DNA of 64,000 nucleotides, from NCBI GenBank assembly GCA_004794785.1, contig SJOL01005510.1:292582-356581 (forward strand), read 5' to 3'. Shown here one piece after another: positions 1-64,000 of this stretch. Within the stretch, counting starts at the first letter, position 1. Every line of letters starts with the position of its first letter. This DNA is from Opisthorchis felineus (Eukaryota; Platyhelminthes; Trematoda; Opisthorchiida; Opisthorchiidae). A program made the translations under genes and the position numbers. The notes under the pieces are model-generated. The model made no database searches and was not told where the DNA came from. It saw only the letters and a program-made list of their open reading frames with translations.

Positions 1-3000
1 AGCAGCACACACCTGATTAATGTTTCAAATAAATAAAAATGAAGTGGGGTATGTGGATGAAATTTGCTCATTTTGTTACGACAGCTTTGTCTTTGCGTAC
101 ACCTAACTGATTTTCTCAAAACTCCTCAGAAGTGTCTAGTATGTTGCTTCACTACAAATGCATAAAACGATAAGGAAAATGAAAGAAACAGTGGTCGTCG
201 GTTGCTTGCTGAGGGTTGCTCCGTGCAACATAATTCCAACAAACTCTAAACCTATGATGATGTCTAGTTTTGTGACTAGTAGTACGAACAAGCTTGCTAT
301 TTTTCAATACAGGCGTGCAAACTGCTTCTGTATTCGCATAGTCGCCACGTGTGTTGGTACTGAATACTGCATCCACTAGGTTTGTTCCTTTAGGCAGCTA
401 CAATCACTGTACGACAAGTATGCCGTTCTTACTGGCCGATAATGATGATAATGATGATGGAGAGTGTGTAGCACGGTCCTAAGTGTTATAGTTATAGACA
501 GATTTTCAGAGATCCCAAAAACATTTTGACTAAAGTGACATCCTGTGTGGTGTAAGATAACCATTGCCCCCACTCTCTAGCCAGCTAAGTACAGGGTACT
601 TTTGATTCAGACTGACTTTGGTGCATCCGAAATATCTTGGGTTGGTCAGTTTTCTGAAAATGAACATCTATCTGCGTGACTAGTTACACCGTGGAGACAT
701 AAAAGTACATTCCGACGTATCGTGTGGGTTTCTTTAAGATTTGTTTACCTACCTTTCTTACCCGGGGAGATTTATCTCTGACAAGTTAAAAATCCAAAAG
801 TTTCCAGGGCATTTTCTTATGCAGTTAAATGAAATGCGAAACGGGCGTTTGGTGTTGGTTTCTATATCATGACCGATTTTTCAAATACATCGGTGCTGTT
901 ACAACCACAATAGTTGAATGCAAATAAACAACGCCGTTTCAAAATCACACATTGATCATCCAAAAACTATCCAATGGAAGAAGTCTATATTTGACCAAAA
1001 TTTTTCGGTTTATTTCACACTGCAAAATCTGTAATCCATTCTTGAAGGCACGGGCTACTCATATTTTGCTGAGACCATTTCCCATGACTTGTGCATTCCT
1101 GCTTGGGCCTCATCATCTAGGTGCAGTCCCCGAGTTTTCATTAGCCTTACGCCCTGTCAAAATTCTTCGTCACTTATGTATACGATAATACGCTGGCCAC
1201 AAATTTCGCGGATAGGCGAATTCCTCGGATGGCTTATGAGTGTGACTCAATAAAGATATCCAGGTTCTGTGGACACGAAAATCGTAGCTCAGATGAAGGG
1301 GCAGAGCTGCGGTTTTGTTTCATTCGTGAAGGGAACAAGGGAACAACAATCACGTGGTTTTGAGTTCGAGATTACCCAAGGCCACATTCACACTTATACA
1401 CATACGGAATAATGAATTGAGTTGTTTATGTACACGTTGTCCTCATGGGGACGGACGGAACAGAATCCAGGTTTGTTCGGCGAGTTGTCGGTTAACGAAA
1501 ATGATCACACCTCATTGAGAATACGGTTTTCAATCATACCATGTTGCACCAAGGAACTAGTTATCCCCATCACTTTTTCCTCAATACGTTAGGTATTTTG
1601 AGGTAAATAAAGCCTTTGGTGAATGGCACACAGCCTCTGCCTCCTACAACAAAGGGTTGTAGATGTAACGCCTGCTCTTTATGCGAAATTCCTAAGACGC
1701 CTGAAATATTTCTGGGTGGTCTTCTAGTCGCACGAATCTTTCAGGGTACCCTGAAAATCCGCGGCAAAATTAATACTTTTCACGTCAAATGGGATAAGAC
1801 AACTAAGTAATTTCTGGTTGCTGCACCCATGGCCACCCATAGTGACTCAATTTTTTGCCTCGCAGGTTTAGTAGAAACATTCTCCCGCTCGTTCACACCG
1901 GCTAGAACTATTGAAACGGGTTTTGTAATCATGATGATGACAGCCAGGTTCTTGTTTCAAAATTCAGTTTATCGCACTGCCTACTTCTTATGTAAATCTG
2001 AGAAGGACTTCAGCCAACTGGAAAACGTTTTGAAAAATCGTATTTTCAGAATGCGTGGTATAAATCTACCGAAGGTCTACCGAATATCCCTAAAACTGAA
2101 AATGCCTTTTTCCACAAAAACTTTTGTAACAGGGTGTCGCTCTTTCGATACTCTTATCGTTCTGTACGGTATACTTTGCATAACTTATGGAAACGCATTC
2201 TTTAACTAATCTACGGAGATTTAGAGCTTATTTGCGTCATTCCTGACCAAATCTTGAAGTCAAGCTGGCAACCTAAAAGTTGCTGCTGGGCTCAGTAAGA
2301 GAAAAAGGAGGTCCAAAAGTATCAAAAAGACGAGATTCGACAGTTGACGTGGAAGGGATTATCGAAAAGCCCTCCGATCAGATGGGACTTCGAATAATAC
2401 GGTGAAGCTTACTCTTGCCAGCGCAGCTGTGGTTTATCTTTAGATAGCACCTTGAAGGAAAATAAGCTTCTATAAATCAAGCACCGGCTTGCAAACCCAT
2501 TGCCCTTTGGCCTACTGAAACGCGCTTAAACGTGATTTATTTTCAAGGACTAATGTCTGTACTGAAAATAGATAGGTTAAGATATGTCAAATGGACCCTA
2601 TCAACAAAGCGGTTAGCTCTAATGGACGAACTCGTCCACATTAAGTGCTACGTAACATCAATTCACAGTCCGTATCCACATCTCGGTAATCATATTGTTT
2701 TGAGTGTTGCTATCAGATATTTCCTCTTGCAAAAGCCGCTTGAGTTCCCAAAGTGTGATTGTTTCAGGGGGTATTATTAGCAAATTGTCTATGTTGAAAT
2801 GCATCGTTTACCCCATTGCCCAAAACTCATAGTAGGTGTACAAAGTTTTTCTCCTCTTTGTGTTAAGATACAGGGTTTTTCATTATCCTACATCAAACAA
2901 AATATCCGTATATGAAGGATTCGTTCGCAAAACCTCGTTTCCTACTATCTTGGCATGGCCAGAATTCATTCGGGATAGCCACTTGCGGAAATATTCCGTC

Positions 3001-5928
3001 GCCTTATAGGCTCGAACGTTGTTTTACCACCAATCAAATTATCTACCTTCTATCCATCAAGTCTGCGGCTTAGTTCTCTACATTTTTGTACGCATCTGAC
3101 TGGTAGTTCATCAAACGATAGTTGACATGTAACCAGAAGCTGCTGTTCATTTTGTGATACCAGGGGATGGTTTAGCAAACGTTGCGTTGTAAGACGCAAT
3201 CGTTGCAAACAAACATATCAGATAGGAAGATATCTCACGTACCACCTTAGACCGCAACTCTGTTTGCTTCTGTTTGGAAGAAGAATTTAGGAAACTGCAA
3301 AGACTCATATTGTGTCCAACGTGATTGAATGCAGAATGTTGATAGAGTCAGTCTATCAGATGGCCCAATTTTATGACAGAAACACAAAGTAGAGATCATG
3401 CAGATATTATGAAATTCTTCTTGCAGCTCGCACACACATTTGTTCTTGAATTCCACCACACCTGTTTATCCACGCTTGCCCAAGTGAGCAACTTAACTGC
3501 TTGGTTTTTCAAAAAGTCTACCGATGTTACATGAGATTGCAAAAGGCAGAAGAGTGAAAGTCCCTTTGCTTGTAAACATGTGGATAAAACTGGCTGAGTT
3601 GGCACAGGGTGTGTTAAATTGGAATATGGGTAGTGCCTGCGTAAACTGATGCACATCATCCATCTAGCTTGTTTTCAGAGATGTCGGCCAATGTCGACAT
3701 CCTGTAAAGCATTTGACAAAAAGCCCGACCGCTCGCCGGTGAATTGAAAAAAGTTTACCCAACACAAGTATACATTCACTATATTCCTTCAATAGAACAG
3801 GACAGTCTATACTCTACTCATATTTTCTCTATTTGGCCTCTGGTACTGTAAAAACCAATACTTAATTGGAGCACTTAGTTATACATCCCTAAGGTAAAAA
3901 ATGGGAATTAAACCATTCCAAACTTCTCCTTAAATACAACCATATTTTGCTTCTCATGGGTCCCTATAAAAAAGGAAGCCCATAATGACAAGGCAAACCA
4001 GATATCCATTGTGACCAGCGAGGACAAACAAAAACCGCTATCTTTCACTCTGTTACTGATGGGATTTCCACTAAATGCACCCGCTTCAGCAATAAAATTC
4101 ATGAAATGTGTTTGTACAAACGGTGATGTTTAGACCCGCTCTGCGTAGAAAGTACTCTAGTGGCACTGGAGAATCTTCCGCCTTAGATTTACTTAAGCCC
4201 ATATTCTCCCAGTGAAGAGCCTCCGGCGCGTCCATCTGATCAGCTCTTGTCTTGTGTATAACTTTTATGTTGTGAGTACATATGCGCAGTTTTACCGGAA
4301 AACAGTCCACGAAATGATCATATCACATGTTCTGCTAATGAGAGTGGCGCCGGTAATGTTTCTGTATGATTCGTGTTGTTTTCGTAAATGTTAGAACAGA
4401 TTAGGCTTATCGGGAACTACTGAGTAGTTATTCCTGGTTGAAAACTAGTAGGAGCGTACGAGGCTGGGGAGAAAGCTTGTAATATTGTGGCCTTTCTGGT
4501 CACCCAAAATCCTCTATGGTAACAATACATCTTGTTTTGGGACAAAATCCAGTTTAACTCAAAGGGTACCTTTCACCATTCTATTACGGTAATCTCAGCA
4601 CCAAATAACCATCCATGAATTAGTCTTTCAATTTCTCTTAGTCTGAGTGGTCGTACGGCAAACACTTTATTATGATTCTTAATTCGCCGCTTGAGAGCGT
4701 GCAGTTTATATTTTTAGCTTTTTAGAGCAACTGTTTACTCAAAAGTCTCACAGCTGAATACCATCTCTAAAGATTCATGGTAATTGTTCCAAAGCAGTCT
4801 TAGGAATTTTGGTTTTGTTCGCTCCTGGAATATCAGCTAGCGCTTACACCTTCCGTAGGACACCATGTACAAGAGATCCAATCTAGCTTATGCAAGAGGG
4901 TCAGTAGGTGAAGCCTATAAAATTGGCTATGCTTGTAGTGTTGGACTAGTCCTCCACAAAATCTACTGAACTGTGGTGCATTTTGCATTTACGTTCATTC
5001 TACAAACTCGAGGCCGCAATTTTTGTTAACCCCATGCATGTTAATCCTTTGAGAAGATTTGATCAAAGCACAAGAATGTGTCACAAATGCACCAGCTGAA
5101 ATAAATTTTAGCGTAAGATATTGCATTGTGTTAGTTGCTTAACATACGTCAGGTGGAACAGTATTGACAGAATGCATGAGTTACTGATGTCTTTCAGTAG
5201 TGCTCTTTCGCTGATGGGTGAGACAATCTGCACAACTGCTGACATCAACAACAAAGTCTTCCCACTTGATGGGTAAAATCATCTTCAAGGCAACATTCCT
5301 GGTAGCTTCCCCCCAAGAGATTTGATGTTATTGCCTAATAAAAGTATGGATGGCGTAGCTCCTTGATATTCTGTGTGAAATTTCTCCATAAAATTATCTG
5401 TTTCAGGGATGAAAACCTCGTTTCTTCTGCAGTTAGCGGTTTGCTCTCCCAAAGAACTTATGCATTCCCCTTTAATATTACTTGCCTGTATTTTTTTATT
5501 ATTCACTGATTACTTTTTCACCATGTTGTTTCATTACTCAGTCTGGTCTCTTTACACCCTTGCTTGTGCTCCAAAACGATTCATTTTTTTCTTTTCCCGC
5601 ATACGTTGAGTCCGCTTACATCCAGCGCATTCCAAAAGAACCTAGCGCTCAGCGTGATTACGTATGCTCAGATAATAAGTAGATGTCCATCCTAGGTGGC
5701 ATAATTACTGATATTCGGCCATCTCCTCAAGGGTTCCCAAAAGTAAAAAAATAGCTGTTTTATAAGCAAAGCTCAAGGGATTCTAGAGCGAGGCACCTGT
5801 TCGCAGGAAAGCAGCAGTCAACTGCGGCACACGTTCTGTTTACCATTTACTCCACCTTTCATGGGAGCAACCCTTGATTATGCTGAGACCGGTTAACCTA
5901 ATTACAGTTTTGGGCCAAATGTTCTGTT
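1..5928. other. sequence with no gene supported
   Basis: No conserved protein, splice-consistent exon chain, RNA gene or recognisable retroelement was found. The longest open frame (1829-2209, +, 126 codons, genuine ATG) has no family features and no flanking exon signals. A short imperfect GAT/AAT trinucleotide tract lies at 437-462. Probably intergenic, downstream of ODAD2. Confidence 0.5.
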
Positions 5929-5929
5929 G

Positions 5930-8340
5930 TGTCTCAATGTACAGGAGCTTTTCTGGACGGCTTACTTATAGACATCAAAGAGCACTGGATACAAGCACTT
6001 CTTCCCCCAAAACACGTGGATAACAGGGTAAGCCGCGCAGAGCTGCTATCTGCATGGAGTTTGGTCGAGCCAAATACAAGTGAGAACGTTGGCAGTACGA
6101 TCCGTCTGATGAATGATTTTTTCCCGGATTTGGACAGGCTTACGCCAAGAATGCTTCGCTAATTCAAGGCCAATGCCGTCGAATTTTATTTCAAACGTTT
6201 TCATTATCTGGCGGTTCCCCACGGCATTTGTGTCGTGCCTGTAATACTACAATTCCAAAGGTCTCACGTTCAACTTCACTGGACCAGCTGAGACCAATCT
6301 CCGTTTCATCCGTTCATGTTTAAGGCTTTAATAAAGTTCTTGATGACCGCTGGAGCTGTAGATTACAGTTGCTTTGACTCCAGTTTACATTACCACTTAG
6401 AGACTGTTGTTTTGAAGCTAAATCCTTGTTGCATACTGTGCTTTGTCACTCTTCAGTGACTGCATCATACCTCAGTTTTGTGTTTGTTGGTATCCCAAAA
6501 GTCTTCGATTCGGACTTGCATGACACAATAGTCAGATCTGCTGAGACGTTTAGAATACCAGCACCTCTAGTTCGATACACCTCACAGACCTAGAGGAATG
6601 CTTAATCAGCATTCCCCAATTTGGTGCTTTGCTGTCACACAAAAGTAAAGCAGGAGGACCGACCTGTCCCAATGTTGTTCACATTGGTGTTGAACGGGTT
6701 CCTTGGATTTTCAATGCCGAAACTAGGCCACCAGGTTCATGACACCTAAGTGGATGGCTTTGGCTTCGCTAACGACTGGGTTGTGTGGGTATAAATTTAG
6801 ACTAGCCTTAAAGAGAAGCCGAAAACTGCTAGGGTCAGGTTGGGAAGAGCTGGTATGACAATCAACGCTCAAAAGACGAATGCACTGGTGATTTGTGGGT
6901 ACAGAAAACATGGAGTGACTGCAGTTTTAGTTGAACTCTTGTGCTTCGCGAGGAACTCATCATTCCGCCTGGTTTGACACACTTTAAGACATATTTGTTG
7001 TCCCCTTTAATTTCGAGGTGGAATGAGTCTGTAACCGCCGACAATAGGTGCTTAAACTGCTTGATGAGGTAAGGCATTCCTCGTTAAAGTCACGTCAAAA
7101 ATGGAGATCCCAAGGAAGTACCTAATACCAAGGCTGTTACTTCACTCGTACTCCGTCAACGCAACAACTTCAGAAGGTGGAACAACTACATCGGCCAGTT
7201 TGCTTGTGGCTGGTTACATCTACCGAAGGGGATACCCCAGTAAGAGATATTCACAGCAGACTTGACATTCAGAGCCTGAGTTCAACCACCCCGAAACAAT
7301 GAAAAGCGCAAATAGAAAGCCTGAAGTCTACATAGCGCCAAGTAGTCCGCAATGCGTATGTGATCCTAAAGCTAGTAAGGCTTTTTTAAATCTCAGCTTG
7401 CTGATCCGAGTTCAAGATAAGTGTGCAGACACCAAGGAAGAAATCGTTGTTGAATGTGATGATAGTCTGCACGACAGCCTTAATCGTCACGATTTGCGAG
7501 TGCTGGTCTCTTTCTAATTGACGGCATTTTTCTCAGAACGCGTGTTTTCTAGGATAGTTGTCTGGTTACTCCAGCTCCTGTGCAACCCGCTTAAGATAAG
7601 AGTCAGAAACCCTTTGCATGGTGATGATGAACAGACGATTTCCTGTCGTGGAACCGCAGTTGACCGGAGAGTTTGATGCATACTTTGGAGTCCTGCTGGA
7701 TTGCGCACAATTTTGGATGTGCCTGTTTTAATCGCGTTTGCAAGAAAACTAGAAAAAAGTCTTTGTCATACGTAATGAACCATCTTCAATGATTTGGGAG
7801 CATCTGCTTTGACATCCTTCCTCAAGCCTGTCCTAATCACTGTTTCCGAGCTCCGAGCAACCGTGCTAGACGTAAACATAGTCTCAGATGGGCATGGAAT
7901 GCTTGTGTGGGATGAAAAGAAGCAGAAGTACCGTGCTCATGATTGTTCCCTTGCTATCCTCCTAGCCCTAGGTGTCATCAATTTTATTGGTGGTTTTTTA
8001 TTACCAATTGATTATCATTTCATATCGGGGATCTACTTTCATCAGTCCGCCAAAGTTGTTGTTGGACTAAATCACCCTTATTTGACTTGCGCTTGCTCGT
8101 CATTGTGTGCTCTCGACGGCATTTTGCGTAGTACATGCCGTTGACTGTTCATTCTTGCCATTCACTGACCCTGTATAACGGACACCTGCCTGATGTGCGA
8201 GTGCTGACTGTGTCAACCGTTTGTGCGCTTGAAGTGCATTGAGCATTGGTTGTCCTTTCTTCAGCTCCTCCTTCCCTCTTCCTTCTTACGTTCTCGTGTA
8301 CATAGTTGTAAATCTGTCGCCCGCAGTTTTATGTTTGTGG
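5930..8340 (+). mobile_element. decayed R2-superclade (RLE-type) non-LTR retrotransposon
   Basis: Fragments of one element lie in the correct order across several frames. 6060-6160 gives the pre-RT segment FFPDLDRLTPRML. About 6250-6310 gives an RT-0/1 remnant with LRPISVSSV. 6480-6585 gives motif A as FVGIPKVFDS followed by HDTIVRSAETF. About 6680-6720 gives PMLFTLVLNGFLGF. 6750-6794 gives motif C as GFGFANDWVV. 6835-6930 gives GRAGMTINAQKTNALVICGY. About 7150 gives LIPRLL. 7794-8144 gives the restriction-like endonuclease core: FLKPVLI, VLDVNIVSDG, WDEKKQKY and GIYFHQSAKVVVGL. Catalytic positions are lost: motif A Asp is Gly, FADD is FAND, and endonuclease KPD is KPV. In-frame stops and frameshifts abound. 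A pyrimidine-rich presumed 3' UTR follows to about 8340. This is a dead copy, with inferred boundaries. Confidence 0.8.
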
Positions 8341-8344
8341 TCGT

Positions 8345-11300
8345 ACTGTTCAAAAGTAAACTATACTAGGAACTGGTGGCCCTAATATACTGAACGCCTC
8401 CACTGGTCACATCTATTGAAATTTCTATGATGCCTATAAGCTAAGAATTAACAAATATCCTCTCAAAGAGGAAGCGAAGTTATGTCCTGGAGAAGATAGT
8501 ACCACACCTGATGTCTACGGAGCGTGCAAGATGTCAGACACAGACCCGATTAGTAAGCTCTTCTGAAAAGTCTGTGAAAAAGAGGAATGTTTAAGAAACT
8601 TGTATCTAGGGGTTCTGTTGCCTATCTCAAAGAAAAAATGCAGTACAAAGGCCATCTTGTCTTTTGCCAGGAAAAGACAGTCGCACCAGAAAAATCCACG
8701 AGGATTCCGTTTATTGAAAATATTTATCAACCTCATCTTCACACTACGGCGAAGCCTCTAGTGTCGATTCAAAAATTAACAGTCCACAATCACTTGCTTT
8801 ACTGAGTTTCTTACTGCTTACAACGAACCAAAAAACCTGAAATACTATGAAGTTAAGTGCTCTTGCGGCAGAAATCGCAAGTCTTATGAGGTTGTGCTAC
8901 TTGCAGCCACATGTACTAACCACAACTGAAGGAGCGAACAACAGCCGTTGATGGCAGGCAAATAAGTTCGTCAAGACGGAAGTCCAAAGGCCGAATGTAT
9001 TTACGGATGAACAAAACCGTCACAGTGAATCGTCACGCGCTCCCATCATTCGGCTCAACAAATGGGGCAGTGTGAGACTAGCCGAACGACGATTTTTCAA
9101 TAAGCAGTAATACCTGTATAAAAACACGACTCAACAAACAGAAATGGCACACATCCAAAGTATCTGTGTCGATCACTGCATGGTTTGGAATCCCGCCTAA
9201 GTTTAATCCGATCTGTCGTCTCCCTCTCTGACTAGTCCCAATAAATTACTTTTCTGACAGTCTTTCCTTAGATAATACCGTGCTCGGAACGAGCCTGCAT
9301 GCCCTTTCAGACTGTCTTTACATCGTCCGCTGAATATGGTGGTGCTACTGTAATATCTGGAGACGACTACTGTGGGGTACAATAGCCATTCAACCGCATC
9401 GACTAGCTTGCCTTCCAAACTCTACTGGAAACAAACTTCGCGCAAACGAAAGAGTTCTCAGCCACTATGAGTGAGGAACAGTTGGTCCAAGACATCTTCA
9501 CCAATAAGTGCTCTACCTCGTGTGTGCTTTCCAAAGTCCACATCTTCAAAGTACCTCCTCATCGACGGCGCAAGGCTAGTTTTATTGCAGTTAAATAGTG
9601 CATCAAGATGAGAACGCGAAGCCAGTCCTTAAACCAGGGTTTGCACATACCAGTGTTATGTACGTCCGGTTCGTCTTCATGGGCGCGAAACATGGCTTTT
9701 GGAAGAAATGTGTCGCCAGGTGTTCTAATGTTTGATCAATTATGCCTGCTAAATATACTTATGATAACCTGGCGCGACTGATCACCCAGTGAATATGTGT
9801 ACAAAAGATTCTGCGATATATAGGCTCTGGAAACGGTAGCCCAATTTTGCCTACTCCAGACGTCTGGAGGTGTTCTAATTAAACCGTCCACAAAAATTAC
9901 CTTGAGTTTCGTCGTCCTCTGACTCCATCAACTTGACGCTCAAGTCAAAACAGACGAAAGCAGTCAGAGCGGATGTCAGTAACCTTGGGCAGCAGTAACT
10001 TGATGATATGCGTAGATGAAATAAAAGCTGGACCTACACAGGCCCCTATCTCCCCATAACGCCGTTCTTATGCTGCCACAATCAAGGACATCAGTGGAAT
10101 CAGCTCATCTGCTGACTAGAGAAGGACACCACAAACTGAATTCTGATTCATGTGATAATGGCTCAATCTATAGCCCGTAGCGAGGCTATGTAGTAAGTTA
10201 TGACATCCAGGTGTATCCCAAGACAATTTTCTAAAAATGCTTATATCGAGCTAGAGAATTCCTGAGGTGTCTTGGTGGTAATCCAAAAGTGAATCAACTT
10301 CGAGTTTAAATCACCTCAAACGCTGTTAGCATAGATAGAAACTTAAGGCTTCGCGCACCCGTAGGAAACCTTACGTTGACATCGATTCACATTCGGATTC
10401 TTGTCCCGATAATTTCAGAAGCCTGTAAATTACACCCGAATACTTTGTTAAGCTGGCTCATAGAAGTTATCATAAGGTCTTAAAATGGAAAAAATTGGTT
10501 GGTTACGTTTATAGCGTCAGTTTGCATTGACCGATGGATGCTCCGCAGTTTATCGCGCGCTGATTAGTTTACTGCTTCCTACAGTAGCACAGTTCCGTTC
10601 GACCCACACGCTTTGCCGCAATTTTTTGAGCACTTGTACATGAAACTTGATGGCCTCACACTTTAACATGGGCCATGACTTGTGCCTTGTCTGCGCAATG
10701 ATGAGAGAACTCTAATTAGGCATCCAATGATGATTCCCAAGGGAAATTTGTTAACGCGTTTTGGGAAGGTATTTCCTGCTGAAACCATCTACAGCACAAA
10801 AGACAATTCCCTGAAATTAATATTTCATAAGGGTGACCGCACGTTGTAAGGCCGCTTGCTGATTGGGCTGTCTCTGCACCGCTTAATCTTTCGTCTATGG
10901 AACGAAAAACTCTCTAACATCGCCAGAATTTCCCGAACTCTTCGGGATTTTTACAATGAGGTGCTCCATGGTGTGCACCGATTCCCAAACAATAAGACGT
11001 CGTGTCTATTGACGGTGTAACATCTTATCCATATTTTTCGTCTCACTCAACTTGTAAAATACCATGAGTGGATTGTTCACAAAGCATAATGATAATTAAT
11101 CAGGTTGTGTCACTCAGAGCATTTACCTGTTCAACACACTGCAAAAGCTTGCAAATGTAGAGGGTACCATGTAAACCAACACTGCGCTAACTTGTTCCTT
11201 AGCTGTTCGTCACACCATTATCTAAAACTAGCTCACTGGGCACGAACCTATTTGCCTTGCCTGCCGGTAGTGTACGAGTAACGAAACTGACATGCCAAAG

Positions 11301-12895
11301 AAGAACAGCAGAAAACAGCAGGGGAACCATACATTGTACGAAGGAGCAGTAGACACAGGAACTGAACAGTTTGTAGTGGAAAACCTGGTGGTTATAAAAC
11401 CCGTTCCTTGCGTTCTTTTGTAACCAAATAAGAAATTTTGAGGAATGCCTCGCGGACAAGTTTATTCAGCGAACAAAAACAACTTTTAATCCGCCCTGCG
11501 GTGTGTGATGTTCTGTAAAATGCAAGGGTGTTCGCTAATAAGGAAACCACTATATCTAGTGATAGTATGTGTTTTTGACGTGGGGGCTTTTTTGACGTAA
11601 ATGATTTTCACTACGTAGCGGTGCTCCAAAGGAGTCTGGCTTTCAGATGGGTTATGAACTATTCAATAGTCTATTTGGGGCACTAAGACTTGCACCGCAA
11701 TGTGTTGACTTCGTTGCGCCTGCAATTACAGGGCCCAAGATCAAAAGTGGGAGGAAGCCTTTCAGCAACAACTGACTGAAAATTCAATAACGGATAGATG
11801 AACACGAACGCAACATTAATGAGGTTTTATACTTTTAAGCTTAGCTGTAATGCAGTGCTTCACAAAACAAAAGTACCGATAGGTCCTCCCGGGTTTGGAT
11901 AAACATATCAATTATTTTCATGGATTGTCAGCTGTCCAAAAGATGTCAGATTTTACTACTGTCTTTTTGTGAATACAAAAATACAATACATTTAAAGGAT
12001 CAGGATAATTAAGCAGGCTAGTATCTTTAAAACTCTTCCGACTCATTGCCTGCTGATCCCCTGTAAGTGATGGTCATTATGGAATTGTGAAACGTGGTTT
12101 AGATCAAGGCTTATTAGTCGCGTATAATTGAGAAATTTCAGCTTGATTATTGTTTGTCATGTAGTTTCTCCAGGACAGTAGTACCTGGTTATAACTCCCA
12201 AATACTGCTGCGTGGCACTATATAGAAATTTGGATCATTCGGTTGCGTTGATTTTTATGGATCAGGTGGTTATTGACACGTTCGTCGGGCTTGGCAACTC
12301 CTTGCCATTGTTACGTCGCCAGTCTTGAGAACGTGATAAGTAAGTAGTGAGTTCCTCACGATAGCCGACTAAACCGGCGGGAAACACCAACGGCCACCTG
12401 ATCAATCACCAATAGGTTTAGTCTAAAACAAGGGCGAAATCTGACCGTATCACAGGAGGATATGGAGACAAGTTACTATAGGGCTACGAAAAGAGTTATA
12501 GTGATAAAATGAATGCCTTGTTAAAACCTCAGAAGCTATAATACTTTGTAAAAAAATTCCAGAGTTCTACGTTAAGTCTAACAAACCACTGGTAGGCCTC
12601 CTATTCAATTTCTAGAGCTCATTACCATACGCAAAACATTGATGTCTAGGTATCCGGATTTTCACCCAATCGTTTCTTGATAGCATCTTTATTTCGAACT
12701 GTGAGTTCTTTCTGATCAACCATTTTTGTGCGTGCCCACCCATATGTTCTTTGCTACCTGTCTAAAAAAGCATAATATCGATGTTTTCATAGAAATTTAC
12801 CAGTTCAAGAGAGAAGCCCTCAGGAATACAATACTACTGGTAATTCACAAGCTGAATAGATGGTTTTGAATGTGTTCAAAAACTAATTTATTAAG
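8345..12895. other. sequence with no gene supported
   Basis: No recognisable coding exon, RNA gene or assignable retroelement. Open frames are short (an 86-codon frame at 11199-11459 on the minus strand is the longest) and show no conserved motifs. Confidence 0.45.
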
Positions 12896-12897
12896 AG

Positions 12898-12974
12898 GAA
12901 ATATTCTCACTTGCGAACTAATTTGATTTTAACGGGAGACTCAACTGAATCTCAGCTGAATTCATCGTTGGTGA
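12898..12974 (+). repeat. dispersed repeat X, diverged copy
   Basis: Shares the pattern GAAATA-n-CTC-ACTTGCGAAC, GGGAGACTCA and CAGCTGAAT with the better copies at 14001-14080 (-) and 49292-49372 (+). Clearly related but with many substitutions. Family unknown. Confidence 0.5.
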
Positions 12975-13162
12975 TATTCTTCACATGAATATGGTGCAAA
13001 AAGTCCGTCTTGTATTTCATATTATCATAATCAGAGGAACCATTTCGGATTCAGTTGATACTCCCATTGAACCCAATTAGTTTGTAAATGGGGCGTAATT
13101 CTAGAACTGTGTGCAATTCGTATTCAAGTAGAGCATAAGGTTAACGGAAGACCGGGGAATGT

Positions 13163-13205
13163 CCCTACCTGATGAGTCCCAATACGAGAAAACGCACGTG
13201 GGCTG
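13163..13205 (+). ncRNA. degenerate hammerhead-like motif
   Basis: CTGATGAGTCCC at 13170 followed by AATACGAGAAAACGC resembles the core and stem II of the schistosome Sm-alpha hammerhead (CTGATGAGTCCC ... GACGAAACGC), as recalled. Stem II no longer pairs cleanly and the conserved GAAA is displaced, so activity is unlikely. Could be chance or a relic of a Penelope-like element terminal repeat, since a Penelope-like remnant lies about 1 kb downstream on the same strand. Confidence 0.35.
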
Positions 13206-14000
13206 TCGAAGAACTCTCAGTACTTTTATGAGTAGTCTTCAAGAAAATGAGATTCTGTAAATTATTGTCTTCATGTCATCTAGGTTGAGTGAGAGTCAGT
13301 GAAATTTAGCTAGTCCAGTGAGCAAACAATGTCACGAATGAAAGTCACAACCAACACACAAGTGTATTCGTCTTACTGTGATCCAGTTTTGCCCTTTAAA
13401 CTGTAAGCTTAAGGAACTGGCATCAGTCCCATAGTCCATGGTCAATGCCTTACCAAGTAGACCAGCTGGCGTAACTAGTGTAAAAAGCCCACTCAACATG
13501 GCGTGCCACCATCCACATGTCGGTAACCATTCCCCGGAAGACCAAACTTACATTCTTAACATGAGACATTTGAGTGTTAACTGCGGGTTTCCTAATTTCT
13601 TTGTTTGGTTCAGCCCCAGAGTCACTTGTTTATCCGACTTCAATCATGCACAAAGTATGCACAGTGATTGGTCGATCATACAAAACAACGGTCAGAAATA
13701 AAAGCTTCCCACACCATATGTATTCTGTTATCGTCTTACTTTGTCCACCTGGTTGCCCTCAAATATAACCTCCGGCCTTCAGCGTCTTAGTAAAACAAAG
13801 GAAAATAGGTGGTACCAGTAAAATGTCTCCTCGAAAGGCTCACCTCGCAAACCAAACTCAGGCATACCAGTACGTTCACTCCGATATCTTTATTCCGTTG
13901 CAAAATAAACTTAAACTTGTTATATACTCGTAATGCACTACTCATAAGTTTGCTGAAAATCCTTCGACAGCTCACAACCGGTTTCGCCCTTCTTGGGAAA

Positions 14001-14080
14001 CATCACAAACGAGAGATTCAGCTGGATTCCAGGTGAGTCTCTCGCAAAACCAAAGTTGTTTGCAAATGAGTGTATTTCAC
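14001..14080 (-). repeat. dispersed repeat X
   Basis: The reverse complement of 14001-14068 matches 49305-49372 (+) at 63 of 68 positions by direct comparison; a flanking GAAATACAC motif is also shared. A diverged third copy sits at 12898. The repeat reads open on the minus strand (FANNFGFARDSPG), and the other good copy reads [13 protein letters not shown] in the same frame. I do not recognise the family. Confidence 0.75.
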
Positions 14081-14234
14081 TAGTTATATACTCGTTTGGA
14101 AGAACAGTGAAGATATAACCATCCAAGTACCACAAGAGGAACTACTGTTTTAAGAGCCTATATCTCCGTACAACGTATGTCCCCAACGACGTGTAATCGG
14201 GAACATGCAATCTTTAAAGCAGAGGGGTAAACGG

Positions 14235-14540
14235 TGTTTTTTTGGGACAAAGCGTCTGCATAAGAATTCCGTTCAAAGGTGACTGGGTTGATGAATTAAT
14301 TGCAAAAGGTTTCGACATTCTGCTGATACTGCATGCACCTATGTTTGAGCTTCGGGAAAAACCCCGTCAGCAGATATGTTTTGAAGAGCAGACCGCGAAG
14401 CTCTGTCACTATCTTTTGCGTTCTCATTTGCATGTCTGTGTCGGGCCTCATAAGTTAGTCGTATGAAAAGTCGTTTCATGGACAAAATAGCCGAACACAA
14501 TTCCATGTGGAGAGCTGTGATTTTCACATAAAGTTTGCAC
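14235..14540 (+). mobile_element. Penelope-like element remnant (RT end and GIY-YIG region)
   Basis: The frame 14242-14466 reads IRIPFKGDWVDELIAKGF and later AKLCHYLLRSHLHVC. This matches the connection between reverse transcriptase and GIY-YIG endonuclease in Penelope-like elements, where a PFKGD/PYKGD block is followed by a Cys-containing segment before the GASYIGRT motif. In another frame just downstream (about 14437-14510), RAS, a stop, then VSRMKSRFMDKIAEH fits the GASYVGRT...RIxEH signature of GIY-YIG. Frameshift and stop show it is inactive. Upstream RT was not recovered. Confidence 0.6.
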
Positions 14541-14804
14541 GTGATTTCTGGCGCTATAAAATCTGTGGTGTATTAGCCAAGTGACCGGTCATGAAAAGTC
14601 TTTATCGCTTTGTTCAGATCACCGGTTTTATCAACGTATCTATCAATCTGTTACCAACTCAGTTACAAACGATGCAAAGCTCCAGTGAACCTCTTTGTTA
14701 TTGTGATCCGCTTTTGGATACTACTCTTTTCTAAAAGTGATCCTTGATTACCGGAACTTTAGATCTTATGCAACTCTTACGGCGTGTTATACCAATTGGA
14801 AAAA

Positions 14805-14995
14805 ACTTACTATCGTCCAGCTGTAGCACCCATTTAATGCCCAGCTGCTGTTCACCCTGATGAAGCAAGAGGGCTGGGATACTGCTAGGTTACCCTAGCC
14901 TAAACAGGGTCAGTCGAGTTGGAGAGGTTGTGTTCTAATCACGAACCTTCGGGTCAGTAGGTTCGCACGTTAGCCATTGAGCCATCTCGAGTTCC
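14805..14995 (-). mobile_element. tRNA-derived SINE, family 1
   Basis: On the minus strand it starts with a tRNA-like head (A-box-like TGGCTCAATGGCTAACG; B-box region degraded to GGTTCGTGATTAG). It then has the family tail with TATCCCAGCCCTC, TGCTTCATCAGGGTG and a terminal TGCTACAGCTGGACGAT. The same tail is found in the copies at 39692, 42089, 54284 and 55229. Confidence 0.75.
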
Positions 14996-16170
14996 GTGTT
15001 ATACGAAGCAACTACCCAAGTTACAACTTAAGCTCTGATTAGAAGCCCTGATTCGTTTAATTTTTCACGAATAGCTTTGTAAAGATACTAAAGGTATTTG
15101 CCGTCCTTTTTCTTTCATAATACCACTCCACCCACGCGGCTTAATTATAAGACGCACGAAACTAATAAAACCAAAATGTTTGTCCCAAGGGAGCAATCCA
15201 TTCACTTCTGTCCGAAGTAAGCTGTAGCTGAGCAAAAACTTACCATTTTCAGTGTAGTGTGGCGGGTTATGTTTTTGAATCCTTTAAAGTAACCTGGTTG
15301 TTTCGCGGAATGTTTTTATTTAAATAACTTTAAGATTCTCATTTGAGATATTTGCACCCTTCGGGTTGTTTTGTTGTCACACAAACTTTGGCCTCTCAGG
15401 TGATTCAAAGAGGTCGGTTAACACTGCGTACATGTCGGTGATTTTCAGGCGTATAGCCTCACTTCAGTTTTAACACAGTGTAGCCAGTTGTGAAAGTAAT
15501 CTCCGAGATCAATGTCTCATACACTAGTTCATTTTCAGATTAAAATAGGCTTACACGAGACTCTCCAAAAATGTGTTATTGACCTAGGTTTTTGCGTGGG
15601 TGCCAATTTGTGATCGCCAGGGATAATTAAAAACCGCCCGATATCATCTGATTCTGGAAAGATTTGCTGAAAGCAATTCAAAAACGCTTGAGTGTTCCAA
15701 AAGTGCTTCAAAATAACTGCTAAATCACATCCTTCAACAGCTGTTCTTCACTCACATACTCATTGCTGAAGGCATCCGACACTTGAAATGATGGAACTTA
15801 ATGTTTTGCTTTCCAAAACGTAAATTACACTCATCGTGTGCTCCAATGACCATATTGATGGTTCTCCCGCTACAAGTGAAACTTCTCCAGTAACGTAGGA
15901 CTAGCACCTTAGTCAATCAATTCAATCCGACAACGCTATTATTTTACTAGACGATTGATCAAAAATTATAATCTCACCGGCGTTTCAAATCAGCCCTGGC
16001 TTTTCTCACTTATACAATGGTAATTGAGGGCAAACATATGGCGTGACAGTTGTTTACGAAGCCCATCGGCAAAATAGGTTGTATTCAAACGATGTTTAGG
16101 GGTTGCTTTACTTTATTATAATATAATAGTGCTGTTAAAAAACCGGGCAAGCCTAGAAAACCTCTAGCAA

Positions 16171-16201
16171 AATAATGAAACTCACTAGGTTTTTCATTAT
16201 T
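16171..16201. repeat. perfect 10-bp inverted repeat
   Basis: AATAATGAAA (16171-16180) is exactly mirrored by TTTCATTATT (16192-16201) around an 11-base spacer. Function unknown; AT-rich palindromes arise often by chance. Confidence 0.6.
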
Positions 16202-18112
16202 AAGATGGAATGGAGACCGCTGGAAAGTATGGTTTATGAACGCAGCTTCCACTTAATCATGTTTTTTTATATTTTACTGGCTTCTTAAGAGGAAAGGCAG
16301 TGTTTAATATCTTATGACATGCTTACAACCATGTCCTAATCATCAGACAGCCTGCACTCTGACATAGCTTGAAGAGGACAACTAGGTGTCTTCCGTCCCT
16401 GTTAACCCAAAAGTCCCTACAACAGGGTTAATATTGGGTAATTCTAGCATGTAGACTGGCTCTTCTTATATGGAGAAATGGTAGTGAAGTATATAAGACT
16501 ACCGGCAAGCAGTTGGGAATAGTTTTTCTTCAAACCTACGGAGCGTCAACACAGTCAGAGAAAACTGTTAAACAAGGGTTTCAAGTCGTACTGCAAAAAG
16601 TTCAAATGACCTGATACTTACAGCAATATGCGAATGACGCTCTTTCACAAAGTTTTATGTTCATAAGTCTCAGTAAGGCAGTATTGGGAAGTCAATAGAG
16701 TCTCAATTAGAACCATTTGTTATTTACCTCAATTCAAAAGTCAATACTCTTCTCTTTGTGACACTTCACAATATGAAAAAAGCTCTAGATAACATGGTAC
16801 CAAATTGTTTTTCTAAAAGTACACTATTAGCGTCTTGTATATGAAGATCAAACTGCATCAAAAGGTCTTATGCATAAATAGAAAATGGTATAACTTACAG
16901 AGATTCTGAAAGGCGTATAGTCCATCGAGTTTTCCTCCCTAGAGCTTGAGTTTTCCAATCTAGTTGGATACACACCAACACGGAGCTCAAGCGTTTCAAT
17001 GTGCAGGAACTCAGAACTAATGAGTCCAACAAAACCTAATATAGAAAACCTCACTGAAAATCCGGTGAACTGGAGGATTCAAACCCTTTTTTCTTTGTTT
17101 CTCCCTTTTTTACCCTTTAGTTTCCACAACCACACAGTAATCCCTACCGTTTTCAGCTAACGTATAAATCCAAAATGTCAGTCGGGTTTCTGGAGGACAA
17201 TCGAGCTCCAAATGTGCTATGCGGATATTGATTTACCTGTCTACCTTTGACGTTTCAGGGTTAACTTTGCTGTCCTTATGCCATCGAAGTGCCCATCCCT
17301 AGTTCCATGGAAGGTGATTTTTGCAGCGTATTCTTCAAGAGCTTGCCATCAGAATTTTTGTACAGTAGGAACTACTTGTTCCACCGAGAGAAATTGCAAT
17401 TTGATAACGTTTTTGGAGGTCTAGCTTGCAGTACCCTCTAACATCTAAAACATACATTTGCCTTCATAACGAGTATGTGATACCAGTTTGTCAAACTCAG
17501 GCCAAAGGTTCATAAAATCTTCACTCGTATCAAAGAGCGGTGAGCAAGCTGGCAATGGGTATTAGATACAAAGTGAGGCTCACAACAGTCAGTGTCCTCT
17601 GGAAAACAATGACGACTCAGAGACCAATCTAACTGTGCTCCGTTTTATAAACTTCTAGGAACATTCAACCCGGGAATTACCAGCAGCCGCAAACCCACAT
17701 GTTATCCTACGACTACTACCCGCACGTCAACCCTGTAATTGCTTTTTCTTTGTAGATTCCCCCTCAACCCCTAAGGCTTTTAAGAATCAATTTAAGTCTC
17801 CTCTCAGTGACTTAGATCCCTTTATAGTTCGGCGCGCTGCCAATACCAGTACATAGGCACCATAAGTTCTGTAACTTGGTTTATAACTTTCCATTATCCT
17901 GCTACATTTTTATCATTAAAGTACTTTTAAAATCTTTAGCCCATCCGTACTCTTGAAGGGACTCGGTAATTAGAAGGATGCATGACTGGTTGTGGAACTG
18001 GTCAAGTAAATTTTCCGGCTCCCTACAATTCACTTGTTTCGTACGTCGAATAGAGTCACACTCCTCCAAATGAGTTTCTATCCAAACTTGAAAAAAACTG
18101 TGAATCAGTGGA

Positions 18113-18143
18113 GCAGCCGTTCTTAGTCCCTCAGAACGGCTGC
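18113..18143. repeat. perfect 11-bp GC-rich hairpin
   Basis: GCAGCCGTTCT (18113-18123) pairs with AGAACGGCTGC (18133-18143) across a 9-base loop. GC-rich against an AT-rich background. No tRNA or terminator context. Could be part of a short non-autonomous element. Confidence 0.65.
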
Positions 18144-18656
18144 CGCTGAATAAGTCCCCTTGTTGTCATAGATATTGCACACCATGCAGTAAGCAAATCT
18201 TGCGTCGGGTAGGGAACATAATCTGCGCTCATGGGAATACCGTTTGGAGAGTGTTACAAATGTCTGCATATAGTAGACAGTAGACCCTTATCTTAGGTTC
18301 CCCCATACATGTGTATTATGTTAGACTCTTTGACAGGAAAGTTTATTTTTGTTAGAAATTTTATTAGAAATAGTTGCCAACTAATCGAACAACCATGGGC
18401 GAAGAAAATACAAATCGGGAGAATATAGGTTTTTCCTACCTCTCTTTGGACAAGGACAGCAAAAGTGACAGATTCTTTGACGATTTAAATTCTGTTAGTC
18501 TTTGTCCGGATGTTCTTCTCTTTGTTCAGTTTAAGAAATTGTATAAACTCTTTCAGCTATTCTTGTAATCGGACGTATGTCGTATATGGTGTCACATTCT
18601 GCAGCTTTTTTTTGCATATTTTGTGGCTGCTTGACTTACACCTGGTCCATTTAGTT

Positions 18657-18692
18657 AGACTTTGCTTTGTCCGCAAGGACACAGCAAAGTCT
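18657..18692. repeat. 16-bp near-perfect hairpin with GCAA tetraloop
   Basis: AGACTTTGCTTTGTCC (18657-18672) and GGACACAGCAAAGTCT (18677-18692) pair with one mismatch around GCAA, a GNRA-type tetraloop. A related TTTGGACAAGGACAGCAAAAG string lies near 18446. May be a small inverted-repeat element or a structured RNA. Confidence 0.65.
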
Positions 18693-20345
18693 TTGAAATA
18701 TTAAACATGGTCTTCTTTGTAGCATCCATTCCAAAGCATTCTTTTCGTCTCACATGATACTTCAAAATACATGATTTTAACCATCATGGGAAAACAAAAA
18801 AGCGATGTGTGACGTCACCTGCATGGGCATCACTGTAACCACAAAATGCATTTTCACAATTCCATAACAGACAATTTGACACAGCTTTATTTACGGAGAA
18901 GTTACGTAATTTTCCCGCATTCTTTGTCCCTGAGTCTCAGTGATGAATGGATTCAGGTTTTTCATAGGTCAGTTGTGTTGACTAGGTCCAGTTAGCTCAG
19001 TGAATACCGGTTGGTTTCCACGAGATTACCATCACCCGTACACGAAACTACAATTACCTAGTATGCACGCGTTTTATCACTCACTGATGTCAAACAAATG
19101 CTGAGGTACCACTTTCTCTATGTGCATAACCGACCTATGGGATTAGACTAGTTGAGGTCGTCATATTCTGTATCAAGCAAGACCGGAGAAATACGTTTTA
19201 ATCGGTTGGTTCAAATAAATGACCTACCTGGGTGTCGAATTACGACCGACGGACGAAACGACTACGTAGTTTGTTCGAAGGTGACAGCTCAAATTTAGCA
19301 TCATGATATGTACTGTAAGCGTTTTTTCTAGGAACCGGTTATTACGAAAATACGACCCACTAAGTCATGTGAATTAAGTGGCACGATGAAATTTATTAGG
19401 CTGATTAACGTTCAGGGATTCGGGGTAGAAGGATAGATAGAATTTAAGAGGCACCAGTCCAGGTTGGCAGTTAACGGCGTGAGATTGTGGCGTTACAACG
19501 GCTGACGGGGGAAATGGTTACATTCGACTATGGGTCATGCGGTAAAGAAGCCAAGTGTGTAATTACCCACAAGTAGCATTTAGACGTTTTGAGGATGTGT
19601 TACCCTGATATTTTGATCCCGCATTGTTGTAACGCAATAATTCAAGATACTGTGCCCCTTCGCCCACACTTTTAACAGGGTTGCATTCGTAAAAGTAGCA
19701 TGACTTACATGTTGGTATTACAACTGAGTCACCTAGCTTCGTTCTTAGCTAGTATAAGAAAATTTGATTCATAAACTACTGGCAGTGATGCACCCAAATA
19801 TACCTACGATCACTTCCTTGCATAGGAGGTTAAAGGTTTAGCAGTCATTCACTGAAGAATAAGCACATTAGTGAAAGCGAGACTACAGCCTAATATTTTT
19901 TCATCTGGTGTAAAACGTCAAAGCAATCCTGTCAGAATGGGGGACGTAGTTTAAATAAGAATTACGTGGATGAGCATCTGCACACAGATATTATACATGT
20001 ATACACTATAGCCAGCTTTAAACTGTGGTATACTTTAAAATGCCAACCGACGCACTTGCCTGTGAACGGCTCCATCAGAAATCGCTCTCAACTAACGTAA
20101 AGAGAGCACACAGCAGTGTCACGTAAGACTATAAGCCAGATATTTTCCACTACAATTATACAAGTTTATTCTGCATAAAGGAGTTAAAACGTACTGTGAA
20201 TTAAAGCATAAGCAGAGATACGTCAACGCGACAATTCTAAACCACCTCATACGGCAGGCCTGGTGTCAGTTTGTCAGTAATGCTCTCCAAACACACGCGC
20301 AGCTCCTGACTTCCAATAAATGAAACAGTTTAAGTGTTTGGTATG

Positions 20346-20351
20346 TTTATT
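20346..20351 (-). terminator. possible polyadenylation signal for ODAD2
   Basis: The first canonical AATAAA on the minus strand after the ODAD2 stop codon (plus-strand TTTATT), about 450 bases downstream. A nearer variant CATAAA lies at 20673-20678. Hexamers of this kind are common in AT-rich DNA, so either may be unused. Confidence 0.2.
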
Positions 20352-20798
20352 CCGCCCCAATAACGCCACAGAATTTTGTCTCTGCGCTTACATCAGTCAT
20401 TAAACCCTGAAGGCGAAGACAAGAATTAAGTTACCCCTCAAATTCGTGGTATCAGAATCCACATCTAGTTTGTCAGTTCGGCTGTTCTTGATATGAGAAT
20501 TTTGTCTACGTTAAACATTCTATTCTTCCGCAAACCTGTAACCCAAAGAGAAAAAAAGACGCCCTTCAAATGGAGAACATACTAAAAACTCTCACCTTTA
20601 CGTGAGGGCACAATATGGATCATCTTGTATTGTGCGCAATAGCTATGAAAACCAGATTTGTTACACTGTTCTTTTATGGCTCCTAAATGAAAAATCTCAG
20701 AATCACAAGGAATTTTGTTGGTCGCGTAAATCGTCCTTGGTGTTGCATCAGTCAGTCCCCATCATTTTTGTCTTCTTCTTTCAACAGACGTGGATGGA

Positions 20799-21134
20799 CT
20801 AGTTGGCCGTGGATTCGTTTTGTACTTCCTCAGCCTCTTTATCGTTTGAAACTTGTCCACCCTCATCCTCATTAGGCACCTCCATCGATAATTTGTGTTG
20901 TAGGGACTGTGGAGAATCCGGTGGCTTTTGTACTTCGTCCGGTTGGTCCGTTGGTGTTGTGCTTTTTTTCGGTTCCAGTATTTTTGTTCTCCTTCTCACT
21001 TCTGGCTTTTGCTCCTTTGTTTTTTTGTCTTGTTTTTGTGCGTGCAACCGTGTAAGTTGGGCTTTTTCATTCGCCAAAGAAAGGCGACGAATGTTGCTTA
21101 TACAACCTGCGGCCGCGGTTTGTAATTCCATGTC
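20799..21134 (-). CDS. ODAD2: ODAD2 last exon m: end of ARM domain and lineage-specific charged tail
   Basis: Acceptor TTTGCTTTAG|GAC at 21134; open to a TAG at 20801-20799, 111 codons. The first 28 residues ([20 protein letters not shown], then ANEKAQLT) correspond to the extreme C-terminus of human ODAD2, which ends at the equivalent of EKARYT. Here the frame continues for 83 more residues: a Lys/Arg/Gln-rich part ([17 protein letters not shown]), a Pro/Ser/Thr part, and an acidic end ([18 protein letters not shown]). The tail is probably disordered. The conserved frame and the absence of a donor before the stop support it as coding. The opposite strand is also open here, which reflects composition and is not taken as a gene. 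Confidence 0.93.
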   Translation of the reverse strand, partial: DMELQTAAAGCISNIRRLSLANEKAQLTRLHAQKQDKKTKEQKPEVRRRTKILEPKKSTTPTDQPDEVQKPPDSPQSLQHKLSMEVPNEDEGGQVSNDKEAEEVQNESTAN

Positions 21135-24100
21135 CTAAAGCAAATAAGACGTGAAGATATCAATGATGTTGACTGAGGAAGCTTTGCAATGTTTCCAGCA
21201 TTCCGGCACACAAGACATTCCGAAAAACTTAGAAAATACATCTCATTATTTATAGAAAATCGGAAAGACCCTTGCAAAAGTGAGAAGGAAAGCTTCTGAA
21301 CCACGGCATACCCATGCAGAAACGACGTTTTCGTTTTGTGTAGGTCCAAATAAACTATTTAGACAAACCTCTTTTACATATCTTCAACTGAACCAAAACT
21401 GGTTTACAAACTGTTATGTTTACCTAATTCATATTGCACATTTTTTCTTGCTGAATATTCTCGGTTGTCAGTCATTCGCATTTGGAACGAAAGAACTAAC
21501 GGCAAGAGATTTAAACGCAAGTCTGCTTGCTTTTTTGATCACCAAAAAGTTTACGAACCATGTGCATTTAGAGGTGCATAGCCTAGTGACTACGGAAATC
21601 GCTTTGTGACTTTGTTCGTGACTTTCTTCTGCTTTCGGTCACTGAAACTAATCAGTTTACGTCAGCTTACCTGTTTCCATTCATCACATATCTATGATGT
21701 GTTACACTTTTTATACTGAAGACTAAAAGTGCTGAGTTAACGTTTGAGATCACATGCGGTAAACTCCTGAAGAAAATTTTTATTGATACCGTTCATTACT
21801 TTTATCCCGGTAGGTGCTCGAACAGTCCTCAACGCCTATCCCAGGTGGTCCATACAGTGGGATGCCAACTGCAAATGACTTTGATTCCAGCTCCTAATTT
21901 GTTGTGAGTATCTCAGTTTCACCACCCAGGTGTAACCAACGATGACATTTACGGCAATTTGCCTGTTCAATTCACAAAGCAATACGTCAACCTCTCGAAT
22001 AACTTTTCACCTTTTGCATCCACTCATTAGGTAGTAATTTTTTGTCCAATTTTACTTATACACGATCGAACTACACGATCAAAGTCAAAATCGTTGTAGG
22101 CTGTGCTGTTGATCACTTTGGGGCAAACGGCCAATTATGCACCAGTGTCACAGAATTGGCACCAACCCGACGGTCTGAAGCCCTGGAAACTGGACCGACG
22201 TACAATCACAGTGATTAATTTAACAAAATAAACGTAGGTGGATTCATTTCAGGTGTACTACTGACAATCAAATTTCTAAGCACTTTAAACAAGCAGTTAT
22301 TCTTTCAGCATTGGCAGGGCTTCCGAATTTTGTTTCATTCCGAAGGTTACAATTTTTTTGCGTAAGTAATAAGGAATTGCCCCTCTGCGATACCAGTCGA
22401 TCTGTCGGATTCATGAATTGAGACAGTCATAAAGCCAACTCATGCTCTGGCGGGAGATAGTGGTCCAAAGTGAAGTAAGGTTCTCAACCACACTGTTGGA
22501 ACAAAATGCCACAAGCTTGATTTTCTCACAACACACGTTTGTAGCTTCCGGGCTTTGGTAGTAATGGTTATATCAGTTTGCATATGTAAATCAGGGAAAT
22601 TATTGACAACTGTTTTTTATGGGGATGAAACAGATTAGATCTACGGCCGAGCGGATGTAAATAATGGGGTTTCCAAATAGCTAAAGCCTAGCAGTCAGTG
22701 GTGTTACAGCTCAACCCAGCAAATCGGAAAATTTAATGAAACATCTTAAAAATGTCGCAAGATTGTCAGTTTGAAACCCAGCTGTTAGTTGCAGTAAATA
22801 GATGGTGTAAAAGCGTTCACAACTAGTTGACCTGCGAGCTTGGTTATTATGAGCTTGTGGAAGACATCAAGCGACTTCTCATCAAATTGGTGAACAATGA
22901 CTTTTTAGTCAACACAAACATCAGCTCAGAACAGCATGTCATCCCTCATACAATCTTAAGGTTGACTACGGCACAGGTTGCTTTGGCGCGTGAACCTATT
23001 TTGGACATATTGCCATTATTCTTCTGAAGGACTCACCGGGGACCCAACCATCTGAAGTAGGGGCTTTACAACCCCAGCGTCATGCATTGCCACACAGTTG
23101 TTGGGATCTCTGCTTAACTGAAACAGAGCCTTGGCTGTAGACCTGTGCACGTTTGGATCAGTGGAATTAAGGTAGCCGACCAGAGGGCTGACTGCACCGG
23201 CTCGGCCAAAATCTACGCGATTTGTTCCCCAGGTGCAGCATCGTGCAATAGCCTCGGTGAGAGGGCATCGAAGTTTGTCGTCTTTCTGAAAGTGAAAGAC
23301 ATAGGGGAAAGTTAAAAAACCATACCTTTCACTGTTCATCAGTTCAATTCAATCAATTTATCAGCTATAAACCGTGTACCATAGGCACATTGGTTCCAGC
23401 TGCTACAGTCTCGATCACCGGAAAACGGGTATGTGGAACTTACAACCAGCTTTGGAGGCGACGGCATGTGCAGTTTTTCCATCAGTTACTGGATTGACTC
23501 AGCCTTGCTACAATAACACGCATGATTTTCAAAGATTAAGGTATTCTATTTAAAGCAAATGCTAGCCGGCTTTAGAAAACACAGGCCACTAATTCGATAC
23601 CCCACCAAGTATGTGCAATCACACATGTTTATGTACTAAGTGACTGATCGACATCTCCATCGTCGGCTAAAGCAACATCATAAAAGAGGAACAACTCATC
23701 ACCGCTGTTGTTTACCTTATCCTCCCAGAAAAATACACTGTGAGGAGTAAACCTAAAAGAAATGGGTTGTTGCCGTAATGAGACAGATACGGTAAATATG
23801 TTCAAGAAGAGAAGTTGTATTACGGTTTGACAAAATGTATTTTCCGAGACTGGCTGCTTCTGGTACCTCATCCTATTTCAGTGTTGAAATGCTGTCACGC
23901 CGTCGAAATGGTTCACCCAACGTCAGTCATATTGGGAGCGAGCAGGGGATGATTTCTGGGTGCTAAATGAGACCGACCTTATTCTGTCCTGTAACCAAAT
24001 CAACCATGGCATATTTTAGACAAGGGGTTTATTACCAATCTATCCGGTTTATGTATGAAGTAATTTACACTAGGCTAAATGTCTCATTGGCCTTTGCTAG

Positions 24101-27100
24101 TGAGGGGAATGCGGTCATGTTTGATAAAGGCACATCTTCCAAATGCAGAGGAGTCATAGTAGTGGTTCAATTGATGAAATAGTCAAATAGAAACTATGAA
24201 GCAAAAGGACGTTATGTGGCATTTTGTTTGAAACCACCTGTTCTGTAGGTAGTCAGCGTTCAAACAAATCGATAATCGACCAGAACTTACCGTGCAGGTG
24301 AGACGACTCAGTAAAGCGACAACACCATGGTCAGTTATTACAGCTAAATTTTCTTCATCAACAGCAATTTTGGAGACAGCTGCACATACAGCTGCCAGCA
24401 CGTTCATGTTAGTGGAGCGTAGTAAGCTGACGATCAGTTCCAGACCACCCACAAATGATCGAACCATTTCACCTGCATCCTGAGATAATGAATATAGACA
24501 GGATGAAAAACATCATATTAGTTACCTTCAACACAACAGCTGCAAACGATCGCATGGGCACTAAATGATCAAACGCATTGGAATATTAAGTTAGCGTTCA
24601 TCCGCAAAAACTTTGGTTTTCCAAAGTTTTCAATAGCATCTATCACGTAAATTTCATCAGGTCTGTAAGGGAATGACAGTGAAAGATTCATAAAACGTTA
24701 TAAAAAATTGATGTTTCTTTAGGGTAGTTTCATGGCTTGTGTTTGTGCAGATATTTATTGTATATTCATTTATATAATGAAGAAAACACCTACCCAGTTC
24801 CTGTTCTATTACCATGGTAAAAAGGCCAAAAGCGACTCCCATGTGTAGAAGTAGCTAAGAAAGCCTGCATAAGCGTCCACAGATTAAAATTTTAGCCATG
24901 CTTTCGGGTTCCTAATAGGAGCGGTTTCTTAACGGTATGAGTCATACTTTGAGTTTTTGGGCCTTGCAATTCTGTCGAATGATATATGTACTATGATGCC
25001 ATATTTAGTCTCATATTCCAAAAATACCAACATTTCTATTGTTTGCCGCCGTAATTTTCATACACTCTCCCCTGTGGACTAATATGTTGCCTTCAAATTG
25101 TATGTAAAGTCCAGCCTGACCTGGATCATGCAAAAATTCCTCACCGCAACGTTCAACCTCATTCATCGCCTCTCCTTGTAACATTTTGTTATGATTTAGG
25201 TAACCTATTTTCATAACAGGACTGGTCGCACTGTGGCAGGCCAGAGGAAAGCAACTCTCGGAATCTAGCTATCGCGTAAAACTACTCGTGCAACAGATTT
25301 TGAGCACTTCGCCAGGGTTTGATTTTTTCACCAATAGAAATAACGTTTTCCACCCAAAAATTCCGGTCGCCTTTAGCCACCCACCAAAAACATTTCCCCG
25401 GCATTTTTACTGTAAAAACCGACTTATACCTATGTAAACGCTACTCAAAAGTTCTGATCCGTCTTTAGGCCAGTTTCTGTCAAAAGTGATGAGGAAATGT
25501 GGTGTAGTGTAGTGTTAGTGTGTAGTTAAATTCAGCACAGTGATGCAGAGAACCATATTACTGACAAGCTCCTCCCGTTGTCGCGCTTAGCACTATGACG
25601 AGTTCATTGTGTTCTGCGTCACGACCATCGCAATTAAATTTCGCAAACTTTCAAATCATGACTACGGATGCAACCTCGTGGACTTATTCGCAGATAGATG
25701 ATCGACTGATGACCCAAGGGGATGGCACTACTGAGGAAAATTCATTTGCCAAATAGAAAGAATCAGGACATGTACAAGCTGTTCAGGATATTTCCAATAA
25801 TGCTGACCCTGATATTAATTCGCACTGAGTACTAACACCTGATCATCTTGATTTTTCCGTTTGCAGATTCCATAATTCCACATGGTTCACTGTTCATGGT
25901 TTCTCCCAGTAACTATTTGTCTCGTTTGCCCCTGTAAGCACACAGCCTGAGAAGGTCGTAATCCAATCAGTACGATTTTCCGGAGGTTCTTTTTAGAAAT
26001 AACTCTTAGAAAGCTCCAAGCACGTGCGACACTAGACACCTCTGTAGAATGCAATACTTGTGTAATAATGTGCTCACTGTAGTATCAGCTCATAATGCTC
26101 ATTAGTTTGAACAATTGAGAGGGCCCACTGCAAGCAACTACCGAGTTTAAACATCCGAAACGCTCACCCGGGATGGTGTAGGTGTATTCAGGTGAAACAA
26201 GCAAAAAAGGGTTAACCTAAATAGCCCAAGACTGCTGCATTCTTGGGGTAGTACAGCGCTGATGGGGACGAGTAACAATGAAACTCAAACTCTGTACCAC
26301 AGATTAGGCAGAGTAACTTTGTCAGAATGCCATTTTAAACAGGGATAATACAGGTGCAACAACGTGGATGCTGAGATTGTTCAAAGATATAGGTATTGTC
26401 CACATGTATACGGGTTTTCCGGTGCCTCTTGCTTAGGAAAAAATACCAAATATCAGTGCAAGTTTCGTCAAAACCCGAAATGGTCCCTGAATTTTGGTCT
26501 GGCCAACTCTTCTTCTAATGAAAAGAGTAGCACTATCATGAATAACAAGGAAGAATAGAAGAACATAGTGGGGATTTTGAGTACATTTCTCGGCAAATAA
26601 AAGTGAATAAGCAGTTGACGAATTTTCTATGAATACGTTACTTCACAGTGGTGAGTGACTGCAGCTTTTGTATCCACTAGTTTTTTGCGATTCTGAAATT
26701 CAAGGCGGTGTTTCATCCTGAAAATTAAGCCAGTCAATGATAAAATACCGGAAGTCACCTACCGGTTGCTTCTTTTATGCTGCGACCCATCAGAGTTGCC
26801 CACTGCACGATTCGGGCTTATTAGTACTTTGGCTATTGTTATCACATCAATTTAAGTGTAGACATGTCTTTTATAACAAGTTTTTATTATAATTGTAGTT
26901 ACAGTCATAATGCCGAAGGACCAGGTCTCAAGGAAAAACGATGACACAGCTGTCTGTGTAACCAAACACTGACTAGATGAACGAAGTATATTAATTCAAT
27001 AAACTTTCCAGTTTGGTGCATTTTATTATCAAAGTATATAAAATGGCAATGTGGTTTAAAAACTTACCTTGGCGTTTTCTATGCAAGGACAAATAGCCCA

Positions 27101-30100
27101 TGCTGCACCAGACTGAACCTCAGGATTGGGATTTTTCAGCAGGGACCACAGTAGGCGAACGCCGTCTAAACTCTCTATTATACTGAGAAGATAAAAAAGT
27201 TGTGAATGTGCTAACGCTCAACACTGTGATAAAGTATGCTGAGATACAAAGCAGTGCTTATGAATGAATCCGGCATCTAATCTGACAAAGTGTGTATCTT
27301 GGTGTCTAAGCTGTTCGCAGCGAGTGGAATTTCGTCTGGGCAACTTTCCTCATAATGATTACCTGAATAATAGTTTCACTGCTAAACTTTCCAATGACCC
27401 ACCGGAATGGAGAGGTCACAACCGCTCCACAGATCACACTTACCCTAACTGCAACAGGTATGTAGTATAAGGTGCTTGTAAAAGTGCTACTCCACGCCAT
27501 CAGGACGAATGGCCATGTCGTATTCAAGGCCGCTTCCACCAGTGTGGACAATACCTCTATAATAGAGAAACTAGGATATATGGTGCACTTAAAAACTTCA
27601 AAAGATGTAAAGTCACGCAGAACTCTCTTAGTGGGTGGTTTAGATAGGCACCGAAAGCGAAATAAGCCATATTGATCGAAAGTAAAAGTTAGTTTTAGGA
27701 ATTTTCAGGAGCTTTCAATCCTTCTAAGCAGCCTTAGTGCTTCGTGAGATGACCACATTTTCTTGTTCTGTATAAACCTTTGTTGAGCGGTTGTGCGCTT
27801 GATTCTGAAGTCGGCTGAAATTTGACTTTTGAATGTTTGTCCAAAAATTCTGGATCCAACTGCAGTCCTCACGATTTGTACACAGCGCAGAGGCATAGTA
27901 TTCGGACACTGTTCCTTTGATTGGTCTTCGTAATGAAGGACAGTGTGATTCCACTCTCTCTTTGGCTGACCAGTCAACTGAGTGACATTTTACATGTATT
28001 TGACAACGATGTTAGAAATTTGACAACTGTTCAACTGACGGTGAACAGGAAGACTGCGTAGGATATACACATAAATATCTCACTTCTCGTCCTCCAAACT
28101 AGTGAACAATAAAAAAATTGTCAATTTAACTGCATGAAAATACTTTTTTCGTGTCTGGCTGTGATTTATATGAGCATTGCCTGCATGGTGTGTATACTTA
28201 ACTCGTCAGCTTTTGACTGAATGTGAATAAAGGGGTACACGAAATTGTTTCCATGATTTCCGTTTTTTATTGTGCTTGCCTGCTAATTTCAAAACTTATC
28301 ACTATGCATGTGTACTTCGTTGGAATTTCTGGCGAATTACTAATTGTAGGCAATAAGCACCGTCCAATCTAGACCAGAATGGATACTTGAGATAACAAAT
28401 TTATCAGCGATGCTCTTTTAAACAAGCTGGATTTCTCTTTTCAATACTTTTGGAGACAATACAAGCCTCTCGATACCTCGGGATAGAAATGACCACTCAT
28501 TAGTTATAAACATGCTGGCAACAGTCATCATTTCCCAACTTGATATTCAAAGAAATTTAGGCGATTGAAGTCGTGCACTCTTGACGTCGAATCGTGTTTA
28601 CAGGTCGCTTAAAAGTCGTCGAAGTATCAACATTTGAGGTAATGCCGTTCCGATTCATTTAGGCTGGCACTATAAAAGCTACCATTCCATGGAACAAGCA
28701 CAATCAGTTTGTCTTAGGATTAGACTAAATAATTGGATAGGCTTATCATAATGTTGCTCACCTCATACTTTCTGGTTCTCCAGCGCACTTTTCTATAGCT
28801 CTGGTAGTATTTATAAGCAGATCTTGGTTGGTTCTCGTCAGGAGCGAAACAAGTGGTGGGATTCCATGTGTCCTTCTGATGGTAACAATATTATTGGCAT
28901 CTTTGGCCATTTCCCCAAGCGCACCAACGACGTTGACCAGCACCTGCAGAGCAGGGCACAGTGAAAAATTTGCAATGGAATTCGGGAGTGAAACTTTTTA
29001 GTAAAAGGCGACAAAAACAAAAAAAAAGCGACATGTTTTTTTGAGGCTTAGTGTTCACATTTTCTGTTTTCTGATTTGATGTCAAGATGATGACTGGTGT
29101 TCAGTTTTGGTCAAATCCTGCTGTCATTGAAGGCCTGCAATCCTCAGGTACCTGCCGACTTTCTTTTCTTAGGATTTACTCATCATTTCATCCGTTAGCT
29201 GGCTGCGTAGGAAACCTTTGGCCTCAACCAAATGTCACTTCTATGAGCTGGTTGTGACAGATACAACTTAGCTAGATCTTATACCTAGATTTAACCGCGC
29301 ACGTTTAAACTAAGCATTCAAAAGTGAAAAGTATATATATATATGTATATATATGTATATTCCTTGACTGCACTCGCACAGCCGGAAATTTCGTAAAATT
29401 GGCAACCCAGAGACTGAATCACATCGGTTTCAATCAGCAGACCCCTGGTGGAATATGGAAACTCGGTAGATCAAAATCTGGCCACATATTTAAACATAGG
29501 CAGTTGTATCTGATTCTTAAGTAACTGAACAGATATAGGCTGCCCGAAGACTCAAGCGAACAGAAGGCAAAGCAATTCTACGCCACGAGGGACTTGACCG
29601 ATGAACGTGTCCAGTGAATACAGGTTTGGGCACGTAGCCGTTTGGATCACATACTAGCCTCATTCCGGATCTAAATGGCTCAATCTTGATGACATTTTGG
29701 GAGAAAATCCTAGTTCAGAACTGAAAGCTGGTTGCATTAGTAAGTAAATAATCCAAATAACAAGTAATGCTACATTACATTCCTTATGATTGGGACGTCG
29801 CAGTGGACTTCGACATCTGCCCTAGCTTTCCTGACAGGTTTTCTGCCGAATACGATATACGGAAAGTTGGCGTTCCATCAGAATCGTGAGCTTGAAAGAC
29901 ACAGCATCTAGTGAATTACCGGGTGGTATCAGTCAGTGTCATTAACAATCCCCGTGCGACCTCCCTAGTGGGTGAAATAATAATGTCGCCTATATATTCA
30001 GAAGGTTTGTGTGTACCAAAAAAAGAATTTCGTAGATCCTCTGGTTGAAATATGACTGTACACAGCATGGAATGGACTAGAACAACTCTCGCTATGATTC

Positions 30101-33100
30101 ACTTAAATGGATGTCATTTTTCACCGTTCCAAATTATATCCCTTTTTTCTGGCTTTCCAGCGCAGTCAGTTCGCAGTAAGGGAAAAGGGATTTCGGTTTA
30201 CTTGACTGAGAGATGAGATTTTTCATTAAGTCTTGTCTATTGTTACTGAACGTATGTTGAACAATAAGTCGATCTAATGATGTAGAACGTTTTACTATTG
30301 AATAAAATCTATCAGTTGTTTACAGAGGCCTTTTTAAACGACAAAGTTTTGATCGGTTTCAAGATCCTTGCAACCGGTTGCATTCGGTGATCTCTTTAAT
30401 CCCATAAACGTATTTTTGACTGTTGCAAGAGAACCGAGCACCATACGTGATTACGTAAGTGCATAAGTGCTTCATCGTTTAACATTATTAGAGTGAAACG
30501 ACCTCTTTCTCCAGCGGTGTTTTCATGGAAAAACGTATAGTATGGCATAAAAACACGTTGTCGCAATTCACTCGCTGAGTTTAGGTCTAGTTTGATACTT
30601 AAAATCAATAAGCTTGTTAGCATTGAACACTTTGTTTAGTTGCGAGGTTTTTGTTCTTGTTCATTAGGATAAAACTGAAGGTACTGTCGCGAAGAGAAAG
30701 ATGCGAATCAGCGAAAAATCTTTCAATAACAGTGTACCTGAAGCATGAAAATGGACACTAAGTAAAGATAATTAACTAACTAATACGAATCTGCACTTGA
30801 CAGGGAATAGTATCTACCTTTTCACGAAGATCGTCAATTATTGCTGTTGTAACTTAATTCGTAAAAACATGGATATGGGTCAGTGAAATATTGTTTCTTT
30901 ATTGCAATTTTTGACACAACAACGAGCAGTACTTGCTCGTGCTAATAGGGAGCATGCATATAAGATACATCAGATGGCAGAACATTCTATACCAGGTGAA
31001 TAACAAGAATTTCCAAACCATTATGCGCTTGCATCCGTGATTCTTGTAATTTCGTTTCTTTAGAAGGAGGACAGGTTTTGAGGTTCAGTAGAAGCTTGCC
31101 CAGGGCTTAGCCAAGTTTTTGAGGGCCTTCGAATTACTATTTACAGCAAATAAAAATATCTGACTTGAGTTTATGCGTAAAAATAGTTGAAAATCGTCAG
31201 TGAAATAATAAACCTTTCTTTGTAATTCTAGAAAACTAAATTTTTGGAGATGATATTTTGTGAGTTAGAATGATCCAAACCTGGCTTATACGCAGCATTA
31301 ATTTGCCAATTTCAAGATATCCTTGGGATGCTGGCGAGTTTGTTTGAGAAAACAGCCGCATAAATTTGCCCTGGTATAGTTTCTTAAAATTTAATTTAAC
31401 TTATATTTCAAACAATAAACAAATGCATTTTCATCAACTAGATTACCCAAATCTGGAGGTAAACATGACACGCTATTCGATTTAGAATTGAAATCTGCTC
31501 ACAAGTTTCAGAAGTTTGTGTCTCATATAATGAAATAAGAAAAAAATGTTATGTTTAGTCACAAGGTGAAGATAGTTTCTGGATTAGATTTCTATCCCGA
31601 GCTTGTTTTTGGATTCATTTTGTGATGGTTTATATGCTCACCTGATTGAAAAAGTTTACGAGCCTGATAATTTTCCCATTTTTTCAGAGCACTAATGAGA
31701 AGCTAATGTCTACTCAAATCCACAGGCTACAAAATGGATAGATTTTCGTGGCATCGAGTGGCGTTGTAGTGTAGTTACAGGAAAAATGATGGTTAGCTGT
31801 TGCGTTGCAAACCTGACCAGAGCCATAATGCAAACCCACGAGCAGTCGGTCATCAACAGTGGGCAGTTTAATGGTGGGGTCAATCTAATGATGTCTTTTA
31901 GAATGCATACTCTTTAGAATTTCTCAAAGATGCCTGAAAAATAAACCAGGTTTACCTATCAGGTGTAAACTGTGTAAACTGTGTGTAAACTATCAGGTGT
32001 AAAACCTGACAGGTATAAATGGGCTCACTTTGTTTACCACTGCAGAAATTTGTACCTTGAAACATCTTGCCGAATACTACATCACAATCGCCCATGGTAG
32101 AATGCTTCACTTTATAAATGAGAATTATAGATAAACAAGAATTACAGGGATATTTTGCACTCGCTGGTTAAATGAGGACCCATATCAGGTATAATTCTAG
32201 ATAAAATTATTCATCCTGTACGTTAAAATTTACAAATCCCTTAGTTTGCCCAAAAACACCTATCGGATCCCATATTGCTCTTTGTTGCATTTTATATCGT
32301 TCGCTATGGGCAATATGTACATCAGCAATTTCACCCTTTTTGCAATGAATATGTGCTGCCCACGGTCCAAAGCTGATGAAAAAGAACAGTTTTTATCAGC
32401 GCATTACTACATAACCAAAAAATCCTACCCATCAAAAAGGAGAGTGAGTGCGCTTATATGCAAACCAGTTGCATTATGCACCATCATATGTATATCAGCG
32501 AGCAAACTGCAGATTGTATACTAACGAGGTCCATTGTCACTTGAGAGCAGAGCAAATAGGTGCATTGGGCTGCGGAAATTGCAAAGCGGAAATCCTACTT
32601 GGTGATGACATCTACTGATCACCGTCATCATCTGTCGACTAAAATGCTTCAAGTCAGAGGACAATTCGAAATAATTGCAAGTGCATTTGCACAAGTTTTG
32701 TCATTTACTGCAGTCCAACGTTGATGCAAAAATATGCTGCGTGATTATAGGCATGCAAATACTTCATGTCAATGAAACAAAGCGAGATACGTCCTCAGTC
32801 AGATAGCCATTTCCTCCGTCTGACAGACCTTTACCCGTACATTTTCAGCAACTTTGATAATTCCGACGTTGACTACCGAACACTTGTTTATCGAATATTT
32901 CTATGGTCTACAAATATATTAGGTTAATTTTTAGATTTTATGTGGAACGAGTGTACAGACATTTGAGACACTCATGTGGGATCCAACCGTGGTCATTTAA
33001 ACGGTAGGCTACTATCCTAGCCTCTAGGCTGCCCGGTCAAGCACAGCAATGGCAGAATTAATAGAAAGAACGTTATCCCAACAGTTAAGCAGACAAGTCA

Positions 33101-36100
33101 GAGTCAGTTTTAACTTGCCTCGTCTTGGTATTGCGTGAACCATCATACCTCGAAAGGATTGAAAGCGTGTCTTTTTGCAATTAAACTCTTAAACTTTTTA
33201 AATCTAAGCCACATTTTTACCCATTTAATGAAATTTATGTGTAGCCTTGATGATTGAAGGTTCCGACTGACAGCGCTTAATGGCTCTCCCAAGTGACAGT
33301 CTATGGGCGAGTGAACTAGTGTATTTTTTTATACTTTGGAATCTAAAGCTTGCTGAAAGCAAATAATTTTGTTTTAATTGTGTAGAATGTAAAACCTTGG
33401 AACAAGTCAATTGCTACAGTACTGGTGAGACAAAACTGAGCTTTTTATTGTCTCATTGAGTCAGGGATCTTAATATGCCCAAAATAATCTATCATGTCTT
33501 ACACCTGTTGCTTGACGCTTTGGCGCACCATGAGCCATTAAATATGGCATACAAACAGCGTCTTCTTTCATAGTATAGATGTAAATTCTACCTGCCTTAT
33601 GCCCCGTTCCTACGTGAAAAACTGACTGAAACTTTGAGGTTTCAATAATCTGTATCATATTATCACCCTACCGACAACTCGTTCCTCAACTTTGAGCAAC
33701 AGCTGGTGTTTTTCAACCACAAAAATGCAGATATAGATGAAACTCACTAAGTTTATTTCGCACTGGTAAGTTCACCACCGTTCGTTCACTGAATACTCCC
33801 GTTTTAATGAGGAAGCGCACTAGTTTGCGAATGATTCATTTCAATGGTGTTCCATCGGGCGATATGATAAGTGATTTAGAGCATCATACAGGGTTGTCTT
33901 CATGTTGCTATAAAAACAAAGATACTATGCACTCGGCCGTGGGACAGTTTGAAAATTCACATGCGTCCAACGTGCTATGGTGGAGTAATGGTAACAGGCT
34001 CGCCTCGCATGTCAGATGTCCGGAGTTCAAACCCAGGCACCGCCATTTGATATGCACTGCTGATGAGCTTTAATAAGAGCGAAACTCTAGTCCAGTGCTT
34101 CCCTTTGGTGTGGACTCACCAGAATAATTACGCCGGAACAATAGAACTACCGTTCAAACGAGAGTGGTGTGAATGTGAACAGCTTGAATAGTAGATCAAG
34201 GCAATATCGAAGCTTTCCCATACACTTTTGCTGGCAAAGTTACGGGTCATGCATTCCAAGGGCGACTGCTTGATTTGTTGCGCACTTGATATACGGCACT
34301 GATGAATTCGACCGTTTCGGTCCGGTGGCCTTTACCAGTCAGACGATTGCTGAGCAACCAATGAGTAAATAGTATTTTTATACGATGCGTAAGACAACAG
34401 TGTACAATAGTTTGGCCCTTGAGCATAAGACAGGACAAATTACGATCGTTTTCAGCTTGTGTATTTTCCGTTTGGCTTTGTCCCACCTACCATTTATTCT
34501 GTGGCACTCATCGCGAAAGGCCACAGCTAGTGAGGGCTTTTTCGAGAAGTCTGTGCATGCGAAAATGTACCAACTTGCCAGTTTAATCTTTTAATAAAAT
34601 GATCCCGAGAGACTGGGATGGGCTTCATTTTTTTATCTAAGGGTTTGGCAACCATCATTTTCAAAAGACGCGCTGAATCGTGAACTGGTTCGTCGCAAAG
34701 GAAATACTGACCCTGAACCAGTTTGTATAAATCTAATTCTAACATTGCGGCAACTTCCAAATCACTGTCATGATTACCAGCGCCCAAACATGGTCACATT
34801 TCGGTTTTCGGTCAACACACGAAGGCAGTTGATGCCGTTCATTGGATTTCTCTTGAACTTGCCTTGCGGCAGAAATCAAACCAATAGTAACTCGGCCACT
34901 TCAAAATCTACGCTGGTGTTTAGGAATGTTTTTCTTCAAAATAATGCAGTCTGATAGACTGACAAGACTGCGCGTAGGAGGATCATTCTTCTCTAGCTCT
35001 CTGTCACCTGCCAAATTCCTTTCTCCTCACAAATAAGTATTGTCTTTGCAGAAAAGGATTCATCTCCCAAAATTTGCAATACAGGTAGAGAAGGTCATTT
35101 TGTGGTGTCGGTCATCCTGCTTGAACAATTTCGTGAGTTCACCATCCTTTCCTGTTCTTTTTCCACTTTGCAGCTGGCTTATACCCCTCAGAAGTTCGGC
35201 GGATGTGAGCAAGGCTGCCAGAAAGATCGTTAATTTATGTTTTTGGTAGGTGAATTGTATGGCTCAACTCGACATCTCCTGGTTGACTGGATAGTGATGA
35301 AATGTGACATTTCCAAGCTGAGCTTGCTAAGTTTTCCTCCAGATTGTTTTTATTCCGTCAGCTGAGGATATCAGGCTTTCCGTTTATGGATTTCTTTTAG
35401 TCTGTTAAAGAGTTTTTGTGACAGCGACGATCAGCGTTTGACTAGGTAGCTTCATACCGTTTCATTCTTTGTTTCACATGTGTTTTGAAACTTTTGTCCT
35501 AGCACTTCTGAGTTATTTTGTGGTCCCCGTGTTTGCCGGTTCTTGGTGAACCTCATCAAGCACCAAATTCTTTTCCTGATTAAAGGTGGATATCAATGGG
35601 TCACCCTCATTAAAGAAATCTGGCCTACGTGCTCGATTTATTCAAAGTGTAGTCATAGCAACCGCCAGGAGTTATGCCTCTGTTTAGGTCTAATGGCTTG
35701 AAGTGTGTTTGGGACTTCATCATCCGCCACACTTTTCTTTAGAGCCCCGCAAAACTTCTTCAGCTTTCTCGCATCCAACTTGAACGGGTTACCTCCTGGT
35801 AAATGTCGCAGTTTTCTAAGTGCCACGTTTAATTAAACATGTACCAAAGAGTTATACGTGTGAATGATCTGCGTTCCTTCCGTAATCTTTACCGCAAAAT
35901 GAAGCAGTCGATTAGGTGTCCGTGTCCACCTGTCGGATGAATACACATTGCAAACTTTTTCGCTTCACATTAAGCTACACATTTGCTACTGAATTTCTGA
36001 ATGCCGCACACATTTTTAAGAGTAATTAACCATTGTCGCTTACTCACCCGTTTCAAAATGGACCCGGGATTTTCGTCCAGATTTTTCAGTTTTTGCGAAC

Positions 36101-39100
36101 CAGAGCATTGAAATCACCAAACAGAAAATAGGCGTTACTAGGAGGTCCAAATCTGAGTGGGTTTAAAAGCTGATCGTATTATTTCTTCCCATCCTCATGT
36201 GAGTGCGACTTTGAGGGCGAATACTTACTAATAAAAATGACAAACTGTGCTCTTCACAGCCGGAATCGCACAGCCACCATCCTAGGTTTTGCACAGTTTG
36301 ATTGATCGATGTTCTCTGATTCACGTGACCTGTGGCTGAGAATCCGACACCCTGTTCATGTCGACTTTCTGATGTCGGCCCCACATTCTGTAGGCAGCCG
36401 GGCTTCAATGAGTGCAGCAATGTCTATCCTGTAATCTTTGAATTCATGTGCAACAAGAGCAGTTCGTTCTTCAGACCTGTCTCCTACAACCTTATCAAGG
36501 ACAGTACTCCGTTCCCAGTTTCCCGGTTCCAAGTCGTATTAGACTTATCTTCATTCTCTTTATAATAGGCAACATGGACTGCAAAACTAAGCAGTAGGAC
36601 TTATTTGAGGTTCCACATCTTGTTTCTTGGGTTTGAGTGTCTAGCCCACAATATGGTGAAGGGCTGACCTAGATCGAGAGCATAAGGTGGATGGCATGAA
36701 AGTATGAATCCAGATGCCACGGCGCACACTATGTGCCTTTTGAGCAGCACTGGACTCTTAATTTTTGTTTTGTAATCCTTCGATTTGCGTTGACCGGAAA
36801 AGATCACTAAAACATTAGTATTTGTTGGCTTGTGCTCTGATAGTTGCAGTGACACTCGTGCGTGTATTCTTCCAAAATTATTTTGACCGTATTGGATAGT
36901 GCACTGGTGACCACAGTTAGTCCTTGAGATATTGGGGTGTGCGGTATTTGCGGTCAGTTTTTCAGCCAGTCCTTCTTCAGGGGAAGGAAGCATGGACATT
37001 TCCATAAATTCCAAGATTCTGGTCGCTTAAAAAAGGCGGCTTACTTCTGTCTCACTCCTTTCGCAGCAAAAAGTGAACAACTTTATCCCTAGACCGTCTC
37101 AGCAGATTATTTCTCGTAGTATAAGGACTCGCTGTCCTTAGATGAATCCCCTGTTGGCTTTCCTGGAATAGTTATGCCTTACAGAACTGAGTCAGAGTCA
37201 GGATAGCCTACAGAAGCTCGACCACCACGACAAGGTGGCAGCTTTACGTTGGGTGCTAACATATATGTGTACATATAGGTAATGCCAAAGAAACAACTTT
37301 GTACGAGAAGCAAACTGGAGTTTTTTTAATAGTGAATGACATTCGGTGAGCAGCTATCTGTCGCATTCTAGAACAGAATCGTGACATTCTTTCGGAAAAA
37401 GCAATTGGCATGGAAAAAAGAACAGGATTTCAAACAAGAAAGGTGTGACCGCATCTGTAGGAGCACACCCATTCGCGGCCTCTTGTCCCTACTGAAGTAT
37501 TAAGGGGGGTATAGAGGGTGAAAAAGTTACGATTCCCAGGTTGCTTTTTCCGGAAAAGTGGAATTTTTGGAGCTTCAATGATCAAACTGGCCGCCGGAGA
37601 TTAACAAAACAAGGCTGTCAGGCAGTTTATGGTGGTATCTCAAAGCCAATGTCTAGTGTAATTCCAGGGACCGGACTTGATCATCTGTTCATGATCGGGG
37701 CCAGACCAAGCATGCGTCACTAAAAATTTAGAACTTACCTACCCTCATTTTTCTGCTTGTGCTCAAGATAGAAATTTATGAACATGAATGCCAATGTTCT
37801 GCATTTGTGAAATCCACCGGTGATAACACCTCAATCTTCTATCCTTTGGCCTGTTACCGAAAACTGTTTACTAAAGTTGCACTAGATAATCCATTTTGGT
37901 TCTCACTATACCTTAGAAACGCATCTTGCTGACAAAATACATGATATAAAACAGTCACTGTATTAAGAGTATCCATCAAACAGTGAGTGGGAACGAATGA
38001 GGCTTGGAGAGAATCCACTACTTTGGTTATGTCGACACACTCCTACAAGTTTCTTCTATTAACTTGCCGTGCTGGGTTTATTTGTCATCCTAATAGTTTT
38101 GATTTCTTTCACGGCTTCCACACTAGTGCGTGCCTAATTTTACTTCCCATACAGAAAGACTGATTGCTTTGTTTCGTGAAGCAAGCGTATACGCAATGTC
38201 TTGATATCAGACTATTTTTACATCTTGCAGGTGGAAATGTTCCCAGCAACCTCCTACTCTACGCTAACACCGGAAACAAAGTGATTTTAGACTTCGCCGC
38301 TGTGGTAAGATATGACGTATTAGAACTACGAAAACAAAAATTGAGAGGAAAGAATTGTTTCGTTGACATCTGTGTTGAATACACCCTTTTTATGCGTGTA
38401 TTTTGAAGATTACTTGCGTGACTTTGACAAGAAAACGAATAATAAAACGAACACTAACGTCAAGGCGATCCATGGTTGAAAGGACCGAAAACAAAAGGGG
38501 AACAGAACCAACATTTGATATAACAGATCATAAACAATAATATCAGATGGCGTTACTTTTTCCGTTCTTAATACCAACTGTATTCGTGGTGAGACTGATT
38601 CTACATAAAGGTACGTAGACATCTAAAATGAAAACACGTAGATGAAATAATTCCTTTTTCTTATTTTTGGTCACTTAGTAGAAAACAGGACAAAAAGGTC
38701 AACCTGAGTCTTAACTACTACAGAAGTTGGATGCAAACCAAAATTACAAAACGAATGTTTTGACAAATGTCTTGCCCTGCCTCTTTCGGTTCAGCAATTT
38801 AAATTTTTCCAATTACTAGGCCTAATGAGAGACAGTTAGTCCTGTTTGACGAGCTTATCTTATGAGTCCCATAATACCAGTCTTTAGTTCCTATGGCGTG
38901 GTTTTTTCAATATCATAATTCCTTCGAGGTTGAATCGGAGGCTTTTGTAATTGTTCTTTCACCTTGACATTTTATCTATATTTACAGGTTACTGCTTATA
39001 TGTGTTGTTGGGCACTTACGGAAGTAAGCAGGACCAGACGTCCCAGACTAATGGAAACCTTGGAAATTGCCATGATACAATCTGTAGAGCACAATGAATC

Positions 39101-42100
39101 TTCATAATGATTGTTTACTTAATCTTTGAATTCACAAATAAACGCAGTGTTTGCTGGTGCGTGGCTACAATTGCCAAACTTGTACCGTTAGAATCTAGTC
39201 AGACAAAAATTGAAACGATGAAGGTTGTCACTGTACCGGGATGGATACTGTAAAGACAGGCTACAATCAATCTCTTCAATGAGGGTGTGCTGAACGATTG
39301 TCGATAATATAAAACTATGAGGGAAACATGCCTTCAGATTTCATGCCTTTTGTGCACCTAGTAGCTTACTGCAAAACAAAGCAGTATATTTACATATCAT
39401 TATGCGCATGCGTGTCAAAAATGATTCTTGATGATGATATTAGCAACCACTGCTGTAGATGAGACGTATCCGTGAAAAGTTTATGTGGAGTTAGGATTTT
39501 CTGCGATTAGGCAACAGTTTATTCAGCTACCCTTAAAACCTTGAAATTTTGGTTTATCTCTGTCCTGTATCAATCCCTTCGAAAAACTCTGGATTTCAAA
39601 CAAACAAACGTGCTTTGCTAGGTGATTGGGAGACCACAACGTTAAACCACAAAGAGCAACTGACTGTTGCGTCCCAGTTGGACTACAGTATCAACCAATA
39701 AACCAATCAGTCAACTACTCAGCTACAACACCCTTTCGGTGCCCAGTTGTTACGCTGCGCGAAAAAAGCATGGGGCAGAGGTACGGCCAAGCCGCCCAAG
39801 CATAGATGAGAGCAGTCGAGATACAGAGGGTTCGAACCACGGACCTTCCGGCCAGTAAGTTCGCGCCTTAACGACTGAGCTACTCCAAGCTCTGTCTACG
39901 GCGATGTCCGGACTACAGTATAGACCTCCGTAAAGTCTCCGTCTAAAAAGACTGGTCTTTACGGAGAAAAACTTTTGATTACTGTGCTTTGTGTTATATA
40001 TGAAATTCAGGGAGTTTATAGAGTACATCTCCCAAATCCGTACACTATGCTTGGTGGTTTCAACCCCGTTGTCTTGTCATGTGTGCAAAATTAGCCACTC
40101 AGAACGATTGAAAGAACTTTACTGATTGCAAGCCAAATGTGGTATTTTTCTTTATCAGAGGCCGTTATTTTTTTCCATTAAACCCAATGGACGTGAATGA
40201 GGGAACCAACATGACAACAGTCTTTCGGATGCGTCTTATGGTGGAAGCGAGAGGAATGGTAGGACAATAATCTTCAGCAAGAGTGGAATAATCCAAACTA
40301 CGGATGCTTTGTTTGTTTACTTTCTGGCAACATCGTTTTGAACGTGACGATAAACCCGCATGTATCGCCTGAAGGAAATCCAGAAACTCATAATGATTGC
40401 GGTGCTTTCCTGGTCAGTCCTTGTGATAGGAATATTGTTTTCCCGTATTAGGTTACCCAGTATATATCTCAGCTGGAGGAATATTCAAGTTAGATTGTGT
40501 AACTGACTACAGTAGCCAACTTTAATGGCATAATCTTTGTCTCTTTTCCTAAGGGCTTCATCATAACAATCAAAGCACCCGTGGTGGTATACTTTAGCAT
40601 CATGAATTCGCGCTGACTAGGAACGTGTAAGACTGGAATTCAGATAACCAAGTTGGAAATACTGTATAGCGCAACCAAGAAGCAGCTGAGTTAAGAGGTT
40701 GTGCGGTGTGGCTACTGTTACCACATGAGTCAATTTCCAGACTGGTCTAGCAAGCGGAGCTATCTGTCGACCACAATAAATAATTTAGTGCTGCTTCCAC
40801 CGTAGCACATACTCGATGAAAAATACTATCTGTTAGGTTGACAAAAATGAACGCTCTGGTTGTATTCTTCGTAAACCTTAAAAATTCCTCCAAGTTTGTA
40901 GGACATCCAGAGAGTTATCTAGCAGAAAAGGAATTTTGACTGATGAATACCATATGATTTTGACTAAAAAACAACTTTTTGCTTCTAAACTCTTCCTGAA
41001 TGGCCGTTTAGATGAGCGATCTTGACGAACGTGCATAGATGTCCCATATGTCACCACGCAAAGCGGTTAGTGTACTTCATACGTCATCTGCCCCCTTCTG
41101 TGTGGTCCGATGAAATGACAGTATTGCGTCATCATATTCAGCGGGTATAGCTTCATAATGTAATTAAAACAGAAGTTGGAAAGCGGTTATTCGGTTGATT
41201 CATGCAGAGTAAAATGTCGGCTGAGAATCCGCACAAGTTCTGTTGTTCCTCATTAGAACAACATCAGCCAGTCTATATCACGCCCAATGCAATGAAGAAC
41301 CACCAGTTGGTTCACCTAACTGATTCTTCTCACTTGTAAAGGAAAACTGATAAACACTGATGGACATCACGCTGTAAGCTGAACTTACCCAGCGTCTCTT
41401 GCAAACCTCACTTGACATAAGACATGCGCACAACATCAGGCGAACTTAAGCTAGTCAGTCAAGTTAAGACATGACAGCGTGTGCGAAATTGGGTTCGGTT
41501 GCCTTCTATGTCTTCCAGCATATCAAACCACCTGCAAGAAGGATCACATGAGGCCTCAGCCAAGAGGGCGCGAAGATCCAACAGCGCTCAGTTTAAGCGC
41601 CTTCTCTTTACCCTTGCCACGTCGTCGGCTGTTCCCCGCGAATCTTTCACCAACAATCTCTCAGAAGGCCAAGCAATGCCCTCTTCGGAAGGCGGTAGTT
41701 TAGTATGCGTAACACATGACCCAACCACCTCAGACTGGCAAGCTCTAGCTGCTGCGCTCACTATTCGGCTTAATTAGCAAATGCCCGCTTAGGCGCCATT
41801 TCATTACCTACTCCGTGAAACCAGCCAACTCTTGCTATGCTAAGGAGGCACCGGTGACCAAACGTTTTAGAAGGCCTAAGAACCTCGGATAAGAGTGGCT
41901 AAATCTCATAATCCAACATCAAGCAGGATCATTTTTAAATTTGCCTTATATACACGGTCATTTAGCTTCGGAAGAATTTTCTTCTGACACCAAGAACTTC
42001 GCCAGTTGGTGAACGCTGATCATGCCTTGATTATCAGAGCATTAAATTCACTTGTTACACTACACTCATGGGGTACGCAGCTGTCAGATGGGTCTAGATG

Positions 42101-45100
42101 GCCCAGTGGTTAGAGTGCGCATTTACTGACCGGTAGGTCGTTGGTTCGAACCCGGCCTCTGCATCTCGACTTCGCCTGTCTAGGCTTGCTATGACCTGGC
42201 GGTATCCCAGCCCTCATGCTTCCTTCGGGTGGCATGGCAGCTAGGCACCGAAAGGATGTTACAGCTTAACTATAACGACGCAACTGTCAAGGTACATCAA
42301 CTGAAAAACAAACCCAAGCTCTTTATCCCAAATTTTCAGAATCTCAAGGGGATGGGAAATCTCCACATGAGGCTTTGCACTTTGAAAGTACAAAATGCAT
42401 GCCAATGTGCTCCAGTTAGCTTGTGCATACAACTAGTCGTCAAACAATTAAACAATAACCCCTCATAATTCAAGTCCACTAATCTTTTTCCAGCTGAGAC
42501 TTTGATTCGCAGATTCATGATATCTTTGAGTGTGCACTTCATGATAAACTCAACGGCAAAAATGAACAAAATGGAGAAAAAGGACAGCTTTGTCGAACTT
42601 CATTAGTTGTCTGGAGGTTTCTGGGAAGTTCGTCCTACACCCTAACCCGACGTTGGGCATAGGAATATTTGATACATTCAAGGACATCCCCTCTAGCGAA
42701 GAAAAATAAGGAGAGGTGATCTATCCACAGAGTCAAAGACTCCAGTGAAGTCGACGTAAAGCACGATTGTTGGTTGCAAGTGGTGTGGCGCTGCTCACGT
42801 ATTTGACGTCACATAAGGAAATGGCCAGTGCAGACTCTGTCAGGTCGAAATACTGCTTGGTGCCCTCGGAATTACGCCTCACATGATGACGATTGGCGTT
42901 GCAATATAAAGGAAGCCTATAGCCGTATTGCAACAGCTGTAATCCTTACAACCCTATAGTTATAACAGTCAGTTCCTGTATCTTTTTTACTCAGGGACAC
43001 GACCAACCATTGTTCTATGGAACACGACCTTGTTCCCAAATACGTACGAACAACCTGGTCAAAATGGAATACAAATATTCTACCGTATCTTTGAATAACC
43101 CTGAGGAACGCCTATTTGGTCCATTAGCCCTATGGCGTTCAAGGCGGAAAGCCATGTTAGTACTTCATCAACTGATTGGGGATCTAAACTCACAGCCCAA
43201 GACTGAAAATGAGCGAGTTGAATGGAAGACTTAGGCAGTAGAGCAGAGGGCCAAATTAACTTCTTCAGGAAGTACTCGGAAGCCTAGACGCTGATCCTTA
43301 TTTATATATCAGACTTCTAATATTACCTTAACTTGTCTGCCATACGGGGAGCCTTTTGTTTCCTGGTTTGCGGATTATCTAGAACAGCTTCTGTTTATTC
43401 TCAGCCTCGCCGGCCTTTTCCATTTCTTGAACTCCCCCCCCCCCGACTCTCTGTTCACATGTGGGCTACACTTGAGATGTTATCTGATCGATAGTATAGC
43501 CTATTTGTACTCCAAACCAAAAAATGTTCAGAAAGTAGTCATTTTGAGGTCTAGCTTCTCCCATGTACGCACTCGGAAACACCACAAGCAGAGGTCCTGG
43601 TGCCACGTATAGCCATGGTTATTTCCATCCAATTACGGTCAAAACTAGCTGTAATGGGTCGCACTGGTATGTTTCCCTAACTTGTGGTTTACACTGCATT
43701 CCTACTGATAAATAAGGAGCTCGTCTCTGCGGTTTAGCGCAACAATTTTATGAAAATGTGCATCAAACAAGGACGTAACTGGAATCGACCCGCGCATTTT
43801 GAAACGAGAAGCAGGCAAGAACTACACCGCGCCATTGACAGCCAATGGCGATTCGGTTACTTTATCTCCGAGGCTGTTAAGCTCTATGGGGACTGGTAGC
43901 ACAACGGAGTCGAATGAGTCTAAAACTAGTGCTGCTGTGAAACATTTGTTGACCAGTAGAAAGTAACAAATGGCGTCCAACCTTACCATTGATTTTTTCT
44001 CAGATTAAACGTACCACGGAGGCGTGCTCCTCATAGTATGAGGAGCCTAACCATGCACTTAAATCTCCCGCTTTTATGACCAAATCCGAAATTCCCCTTG
44101 CATGACAACAGACCAGTCAAATCCTGTTAGATGGTGTCGTACAATAAACCGGTCTTTCTGGTGCGTCAGCTGACATAGCGAGAAAAGAACTTTTAGTGAT
44201 TTGACTGTTGGGAAGGTTTACTTACGTAGAATCTCGGACAACGGAGAGTCAAATGTTTACGGGTATCTAGTCAAGCAACGAAGCGTTAGCTTAATGCGTT
44301 ACTGAGCCAGGCAAACCATCGCACCACGATGGGGTCTGGTCACTTCGCGACTAAGTAACTGGTAATTCAATCTGTTTTGACATCTACGCCAGAATAAGCG
44401 CCATATTTACGTACTAATAAAATGTCTTTGGACAGTTCAAGCCTTTGGTTACAGTTAAGCAACCATTTTCCGTTAATCAAAGTGCCACGTAGTCAGTACA
44501 CTTTGCATACTCATTTTTGCTTCCTCACAAAAAGTATTCGAGGGTTTACACTTAGGATACATCTTCAGCTAATCAGCTGGAACAAGAGAAATTATTTGCT
44601 CCGCCTATGCTTCAAATTGGACTTCTTGTAACCTTTAACTTTAGAATAAAATGGATGCTAATAAAAAAATCTCGAAACAGGCGAATGTATTCATCGCAGG
44701 GTCAATCCCCATCATATCAAAAACCGAACATTAGAAAATCTGCTTGTAGGATTTTTGCTTCAATGCTACTGATTTCTTTAGTAAACCACCTTGCAGAATT
44801 TTTTATATAATGCGACTGATAAAGTAGAATATCCTTGGATAGTTCTCAGAGTTACCGTAATTTCATAAAAATGAAAGATGACGCCAACACGCAGAATAAA
44901 ATCGTTTGCGAGATTTTTCGTTTATTTCTTAAGCCCTCAACCAGTTTCTTCAAGCAACTTGAAGTAACCTACAGAGAAAACGTTAGCCCAGTACCATACC
45001 ATTAGTAGTGTCCTTTATTATTTTTGACATGGTTCCAGAGTCTGAATATTTTTTTGAGTTTTTGTCATCATTCGGAGTAAAATCATCATTGCGTTGGATA

Positions 45101-48100
45101 GATTGCGTAGAAGTGTTTTCTGAAATATTAGAAAAACTTTCAAAAGACCATTCCAAAACCATCCAACGAGACAAAGGCCCAAAATTAATCCGTTTTATTG
45201 CGGTTTTAATAAGGCTTAAGTGGTTTTTGGTGAATGGAATCCGTTAACTTACCTCTTCGGGTTGTTCGTTCAATAGTCCCACGAGCTTTTCGATCACACC
45301 CAATTTTTGGAATTGTACGACATTCTCTTTCGAGATTGCGCACTTCCATATCGCTCCAGTTGCGGCTGCCAGGAGTTCTTTGTTGTCTTGCTTAGCGAGC
45401 AGAACAATGAGTGGTTCCAAACCACCGTATAGTCGAACAAGATCACGCGTTTCTGGCTCCTCAGCACACTAAAAACAGTTTTATATTGAAGAACTGACTT
45501 CCCCCTCAAAGGATTATTCTTACTGATAGAAAGTCGGTGAACATAGATTAAAATAACTGGTAATTTACTATGAAGAATTACCAACCAGCATTTCTCTGCC
45601 TCTGGTTTAGGACCTATTCTTTCTTTTACCTATCTCTCATTAAACAATTTTTGGCTCACTTTATCAGTCCTATTAGGCAACGATCAGGATGTCACTTACA
45701 TTTGGCATCCAGGCACAAAGTTTTCCTTCCCCACGGCGCGCCTTAAACAATCGAATGGTCACTGCCACCATTTTTATCCTCTCGGGTGCAAGGGAGAAAC
45801 TTTGAAACAGGTGCACGAATGAGCAGTTGCCCGACTTAGTTGTGTGTTCAATTTACAGTAGTAAAAAGGGTATATGTCCAACATTTTCAAAATTTAACTG
45901 GTGGGATGAGAGAATACTGTTTGTTGTTTCCTGTAGCGCTTGCTATCGAGGTCATTTCGATGACCTTCCAATTTAAAACTCCTAGTCTTTGTTGAACACT
46001 GAGTTTTATTTTACTTATTTTTCCCTTGTGTTTAGTCGATAATTAAATTGGCCGCCCCGTTGTGAACTTCGTAGGTTGCTTGGAACAACCACAAACTGTC
46101 GGTGTTTAGATCCAGTGAACGATAATTTACAATCACATGGTAAAACATGTTAAACTGGTGAAGCGTGTAAATTCGAGGTTGGAAAACCTCCAAATTAAAG
46201 GTCATTAGGACAATGTCCTCAGCACTGATGTTGATAACTTACAGACAATGCAGATGACAATCATGAAGAATAATGTAATTCATTAAAAAAATGGCAACTG
46301 GATTGCGTCAATAGTAGTTATATCTGTCAAGGTGTTCAATATCGAGTGTTATTCAGAATTTTTGACTAGGGAAGAAAATTGTGGGTATGAAAAACAGGAG
46401 CTTGTTCCTGGCCGATGAAAGATGCATGAGTAATATTTTTCCACCGTCTACTCAGAAGCTTTATCCGTGAAAGCTGACCAAATTAAACTGCGTTGGCTTA
46501 CCGACTATTGGGAAATTGAGGTAAATATGAACTTTGTGACTACCTTTTTTTCTGATCATCATCACTGATATCAGTACAACTGGGAAACTACAGTTTCCAT
46601 GTTGTTTGTGTTTATGATGTATTGTATTCTACTGTATTGCAAACCAGAATACTAGCCTACCACCACTAGCTCACCAAACTTTAGCTGCACAGAACTTCAA
46701 GAATTCAGTACTGTATGTAAAAACCGTTGGCAATGACGCCACAGAGGTAAGACAATGGCCGCATGCTTTATTATCTAAAATCGAGCACAGAAAAGGTAAC
46801 TTAAGCGCCATTCTCGAAGCTAGATAGCATGCCTTGTTTTGCCCGTCTCAGATCCGGTTAACGGTTGAATAACCGTGTCAAACTAACACCTATTTGGTAC
46901 ACTAAAGCACTCGCTGATCCCACATCGGACTTACCAACCTTGACAGTACTCACGACTCACTATTCGAATTTTTCGACAAGTGATTCGTTTGCTAAAACAT
47001 GTACAGAACCACTTGAAACTGGTATGAATTTTCCGAATTATTGTGGCCTTCAGCCTGTGTGTTCAAGTGCTTTCAAATGAGCTATTTTAGTTTTTCTATA
47101 TAATCCAGGTAATTATATCCACTTCTGTTCTTAGACAAACTAATGCTGCCACGTTTTCTCCAAGCATGGTGAAACAATTCGAAAGTATACCCATATAGAG
47201 ACAATATTTTTAAGAGAACTGGTGACACTTTGCCTCGATGTTTTGTTTTATTCTCCAAGTGACTTGCACTGGACCGAAAACAGCTGCTGAAGCCCACCAA
47301 AGTTATGAGATTTTTATTCAGCCACTGAAAAGTTTCTATTTATCATCGTGTACTTCACTGGAAATTTCAGGTGAGAACCAGTGAAACATCATACATCGCA
47401 TACACGGGTGCACACTGAGCTGTATTTACGTTTTCCGCTCATAGAAATCATGTTGTTATTGCATGGTGTTTTCCTAGTAATGTAAGACATTACCCAGAGC
47501 ATGATCATTATGCAATGCATGCAGGAGAGAAGCATCTCTTATTTCGAGGTTTTTTTCAGCTATCCTTGCCACAAGAGGTAACATGACAAAGGACACATTT
47601 GGCTAGCCAACTTTCACAAGTAAAATCCCCGCGCCAAATTTTTGTTAACAAGCATTTTTCTTTTTGCACCATTGTCGCAGTGTCAGAACGTGTTTCTCAC
47701 CATATTGGCAACTCTTTAATATACTCTTAGTGGAGACGCTTTTTCACTCGTAGACCTTTGATCAACCTTGAATAAAAGTACTACTTTTTAGCACATAGAA
47801 CTCTACTCTTCCGTATTTTGCCGTACAAAATGCTCAAAGAAAATCCTGATTTATTATGTTCACACAGAGGTTTAATTTACCGTTGTAGAGGTGGTACAAC
47901 TTAATGTGCGTATCACACATTTTTTTGCAACCTTTTGTCACTGGTTACAAAAACAAGCCAAAATGAGCTTTCTGTGTCATTCATTGAAATACTGAAAAAA
48001 CAGTCCCTCTAGGATAGTCTGATATCTTTCGTCTTTCTGACCTCCACTCTCGGGTACTATATACATTTGTTGTGAGGATCCTTTCCTGTAACTCAAGTCA

Positions 48101-51100
48101 AATAGAGTGCACTAGAAAACGCCAACCTACTTTGAATATGGTGGATGCACAGTGCATCTGAAGCTCGGGGTTCGGCCTTTTCAGATTCTTCACCAAATCT
48201 TCGACCATCCCTTCTGTTCGGATAGCGACCCGGTACGTAGGCTAAACAATGATACATCGGGAAATTAGCGAAACATTGGTATTCTTCCTGAACAGCTGGC
48301 CTCCTGGGATAGAAAATGACCATCAAGGCTATTTCACCGTCCGGTCTCAGCAAATACAGTTGTCTGACTTCTGCCCATTATGAGTATTTCCATCAAAATA
48401 GATGCGAACATTCAGTATCTCCATCGTGTGCAGACATCGGTGCCCCTTAAGTCTTACTTGTTTCAATGCTAATAAGCACAGACTTAGCGAATATTACAAA
48501 GAGTCTTTCTGGCATGCATCACTGGAAGCTTCTCCTAACTTCTGATGTCCGGCTAAAACACTTCAAACCAGCAACGAGCAAAAAAACTAGCAAAATTTAT
48601 ATGAGCAAAATACAAGACAGAACACAGAATCCTCACTATGACCACAAAAACCTTATAAAAATGAACCTAGTCGGCACCATTGGTCTCCCATCAACTTCGC
48701 TACCCTCACCGCCAAATCTGAATGGCCAGCTTAAAAGGCAGTTTTTATCGTTCTCCATATCGCGAAGTGATTCCGACTAATTCAGTTAACCGCTTCTTTC
48801 TTTCTCACAAAAATCTAATACTTTTGTGAGGTTACTCCAAAGAGCACATTTATTAGATGGCTTATCGTAATTTGTACCAGAATAACGACTGATAAACCCA
48901 ATGGTAGAAATTGTTTCTTGAGTCAGGTGACTCAAAATCAAACATGGTAGTTGGCTGAAAACAAAGCCAAAACACTGCGGACTTTGAGCTAAAAATGTTA
49001 GTCCATGCTGCATCCTCCTGTCAAAACGCATTTTGGTTATCAACGAACATCCCACATCTCCCCTGTAAACCAGGATGGTTAGCGCATCAGCTATAAAACG
49101 TGTACCTAATTCTAACGTTTTTGTAGCAAATGTTGAACAAGCTGCTGGAATTCAATAGTAACTGCGCTTCTCACTTAATCATCAGAAAACGGTTTGACGT
49201 AATCAACCCCTTAAAAACGGAATTTTATCCAAAGGGTGAATACTGCAACATAATACTGGTACAATTTTCCTGATTTAATAGATTATGATTCGGCGAAATA
49301 CACGCATTTGCAAACAAATTTGGTTTCGCGAGAGACGCACCTGGAACCCAGCTGAATCTCTCGTTCGTGATGTTATGATTATGATTCATCTTCTTACCAA
49401 TGAGGATTCAATTTTTACAAACATCACTTCTGTTTAACAGAGGATTCCAAACACTTTTCTACAAATCACAACACCCGGGACATTTATAAATAAGTCATAT
49501 AATCGAAGAACACTACTGTTGTGTACAAAGAGGAACGTTCGTGAGTATGTGCAAATCCTTACTTCCGAGGCGCACTCTTGCAGAGTTCCCACCACAGGGA
49601 TCAGCATGTTCTCGTGAGGGGATTTTAGCAAGCGAGCCAAAAGTGATATTACCCCAGCCTTCTTCATGGCTAGTTTGTTCTTCCGAGATTTGCTGCAAGA
49701 CCACAGAGCTAGGGCTCCACAGCGTGCGACCTCAATATCTCGCTCTACATCGGTGGTCATGGGAACTGCATTTAAGCTTGGACAGTCGAGCAGTGCGACC
49801 TGGAATACACAAAAATAGTTTATTAATTTAGTCAAGAAAATGTATAAAAACTACGTCAATAAACATTTCAGCACCTCAAAACCGACCGTAGACTGCCCGT
49901 GGACTTTGAGGAATTGTCCAACACTGCTTATTTAGAACAAAATAAACTTCATGGAATATTCTCACAACTGAGCGTTGTAGATTATGCGGATGAATGAATA
50001 TACGCCATTAAGATTGAGGGACTGCATGAAGTCTCCAGTTATTTTATCGCATACATGAACTCAAAATGATACTTGACTGCCTCCTAACTAATGGTGACAC
50101 TAGACACAAACGTTATCACGGACAACAGGTGATGCAACAATGTCATACGAATTATGGTCAAAATGCACGAAAGTATGGATATGCAACTTGGTCCAATTAA
50201 GTGTCAACTTGCATGCAAATATTTAGGAGTTCATATGCCTTCCTGTGTGAAAGCGCACTGTGTTTTTTCGAGAAAGCCTGTCTTTTGAGGAAAACAAACC
50301 ATGCAGATTTGAACAATAAGCGGGTTCTCTAAACGCAAGTCTAAGCTCGGGACCCAAATCCGCGCTCGTAAAACCACGGCAGTTGGGTTATTAAATTTTC
50401 GAATGGTCACGGAGTTTTCGGCCAAAAGATAGTCCCTTAGGGAGATATTTTTCAGCAAAACACTAGTCCGTGGTTTGCAATATCCAACCTTGCTTAGATA
50501 TTGTGTGCTGAGATATTGTCCTGACCAAAGTTAGTATGACGGTATAGTTACAATTAACCAGTGCAGTAATTTAATACTGAAACAGAGTTGTACACATCTC
50601 ACTACGGAGCACTGAATGAGGTTATTATCCATCAAGCAGGCGTCTACGCACACATCTCATTATATGGTATAAGAACATATTCATGCTATCACTGCACACA
50701 AACTAGCATTCTTTTGGCTGTGTTTCACTTGTATAATGACTTTTCTTCTCAATATCACACTGTGGTAAGAAGAAATCCATGAGTCTCAAGGACTCAGGCT
50801 ACCAATTTTCAACACCATTAACTCTATTAAATGCAAAAAGCGGTGAATAGGTGCACGCTCTTAAAATAAACAACATGTACCTAAGAACAGAAGGGCCACT
50901 GTTTCAACTAATTTGCTCCTCTGAGAACACTTCCAAACTGACCCTAAATGTCTATGAACAAAATTCACCCTGAACAGCATTAAGGGTTTCCGTTCCCACC
51001 TACGGTCAAATGGGCATTCGTTGTATTATTCTATTTCAGCATCTACCAGAAGTGTAAAACAAAGTACCTTGGATTTACTAATGTGCATAAAACAAGGTGA

Positions 51101-54100
51101 AATGCCACAGCTTTCTCCCAGTATTCCGCAAAAAAGCAGGGTTTTGGAGCATAGGCAATAGAAACACTGAAGTTTTCACTCCGACGGACGTAGTTTCCCG
51201 ATTTAGTTCAAATTCATTCAAACAGCTGCTTATCCTAAATGACACGAAATGTATGTCACTTACTTTCAACATATAAATTAAATATAAATTATGATTACGA
51301 CTTATCTCTAGTTGTTGGATGTGTGTAACTTGCACTCACTTACTCGTTAGAATGGTTTTCTTTCTGTCCTGGTGAAGTTATTCCGGTGAGTTCACACCAG
51401 TGACAGGAAACACCGTACTTGTGTTTTGCTCTTATTACAGCTCATCAGCGACGCATATTCTCAATCATACCGGAATTGCAGCCCCAGACATCTGACAAGC
51501 GAGGTGAGCAAGTTACTACAACCCTACAGCGCACACTGGAAGCATCCGAATAACTGCATCTGAATATGTAAAATCGCCCAATTTGGGACAACGTTGTTGG
51601 TTTGTCCTACAGAGTGAACAACGACTCGGTAGCCGTTCTGGTTGTGTCAACCTACTTGTCACGACCTCCAAGTCAGTTACGGCTACAGACACTTTAAATC
51701 TGCCCAACAATTTTCGGTCAGGTATGCTTGGTTTTGGGTCGCTCTAATAAAGACGAAACTCGAGCCTACTGTGACCTACCTTTGGTACGGAAGCATCAGA
51801 ATAAGTACACCAAGACAGGAGAGCAGTGTGATTGATTGATGTAATAACAAATATAAATCTGGCAAAGTTGTGCTCTTTTACCTTTTGGCCGCTATTATTT
51901 GTTTTAATCACAACCAACAAATCGAATGCACTTGGCCACAAGTACGTGCCTGAAATGGTTGCGTCACATGTTGAACAGCTCATACAGGGCGAGTACGCGA
52001 GTGTAATAACTCACCAGGCGCTTGATTCCACCATACTGTCGGACAGTACGTCTAGCTCTGTGAAAGTTTGCAACGTTTGCTATCACTTCGGCACTAAGGC
52101 ACTTCAGGTCCCTGTTAGGACTGCGCAGTAAATTGACCAACGGTTGGAGTCCTCCCACGTCTGCTATGGCACGTCGAATTTTAGGATTCTTCGTGATTTC
52201 CCTCAGAATCTTCAGTGATCCGAGCTTTACGTAAAAAGTACAATAAAGAAATCGGTTTGTAGAAACTTATTACATCTTTTTGGAAAGTTCCTACCAATAT
52301 CCCGGTCAAATGTGCCATTAAGCTGCATTCTGGAGTTAGTTTTGAATGGAAATATTCATTCTCAAGTGGATAAACTTGTTTGACCAATGGTATTTGACCA
52401 CGTAATTCGGATTTTAACGAGTTCTGTTTTTACCTTTAAGAAAATCTGTTCATCATGTCTCGTTGTGACTGTCGCCCAAAATGTCTTACGTAAAGCTGTG
52501 AAAAATAGTTATACATTCGTTACGTATTACATGCTACCACCTCCCATATGCTAGAACTAGTGAGTTACCTAGTTTATGAAATCACGATGGAATGCGTCTG
52601 TGTGGTGTCATTCGTGGAACCAGACATAGATAGAGTCTGACTTGATAAGAATTATACACGCTGTGGCATAATCTGCCACTAAAAGCCAGTTAAAAATAGG
52701 GGATACATCGGCTCATACCTATGCAAAGCATATAAAGGAAAACTAACCACTGTGACCCCTGTATGTCATTGAAATTACTTCGAATTCGAACAGTAGTGTT
52801 GTGAAAGCACATAATCAGCAGACCGCGTTACTCAGTGGAATGTCCAGCATATTACAAGTCATACCCCCTGCCTATCTACATACGTACGCACGTTTTGATA
52901 CATTACTAAATGGAAACCGTCAATCTTTCCAGGGCCAACTGCGTCAAAGTATGCAAACTCATAATTTCAATATTACACAGATTGTTGAATTTGCAGTTAA
53001 AACGCCTGAGACGTTTTACCTTAACGCTTCATTCTGACGCGTTCCTGTGGGTATAAATTTGGAATAATTAGAAGGTTGAAGGAGAGAGTTACCAAACATT
53101 TCGAAATCATGTTCACAAGACATGGGGACTATTTTTATACTGCTCCAACAAACTACCGGAAATGACAAGTAGCGAATGAAAATAATGAAAACTGCAACCA
53201 TGAGTCTGAGCTCTTCGCCTTGCCGACTTTATCCAAGTAGAAATTCTGCTCACAGGCATGTGAAAACGCTAGGAAATTTGCGTATTACTGTGCCTGAGAT
53301 TACTTTGTTTTCACAGTTTTCTAAACAATGGAAAAATCGTTTCTTAGATGCGACGCTACTAATGAGGTTGAAATTCCTGACACCTTAGTAACGCTTTTGC
53401 CATTTTCGGGCTTATCAACTGAACGCAGTTCCCAAACTTCTATCAGCCTTACTTTGCACTTAAGCGGTTATTGAAGACTTGAAAACTTAACTGGATGTTT
53501 AAACTTAATTTCAAAATAGGAAGAGGTTAACTCAAGATCTAAAAGGGGCTCATTCTTATGTCTTATTTGTGATATTCTCCAACCGATTGTGCTGCCAAAG
53601 AGCACTGAAAGTTTAATTTGGGTCAGTATCTAGGATATAAAGGTTGTTTACCATAGGATAATAATTACGATTTTACCGAACCATTCATTGCAGTTTGACA
53701 TCGGCTAACTCGAAGTTCTATCCTTTGAGGGTCTTAATAGCTGTGTCTGCCCGATATACCCGAAAGGACAGAACCACTATTGGGTTGTCGGTGAGTGTTC
53801 CTCAGGTTCATAAATAGTGTCGGATCAAAAACGCATAGTTCCCTATCTTGCGGAATGGAACGCAACGTCACCCTTGTGCAGTATACCTGGCTGAACAACA
53901 CCACTAACCAGTGCTCCATTTAGATCATATTTGTGTCTTATATTAACACCCTCATAGATTTCAGAGATGCATGCTAACAAGTAACCTTATTTCTGAAAGT
54001 GTTCTTCCGTGGCTTTCCTCAGGCGAAGATAAGACAAAAGGATAATCTCTTAGAATTCTAGTGCTACAACTTGGTCGATATGGTCTATTTTCTTCGGCTT

Positions 54101-57100
54101 TTTAATCACCGAGATGGTCTGCTACCTAGTTTGAGGCAATACTTGTTGATTCTGTGTTGATTCCTAAATAGTTGTCAAATCTGACTCCGTTGACTACCCC
54201 TGGAAATTTGTTTATCACGCAAGTTAATCTTCCTAAATGTTCTTCAAACTTTCGAAATCCGATTAAATATCAGCTACCGTAAGTTTGAGTTGCCTCAGTG
54301 ATTAAAGGAAAAATTTACTGACTGGACGGTCCGTGGTTCGAACCCCACATCTGCATCTCGACTGCTCCTGTCTATGCTTGGGAGAACTGCCAGTTTCACA
54401 GCCCTCGTGTTTCCTTTGGGTGGCATGTTAGCTAGACACCGGAAAAGTGTTACAGCTGGATGATTATTATGACTTTTTATTATTACTGCGTAACCGTCTT
54501 TTTGTTACAGGTTATGTAGTAAATATCCAACTTTTCTACATGAGATCACTGCATCAGAAGTTCTTAGACACGGAGCATAGGTCAGTCCTTAGGACAAGTC
54601 ACGGTTTATTCAGAAGATACAAGTGAATGGAGCAATAAATCGTTACCCTTTCAGGAAAAGTATCGCCCCCTAAAAACCCTATAGTTGCGGAAATTAGCTT
54701 GGGTAATATATTGTGTTAAAAGTAGTCGCTATTCACTAACTTACCTTGCATCGGACTTCTTCGGTTTCTAACAGGTTTATCAGGACATCAAGCCCTCCAA
54801 CGTCTCGGACAGCCAGTTGGCAGACTTCGGTATTTAAAGGCATATCTTGCAGCGCACAGAGTGAGATAATAGTCGAAGTTTGGTTTCCACCCTGAATGAA
54901 AATAAAATTGTCCATTTAACTGACCGATGAAAATCGGTGTTCATTAGAACCACTGTGTTCCGCAAGAAACGCAATCGTCCATCCTGGTTTGCGCATCTTA
55001 GCAATAAAAAACGCGTTTTCGTATTCTGAGTATACATTAGTAAACCACTTTTAAACAGTGATTTAGTCATTGTGATTATAGCCTGAATTGTTGATTAACT
55101 TTGGTTTACCCAACCGCAACTGCGAATGACAAACTGTAACCGCACATCAGCCAGTGATTTCCTGATTTACGTCAATTGAACACAGATTTGTCAATCTAGG
55201 GCAAATGTCCCAACTCGTTCTGCCTCCACTTATTTAGCCAGTTCAAGGTCGATCGGTAAACCTACTACTCGGGTTTGAATCCCACCCCGGCATCTCGATT
55301 GCTCATGTCTAGGCTTGAGCAACCTGATAGTATATAAGGCTTCTTTATTCCTACGGATGCCATGAAACACCCTTTCAACCGAAAGGGTGTTGAAGCTGAA
55401 GGACTATTTATTTTTTACTTCTAAAACGCATGTTAGGTACTCCCAAAGCCGTTCAGCCAAGTAAGCATGCACACTGCCTCTTTTTCAAGTCAAAAGCCCT
55501 TCACCTTCAGTAAAATGTGTTTATGATGATTTTTGGGGTTCATTAAAGCAGATAAAGATGGGATGCACAGTGTCCATATTCGAATTTCACCGAGATAACA
55601 AAAAGCTCTCAGCCGTGGATAATGCCGCTTCACATATTTCGGTTTTCCTCGCTGATCAGGATTTTTCTCTAAATAAGTATATTTTCACTGTTATTTTTCA
55701 AGCTTTTGCATGACCTTTGACATAAGAGATAGCGTTATGAAATATACATGTCAAAAACTGACTATGAAATTTTTTAAAAAATGAAGCAAAAAATAGACAT
55801 TCAGTTACAGCAGCTGAGCTGATTCAAAATACTACTCAGTTAGCCCAGTATTTGTTGAGAACCACTAGCTGAGATGAAAACTAAATTTGTATATCGTTTT
55901 TGGATGATTATTCGTCGTCCTGTGCGATGTTTAAGGTTAGCGTCGCAATTAGACTTTCGAGTGGTCTGTGTGAGTTATGTTCAAAAAACGTTTTTCTGCA
56001 AGGGGAACACTAATCCGTCATGCATATATGCCAGTCTCCTGCCAAATTGGAAATAACAGACCAAAGCTCAGAAGAAAAAAACGGTGGTTTCGATTCCGAA
56101 GAATGCATCTATATTGGTAGCCTGAGAAGATTTGGAGATTTTTAATGAAGTTTTTATTCTGTACGTGAAGTTGATTTATAGTGAATAGCCGAGAAGCACT
56201 GTAAATCTGTCTCATACTGTAAATCATCAGCACTGCGCATGTCAAGGAACGCAGATGATTTTCGAAACCATGATCTCTCGGCTGTTAATCTGAACACTTA
56301 ATCGTTCGACCACTGCCGGCTGGTCACTCCAGGTGCCAGTCAACATGTGTGGTCAAGCGATGTGGATCCCGTGATTAAGGGAGGAGTGGCACTGTAACCT
56401 GTGTGTGAGCTAATCCCACTGCTGACCAGCAGCTCGTGGCTGAACGGTTAAAACCCAAACTACTGGCTGCGTGGTTGCGGGCGTGAGATGCCCTGGATTT
56501 CCGTGAAAGGTGAAATGCTAAGGTTTCCCAGTAAGAATGAAACAGTTGTCCAGTGCTTCTTGGCTCTTCAGCATAAATTGACTTTAATTACAGGACGAAA
56601 TATCCGTCAAAAGTATGCATCTACCCTGTGAGCTTCAGGCAATATTTCTGTACATTTTCGATAAGTTGTTTCGCTACAGTATTCCCACATTCTTCATGGG
56701 AAAACCATAAACAAGAGAAAACTTGTCGCGAGTACCTGTTGTGTAAGCACGAGGAAAAGCGCCGATTCCCCTTGACGAAAAAAGTGCTGAAGCTTGACTG
56801 CCTATCCCTCAGGTGCAAAATTTATGAAAGCATGGTGTCAGTCCTTCTAGAACCACCGACTTCGTTAATGCACACTCATAACGGATCCTTTCGTATTGTC
56901 AGTCTCTTGGCCTTTTCACTAAGCCTCGCTTAATCCATCCACCCGGGTGACAATGAAAACTTGAACAATAACAGCTATGTTGTCACCGTAATTGACTGCG
57001 GTTGAATTAACCCCCATATACCAGCAAGATGATGGCGTGAACAAACGTGCAATTAAGAGCAGTATCTGGAAAGGGAATCACAAATCCGCTCATTATCCCG

Positions 57101-60100
57101 CAAGTTGGAGTGTTACTATCGACCATTTATGATCCACGCTGTCTCACCGTTCTTCTATAACTAGGATGATCAAGGTTTGAATTATTCATTTTGCCTGTTT
57201 TAAACACAATTCATAGTCTGTTTATATATCCATCTATTCGTTTATATAGCCATCCACCCAAGACCAATTCCAGCATAAAATTTATCAAGAATTTTCAGAG
57301 ACTACATTTTTCTTCCACAAGACGAGCTTCCTAGTAAAGCAAAAACTTTCTTGGGCAAAAGACTTGCAAAAGCGAATTAACATAAGGTATCTCTAGATAA
57401 AACTAATACAAGTCTTAGGGGGTTATAAAATTCGCAATGAAGCTACTCTGAAACAAGTTTGTCTACCTTCTAATAGGCCAACATTTGAACTATACTCTGG
57501 TTGGCGGTACAAGTTTAGATTGTTCGCATTGTTTGAGGTGCAGTTAGTCTTTGGTTTACCAACAGCTTGAATAAGAGACTTTCTCATTTGTTGTGTGGTA
57601 TAATATGCCTGGCCAACAGTTGCGCCCGCGTAATCGTCATCGATTTGGATTTCATTCCTATGCATTCAATCAAACAGTTAAAGTGTTAGCATTCTCATAG
57701 TCCTTCAACTAGAAAAACTTCGAAACCGTTATCCTTCAGAACACTGACAGTGATGACAGGTAAAATATGAGTTCATTATCTATATATGTGCATGATCTTG
57801 GATCAGTTGGACTAGTCTGATAGCATGCCACAGCCTAATGATATCTTCAAGCTTCTGTGTGAGACATGTACAACCAGAGCAGCTGGAACCATTGTGCCTA
57901 TGGTACATGGTAATAGCTGATAAACTAATTGGTTGAATTGAGAGCGCTCAAAGTTATTTTGGACTGTACGTATCAGCGATCCGGTGATAAGATGCGTCTT
58001 GATTTATACGAAATGGGGGTAATTAAGCCATTATTTAGTCATATCCCGTAGTTTCTGGAAGAGGCATTTTCTTAAACTGATCATCTTTCACGGTCTTCAC
58101 TTACTGATTCTCTAAAGTATTCTTTGTTATGAAATGTCATCATCGTCATCATGGACAGAACAGCAGTTTTCAACACTGATACTTTGCCGCCTTACAACCG
58201 TAATTTATTTGAAATGCTAATGGTGAAGCAAAAATAAACGTGGATTGGAAAGGAACTTAGTGCGGGCCTACAACAAACATTCCGAGGCTTCTACATCAAA
58301 GGACACTTACTAAGGCATTCTAGGTAGAAACACACAATAACAGTGCCGAAGAAACCGGTTAGCATGGGCCAACAGCAAACTTATTCGCATTCTTTTGATT
58401 TCTCACTCCTACTCTTCTCAGAAGCGAAAAACTAGTCCTTTTGACCAAAGACAGACTGTTTACGAAGAAGTCTTCAGTGAAGCTGCCTGTCATTTTAGAG
58501 ACAACAAATAGTAAGGTTTTAAAGTCAAAACTCTCACCCACTAGTAAGATGGTTTCTCCGTTCATTGTTGAACGATCCGCTGCCGATATGCAGTGTTTTC
58601 TGTTCAATTATTCGGGGATCTTTCGGCACGGAGGATTAACTTTCCAGAAGAATTTTAACTGCCAAATCAACCTCTTAAAAGTGCATTCTGGGCAGAAGTT
58701 TTCAAAGGGTGAATGATCTTTTGACGACGAAAAAGAATTGGGACCTGTGAACACCTTGAGAGAGTATTACCATCGGCATCATCGGCCGCACAAAATCAGT
58801 GTTCATTTTTGCTAGTGTTCAAAATGTTTTCAAAGATGTTAGCTGAAAAAAGAGAACCGGGAAGAAATCTGGCGCTAGCATGCTTAAACCGTCCTGGGCT
58901 ACTGCTGATATGGATAGGGAGTGCTTTATCCAGGAGCTCACCATCCCCTTTTGAAAGGAAGCTATGTGCGCTCAAACGGTGTGAAAAGTCAAAACACAAT
59001 TCTGATTTCAGAAGCTGCAACTCAATCTGGGTCTACGTTTGCCTGTCACTTATTTGGCCGCGCGGTCAACATATTATCTACAACTGGTACAGAAGGTTCT
59101 TATTGTGGGATTGCTTTCGCTGAAATTTTAGGGCCATAGTTGATGATTCGGTGCACGAGTCACTTTCAGAGAATCATGAGTAGAAATATATGTAGTTTTG
59201 TTAATTAGTCTGAGGAAGAACGCGCCTAGATTTGATGTGGACTGTTAGCAATTAAATAAAAATATTAAAATCCCGAAAATTTTCCTCCAACTAAGGTAAC
59301 CTGCGTTAGGGAAAGTGCTTTATGGTATGTAAAGCTTTCTTCTCATAAGAAGGTCACCGCAATCATGAAATTTGTACCCGCATGGCCAGATCAGAATTTA
59401 CCTTTAGATATTTGACAATTTTTCCGATTTGCCAGTATTCGGACGGCAAATCAACGTGTGACTCTCCTTGATGCTCCGGAACGTCGTCGTCTTCTTCTGT
59501 CTCACTTTCTGAACTGACATCGTTAGGGCTATCTTCGTGTCCAGCAGAGACGTGCCTTAATGAGAAATTTCAAATTAGGATAATCATTTTAAGTGCTCAT
59601 TTAACATTTCTGTTGCCAGGCCCATATCAAAGCAAACAACGGGAAAAAGCTCACTTTTGTAATGATTGACCTTTTAAGCGTTCCAGCGTGATTACATCAG
59701 TGTACCGCCTAAAAACAAGCCGGAAATTATAGTACCAATGTCAAAACTCTATAGCTTGTTAACTATGTAGAACGTTCTGGTAGATGCGAAATAACCGTAA
59801 AGCAAACAGAAACTCCAACGAGTTCGCAAATGGTTCAAACTGAGATTAACACATACGGCTTCGGCGGCGCAGTGCGATGCTGAACAACTGCGGGCTCGTT
59901 TATAGATTCAACCACATCCGTAGATGTAGCCCTTAGCCCATCAAATTTTTCAAGTGATATTTCTTTACTCTCGGTAGCTTCCGGAACTTCCTCGCCCTCT
60001 TTCTTCTCTGTTTCTTCTGCAGGCTGATCCGAGTTGGCCACATTTGAGTCCGTCGTCCTCGGTTTACCGACCGATCTGCGTTTCTTCTGGATCTCAGTGC

Positions 60101-63100
60101 TGTTATTGGAATCTACTATGGGCCATTCATTGTCCGAGTGAGCCGATGACTCATGATTCGCTATGCTGTGAAACATATTCGAGGTCAGTTAGAGTTCAGC
60201 TCTAGCGAGCGCATGGAAAAATTCACATTCGCTCCTTAATCAGCCGCCATGAAAACCCATAAATATGTAACCAAAAACCTCTCTCGGTCAAAAGATACTA
60301 CTGGTAATGCTGTATGGTTTACTATATACCTTCAGCTTATCAAACTAGGAAACACAGAGAATGGAAGGGAGACTTGATGCGACAATTTTAGTCAGTAAGC
60401 GCTTTGAGCAGAATTAAATGTTTAATCCTGTTAAGCCAAGTCGTCACTTTTCAAGCTGCTGTATGAATACAAATAGAGACGTGGGAAAAGTCAAGGGTGA
60501 ATTTTTGAAAGATACCAGTCTAGAAACTGGGGCCCCTTTTGACAAAACGGTGGTTCCGAACCGGAGGATTTCAGTGGTTTGAAGGGATATACGCCCCCGG
60601 ATTTGAAACAATATTTACTGGAAAACTGATTGTAGTCTGATTGTTAGTCTGGAGCTTTGGTCATTTGACAATGAACCCTGCTATTCTCTTACCCTGTTTT
60701 GAATTTGGTACCCAATAAACACCGTGACTTAGATAGTCTTGGTGGCGAATGCTAAGTAGTGATATGTGTGCTAGCATTGCAAGAGAGGGTTAAATCTGTT
60801 CGAGTCTAATCAGTGAAACGCACCGAGGCGAAAAGACAGCGCATTACAGTTGTTGTTACAATTCGTGACATTCTGTTAAACTTAACTCAGATTTTGTAGT
60901 TGTCTTGTGTATTCTCACCACATTCCTGCACGATTTTGCGTTCTCATTCCCGGCCATGTGTATTTTCCCAGAACTTTTATCGGTTGAAGCCTCTAAGAAG
61001 ATTGTGAACATACATCCACAAAATGGTAACCGACCGGGTGGATTACTTTCACGCACGCCACATACTCAGGCCGGCCTAAAATAAGGGAAGCACTCACAGT
61101 CCGATATGTTCTTCACCGGCTTGTCGTGCAGCTGAGTTTAACCTCACCACATTGTGTCTGCTTATTCTATATCCGGTCTTCTCTCTCTGTTGTTCTGCTG
61201 ATTATTCTACTGTCCGAGGGACTTCTTGAATTGCATGCCAATATAGCTTTTTTAGGTTCAGCTTAAGCAAGCCCATCTTATTTTCTCTTCCGCTATTCAT
61301 GCCATTGTGTGTTTCAATGTTGGATGCCTTGCTGTGCACAATGCAGACAAAAAAGAGACGTACAGTTCCATTTTAATTGTTTTTAGGTGGTCAGAATGAT
61401 TCTGGTCTATTATAGGCGGCAAAGATAAACCTTGTTTTCTTGTTCTCAAAGTTATGAACCGACAAAACATATTACAAAACATATTGGACAGTAGCTCATT
61501 AAGTAATGGGGACCCGTGCTCAATCTTCTGACGCAGTTCCATTATCCAAGTTGTTTGCCTACAACAAGATCCGCAGATGAATGTTATAACAGGGGTCGCC
61601 GAGCATTCTGATTACATGGTTGGCATAGGTAGCCTTCAGAAACCGAAATAAGGGATGATTGTCCCGGGAAAGGGTGGGTATTGTGGGCCGAGTGCCTCAG
61701 CATTCATTATCTACGTAATCACTCGTCAATCTGCTTGGGCATTGATCGCCATTCTGTTGCTATTTAGCCAAACTGGCGCGTACACCAGCAAAAACTTTGC
61801 TACCCAGCTAAAAGTATTTCCCCCTTAGTCTAAGCTGTCGATGCTTGAATTCTGTCATTCGCTCAGGACTGGAACTATGCGTTAGGTAAGCTGTCTAGTT
61901 CAACTGTCTTTTATACCAAAACGTTTTGTTTATCATTTAGGTTGCGTTGTTGAATGTCTTCTCATTCAGAATTAGGAAGAATGTAGTTAACCGCGGAATG
62001 ACATTTGTTACAGACAGCTTGAACCCGAATGATGAAGCTCCGACATTTTACTGCTGCCATGACAAACCAAAAGTTTCAGTGTTTGAAAGGCACATGAACC
62101 TCCCTCCTAAAGGATCGGACAAAGTGTGTTATCAGTGTCTAGTTTTATTAATTTGTTAGGCACATGGAAAAAATGGAGGGTTGATGATAGCCGTGCTAAC
62201 CAGGACTACTCTGTGAATTAACATTTTGATGGAAGCAATTAAGTACCAGTTTATGGGTCTTGTAGATAAGCAATGTTTGTTTGCTCTTTACTGGCGAAAT
62301 CCAAAACACAAATTCAGAGTTGGTCGAACGAAATCATTCTGTTAGTAGAGGATGATCATTAGATGGTTAGTCTTTATGTTTCGTCATTCGATTCTGAATT
62401 AGAGTATTGTGAAATGTGACTTACCATTTAGCTGCATCCGACTTAGATCATGTCCCCCGGCGTCAGGCTTTTAGTTGAGATCAGGAATACAAAATAACAG
62501 CCATTATCCAAGAGGAAACGTGAAGCCTGGCACCAAAATAATAACTGCTACTAATATTCACTCTAGATGTTTTGAGGTTTTGAGTTCAATATTTGAACCA
62601 TTTAATTTTTGCGCAGATTTTGCGGTCACAGATCACCATATGAATCACTTCTACCCTTTTTTTAAAGACACTGCCAACTCACCTCATGTTCCCCTTGGCC
62701 GACGACCGATTTCTACCTTTACGCCGCACAGAAGACTGAGCAGATCTAAAAAGCAAATGTTTTGCTTCGGTCGTGCATCAGTTAGTGAGCAACATATGCC
62801 AAGCATAGAGGCTGAACAGCCTTTATATACTGAGACGCTTGGTAGATTTTCGACTATTTTAGTGGACTTTGAAGTATATTAATTGTAACTTGTGGCATAA
62901 CCCACTGTAACGCTCTCAGAGAGGCACTTTTTTGGTGAACTAAGATGTGCGATTTAATTTTGGTCCATGGCTCCTACTTTTTGGCTCTTATTTGTATAGA
63001 CTGTTTCCCATTTAAGGTGAAATCGTGACAACAAATAACCAAGTGCTCCGCCGTATAGCAAATTTAACTTTGAACTCCTTATTTCAATGGTATTTTTTTC

Positions 63101-63963
63101 CTACCATTCTCCGATGAGTTAACATGAGGTGTTTTAGAAAACGGGGCGTCACCTACGAGTTTTGCGGGGATGAAACATCAATAATCGTAACAGATTGATC
63201 TCTAGAAAAAAGCGGCTCCGCAAGCAACTGTTCAATCATTAGAAGAAACAAAACCAGCCTCTAACATTGCTAACTCACAGACATACAACTATTATGTAAA
63301 TAGAATCCCACAATAGAAAGAAAAGCAAAACTTGATCATGAAACGGACCAATAGCAGCCGACCAGGTATGTTTGAGGCAGTCGTACATTCAGGCCTACAA
63401 AATTATTTGTTCAAATTATTACGCTAATATTCCTTTTACGCTTTTTCTGTAAGTCAAATCAGGCCCACTAAAGGCTGTTTGTAAATAAAATCATAATATG
63501 ACATTACTTCACATTGTTTGGCGTAGCATCTTACTGTAGGTACTCATTCTGGTGCAGCCAAACTGTCCACCTACTTCACAGCTGTTTGATCACCGCATGC
63601 TTCTGTAACAGCCTTCTTTGGAATATGAGCCGAACGAAGTCCAACGGTTTGCCATCGCTGACTTGGCTGCGTAACCACTGGTAACTCATTCATTGGGCGC
63701 TTTTTTGCCTTTTCAACTTTTTCTGACTTTATTTGTGACTGTGATAATTTGGAATCATCCTTCTGATTCTCCGTCCTTGAAGTTTTTTGCACCATTGGCT
63801 CAGGTGAGTTTGATCTTGAAGAATGCTCAGCAAGGTTGTTCAGATTCGCCTTTTTCATAAATTCGGAAAAGGATGAGCTGTTGGCCTGTAGTAATTCCAC
63901 CAGGCTGCGGTGCACCTCACCAACCCTGTCAAAATTCATTTGTCCGGTTTTTTGATTATAGCC
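20799..63963 (-). CDS. ODAD2: ODAD2 (ARMC4) ortholog, 13 exons, 5' end outside window
   Basis: Gene-level entry. The product is the armadillo-repeat subunit of the outer dynein arm docking complex, which anchors outer dynein arms to doublet microtubules of motile axonemes (in flukes: sperm, flame cells, ciliated larva). Joined exons on the minus strand: 63963-63575, 60165-59857, 59555-59402, 54891-54745, 52224-52015, 49799-49563, 48241-48131, 45468-45253, 28943-28762, 27182-27068, 24479-24291, 23285-23037, 21134-20799. Every intron is GT-AG and all joins keep frame (intron phases 2,2,0,0,0,0,0,0,2,0,0,0), giving 947 codons plus TAG. Similarity to human ODAD2 (about 1044 aa) is collinear from about human residue 280 to the C-terminus. 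The N-terminal part, start codon and promoter lie right of 64000. An 83-residue charged tail exceeds the human length. Paralogous ARM proteins are unlikely, because near-identical ODAD2 blocks such as [15 protein letters not shown] and [16 protein letters not shown] occur in the right order. Confidence 0.95.
21135..23036 (-). other. ODAD2 intron l-m (1.9 kb)
   Basis: GT-AG, phase 0. Unassigned sequence. An open frame on the plus strand at 21280-21609 (109 codons) has no motifs or exon signals and is not taken as a gene. Confidence 0.8.
23037..23285 (-). CDS. ODAD2: ODAD2 exon l: last full armadillo repeats
   Basis: Acceptor TTTCACTTTCAG|AAA at 23285 and donor CCG|GTGAGT at 23036, phase 0/0, 83 codons. 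Contains [40 protein letters not shown] and [20 protein letters not shown], matching human [39 protein letters not shown] and [20 protein letters not shown]. It ends GSP, which joins [14 protein letters not shown] in the last exon (human [17 protein letters not shown]). Confidence 0.96.
23286..24290 (-). other. ODAD2 intron k-l (1.0 kb) with repeat fragment
   Basis: GT-AG, phase 0. Contains the repeat fragment at 23341-23410; the rest is unassigned. Confidence 0.8.
23341..23410 (-). repeat. dispersed repeat Y
   Basis: On the minus strand it contains AGCTGGAACCAATGTGCC then TATGGTACACGG and TTATAGCTGATAAATTGATT. The copy at 57875-57945 (+) has AGCTGGAACCATTGTGCC, TATGGTACATGG and TAATAGCTGATAAACTAATT. 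A fragment with TCAGCTATAAAACGTGTACC occurs at about 49089-49108. Family not recognised. Confidence 0.6.
24291..24479 (-). CDS. ODAD2: ODAD2 exon k: armadillo repeats
   Basis: Acceptor CATTATCTCAG|GAT at 24479 and donor ACG|GTAAGT at 24290, phase 0/0, 63 codons. [20 protein letters not shown] and [20 protein letters not shown] are nearly identical to the human [20 protein letters not shown] and [20 protein letters not shown]. The polypyrimidine tract is weak, but the reading frame join with both neighbours is exact. Confidence 0.96.
24480..27067 (-). other. ODAD2 intron j-k (2.6 kb)
   Basis: GT-AG, phase 0. No recognisable element or nested gene. Confidence 0.8.
27068..27182 (-). CDS. ODAD2: ODAD2 exon j: armadillo repeat segment
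   Basis: Acceptor TTATCTTCTCAG|T at 27182 completes the split Ser codon (AG+T); donor AAG|GTAAGT at 27067, exit phase 0. Then 38 codons: [20 protein letters not shown] and [13 protein letters not shown], equivalent to human [20 protein letters not shown] and AAWALCPCIKNAK. Too short and split by frame to appear as an ATG-initiated ORF; found by splice logic and similarity. Confidence 0.95.
27183..28761 (-). other. ODAD2 intron i-j (1.6 kb)
   Basis: GT-AG, phase 2. Overlapping minus-strand open frames at 27705-27977 (90 and 76 codons) carry no motif I recognise. Confidence 0.8.
28762..28943 (-). CDS. ODAD2: ODAD2 exon i: armadillo repeats downstream of giant intron
   Basis: Acceptor CCCTGCTCTGCAG|GTG at 28943 and donor ATGAG|GTGAGC at 28761. 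Enters in phase 0 and exits in phase 2, 60 codons plus AG. Starts [18 protein letters not shown], continues [10 protein letters not shown] and ends CAGEPESM, matching human [29 protein letters not shown] and CAVEPESM. It is one of only two exons whose length is not a multiple of three in the repeat domain; its partner is the next exon. Confidence 0.96.
29331..29360. repeat. TA-rich microsatellite
   Basis: Alternating TA run interrupted by two TG units, about 30 bases, in the giant ODAD2 intron. Confidence 0.9.
31957..32020. repeat. short imperfect tandem duplication
   Basis: CTATCAGGTGTAAAC occurs twice, separated by repeated TGTGTAAAC units, followed by CTGACAGGTATAAA. Looks like local replication slippage. 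Confidence 0.7.
32935..33045 (-). repeat. possible tRNA-like SINE head
   Basis: On the minus strand, a GCAGCCTAGAGGCTAGG A-box-like segment is followed by GGTTGGATCCC (32978-32988), a B-box-like element, at tRNA-like spacing. No clear cloverleaf or family tail. Could be chance. Confidence 0.35.
33966..34140 (+). mobile_element. tRNA-derived SINE with hammerhead ribozyme, family 2
   Basis: A tRNA-like head (A-box-like region ATGGTGGAGTAATGG; B-box-like GGAGTTCAAACCC at 34022-34034) is followed by a complete hammerhead at 34054-34098 and a tail with TTTGGTGTGGACTCACCAG and AATAATTACG. The same order of head, hammerhead and tail recurs at 51362-51540 (-) and in degraded form at 51610 and 56435. 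The arrangement is that of the schistosome Sm-alpha SINE, a known tRNA-derived hammerhead retroposon. Ends are inferred from shared sequence. Confidence 0.8.
34054..34098 (+). ncRNA. type I hammerhead ribozyme, intact core
   Basis: Stem I is GCACTG (34054-34059) with CAGTGC (34093-34098), six perfect pairs. The core CTGATGA follows at 34060. Stem II is GCTTT/AGAGC, five pairs with one G-T wobble, loop AATA. GAA is at 34081-34083. Stem III is the minimal AC/GT pair set (34084-34085 with 34090-34091), loop TCTA. The cleavage triplet GTC ends at 34092, so predicted self-cleavage is between 34092 and 34093. All universally conserved hammerhead core positions I know are present. Very short stem III is known for retroelement hammerheads. 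Activity is inferred. Confidence 0.85.
35870..36420 (-). mobile_element. LINE fragment, apurinic-like endonuclease domain (CR1/RTE-like)
   Basis: On the minus strand: [12 protein letters not shown] then [10 protein letters not shown] at about 36335-36361. [10 protein letters not shown] is at 36088-36120 in another frame. Then come SDNG, a stop and [15 protein letters not shown], and [11 protein letters not shown] near 35930. These match in order the RHxxGVGF, GDFNA, DNG-LLxLCAxxxLxVANT and DxRTRNQID signatures of the endonuclease domain of CR1/RTE-type LINEs. Frames shift repeatedly and stops occur, so it is inactive. Weakly similar downstream sequence continues toward 35690; reverse transcriptase was not recovered. 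Confidence 0.65.
36601..37014 (-). other. unassigned 137-codon open frame, possibly retroelement-derived
   Basis: An open minus-strand frame inside the giant intron and directly upstream of the LINE endonuclease fragment. A segment [11 protein letters not shown] ... [11 protein letters not shown] vaguely resembles the region after the GIY-YIG domain of Penelope-like elements, but no catalytic motif is clear. No splice or expression signal supports a host exon. Confidence 0.3.
39680..39691. repeat. target-site duplication, left copy
   Basis: GGACTACAGTAT, identical to 39910-39921; the two copies immediately flank the SINE at 39692-39909. Confidence 0.85.
39692..39909 (-). mobile_element. tRNA-derived SINE family 1, full-length with target-site duplications
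   Basis: 218 bases between 12-bp direct repeats GGACTACAGTAT. Read on the minus strand: the 5' end GGACATCGCC, then an A-box-like TAGCTCAGTCGTTAAGG and the canonical B box GGTTCGAACC. The shared body follows with ATCTCGACTGC, CTATGCTTGGG and GGGCACCGAAAGGGTGTTGT, and an AT-rich 3' end TTGGTTTATTGGTTG. Two unbroken duplications and good Pol III boxes suggest one of the younger insertions here. It sits in sense orientation relative to ODAD2. Confidence 0.88.
39910..39921. repeat. target-site duplication, right copy
   Basis: GGACTACAGTAT, identical to 39680-39691. Confidence 0.85.
41480..42088 (-). mobile_element. RTE-like LINE, 3' part
   Basis: On the minus strand the end of a LINE reverse transcriptase frame is visible: about 41950-42030 gives a remnant containing [12 protein letters not shown], and 41704-41733 gives [10 protein letters not shown] followed by [11 protein letters not shown]. 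LRWLGHVxRM with PKRxL is a hallmark of the C-terminal end of RTE-like LINEs common in flukes. The body is broken by stops and frameshifts. It is continuous in order with the 5' part at 42287-42960, separated by a SINE insertion. Confidence 0.75.
42089..42286 (+). mobile_element. tRNA-derived SINE family 1, nested in LINE
   Basis: A-box TGGCCCAGTGGTTAGAG begins at 42099 and a canonical B box GGTTCGAACCC is at 42143-42153. The tail follows with CAGCCCTCATGCTTCC, TTCGGGTGGCATGGCAGC and GGATGTTACAGCTTAAC. The best preserved Pol III promoter boxes of the family in this window. It lies in the opposite orientation to, and splits, the surrounding LINE. Confidence 0.85.
42287..42960 (-). mobile_element. 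RTE-like LINE, reverse transcriptase core
   Basis: Minus-strand frames give [19 protein letters not shown] (about 42710-42766; RT motif A with its Asp), [11 protein letters not shown] (about 42575-42605; normally GVRQGCPLSPF), and 42336-42569 with [13 protein letters not shown]. In the last frame the YADD position is degraded, and FCTFKVQ stands where FAPSKCK is expected. Order and spacing fit RTE/SR2-type LINEs. Frameshifts and the damaged motif C indicate an inactive copy. Confidence 0.75.
43434..43444. repeat. poly-C run of 11
   Basis: Eleven consecutive C residues, unusual for this AT-rich sequence; could also be an assembly or sequencing error site. Confidence 0.9.
43775..43850 (-). repeat. 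tRNA-like sequence, probable SINE head
   Basis: On the minus strand, TGGCTGTCAATGGCG (A-box-like, around 43830-43844) and GGGTCGATTCC (43781-43791, B-box-like) have tRNA-like spacing. No complete acceptor stem, so not called as a functional tRNA. Differs from families 1 and 2. Confidence 0.45.
45253..45468 (-). CDS. ODAD2: ODAD2 exon h: armadillo repeats upstream of giant intron
   Basis: Acceptor CTGTTTTTAG|TGT at 45468 and donor GAG|GTAAGT at 45252, phase 0/0, 72 codons. [20 protein letters not shown] and [19 protein letters not shown] correspond to human [20 protein letters not shown] and RLAAVTGAIWKCSISKENV. It ends [11 protein letters not shown], which joins [11 protein letters not shown] from the next exon 16.3 kb away, exactly as in the human protein. 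Confidence 0.96.
45469..48130 (-). other. ODAD2 intron g-h (2.7 kb)
   Basis: GT-AG, phase 0. No recognisable element or nested gene. Confidence 0.8.
48131..48241 (-). CDS. ODAD2: ODAD2 exon g: short armadillo exon
   Basis: Acceptor TTGTTTAG|CCT at 48241 and donor AAA|GTAGGT at 48130, phase 0/0, 37 codons. Reads [20 protein letters not shown] then [17 protein letters not shown], aligning with human [20 protein letters not shown] and the LQEHCAMAIYQ block. Short, but both junctions restore conserved sequence (ECASE|PTYR and TIFK|CAEE), so the placement is firm. Confidence 0.94.
48242..49562 (-). other. ODAD2 intron f-g (1.3 kb) with repeat fragments
   Basis: GT-AG, phase 0. Contains repeat X (49292-49372), a repeat Y fragment near 49089, and an unassigned plus-strand open frame at 48466-48780 (104 codons, ATG) with no motifs. 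Confidence 0.8.
49292..49372 (+). repeat. dispersed repeat X
   Basis: Positions 49305-49372 match the reverse complement of 14001-14068 at 63 of 68 bases; the adjoining GAAATACAC is also shared. Confidence 0.75.
49563..49799 (-). CDS. ODAD2: ODAD2 exon f: armadillo repeats, most conserved block
   Basis: Acceptor GTGTATTCCAG|GTC at 49799 and donor GAA|GTAAGG at 49562, phase 0/0, 79 codons. It carries VALLDC, then a divergent insert, then [36 protein letters not shown] and [13 protein letters not shown], almost residue for residue as in human ODAD2 except in the insert (human has a different spacer between LLDC and DVEVARCG). This is the clearest exon for family identification. Confidence 0.97.
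51362..51540 (-). mobile_element. hammerhead SINE family 2, inactive ribozyme
   Basis: On the minus strand: the head shares CTCGCTTGTCAGATGTCTGG with the copy at 33966 (CTCGCATGTCAGATGTCCGG). The hammerhead is at 51454-51410 (CTGATGAGCTGTAATAAGAG), and the tail has GGTGTGAACTCACCGGAATAA. The ribozyme core reads CAAAAC instead of CGAAAC, replacing the catalytic G12 with A. Stem I is kept only through G-T wobbles. Confidence 0.78.
51610..51815 (+). mobile_element. hammerhead SINE family 2, degraded
   Basis: Retains GCTCTAATAAAGACGAAAC at 51741-51759 and the tail CCTTTGGTACGGA then AGCATCAGAATAAGTAC, homologous to the 33966 copy. The CTGATGAG core is lost (GGGTCGCTC at its place), and the tRNA-like head is barely recognisable. 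Confidence 0.6.
52015..52224 (-). CDS. ODAD2: ODAD2 exon e: armadillo repeats
   Basis: Acceptor TTTTTACGTAAAG|CTC at 52224 and donor CTG|GTGAGT at 52014, phase 0/0, 70 codons. Begins [18 protein letters not shown], contains [12 protein letters not shown] and [19 protein letters not shown], and ends RQYGGIKRL. These match in order the human blocks GSLKILKEISHNPQIRR, DLGGLPIMVNIL, KCLAAETIANVAKFKRARR and RQHGGITKL. Two ARM turns (VGGL, YGGI) are visible. Confidence 0.96.
52225..54744 (-). other. ODAD2 intron d-e (2.5 kb) with SINE
   Basis: GT-AG, phase 0. One family 1 SINE at 54284-54475; the rest is unassigned. Confidence 0.8.
54284..54475 (+). mobile_element. tRNA-derived SINE family 1
   Basis: Head TTGCCTCAGTGATTAAAG and canonical B box GGTTCGAACCCC (54335-54346). 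The body has ATCTGCATCTCGACTGC, TGTCTATGCTTGGG, CAGCCCTCGTGTTTCC, TTTGGGTGGCATGTTAGC and a TTACAGCTGGATGATTATT end. Antisense to ODAD2. Confidence 0.82.
54745..54891 (-). CDS. ODAD2: ODAD2 exon d: first armadillo repeat segment
   Basis: Acceptor TTCATTCAG|GGT at 54891 and donor AAG|GTAAGT at 54744, phase 0/0, 49 codons. Starts [17 protein letters not shown] and continues [20 protein letters not shown], matching the human GGNQTATVIALCSMRDF and [20 protein letters not shown]. It contains helix-forming Leu/Ile spacing and the Gly-Gly turn typical of ARM repeats. The join to the exon at 59402 restores the human KYLK-GGNQ sequence exactly, so no exon is missing between them despite the 4.5 kb intron. 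Confidence 0.96.
55229..55410 (+). mobile_element. tRNA-derived SINE family 1, diverged
   Basis: Degraded A box, B-box-like GGGTTTGAATCCC (55271-55283), then CATCTCGATTGCTCATG, TCTAGGCTTGAGC, and a 3' part where the family motif CCGAAAGGGTGTT has become an 11-bp perfect hairpin (AACACCCTTTC at 55366-55376, GAAAGGGTGTT at 55381-55391). Confidence 0.75.
56250..56325 (-). repeat. tRNA-like SINE head
   Basis: On the minus strand, TGGTCGAACGATTAAG (56297-56312, A-box-like) and GGTTTCGAAAATC (56257-56269, B-box-like). Oriented head to head with the plus-strand element at 56435. No intact cloverleaf. Confidence 0.5.
56435..56575 (+). mobile_element. hammerhead SINE family 2, degraded
   Basis: A-box-like TGGCTGAACGG at 56437. 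GAAAC-6 nt-C-CAGTGC (56539-56556) preserves exactly the stem III, cleavage-site and stem I spacing of the intact ribozyme at 34054. The CTGATGAG half is missing, replaced by CCCAGTAAGAAT. Confidence 0.55.
57875..57945 (+). repeat. dispersed repeat Y
   Basis: Matches the reverse complement of 23341-23410: AGCTGGAACCATTGTGCC, TATGGTACATGG, TAGCTGATAAAC and GGTTGAATTGA are shared with few changes. Confidence 0.6.
59402..59555 (-). CDS. ODAD2: ODAD2 exon c: acidic stretch and conserved DLPSEYWQI block
   Basis: Acceptor TCATTAAG|G at 59555 and donor AAG|GTAAAT at 59401. The first base completes codon 233 (CC+G, Pro); the exon exits in phase 0. It encodes an Asp/Glu/Ser-rich run ([16 protein letters not shown]) that mirrors the human SSSESEEDEEPPDH segment. 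Then comes [17 protein letters not shown], nearly identical to the human stretch that opens the armadillo domain. This is the strongest diagnostic anchor for ODAD2 among the N-terminal exons. It is too fragmented by frame to stand out as an ATG-initiated ORF. Confidence 0.93.
59556..59856 (-). other. ODAD2 intron b-c (301 bp)
   Basis: The shortest intron in the gene, GT-AG, phase 2. Nothing else recognised. Confidence 0.85.
59857..60165 (-). CDS. ODAD2: ODAD2 exon b: acidic/lysine-rich linker
   Basis: Acceptor TTTCACAG|C at 60165 and donor CC|GTATGT at 59856, phase 2 at both ends. The junction codon with the previous exon is AA+C (Asn). It encodes about 102 residues of charged, repeat-poor sequence (for example [20 protein letters not shown]), typical of a disordered linker. 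Little primary-sequence identity to vertebrate ODAD2 is expected here. Assignment rests on the open frame, good splice sites and perfect phase compatibility with both neighbours. An alternative acceptor five bases further in (GCATAG|CG) would need a phase 1 partner, which the upstream donor does not supply. Confidence 0.8.
60166..63574 (-). other. ODAD2 intron a-b (3.4 kb)
   Basis: GT-AG, phase 2. Contains an unassigned plus-strand open frame at 62475-62882 (135 codons; first in-frame ATG near 62640) without motifs. No retroelement recognised. An additional small ODAD2 exon in this poorly conserved linker region cannot be excluded. Confidence 0.75.
63575..63963 (-). CDS. ODAD2: ODAD2 exon a (first in window): pre-armadillo linker
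   Basis: Codes residues 1-129 of the visible protein plus two bases of codon 130. The acceptor is a pyrimidine-rich tract ending TTTGCAG just above 63963 (phase 0); the donor is AA|GTAGGT at 63574 (phase 2). The segment [16 protein letters not shown] matches the human block NYERKGSIYKNLVTFL in spacing, and QRWQTV near the end matches the human RWEPS area. The rest is low-complexity and rich in Ser, Lys, Gln and Glu ([16 protein letters not shown]), probably disordered. The exon enters in phase 0, so at least one coding exon lies upstream outside the window. The first codons are assigned from the splice site, since no initiating ATG is present. Confidence 0.88.
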
Positions 63964-64000
63964 CTGCAAATACAGGAAAAGATTTACTACAATGCTCGTG

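What the first reader, a model, noticed from the sequence alone, without database searches (positions are those of the whole stretch)
34054..34098. Intact-looking type I hammerhead ribozyme in an intronic SINE
All core nucleotides (CTGATGA, GAA, GTC before the cleavage point) and three stems can be drawn directly. The ribozyme is embedded between a tRNA-like head and a conserved tail. It lies antisense to ODAD2, so only independent Pol III or antisense transcripts would carry it. Sm-alpha SINEs of schistosomes have this architecture, but the minimal AC/GT stem III with a TCTA loop differs from the recalled Sm-alpha form, so this may be a distinct fluke family.
Basis: partly seen in the sequence, partly recalled or inferred. 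Interest (0 to 1): 0.78.

Follow-up and report, generated by a model that had tools for sequence, protein, structure and literature searches.

The report
Self-cutting jumping element, Penelope-style insertions
The stretch is one worn copy of a repeated, non-coding mobile element that carries a transfer-RNA-like head and a self-cutting hammerhead RNA, and the scars that its relatives left in this genome look like those made by Penelope-type retrotransposons, which bears on how such ribozyme-carrying elements spread.

Summary
The hammerhead at 34054-34098 is real: all core bases and three stems are present. It lies in a 232-bp, 5'-truncated copy (33950-34181) of a dispersed non-coding family. 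The family unit is 435 bp: upstream arm, tRNA-like head, type I hammerhead, tail. Consensus stem III, ACUCGAGU, is a palindrome, as in hammerheads that work as dimers. The 39-nt ribozyme consensus occurs exactly 89 times in the genome (reversed control 0).

It is more than a plain SINE. Of 47 distinct insertions read, 14 are head-to-head inverted pairs. Exact 9-14 nt flanking repeats occur in 13 of 47 (mismatched flanks: 6 of 1406). 3' ends fall in two clusters about 25 nt apart; in 10 of 11 testable pairs only one end has the AC-rich tail. Partial tandems occur. These are printed hallmarks of Penelope-like elements (PLEs), and PLEs are present here.

Best reading: a tRNA-headed element of the Sm-alpha/retrozyme kind, mobilised by PLE machinery. 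PLEs were already candidates in print; the insertion scars look new in my searches. Not shown: RNA cleavage, circles, Pol III transcription, or a tail shared with a PLE.

The parts
33950..34181 (+). 5'-truncated copy of the 435-nt unit (unit positions 174-405), 3' end of type A, no flanking repeat of 9 nt or more found
   Evidence: blast to the unit consensus, 92%; flank test
33979..34045 (+). tRNA-like head; A-box-like GGTGGAGTAATGG from 33979, B-box-like GAGTTCAAACCC from 34023 (box consensus recalled)
   Evidence: unit positions 203-269; ARAGORN calls a tRNA-Ala(cgc) at unit 200-269 only at a relaxed threshold, none at default and none in the window; coordinates
34054..34098 (+). type I hammerhead ribozyme motif, cleavage expected between 34092 and 34093
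34099..34181 (+). tail of the unit up to 3' end A (..GTGTGAATGTGAACA); the further 25-nt AC-rich tail of end B is absent in this copy
51343..51698 (-). older copy of the same family (70% to the unit); hammerhead at 51401-51464 scores 60 bits
51741..51821 (+). second, partial arm (78%) facing the older copy head-to-head

Best explanation
The finding is one decayed copy of a non-autonomous retroelement with a 435-nt unit: an upstream arm, a tRNA-like head (possible Pol III promoter), a type I hammerhead with a palindromic stem III, and a tail running into an AC-rich stretch. Proposed cycle: (1) transcripts containing the unit are made [inferred]; (2) hammerheads, probably acting as dimers through ACUCGAGU, cut multimers to unit length, and the unit may be closed into a circle [inferred, as in retrozymes]; (3) the RNA is taken by the protein of a Penelope-like element (PLE), which starts reverse transcription inside the RNA at one of two places about 25 nt apart [two clusters of 3' ends shown; enzyme inferred]; (4) insertion leaves target-site duplications of about 9-14 bp and often two head-to-head arms with their 3' ends outward, only one of which has the tail [shown]. 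The PLE assignment rests on these scars and on an abundant PLE family in the same genome, not on a shared tail sequence.
For: Unit and tandem junctions. Head-to-head pairs: 12 of 38 insertions plus 2 of 9 further distinct ones, all 14 with 5' ends facing. Flanking repeats of at least 9 nt: 12 of 38 against 6 of 1406 mismatched flanks, 7 of the 12 pairs among them, enclosing both arms; plus 1 of 9. One-sided tail: 10 of 11 pairs with both outer ends at A or B (0.006 if ends were independent and even). In the 4 pairs with more than 200 nt of overlap the arms are closer to each other than to other copies on average. Printed PLE traits: inverted pLTR head-to-head, 8-10 bp duplications, partial tandems, optional 31-bp tail on one inverted end (PMC3846280, passages); both strands cut and extended, start inside an AC-rich loop (PMC11167929, passages). 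In the predicted fold of the unit RNA, unit positions 397-429, the AC-rich stretch around the 3' ends, are unpaired. PLEs in this genome: RT and GIY-YIG frames; a 27-nt PLE end with 1200 matches, control 0, and in the listed part (about 100 places) 5 close pairs, all divergent.
Against: No sequence similarity between the unit and the PLE loci examined beyond chance. 34 of 47 insertions show no flanking repeat of 9 nt or more; in the junction sample 7 of 7 single insertions lack one. L002 has two A ends; L015, L035 and L057 have an outer end elsewhere; the tail of L023 is 8 nt short of end B. In L013 the arms are less alike than average, and in the other pairs with short overlap the difference is not clear. 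LINE-type RT and endonuclease frames, named by eye, lie near some copies, so a LINE partner was not excluded directly. No covariation beyond shuffles within the family. The sample favours young copies.
Confidence: 0.72

Rival explanations
1. Ordinary tRNA-derived SINE copied by a LINE; the inverted pairs are L1-type twin priming or nested independent insertions.
For: tRNA-like head, 5' truncation, target-site duplications; LINE-type frames occur in the same loci.
Against: In twin priming (recalled) the inverted part lacks the element's 3' end, while here both outer ends are 3' ends in 11 pairs. Flanking repeats enclose the whole pair in 7 of 12, so the pairs are single events. The copies extend up to about 200 bp and more upstream of the head.
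Confidence: 0.15
2. Retrozyme-type element moved as a circular RNA by an unknown reverse transcriptase; the Penelope-like scars are a general result of copying structured circular RNA.
For: Type I hammerhead, unit in the printed 150-450 bp range, self-paired RNA (z -5.4), copies of about one lap: 10 of 17 unit-crossing arms start at q391-418.
Against: The one-sided tail and head-to-head pairs are printed for PLEs themselves, whose RNA is not known to be circular. The one-lap peak partly comes from a sample chosen by a junction pattern.
Confidence: 0.1
3. DNA transposon of MITE type with terminal inverted repeats.
For: Inverted pairs with flanking repeats; the unit's own two ends are about 71% complementary over some 60 nt.
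Against: Arm lengths and inner junctions vary between loci; 33 of 47 insertions are single arms with scattered 5' ends; repeat length varies from 9 to 14 nt.
Confidence: 0.03

Closest known systems
Sm-alpha / Sj-alpha SINE-like elements of schistosomes
   Same: tRNA-like SINE with a type I hammerhead, thousands of copies (PMC2770079 and PMC8490949, passages).
   Different: Whether Sm-alpha has head-to-head pairs or a one-sided tail I did not find stated.
Metazoan non-LTR retrozymes
   Same: 150-450 bp repeats with type I hammerheads, duplications larger than 4 bp, self-paired RNA, weak or palindromic stem III in amphibians (PMC7229834, passages and discussion).
   Different: Printed retrozymes seem to lack promoters (PMC7761336 section 9), while this one has a tRNA-like head; only partial tandems were seen, 0 of 19 unit-crossing arms with two intact hammerheads; circular RNA untested.
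Penelope-like elements (PLEs)
   Same: Head-to-head inverted copies, partial tandems, duplications of about 10 bp, optional short tail on one end, AC-rich 3' end, hammerhead near it (PMC3846280, PMC11167929, passages).
   Different: No RT or endonuclease in the unit; the PLE hammerhead here, drawn by eye and not found by Rfam, looks more minimal; the tail is not shared with the PLE family examined.

Membership tests
Type I hammerhead ribozyme | Conserved core CUGAUGA, GAA, NUH before the cleavage point, three stems, open at stem I | tested here: met
   but below Rfam's gathering score
Type I hammerhead ribozyme | Self-cleavage | not testable with these tools
   needs an in vitro assay
tRNA-derived SINE | tRNA-related head with A and B boxes | tested here: inconclusive
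   ARAGORN finds a tRNA-Ala-like head only at a relaxed threshold, none in the window
tRNA-derived SINE | Head lies at the 5' end of the element | tested here: not met
   full copies extend about 200 bp upstream of the head; 42 of 51 arms start 27 nt or more before it
tRNA-derived SINE | Target-site duplications | tested here: met
   12 of 38 against 6 of 1406
Sm-alpha / Sj-alpha | Sequence homology to Sm-alpha | not tested
   no schistosome sequence in the collections used
Sm-alpha / Sj-alpha | tRNA-like head followed by a type I hammerhead, many copies | tested here: met
Metazoan non-LTR retrozyme | Repeat of 150-450 bp with a type I hammerhead, in tandem | tested here: inconclusive
   435-nt unit; tandems only partial
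Metazoan non-LTR retrozyme | Small circular RNA | not testable with these tools
   no RNA data
Autonomous Penelope-like element | RT and GIY-YIG reading frame | tested here: not met
   no room in the 435-nt non-coding unit; the family works like a PLE insert but is not an autonomous PLE
PLE-mobilised element | Head-to-head inverted copies in one duplication, partial tandems | tested here: met
PLE-mobilised element | Optional tail on one of the two inverted ends | tested here: met
   10 of 11 pairs
PLE-mobilised element | 3' end shared with a PLE of the same genome | tested here: not met
   six GIY-YIG loci compared, three of them PLE by eye; no similarity beyond chance; other PLE families not surveyed

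The most novel reading that the evidence does not exclude
A 'Penelope-SINE': a tRNA-headed retrozyme whose 435-nt RNA, circular or tandem, is read for about one lap from an internal AC-rich start by PLE reverse transcriptase primed on both target strands. It would join the Sm-alpha, retrozyme and Penelope stories in one mobilisation cycle, with hammerhead cutting limiting how far copies extend: 17 of 19 unit-crossing arms stop short of the upstream cleavage site, and the 2 that pass it lack an intact upstream ribozyme core.
Probability: 0.38. Interest if true: 0.85.

Novelty: new variant of a known kind. Interest (0 to 1): 0.7.

Why it matters
[quoted passage not shown] PMC7761336, section 8), and that the repeats show no conserved motif that helps deduce which autonomous element they use (PMC7761336, section 9). 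Penelope-type insertion scars on a hammerhead element are a different and more direct kind of evidence, and they give a simple genomic test (one-sided tail, head-to-head arms inside one duplication) that can be run on Sm-alpha and on any retrozyme genome. Ten literature searches listed no title that reports this; I read passages or sections of eleven papers, and the library lacks most subscription papers, among them two key papers on PLE hammerheads.

Tried and rejected
Rejected or weakened: (a) That 5' ends pile up at the hammerhead cleavage site: the unit-crossing arms that end at A or B stop 7 to 102 nt short of it, and one passes it. (b) Lack of TTTT terminators as a sign of Pol III design: 995 of 2000 shuffled units lack it too. 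(c) Covariation within the family: none beyond shuffles; in the old copy at 51401-51464 all six stem I pairs still form, one changed on both sides, but that is one row and its stem II has a mismatch. (d) A tail shared with PLE: not found. (e) An Rfam hammerhead in the PLE loci: none, so the PLE hammerhead motif is by eye. (f) A weak model hit at 34283-34324 (13.0 bits, E 0.18): taken as chance. (g) A DNA transposon with inverted repeats: see rivals.

Dropped before counts: L001 (the window copy), L008, L040, L041 (same places as L012, L002, L004); arms under 85% identity (arm and insertion counts); insertions under 150 nt in all; in the second sample L052, L058, L059 (same places as L035, L028, L012). 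The first 38 insertions are every locus that one search returned, that is the best hits to the window copy, so they favour young copies reaching unit position 174. The second sample was chosen for the unit junction. L024 has Ns just upstream, so its 5' end is unreliable.

Full report
What is there. Rfam does not list it at curated thresholds, but HH9 matches at E 3.9e-7 in 701 bases. It sits in a repeat copy at 33950-34181, between a tRNA-like head and a tail, antisense in an intron of a gene whose exon 49434-49850 matches ODAD2 and whose likely exon 23016-23348 has armadillo repeats.

The family. A search of the window's own genome (630 Mb, 1848 contigs) returned 46 places; 40 of 4713 first-look candidates were scored. 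I read every locus of that list, mapped copies and built a 435-nt unit. Order in the unit: upstream arm q1-202, tRNA-like head q203-269, hammerhead core from q284 with cleavage after q316, tail with 3' end A near q408 and end B near q433. The hammerhead consensus is GGAUAU-GCACUG-CUGAUGA-GCUCU-AAUA-AGAGC-GAA-AC-UCGA-GU-C/CAGUGC-UUCC. Its stem III, ACUCGAGU, is a palindrome; axolotl hammerheads with a palindromic tetraloop are printed to cut better as dimers (PMC7229834, passages). 31 of 45 aligned hammerheads have an intact core, and 89 exact 39-nt copies exist genome-wide with none for the reversed pattern. The unit RNA is strongly self-paired (z -5.4 against 100 shuffles); in the predicted fold its tail pairs with the upstream arm and q397-429, the AC-rich stretch at the 3' ends, is unpaired. 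The window holds an older copy at 51343-51821 whose hammerhead scores 60 bits.

Insertion scars. Among 38 distinct insertions, 12 are head-to-head pairs. Exact flanking repeats of at least 9 nt occur in 12 of 38, against 6 of 1406 mismatched flank pairs (Fisher p 3e-16), and in 7 of the 12 pairs, where the repeat encloses both arms; so these pairs are single events. Nine further distinct insertions from the junction search add two pairs and one flanking repeat. The outer ends are mostly the element's own 3' ends, in two clusters (about q401-415 and q424 to 9 nt past the unit end). In 10 of 11 pairs with both outer ends in these clusters, one end is A and the other B (0.006 if independent and even); L023 is counted as B although it stops 8 nt short. 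Exceptions are L002 (A and A), L015 (one end short), L035 and L057 (an outer end elsewhere). In the four pairs with more than 200 nt of overlap the arms resemble each other more than other copies do on average (0.988 against 0.919, 0.980 against 0.909, 0.962 against 0.913, 0.943 against 0.916); in L013 they resemble each other less, and the other pairs are unclear.

Reading the scars. The same traits are printed for Penelope elements of a rotifer: inverted pLTR head-to-head, duplications of 8-10 bp, partial tandems, and an optional 31-bp tail on one of the inverted ends (PMC3846280, passages). A lizard Penelope cuts and extends both target strands and starts reverse transcription inside an AC-rich loop (PMC11167929, passages). 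In this genome six GIY-YIG places were found; three lie in frames that I read as PLE by eye, with Pfam support for GIY-YIG in two and for RT in one, the latter below its cut-off. Four PLE 3' ends stop being alike at the same AC-rich point. A 27-nt piece of it, with at most one mismatch, occurs 1200 times, none for the control; in the part listed (about 100 places), the five pairs closer than 3 kb are all divergent. I found no similarity beyond chance between these loci and the unit, so the link is by mechanism, not by homology.

Unit crossing. 17 arms ending at A or B cross from one unit into the next; 10 of them start at q391-418, close to one full lap from their own 3' end. This would fit a circular template on which synthesis stops on meeting its start, but part of the sample was picked by a junction pattern, so the peak is only suggestive. 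With two more crossing arms that do not end at A or B, 17 of 19 start downstream of the upstream cleavage site. The two that pass it are L060, whose upstream core is deleted, and the left arm of L057, which lacks the core. Against a uniform mechanism: the seven single insertions of the second sample have no flanking repeat of 9 nt or more. Unexplained: 18 of 51 arms start at unit positions 100-139, some 65 to 105 nt before the head; a stop of reverse transcription or a start of transcription could do this.

Where else. A frame across the element matches predicted proteins of Opisthorchis viverrini (three) and Clonorchis sinensis (one). One, T265_08750, includes the stretch read from the hammerhead's complement, so the ribozyme region is present there. 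That the window comes from an opisthorchiid-like fluke is inferred from this.

Verdict. The element is best described as a tRNA-headed, hammerhead-carrying, non-autonomous retroelement of the Sm-alpha/retrozyme kind with Penelope-type insertion scars. The machinery is inferred; cleavage, circles and Pol III transcription are untested. That PLEs may move retrozymes is in print as a candidate idea; the scar evidence for it is what seems new here, within the searches named.

Noticed in passing
window 56133-56619: A second, diverged element of the same style: inverted arms 56133-56218(-) and 56534-56619(+), 71% complementary, a tRNA-like stretch between them (by eye), degenerate hammerhead-like hits (15.0 and 14.1 bits) and a direct repeat at its edges, 56099-56126 and 56611-56638.
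   Followed up: partly
L044, L045, L047; L048-L050: A PLE family with RT and GIY-YIG frames and, by eye, its own minimal hammerhead about 50 nt before a common 3' end; 1200 matches to that end in the genome, close pairs divergent.
   Followed up: partly
[quoted passage not shown]
   Followed up: partly
unit positions 100-139 (L004, L010, L014, L017, L018, L029, L030, L032 and others): 18 of 51 arms have their 5' end in this 40-nt stretch, well upstream of the tRNA-like head; cause unknown.
   Followed up: no
L013:2-625, L018:2564-4108: Frames that look like LINE-type reverse transcriptase and endonuclease, named by eye only, near some copies.
   Followed up: no
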